Of a stretch of DNA of 7,327 bases, positions 1 to 7,327 are shown piece after piece (the first letter of the stretch is position 1; each line of letters opens with the position of its first letter). Below the pieces are notes generated by a model that saw nothing but the letters and a program-made list of their open reading frames with translations, did no database searches and had not been told where the DNA came from. This DNA is from Lachnospiraceae bacterium (GTDB taxonomy: Bacteria; Bacillota_A; Clostridia; Lachnospirales; Lachnospiraceae). The stretch lies in contig JAFUEG010000140.1 of NCBI GenBank assembly GCA_017464045.1, forward strand, positions 1 through 7,327, written 5' to 3'. The translations under genes were made by a program, and so were the position numbers.

Positions 1-31
1 TTTCATTTTTTTATTCCTTTCTTTCAAATTG

Positions 32-68
32 AAGGCTCCGTATAATCATAAACTATGCGGAGCCTTTT
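32..68 (+). terminator. Hairpin, probable terminator reading rightwards
   Basis: Nine base pairs (32-40 with 58-66) extend to 13 if a U.G wobble at 41/57 and three A-T pairs are counted, leaving a 9-nt loop. A short T run (65-68, then CC, then TT) follows on the plus strand. The wobble pairs only in plus-strand RNA and the T run is on that side, so it fits best the end of a rightward gene lying off the left edge. It sits 34 bp past the stop of the lipoprotein gene at 101-463, so it could also help end that transcript, but the minus-strand side has no T run. Confidence 0.55.
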
Positions 69-100
69 CCTTAAAATTAACAATCGTATATCTTAACCTT

Positions 101-463
101 TTACTGTTTAATAAGGTGATAGCTTGAATAAGTTTCCTCAAGATCAAGATTGTTACCGTTAAGAGTATAGCTATACTCCTTCTTATCCATCCAGCTTTCA
201 AGATCAACAGTTACCTTTCCGCCAGCCTCGTCAAGAGTATAGGTTCCGTTACTGCTAAAGCCGGTAGTATCTCCCTTAAGTGTACACTTACCCTTACCAT
301 CAAAGGTCCATGTCCAGTCTCCGTTAATTTCATCTGTCTGCTTCCATGTTCCTGCAATAGCATCCTTTGAACCACCATCGCTATCTTTACCACATCCGCA
401 AAGTGCTGCTGCAAGCATGACTACACAAAGTAAAAGTGAAAGTTTTTTAGAAAATCTTTTCAT
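101..463 (-). CDS. Small secreted lipoprotein, lipocalin/DUF5640-like
   Basis: This encodes a 120-residue exported lipoprotein. Residues 1-24 are a lipoprotein signal peptide: basic start (MKRFSKK), hydrophobic core and lipobox L21-C22-G23-C24, so C24 should be lipidated and the rest lie outside the membrane. The mature part holds a GTW motif, a TFDGKGK turn and a GTYTLDEAGGKVTVDL stretch. This is the alternating strand pattern of small beta-barrel or lipocalin-like lipoproteins (DUF5640-like) common in Clostridia; its ligand is unknown. I chose the ATG at 461-463 because GGAGGA lies about 7 bases before it; an in-frame upstream ATG adds ten residues in front of the signal peptide and has no such site. 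It stands alone, with a TATAAT upstream and repeat array A further up. The lipoprotein call is firm; the fold is an inference. Confidence 0.85.
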   Translation of the reverse strand: MKRFSKKLSLLLCVVMLAAALCGCGKDSDGGSKDAIAGTWKQTDEINGDWTWTFDGKGKCTLKGDTTGFSSNGTYTLDEAGGKVTVDLESWMDKKEYSYTLNGNNLDLEETYSSYHLIKQ

Positions 464-495
464 AATAATTTCCTCCATTTTCTTATGCCACAACG

Positions 496-504
496 ATTAT
501 AACA
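496..504 (-). promoter_or_regulatory. Extended -10 for the small lipoprotein gene
   Basis: On the minus strand TGTTATAAT is a full extended -10 (TG, one base, TATAAT at 501-496). It would start transcription near 489 and give a leader of about 26 nt containing the GGAGGA site. No good -35 lies 16-18 bp upstream (the best is ATAGAT), which suits an extended -10 promoter or one that needs an activator. A second, weaker possibility (TATACA-like, near 550-562) lies closer to repeat array A. Confidence 0.5.
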
Positions 505-584
505 AAACCATGTATGACATCTATGATTTACTTAGGTTTACTTCCTTTCAAATGTATATGTTAACACAAACAAAAAAATTTTTT

Positions 585-666
585 TATCCTCCAAGTCGGA
601 CAAATTAAGGGGTGATTTTTAACCAAGTAAGGCAAATTCGACCCCTTTTTTTGACCAAGTTGGACA
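585..666. repeat. Repeat array A: three units, 32-bp spacing
   Basis: Three degenerate direct repeats with core CCAAGTyGGACA lie in the 270-bp gap between the lipoprotein gene and the toxin-antitoxin operon. The GGACA (or AGGCA) segment starts at 598, 630 and 662, a spacing of exactly 32 bp, about three helical turns. Spacers are rich in AAGGGG and T runs. The first 50 bp (585-634) closely match 5216-5265 of array B, including TATCCTCC before the first unit and AAGGGGT between units. A further GGACA at 683 is out of register and may be chance. The array lies 120-200 bp upstream of the lipoprotein start codon, which suggests a multi-site operator. There is no coding potential, and this is not a CRISPR array. 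Confidence 0.75.
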
Positions 667-697
667 TTTTAGTGACTGAAAAGGACAGATGAACAAT

Positions 698-728
698 AAA
701 AAAAGGACGGTCAAACCGTCCTTTTTTT
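698..728 (-). terminator. Strong terminator of the higBA-like operon
   Basis: A seven-base-pair stem (705-711 with 715-721) with a three-base loop is flanked by seven A on the left and seven T on the right, so the stem can extend to 14 bp. The minus-strand T run (704-698) directly follows the stem and the stop codon of the antitoxin gene at 734 is just upstream. It is symmetrical and could work in both directions, insulating array A from the operon. Confidence 0.9.
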
Positions 729-733
729 ATGTT

Positions 734-1006
734 TTATTTATCTTTCAATGGAACTATCTGCAAAGTATAACCTAATTGTGCAAGAATTTTAAGCAAACTG
801 TTTATCTGTGGTGAATGAACCGATTTTTCCATACGTGCTATAACCGGCTGTTTTACATTACATTTTTTTGCTAGCTCCGCTTGAGATAAGCCTTGTTCTT
901 CTCTGATTTCAACCATTGTTCTAATCAATTCTTTTTCAATTGATATTATTTTTTCCTCATCTTCAGTAATATTTAATTTTTTTCTGAATTCATCCCATGT
1001 AGTCAT
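734..1006 (-). CDS. HigA-like antitoxin, XRE-family HTH
   Basis: A 90-residue DNA-binding protein with a lambda-repressor-type helix-turn-helix at about residues 28-82; LSQAELAKKCNVKQPVIARM (40-59) is the canonical two-helix core. Length, the N-terminal extension and position directly behind a RelE/Gp49-type toxin gene match HigA-family antitoxins, which bind the toxin and repress their own promoter. The toxin stop codon is one base upstream of this ATG (TAA-A-ATG) and AAGGAG lies 9 bases before the start, so translation is probably coupled. The twin palindromes at 1397-1440 are the likely binding site. It is intact although the toxin gene is frameshifted, so it may now act as an orphan repressor or as protection against related toxins. 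The HTH call is firm; the HigA role comes from context. Confidence 0.88.
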   Translation of the reverse strand: MTTWDEFRKKLNITEDEEKIISIEKELIRTMVEIREEQGLSQAELAKKCNVKQPVIARMEKSVHSPQINSLLKILAQLGYTLQIVPLKDK

Positions 1007-1007
1007 T

Positions 1008-1374
1008 TTATATCACTCCTTTTAACTTTTTAAATTCAGCCAATTCACTGAATGCTTTTTTTATTTCTTGCTTTGGTGTCTTTTTAGATTTTTTTATAAA
1101 ATGATGTAATAAAACAAAAGTATTATCCGATAAATTTGCATATAGGATCCGATTAGATAACGGTCTTAATTCCCATATTTCTCCATCAAGATGCTTTTGT
1201 AACAGGTTCCCCAACTCTTGTTCCCATTTCTTCTAAAATGTCAATGTAAGCGACAATCTTATTAAAATTAATTCTTGCATCTTTATTATTTAACGATTTA
1301 TCTCTTAATTCTTTTATGAAAACTTTTACATCACTATAACCATGTTTATCTTCATAAAACTCTATATTATACAT
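1008..1374 (-). pseudogene. HigB/Gp49-type toxin gene, frameshifted
   Basis: Two overlapping reading frames together encode one RelE/HigB-like toxin of the phage Gp49 family, mRNA interferases that cut on the ribosome. The first part (ATG at 1374, GAAGGA 6-7 bases upstream) reads MYNIEFYEDKHGYSDVKVF and continues to GTRVGEPVTK; the second resumes at HLDGEIWELRPLSNRI and ends KKTPKQEIKKAF onward. Joined, they give about 121 residues, the usual family length, with the conserved GEPxTKHLDGxIWELRP and VLLHHFxKKxxKTP blocks. The break is at 1194-1198, where ACAAAAGCAT has one base too many; ACAAAGCAT would restore the frame. In the present frame translation stops after two further codons. This is a real inactivating mutation or a sequencing error. 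A +1 programmed shift would be needed to rescue it and no known signal is visible. Confidence 0.85.
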
Positions 1375-1394
1375 ATATATTCCTTCTTTCATAG

Positions 1395-1424
1395 ATAATA
1401 GCAAATTTGTTATAAAATCGTCAA
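1395..1424 (-). promoter_or_regulatory. Promoter of the higBA-like operon
   Basis: On the minus strand TTGACG (1424-1419) and TATTAT (1400-1395) are separated by 18 bp, a near-consensus sigma-A promoter. Transcription would begin near 1388, placing the GAAGGA ribosome site almost at the 5' end of a leader of about 14 nt. Both hexamers are overlapped by the palindromes described separately, the expected layout for autorepression. Confidence 0.75.
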
Positions 1425-1440
1425 TAACAAATTTGTTATT
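1397..1440. promoter_or_regulatory. Twin palindromic operators for the antitoxin
   Basis: A perfect 18-bp palindrome, AATAACAAATTTGTTATT (1423-1440), and an imperfect copy (1397-1414, one internal mismatch at 1401/1410 and one at the ends) have centres 26 bp apart. One overlaps the -35 and the other the -10 of the operon promoter. HigA-type antitoxins usually bind such inverted repeats as dimers, so these are the probable autoregulatory sites. The palindromes are seen directly; the binding protein is inferred. Confidence 0.8.
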
Positions 1441-1610
1441 TTTTAACCTAATTTACCTGAAATATAGTTGAATAGCGAAAAATGATGATGTATTAAGCAG
1501 TTTTAGAAACATTTTATATAGAATAGCAGATTTAAATATAAATTCAATACAAAATCAAAAATGCAACAAATTGTGTCATTTTTATGTAAACCATTGATAA
1601 TTATGTAAAC

Positions 1611-1662
1611 AAAAAACCTCGAAAAGATATATGCCAAAACTCCAAACACATACTTTTCAAGG
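1611..1662 (-). terminator. Terminator behind the decayed DUF4428 gene copy
   Basis: CCTCGAAAAG (1617-1626) pairs with CTTTTCAAGG (1653-1662). The single non-Watson-Crick position (1620/1659) becomes a G.U wobble in minus-strand RNA, and six T follow on that strand (1616-1611). It sits 30 bp past the stop of the gene remnant at 1692, so it is probably that gene's own old terminator. The rest of 1441-1691 shows no credible reading frame. It does contain a ten-base direct repeat, TTATGTAAAC, at 1582-1591 and 1601-1610. Confidence 0.65.
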
Positions 1663-1691
1663 CTTTTTAAAATATTATATGATTTTAAATA

Positions 1692-1827
1692 TTACAGTTC
1701 ACCATAAGGCTCAAGTGCAACCGCAGCCCTTCTGTTAAGCTCTGTTCTGTCACCATATCTTCTGAATTTCATACATACGATTGAAATAGTATTAATACAA
1801 TGGTATTTATGCTCCTCGCTTTTATTA
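1692..1827 (-). pseudogene. Decayed 3' copy of the DUF4428 gene
   Basis: Bases 1692-1758 match 3633-3699, the 3' end of the intact DUF4428 gene, at 66 of 67 positions, so the last 21 codons and the stop survive (TELNRRAAVALEPYGEL). After a 142-bp deletion, 1758-1788 matches 3842-3872 at 29 of 31. After a second deletion of about 70 bp, roughly 1796-1827 matches the area around 3944-3972 more loosely. The first deletion is not a multiple of three, so the surviving pieces are out of frame with one another. Nothing of the 5' half is visible. It is a dead paralogue fragment in the same orientation as the intact gene, 1.9 kb away, with the AlbA_2 regulator between the copies. Confidence 0.85.
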
Positions 1828-1847
1828 TATATTATATTTATTTTAAT

Positions 1848-2016
1848 AACTATACCAATTAACTATGTCACAACTATATCATAACTGTCACAGTCAACTA
1901 TATCAAGACGTCAAAAGTCCTTATATTCTATGTTTTTTAGATCCATCAGTTGATATTAACTATACCACAACTATACCATTAACTATACCAATCTGACATA
2001 GTTATTTGGTATAGTT
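1848..2016. repeat. Iterated 10-mer TGGTATAGTT cluster
   Basis: AACTATACCA (TGGTATAGTT on the other strand) occurs exactly at 1848-1857, 1958-1967, 1969-1978 and 1981-1990, and inverted at 2007-2016. Close variants are AACTATGTCA (1861-1870, inverted at 1994-2003) and AACTATATCA (1872-1881, 1896-1905), with a weaker one near 1883. Within each sub-cluster, steps are 11-13 bp, about one helical turn. The last direct copy and the inverted copy form an 11-bp perfect stem (1981-1991 with 2006-2016) that overlaps the stop codon of the AlbA_2-type gene. No T run follows on the minus strand, so it is a poor intrinsic terminator. Together with the remnant it accounts for most of the gene-free stretch from 1692 to 2014. 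Confidence 0.75.
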
Positions 2017-3382
2017 AAACTGAAAAATATTTTTGGTTTCTACTTGTAGGTTTATCCGGCAACGTCTGTTTTAACTTGCCCTCCGTCATCAAAACGTCCA
2101 TATATTTTCGTTTCAATGTTGATTTACTCTTAATACCTGTAAAGTCCATAATCTCTTTAGGAGAGCGTGGGATTTTGCAAAAATCAAGAATCCTGCTTTT
2201 CATATCTTCTGCTTCAATCTCTCCGGCACTCCACATACCTTGAGTATCCTTTTTCATCAACGAAATATAAGCATCGCAAGCCTTACAATAAACCATAATT
2301 CCATCTTCACTAATGTCGTATTCGGGCAATTCACCTTTATATTCATTACACGCTACCTTTATTTTGTCAAAGCCTCGTCCCCATGCCTCAATCATTCCAC
2401 TCAAAAAGAAAATGTTTGCAAGTTTTGGATTAAAAGGCTTTGAAGAATGCTTTTTAAAAAGTTGTTCCGCCGTCTGTAGTTTTAAAGGCATTATACCGTC
2501 ATTCCATATATAAATTTTGTCATTATATACACTAATCTGGATTGGTGTACAGCCACTGAAATTCTTATGGACACATGCATTCAATAAAATCTCTCTAAAT
2601 CCATCTCGATGGAACATAAACTGCTCTTTCCTGAAAATCCCCTCATAAGAAATATATGCCTTAAGATATTTTGTATAAACCAAATCCACAGCTCTGTCCA
2701 CCTGCAAGATTAACGGTCCATGTATCTCATCTTGATATTTCAGATCAGAATCGGATTCTCCGAAAAATCCAATTTTAATGTACGAACCTGCTACCCATTT
2801 TTCCGGATCAGGATAAAAAGCAAGCATGGCAGCTCTTACCAAATAACCATTTTCGTCAACAAGATGAAGATTATCCATCAAAATATCGTCCGACACAGCT
2901 ACATCTTCTTTTGAAAGTCTTCCCTTTATAACTGCCTTTTCCTTAAAATACTTAATTGCTTCCTGACTTAAATCTTCAACCTTTAATTTGGGAATCGGTA
3001 TACCATCCCAAGTTTTCCCCTGTGACATCAGTAGTTTTCTGTCAAGTTCTGCTCCCGTAATCTCATGCATAGTGCTACCCGAACGATAATAATACTTTCC
3101 GTGATAGCTGATAAGTGATGGATATTTGTCAACAACGATTTCAATATAATCAAGACCATTTTCTGTATGAAGATTTACATCAGCAATAATGCCCATACCA
3201 GACGTTATGCCATTTGGAATATCCTCCAATAGTTTCTTGCTGTCCTCGACACCGACAACATTTCCATCATCATCTTTGCCTATGTATAAAGTTCCACCCT
3301 GTGCATTAGCATACCCACAAATCCATTTAAGGTATTCTTTTCTCCATGACTGTTTCCATTCTATTGTCTGATGCTCTGCCAT
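2015..3382 (-). CDS. AlbA_2 / HATPase_c_4 / winged-helix regulator
   Basis: A 455-residue cytoplasmic protein of the COG2865 type (annotated as AlbA_2-domain transcriptional regulators or RecG-like ATP-binding proteins). Residues 5-120 are the AlbA_2 (Schlafen-like) domain: EWKQSW, then ICGYANAQGGTLYIGKDDDG, ending RSGSTMHEITG. Residues 255-350 are an HATPase_c_4-like domain: REILLNACVHKNF (263-275), IWNDGIMPL (292-300), HSSKPFNP (312-319) and SGMIEAWGRGFDKI (328-341). A winged helix follows at about 395-455 (PRSPKEIMDFTGIKSKSTLKR, ending in TLPDKPTSRNQKY). The family is linked to DNA binding and to defence or mobile loci, but the biochemical role is mostly unproven. The ATG at 3380-3382 has GGAGGTG six bases upstream. 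Its 3' end runs into the 10-mer cluster and the gene lies between two copies of a DUF4428 gene end, which suggests accessory DNA. Confidence 0.88.
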   Translation of the reverse strand: MAEHQTIEWKQSWRKEYLKWICGYANAQGGTLYIGKDDDGNVVGVEDSKKLLEDIPNGITSGMGIIADVNLHTENGLDYIEIVVDKYPSLISYHGKYYYRSGSTMHEITGAELDRKLLMSQGKTWDGIPIPKLKVEDLSQEAIKYFKEKAVIKGRLSKEDVAVSDDILMDNLHLVDENGYLVRAAMLAFYPDPEKWVAGSYIKIGFFGESDSDLKYQDEIHGPLILQVDRAVDLVYTKYLKAYISYEGIFRKEQFMFHRDGFREILLNACVHKNFSGCTPIQISVYNDKIYIWNDGIMPLKLQTAEQLFKKHSSKPFNPKLANIFFLSGMIEAWGRGFDKIKVACNEYKGELPEYDISEDGIMVYCKACDAYISLMKKDTQGMWSAGEIEAEDMKSRILDFCKIPRSPKEIMDFTGIKSKSTLKRKYMDVLMTEGKLKQTLPDKPTSRNQKYFSV

Positions 3383-3446
3383 GAGACACCTCCATAACTT
3401 TGAAATAATAAGTCCTGACTAAAAAACTACAAACAAACTTTATTAT

Positions 3447-3455
3447 ATTATAGCA
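3447..3455 (-). promoter_or_regulatory. Extended -10 for the AlbA_2-type gene
   Basis: TGCTATAAT on the minus strand (3455-3447) is a consensus extended -10, about 65 bp upstream of the start codon. No clear -35 lies 16-18 bp upstream. A start near 3440 would give a leader of roughly 58 nt ending in the GGAGGTG ribosome site. This is the only strong promoter-like signal between the gene and the terminator to its right. Confidence 0.5.
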
Positions 3456-3536
3456 AACCAACGATTTTTTATACAGACCTATTTTTACTTTTTTAAGAAA
3501 CTTCACAATGATAATAGTATTTAATTCATGATAAAA

Positions 3537-3578
3537 AGAACAAGAGACATTTTGTATATACAAAATGCCTCTTGTTCT
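3537..3578 (-). terminator. Long perfect hairpin ending the DUF4428 transcript
   Basis: A 42-base inverted repeat with almost no loop: 3537-3556 pairs with 3559-3578. The only non-Watson-Crick position (3547/3568) is U.G in minus-strand RNA, so the minus transcript can pair along the full 20 bp. A run of T follows on the minus strand (3537-3533, then ATC). It lies 55 bp beyond the stop at 3633. A second small hairpin, GGGGC with GCCCC (3579-3583 with 3594-3598), sits directly before it. The intrinsic terminator call is strong; the unusual length is noted separately. Confidence 0.85.
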
Positions 3579-3632
3579 GGGGCACCCATAAAAGCCCCTT
3601 AAATTTATGTTTAAGCTAATAAATAATTTATT

Positions 3633-4388
3633 TTACAGTCCACCATAAGGCTCAAGTGCAACCGCAGCCCTTCTGTTAAGCTCTGTTCTGTCACCATATA
3701 TAGCAACGTCCAAGCTGTTAACTGCCTCTGCAGCCTTATCCTCGGCATCCTCTGCACCATTCTTTACTGCCTTAACTCCGGCAGCCATCTCCTTTGCGGC
3801 ATTGATCTGGTTCTTCCAGGTATTACCGATATTGCCAAGAGTCTTCTGAATTCCATACAGACGATTGAAATAATCAGCAAGCTTCTTTGGTGTGTTAAAA
3901 GCATAATAAAAATCAGAAAGTCCCATCGTATCCTTAAATGCAAAATGTATATACTTCTCGCTTTGATTAGCAGATGTACCATCCGGAAGCTTATCAATCT
4001 TTTCTTCAGTATAGCTAAGCAAATCTCCAAGTCTGTAAACACAAGCCTGTGGATAATATTTGCCAAATACAAAGAACTTGTATGAAGCCTCTGCCAAAGC
4101 TATAAGTCCCAGATTCTCCAATACATAAATGCTGCCGCCAAACTGTACAGGACGCTGCTTTTTGCTCGCCTTTAAACGAGGTACAAATAAATCGTTAAAT
4201 ATCTTTGTTCCCTTTTCCACCTGGGCGATGTGAGCATTTACATCATCAAGTGTTAAATGCATAAAGCTAAAATACTTTTTCATTCCCTTCTTCTGACAGT
4301 TCTTTCTGCAAATGTAATTTCCGTCTGTTAATTTTTGAGATTGAATAACATTAATCTCTGCACCGCATATTGCACATGTATGTGCCAT
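3633..4388 (-). CDS. DUF4428 zinc-ribbon protein
   Basis: A 251-residue protein beginning MAHTCAICGAEINV. The N-terminal module has C5-x2-C8 and C27-x3-C31 (KLTDGNYICRKNC), the layout of DUF4428, a small zinc-ribbon-like domain found mostly in Firmicutes. The middle (about 65-185) contains VPRLKASKKQRPVQFGGSIYV-like beta-rich sequence typical of the PH-like or unnamed domain that follows DUF4428. The C-terminus (200-251) is Ala/Glu/Lys-rich, probably helical, and ends RTELNRRAAVALEPYGGL. No signal peptide or membrane segment is visible; its function is unknown. I chose the ATG at 4386-4388 because it begins right before the zinc ribbon and has AAGGGGTG about 7 bases upstream. An alternative ATG at 4406 adds six residues but would use that same purine tract as coding sequence. 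A decayed paralogue of its 3' end lies at 1692. Confidence 0.8.
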   Translation of the reverse strand: MAHTCAICGAEINVIQSQKLTDGNYICRKNCQKKGMKKYFSFMHLTLDDVNAHIAQVEKGTKIFNDLFVPRLKASKKQRPVQFGGSIYVLENLGLIALAEASYKFFVFGKYYPQACVYRLGDLLSYTEEKIDKLPDGTSANQSEKYIHFAFKDTMGLSDFYYAFNTPKKLADYFNRLYGIQKTLGNIGNTWKNQINAAKEMAAGVKAVKNGAEDAEDKAAEAVNSLDVAIYGDRTELNRRAAVALEPYGGL

Positions 4389-4410
4389 AGTAACACCCCT
4401 TTTCATATTT

Positions 4411-4416
4411 ATTATA
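4411..4416 (-). promoter_or_regulatory. Possible -10 for the DUF4428 gene
   Basis: TATAAT (minus, 4416-4411) lies directly at the foot of the preceding hairpin and about 23 bp before the start codon. Transcription from it would start near 4404, just before the AAGGGGTG site. The -35 would fall inside the hairpin (TCTGTG) and is poor. It may simply be part of the terminator's AT-rich tail; readthrough from the lipoprotein gene is the alternative source of transcript. Confidence 0.3.
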
Positions 4417-4446
4417 AAATCCCCTGTGAAAATCACAGAGGATTTT
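4416..4446 (-). terminator. Terminator/attenuator behind the second lipoprotein
   Basis: Six base pairs (4424-4429 with 4433-4438) with an AAA loop, one position that is G.U in minus-strand RNA (4423/4439), then seven further pairs (4416-4422 with 4440-4446) make a 14-position stem. The T run TTTT lies within its 3' foot on the minus strand. It sits 19 bp past the lipoprotein stop codon and only about 28 bp before the DUF4428 start, so it may partly separate expression of the two genes. Confidence 0.75.
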
Positions 4447-4464
4447 ATTGAACTAACGAAATGT

Positions 4465-5130
4465 CTAATTGCTAAATGTTATAGAACTGATTACATCCTG
4501 TACTTCTGTATCAGAGAAAGTCGATTCAACATTTTCTACAGAAAGATCTGCTGGGAAAAAGCTAATTTCAACCATCTTTCCCTCTCCGAGTACATCACTT
4601 GCATCTATAAAGTATCTATAACCGTGAAGATCTCCGGAACCATCACCCCACTTATATTCAAGCTGTAATGCTTCTTTACCGCCTATAACTGTATCACCAA
4701 CAATAGGTCTTGAACCGCTCTTCATGTAAGTTGAAAAATCAGCAAATGTTGTACTTGTCGAATCACCATATCTTGAATAAGAATCAGTATTGATTGCAGC
4801 TACAACCTTATCACTCTTTAAATATAAACCGCCATCAATATTAGTATTATCAAACGGCTTTGTATCTGTAAATTCATAATTTGAGCCTTCTGGAACAACA
4901 ATAGTTATATTAAATTGTTTTCCATAAATATCAGCAGCATAAGTTATTTCCTGTCCTGCCGGTGCAGCCTCTGTCACTTCTTCTGTTGCAGCTTCTGTAG
5001 TTACTTCCTCTGTTACATCATTTGCAGCAGCAGTTGTCTTGTCATCGCTTGACTCATCCTTTCCGCAAGCTGTAAGTCCTACAAGACACATTGCCATAGC
5101 AAGTGTAAGTGTCAAAATCTTTTTTCTCAT
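4465..5130 (-). CDS. Secreted lipoprotein with Thr/Glu/Ala linker
   Basis: A 221-residue exported lipoprotein. The signal peptide begins MRKKILTLTLAMAM and ends at lipobox L19-T20-A21-C22, so C22 is the likely lipidated residue. Residues 24-58 form a low-complexity, acidic Thr/Glu/Ala linker with repeats such as TEEVTTEAATEEVTEAA, which probably holds the domain away from the membrane through the wall. The C-terminal 160 residues are beta-rich (ITYAADIYGKQFNITIVV, then a VVAAINTDSYSRYGDS segment and a final VQDVISSITFSN helix). They resemble the globular parts of many uncharacterised Clostridia lipoproteins; I recognise no named family. The start is set by GAGAGG about 9 bases upstream and by the signal peptide. 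It is divergent from the response-regulator gene, with repeat array B between them. The lipoprotein call is firm; the function is unknown. Confidence 0.85.
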   Translation of the reverse strand: MRKKILTLTLAMAMCLVGLTACGKDESSDDKTTAAANDVTEEVTTEAATEEVTEAAPAGQEITYAADIYGKQFNITIVVPEGSNYEFTDTKPFDNTNIDGGLYLKSDKVVAAINTDSYSRYGDSTSTTFADFSTYMKSGSRPIVGDTVIGGKEALQLEYKWGDGSGDLHGYRYFIDASDVLGEGKMVEISFFPADLSVENVESTFSDTEVQDVISSITFSN

Positions 5131-5215
5131 AATCTTCTACCTCTCTTACATAATGTAATAAAAATATAAACAACGGTTTACCTAAAAAACTCTATCACAT
5201 TATTTTTTCTTTTTG

Positions 5216-5357
5216 TATCCTCCCAGGCGGACAAATTTAAGGGGTATTTTTGACCAAATCGGACATTTGCCCCCCATTTGACCGTGTTGGACATTTTAAG
5301 CACCTTTTTTTAACCAAGTCAGTCAGTTTTAATCCTTAATTTTACCCAACTTGGACA
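5216..5357. repeat. Repeat array B: five units, 32/28-bp spacing
   Basis: This 311-bp divergent gap has no gene but holds five degenerate direct repeats with core CCAAnTyGGACA. Their GGACA segments start at 5229, 5261, 5289, 5321 (degenerate, AGTCA) and 5353, giving steps of 32, 28, 32 and 32 bp. Most units are preceded by TGACC, TAACC or ACCC, and spacers carry AAGGGG or TTAAG and T runs. The left 50 bp match array A. The fifth unit ends 7 bp before the -35 of the response-regulator promoter, an activator-like position. The first unit lies about 90 bp upstream of the second lipoprotein's start codon. A multi-site operator controlling one or both divergent genes is the simplest reading. Confidence 0.8.
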
Positions 5358-5364
5358 ATTTATC

Positions 5365-5393
5365 TTGTTTAAAAATTAAACTTATAATATAAT
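5365..5393 (+). promoter_or_regulatory. Promoter of the response-regulator gene
   Basis: TTGTTT (5365-5370), a 17-bp spacer and TATAAT (5388-5393) form a good sigma-A promoter. A second, overlapping TATAAT (5383-5388) has the wrong spacing. Transcription would begin near 5400, giving a leader of about 42 nt with GAGGAGA (5427-5433) eight bases before the ATG. Unit five of array B lies immediately upstream, at roughly -43 to -55. Confidence 0.7.
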
Positions 5394-5441
5394 ATCCATA
5401 GTTTTTTATCACAAGCTTCAAATTATGAGGAGACATAGATA

Positions 5442-6071
5442 ATGATTAACATAATAGTTATAGATGACCATATTTTGCTTAGGGATATGATTTGCGATAC
5501 CCTTTCAAGAGAAAAGGATTTTAAGGTTATAGGTACAGCTTCCGATGCAAAGGATGCCGTATCACTCTGTGATGAATTAAATCCCGATATGGTTTTGATG
5601 GATATATGTACGGAAAACAATTCAAGCGGTATAGCCTACGGAAAAAAGATAAAGGAAAAATATCCTAAGATTAAGGTAATTGCCATGACAGGCGTGCTTG
5701 ACATTAATTTCATAGATGACGCAAAGGCTGCCAATATAGACAGCTTCGTATATAAGAATATTGGCAAGGACTCACTTGTATCCACATTAAGAAATACCAT
5801 GGATGGCTATTCACTTTATCCTAATATAAGTGTCAATCCTACATCCAAAAAAAATATTCTTACACAGCTTTCGGATAAGGAGCTTGAGGTTTTAACCTCA
5901 TATTGCAAGCTTCTTGACAGAGAGCTTGTGGCAGAGGAACTCGGTATATCCATAAGTACCTTAAAAAGCCACATTTCCTCCATATATCAAAAGACAGGCT
6001 TTGATAACCTCACCAAGCTCGCTATACATTGTATATCAAACGGATTTATAGTACCTAATCTTGAAGAATAA
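5442..6071 (+). CDS. NarL/LuxR-family response regulator
   Basis: A 209-residue two-component response regulator. The receiver domain (1-120) has the acidic pocket D8-D9, phospho-acceptor D54 (MVLMDIC), switch residue T83 (IAMTG) and the conserved K105 (FVYKN). The C-terminal LuxR-type helix-turn-helix spans about 143-206, with LSDKELEVL, then LVAEELGISISTLKSHISSI, where the recognition helix is STLKSHISSIYQKTG. Such proteins are phosphorylated by a HisKA_3-type kinase, dimerise and bind promoter DNA. The likely partner is the kinase gene converging from the right, although the two are not in one operon. The start is set by GAGGAGA eight bases upstream. The gene has its own promoter beside array B, so autoregulation, or control through the array, is possible. 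The family call is very secure; targets are unknown. Confidence 0.95.
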   Translation: MINIIVIDDHILLRDMICDTLSREKDFKVIGTASDAKDAVSLCDELNPDMVLMDICTENNSSGIAYGKKIKEKYPKIKVIAMTGVLDINFIDDAKAANIDSFVYKNIGKDSLVSTLRNTMDGYSLYPNISVNPTSKKNILTQLSDKELEVLTSYCKLLDRELVAEELGISISTLKSHISSIYQKTGFDNLTKLAIHCISNGFIVPNLEE

Positions 6072-6076
6072 TTTAT

Positions 6077-6168
6077 GGGATGAGTTTGCTGTCATATTCA
6101 GGTGCTAAGCATAGCGTTAAGTGGCAACGTGCTATGCGTGTACCTGAATATGACAGCAAAATCATCCC
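6077..6168. terminator. 92-base hairpin between convergent regulator and kinase
   Basis: Left arm 6077-6103 pairs with right arm 6142-6168 over 27 positions with one mismatch (6084/6161). Beyond a small internal loop, 6109-6115 pairs with 6131-6137, leaving an apical loop around 6117-6129. It fills nearly the whole 107-bp gap between the stop codons of the response regulator (6071) and the kinase (6179), so it probably ends both convergent transcripts. The T runs are modest (AATTTTAT on the right, AAATTATTC on the left), so it does not look like a typical intrinsic terminator. A palindromic mobile unit (MITE or REP-like) that settled between the genes is an alternative. Confidence 0.7.
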
Positions 6169-6178
6169 AATTTTATAT

Positions 6179-7327
6179 CTAAGCTGATACTTTTATTATA
6201 AATTCCGGTTCGGTTGTGACAGAAAATGTTCCGTTTATACTCTTTACCTTTCTCCTCATACCCCTTATACCCTCACTTTCGGAAATAATCGGTTTAGGCT
6301 TTGAGCCGTTATTGGTTATAATCATTGAAGTACCATCGGCATTATTATCAAGCCTGATGTCTATTACATTGCTGTCCGCATGTCTTACGGCATTGGTAAC
6401 AGCCTCTCTTATTATCTCAAAGAACACCTTTGCCTTCTCTTTATCGGCAGGCAATTCTCCGTCTACCCTTACGCTTATACCGATATTATTGTTTATTCTT
6501 ACCAGATTATCGAGATTAGCCTTTGAATCCTCACTATCCTCGAAATCAGAAAACATTCCCTTTATCATGAACTTTATCTCTGCAAATCTCTTTTCATCCT
6601 CAATATATTTCATATCCTGATTGAGATATGCCTGAAGTACGGAAAGGTTCTGTCCCAGCAGGTCATGGAATTTATTTTTTACCTTTAGCGTCTGCTCTTC
6701 TTTTTCAAGCTCCTCAAGGTTTTCTATAGTCCACTCCAGCTCTTCGTTGTTTTGGTTAATAAGCTCATTTTGCTTTTCAAGCTTTTGATTGAGCACGTAC
6801 TCCTCATTTATATCTGTAGCAGTAACCTCAAGGCCGTCTCTGCTTATATTAAATAGCCACGCATTGTCATCCACCAAAGCCATATACTCTTTGCCTATCC
6901 TGTTTGAAGAAGCCGCCTTTATATTTTTTATATAGTTATCTGTTATTCCGAGTTTTCCTATAAGTTCATACATAACCATATTTTGAAACATAATCTTGTC
7001 CTTGTTTTTCAGCACAAGTATTCCGGATACGGAATTATCTATCGTATCCTTAATCAGGTTCCTGTCTATGCCTACATTTTTATAATACAACCATTCATAC
7101 AAAGAGGTAAAATCTATAATAATCATAATAAAAATATATGCCCAAATGAGCTTTTTATCATAAATAGGCATCAGTTCTTTTTCGTTGCTGATAAAACATA
7201 ATATCACTGTCCAAATCAAAAATAATATATCCAATATATAAGAGGATGTCTTAATATTTTTCATATGAAGTTTTTTCACAAATAAATACGACTTTATTGC
7301 AATTGTAGATGCAATAAGTATTGCAAA
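6179..7327 (-). CDS. Sensor histidine kinase, HisKA_3 type, 5' partial
   Basis: The reading frame runs open off the right edge, so the N-terminus is missing; a GTG at 7279 is in frame but sits inside a hydrophobic segment (FAILIASTIAIKSYLF before it) and is not the likely start. Counting from that GTG, membrane helices lie at about 13-30 (YILDILFLIWTVILCFI) and 45-64. A PAS-like sensor region follows (78-160), then a coiled-coil signalling helix (163-200), a dimerisation helix with phospho-acceptor H205 (KFHDLLGQNLSVLQ), and an ATPase domain with N-box REAVTNAVRHA (291-301), NNG (323-325) and EGIRGMRRKV (336-345). This is the LiaS/DesK/NarX-like kinase layout that pairs with LuxR-type regulators such as the neighbour at 5442. 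The gene converges on that regulator. The membrane-bound sensor call is secure; the signal is unknown. Confidence 0.92.
   Translation of the reverse strand, partial: FAILIASTIAIKSYLFVKKLHMKNIKTSSYILDILFLIWTVILCFISNEKELMPIYDKKLIWAYIFIMIIIDFTSLYEWLYYKNVGIDRNLIKDTIDNSVSGILVLKNKDKIMFQNMVMYELIGKLGITDNYIKNIKAASSNRIGKEYMALVDDNAWLFNISRDGLEVTATDINEEYVLNQKLEKQNELINQNNEELEWTIENLEELEKEEQTLKVKNKFHDLLGQNLSVLQAYLNQDMKYIEDEKRFAEIKFMIKGMFSDFEDSEDSKANLDNLVRINNNIGISVRVDGELPADKEKAKVFFEIIREAVTNAVRHADSNVIDIRLDNNADGTSMIITNNGSKPKPIISESEGIRGMRRKVKSINGTFSVTTEPEFIIKVSA

Follow-up and report, generated by a model that had tools for sequence, protein, structure and literature searches.

Regularly spaced near-palindromic units upstream of Lachnospiraceae lipoprotein genes: a candidate multi-dimer operator of a NarL/LuxR-type response regulator

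The window, meaning the whole 7,327-nucleotide stretch of Lachnospiraceae DNA analysed here, carries two arrays of one type of 21-base unit (Table 1). Array B, of five units, lies between the minus-strand gene of a 221-amino-acid lipoprotein and a plus-strand response-regulator gene; array A, of three, lies upstream of a DUF5640 lipoprotein gene. The response regulator matches PF00072 (E = 1.9e-18) and PF00196 (E = 2.4e-08), the domain pair of the NarL/FixJ family with its LuxR-type helix-turn-helix (HTH). For the presumed partner kinase, the HATPase_c match scores 23 bits, below the cut-off of 26.4, and 26.7, just above it, in G001, one of three array-bearing relatives (G001, G408 and G409) described below; its UhpB/NarQ/LiaS-like matches fall far under their cut-offs, and an H-box, HDLLGQ, was identified by reading the sequence. 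Between the convergent regulator and kinase genes is a 28-bp inverted repeat (6076-6169; 96% complementary, with 38 bases between the arms) that is perhaps a two-way terminator. The remainder of the window includes a small HTH gene and a Gp49-like gene (734-1404), the latter seemingly split over two overlapping reading frames, which are likely a toxin-antitoxin pair, and a Schlafen/AlbA_2 domain protein with a C-terminal RecG-like ATPase domain (2015-3382). Remnants of the DUF4428 C terminus are found at 1695-1820 of the window and in G408 (L085 413-628), and relatives of the window's DUF4428 gene in G001 and G409 sit directly behind an array.

Table 1. Coordinates of genes, array units and promoter-like elements in the window
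Feature	Coordinates	Strand	Remarks
DUF5640 lipoprotein gene	101..463	-	presumed target of array A
DUF5640 lipoprotein-gene promoter-like element	560..588	-	GATA, 16 bp, TGTGTTA
Array A unit 1	586..606	+	
Array A unit 2	618..638	+	
Array A unit 3	650..670	+	
DUF4428 protein gene	3633..4388	-	co-directional, behind 221-aa lipoprotein gene
221-aa lipoprotein gene	4465..5130	-	presumed target of array B
221-aa lipoprotein-gene promoter-like element	5191..5219	-	GATA (5219-5216), 16 bp, TGTGATA (5199-5193), -10-like GATAGA (5196-5191)
Array B unit 1 (ATCCTCCCAGGCGGACAAATT)	5217..5237	+	promoter-proximal unit of lipoprotein gene
Array B unit 2 (TTTGACCAAATCGGACATTTG)	5249..5269	+	GGGG and CCCC on either side
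Array B unit 3	5277..5297	+	starts 28 bp past unit 2
Array B unit 4	5309..5329	+	core AGTCA instead of GGACA
Array B unit 5	5341..5361	+	adjoins -35-like hexamer of response-regulator gene
Response-regulator-gene promoter-like TTGTTT-17-TATAAT	5365..5393	+	read from sequence; TATAAT 5388-5393
Response regulator gene	5442..6071	+	receiver + GerE/LuxR-type HTH; presumed binder of units
Histidine kinase gene	6179..7279	-	presumed partner kinase; weak HATPase_c match; frame open to window end

The arrays are real and stand above chance. Allowing up to three mismatches, the consensus GACCAAGTYGGACA has eight matches in the window (six on the plus strand and two on the minus strand of the same near-palindromes) against 0.52 expected, a number reached in 0 of 200 window shuffles and one biased towards the window, whose own consensus was used. 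A profile built from 12 units of three other genomes places the eight units of arrays A and B at its eight best plus-strand positions (scores of 15.0-28.3, the next position scoring 9.2), and its five minus-strand matches of at least 10 all fall on the array units; this test is not fully independent, as the source genomes had themselves been found through the window-derived consensus. Across 500 shuffles, the profile gave a mean of 0.80 matches of at least 10 on both strands (maximum of 5) and not one same-strand pair at 32 bp; similar arrays in shuffled sequence, an outcome that a first-pass annotation had named as refuting, were thus not seen. Regular spacing entered neither the match count nor the profile score. 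Tandem Repeats Finder, run at a score of 30, listed neither array.

The unit positions bear out the layout of array B proposed by that annotation, including its steps of 32, 28, 32 and 32 bp. A GGACA core had been assigned to all five units and is present in four, at 5229, 5261, 5289 and 5353; at 5321 the sequence is AGTCA. The units had also been placed mostly on one face of the helix. The 32-bp steps, near three turns, agree with this, but the 28-bp step breaks the register, so that units 3-5 of array B are rotated by about one-third of a turn relative to units 1-2. Across the five arrays with at least three units, counting those of the relatives, 13 of 15 spacings are exactly 32 bp, the other two being 28 and 31 bp, and phase concentration is 0.68 in array B compared with 0.91-0.99 in the other four.

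Arrays of this kind recur sparingly. Within one Lachnospiraceae genus, 3 of the 37 genomes contain four further arrays, all intergenic and upstream of lipoprotein or DUF4428 genes, as the first-pass annotation had anticipated for a scan of related genomes; with the two in the window, this setting holds for 6 of 6 arrays. Its other expectations also held: two of the four lie directly beside a response-regulator gene, and three are phased at 31-32 bp, within the 28-32 bp foreseen, whereas the fourth (the second G409 array) consists of two units 53 bp, or five turns, apart. A middle unit hinted at there by alignment does not score as a unit and was dropped. Among the 37 genomes, a two-unit sequence model gave strong matches only in G001, G408 and G409 (two each, E ≤ 1.1e-6) and weak matches (E ≤ 0.1) in 14 others, the best at 0.0011; a promoter-plus-array model found one array in G001, one in G408 and two in G409 (E ≤ 1.6e-18; next match, 4.7e-4). 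Inspection of three non-array matches of the latter model and of five weak model matches outside the arrays (L153, L155, L160, L096 and L121) revealed no array. Under stricter filters, 397 sampled genomes of the family yielded a strong match in G001 alone and weak ones in 10 others (best, 1.7e-4). This, together with a count of one or two arrays per relative genome, does not fit the general family of intergenic repeats that the first-pass annotation had offered as an alternative. The 21-base pattern with three mismatches matches 96 of the 397 family genomes; a reversed control pattern also matches many of those genomes, and all matches except those in G001 were treated as chance.

A two-unit pattern run over genome contigs returned 18 loci, five of which were read in part (L021, L019, L020, L024 and L031), and among these five only L021, from a Lachnospiraceae genome of roe deer origin, holds a homologous array; the 37 genomes above are those of its genus. 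Other intergenic palindrome arrays occur in three ruminant-gut Clostridia genomes (L019 3600-4110, L020 215-740 and L024 245-500), where many palindromes about 38-40 bp apart centre on CCAAGTTGG or CCAACTTGG; these share similar flanks, and their setting is unlike that of the window. On viral contigs, the pattern gave 13 loci, and the two that were read in part (L001 and L002) are apparent repeats inside phage coding sequence and were rejected. A plasmid search with the intergenic region gave no match, and an open-access literature search returned, among the matches listed, no description of an array of this kind or of a relative. The DUF4428 proteins of G001 and G409 are 99.6% identical; these two genomes look closely related, and the three array genomes may be close kin.

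The arrays hold a fixed position relative to a promoter-like element. In 6 of 6, reading from the first unit towards the target gene, GATA comes next and then, after 16 bases, TGTGATA or something close to it, always at the same distance. If, as we infer, this element acts as an extended -10 promoter whose -35 is poor, transcription of the 221-amino-acid lipoprotein gene would start near 5184. Counted from the start site so placed, the unit centres in five arrays would lie at -42, -74 and about -102 to -106, the longer arrays adding centres at -134 to -138 and at -166 to -170. At the other end of array B, the last unit had been described as abutting the -35 of the response-regulator promoter. 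A -35-like TTGTTT (5365-5370) does adjoin it, but the TTGTTT-17-TATAAT promoter is not in the list that a consensus promoter scanner produced for the window.

The consensus of the 15 inner units, which are all except the first unit in each of the five main arrays, is TTTTGACCAAGTYGGACAWTTT, with a near-palindromic core TGnCCAAsTTGGnCA. Mirrored positions of the inner units are complementary at a level of 0.67, against 0.25 in column permutations, of which 1 in 5,000 reaches 0.67; with the centre left free, the observed best was reached in 2 of 3,000. Columns C-4, T+1 and C+6 are invariant in 15 of 15 inner units, and the T tract that precedes the core varies little or not at all. First units depart from this consensus in their left half (ATCCTNC), have CGGACA in common with it and are less palindromic, at 0.53. 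Orientation is the same for all 20 units of the five main arrays, with T tracts flanking the unit on a single strand; this uniform orientation and the unmirrored T tracts indicate that the unit is not a purely symmetric site.

Such asymmetry would be expected if each unit were a direct-repeat site taking one monomer of a LytTR-domain regulator, as for VirR or AgrA, an explanation that we consider unlikely. The core CAAGTTGGA resembles the core of LytTR sites, and LytTR genes are present in 17 of 17 genus genomes tested (of the 37), including the three with arrays. They are, however, equally common in the 14 tested genomes without a strong array match (2-17 per genome compared with 4-8), the array-linked gene is not a LytTR gene but has a GerE HTH, and the inner units are near-palindromic. 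VirR boxes (PMC2838878) are likewise paired direct repeats just upstream of a -35, yet they number two and are 7-8 nucleotides apart, whereas each of the five main arrays has three to five units with centres 32 bp apart.

The T tracts could themselves be the conserved element if, phased at 32 bp, they bent the DNA and so aided polymerase or a general DNA-bending protein, with the GACC-GGACA core being secondary. Four T columns before the second unit are indeed invariant among 13 aligned pairs, but the core columns C-4 and C+6 are equally invariant and carry more information than any T column, and we regard conserved curvature as a highly improbable explanation.

Folding of the array as RNA or as an extruded hairpin, in the manner of an attenuator or terminator, is similarly improbable in our judgement. 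In this explanation, units 1 and 3 would pair, as would the GGGG and CCCC blocks that flank unit 2. These blocks are found in array A (609-645), array B (5241-5275) and G408 (L086 7493-7530) but are missing from the G001 array, and they may possibly be a second binding site. Folding is better than that of shuffled sequence for both strands of array A (z = -3.6 and -4.7) and one strand of the G408 array (-3.8), only weakly so in G001 (-2.2) and no better in array B (-0.7 and -0.9) or G409 (0.2). Compensated changes in at least one of six sequences affect 4 of 16 predicted consensus pairs, against an unfavourable overall covariation term (+0.7); palindromes in repeats pair with one another even without selection on RNA, and the window has no Rfam match at gathering scores.

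Orthologs of the window regulator at 63-90% identity occur in 3 of the 37 genus genomes, exactly those with arrays; four other genus genomes have only paralogs at 28-36%. No close ortholog beyond those in G001, G408 and G409 was found among 397 genomes of the family, 378 of the order and 295 relatives or on viral contigs. A protein database search gave 317 relatives at E ≤ 1e-30, the best 120 of the 317 being 60-91% identical and including orthologs at 60-72%. Sixteen 350-bp regions upstream of the 28-36% paralogs contained no array (0 of 16), as scored with a profile in which three rows were out of register by two bases. An unrelated imperfect repeat with a lag of 42 was seen during that scan in L079 and L080.

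At all five regulator loci (one each in the window, G408 and G001 and two in G409), an array is nearby. It is directly divergent from the regulator gene in three of the six cases, array B and both G409 arrays, and nearby in the others, whereas the lipoprotein or DUF4428 gene is the constant partner (6 of 6). A distance of 4.8 kb lies between array A and the window regulator gene. In G001, array and regulator gene have a single gene inserted between them (L084 7107-7994), for which Pfam gave no match at its cut-off. The G408 array and regulator gene are on separate contigs, close to the end of the first and to the start of the second, respectively, and these contig ends carry residues 103-295 (L086 7769-8317) and 1-74 (L085 1-231) of a relative of that inserted gene. 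As these are complementary parts of one gene, the G408 array and regulator gene appear to be linked across the same insertion, probably about 1.5 kb apart. With G408 so placed, no array seen is more than about 5 kb away from such a regulator gene; because the two are linked, their co-occurrence across genomes is conserved linkage and not a separate line of evidence.

The regulator gene of G408 has directly upstream one weak unit (12.3, from the same misregistered profile), with the same promoter downstream of it, and an adjoining DUF4428 fragment. Because this remnant directly adjoins the one array unit left there, part of an array may have been lost by deletion. The second regulator copy of G409 (L088 6670-7329, minus strand) has lost the phosphorylatable aspartate through a two-residue deletion at the usual Asp54, and DN replaces the acidic pair at positions 8-9; judged from its residues, it is a degenerate receiver beside a decayed array.

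Fragments and insertions of this kind raise the possibility that the arrays are a local repeat or mobile-element remnant, without regulatory role and kept by duplication at this locus. The arrays are near one locus type, close to DUF4428 fragments (window 1695-1820 and L085 413-628) and inserted genes (L084; L085/L086). Set against this are the one or two arrays per relative genome and the single fixed promoter distance upstream of the lipoprotein or DUF4428 gene in all six, and we hold an origin as a mere remnant to be extremely unlikely.

The explanation that we favour, with somewhat better than even confidence, is that the array is a multi-dimer operator of the adjacent NarL/LuxR-type regulator, a distant relative of VraR and LiaR. 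The multi-site operator suggested in the first-pass annotation is well supported by the further intergenic arrays upstream of lipoprotein and DUF4428 genes, and the cooperative or graded control proposed with it may follow from such an arrangement. Each unit (TTTTGACCAAGTYGGACAWTTT) would take one phosphorylated regulator dimer, and the three-turn spacing would bring adjacent dimers into contact. The promoter-proximal unit, centred at about -42, would cover the poor -35 of the lipoprotein gene, where a dimer could contact RNA polymerase; the upstream units, at about -74, -102/-106 and beyond, would add occupancy and thus a steeper or graded response, so that activation of the lipoprotein promoter would involve three to five dimers. 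The far unit of array B, beside the regulator-gene promoter, could provide feedback, of either sign, on the regulator gene, and the signal may by analogy be envelope-related. Several features sit uneasily with this operator model: the units run one way and are flanked by T tracts on a single strand, neither of which a purely palindromic dimer site would need; the first units are less palindromic; array B has a phase break; and the G408 regulator gene has just one weak unit directly upstream.

A bolder extension, which we put forward tentatively and consider rather unlikely, is that the array, its weak promoter and the lipoprotein signal sequence move together as a transferable cassette, conserved while the mature lipoprotein behind it changes. 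Recombination immediately after the signal peptide would then add new surface lipoproteins to one two-component system, with array length (three to five dimers) setting the gain of each. The proposal is based on two lipoprotein pairs. In the pair behind array A and the G408 array, the first 49 residues are 53% identical and no match was reported past them; in the pair behind array B and the second G409 array, identity is 69% across the first 42. At the DNA level, the array A and G408 regions are 75% identical over 295 bp comprising array, promoter and gene start. Against a cassette, three more lipoproteins from these gene rows in G001 and G408, none encoded first behind an array, share 33-59% with these proteins over their first 25-57 residues, and the G408 lipoprotein resembles the second G409 one along its whole length (22.5%, E = 1.5e-7).

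If the operator model is correct, these loci offer a simple natural series of similar promoters, with three, four or five regularly spaced dimer sites for a single regulator, in which to ask how the number of sites and their helical phase determine how steeply a two-component system responds. For an uncharacterized Lachnospiraceae system, a binding site and a regulon of very few genes would then be predicted, with a hint of how surface lipoproteins come under common control.

Among solved structures, only three VraR sequences match the window regulator at E ≤ 1e-15, and the regulator shares with the LiaR/VraR type of the NarL/FixJ family a receiver and a GerE HTH. The best NCBIfam match is MadR, at 85.7 bits against a cut-off of 300, with no LiaR/VraR model among the 25 matches listed of 64. 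According to PMC7191749 and PMC4447274, LiaR/VraR operators are inverted repeats with an adjacent A/T tract bound by phosphorylation-driven dimers; the former describes binding of LiaR and VraR to primary and secondary sites, and the latter a requirement of Streptococcus mutans LiaR for an inverted repeat and a neighbouring A4 stretch, comparable to the invariant T tract seen here. By eye, the unit consensus fits neither form of the LiaR/CesR consensus printed there, T(X)4C(X)4G(X)4A or TCAGHCTnnAGDCTGA (PMC7191749, PMC4447274). Unlike LiaR/VraR operators, the present arrays have three to five sites at a regular 32 bp and another core sequence, and the predicted targets, lipoprotein and DUF4428 genes near the regulator gene, also differ. 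No LiaF-like protein, as in LiaFSR or VraTSR systems, was recognized; a 501-residue protein beside the G001 kinase has no Pfam or NCBIfam match.

A parallel in position is offered by the VirR boxes of Clostridium perfringens, which PMC2838878 describes as two imperfect direct repeats 7-8 nucleotides apart, at a fixed position just upstream of the promoter, as here. VirR, however, has a LytTR domain, whereas the regulator here has a GerE HTH, no LytTR domain and up to five near-palindromic units. In the NarL heptamer arrays of E. coli, a promoter has several sites at irregular spacing. Several sites per promoter for one NarL-family regulator is what we propose here, but with 13 of 15 steps at exactly 32 bp. 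Multi-dimer operators of NarL/LuxR-type regulators are known in kind, and it is the regular spacing and the number of sites that are unusual in these arrays.
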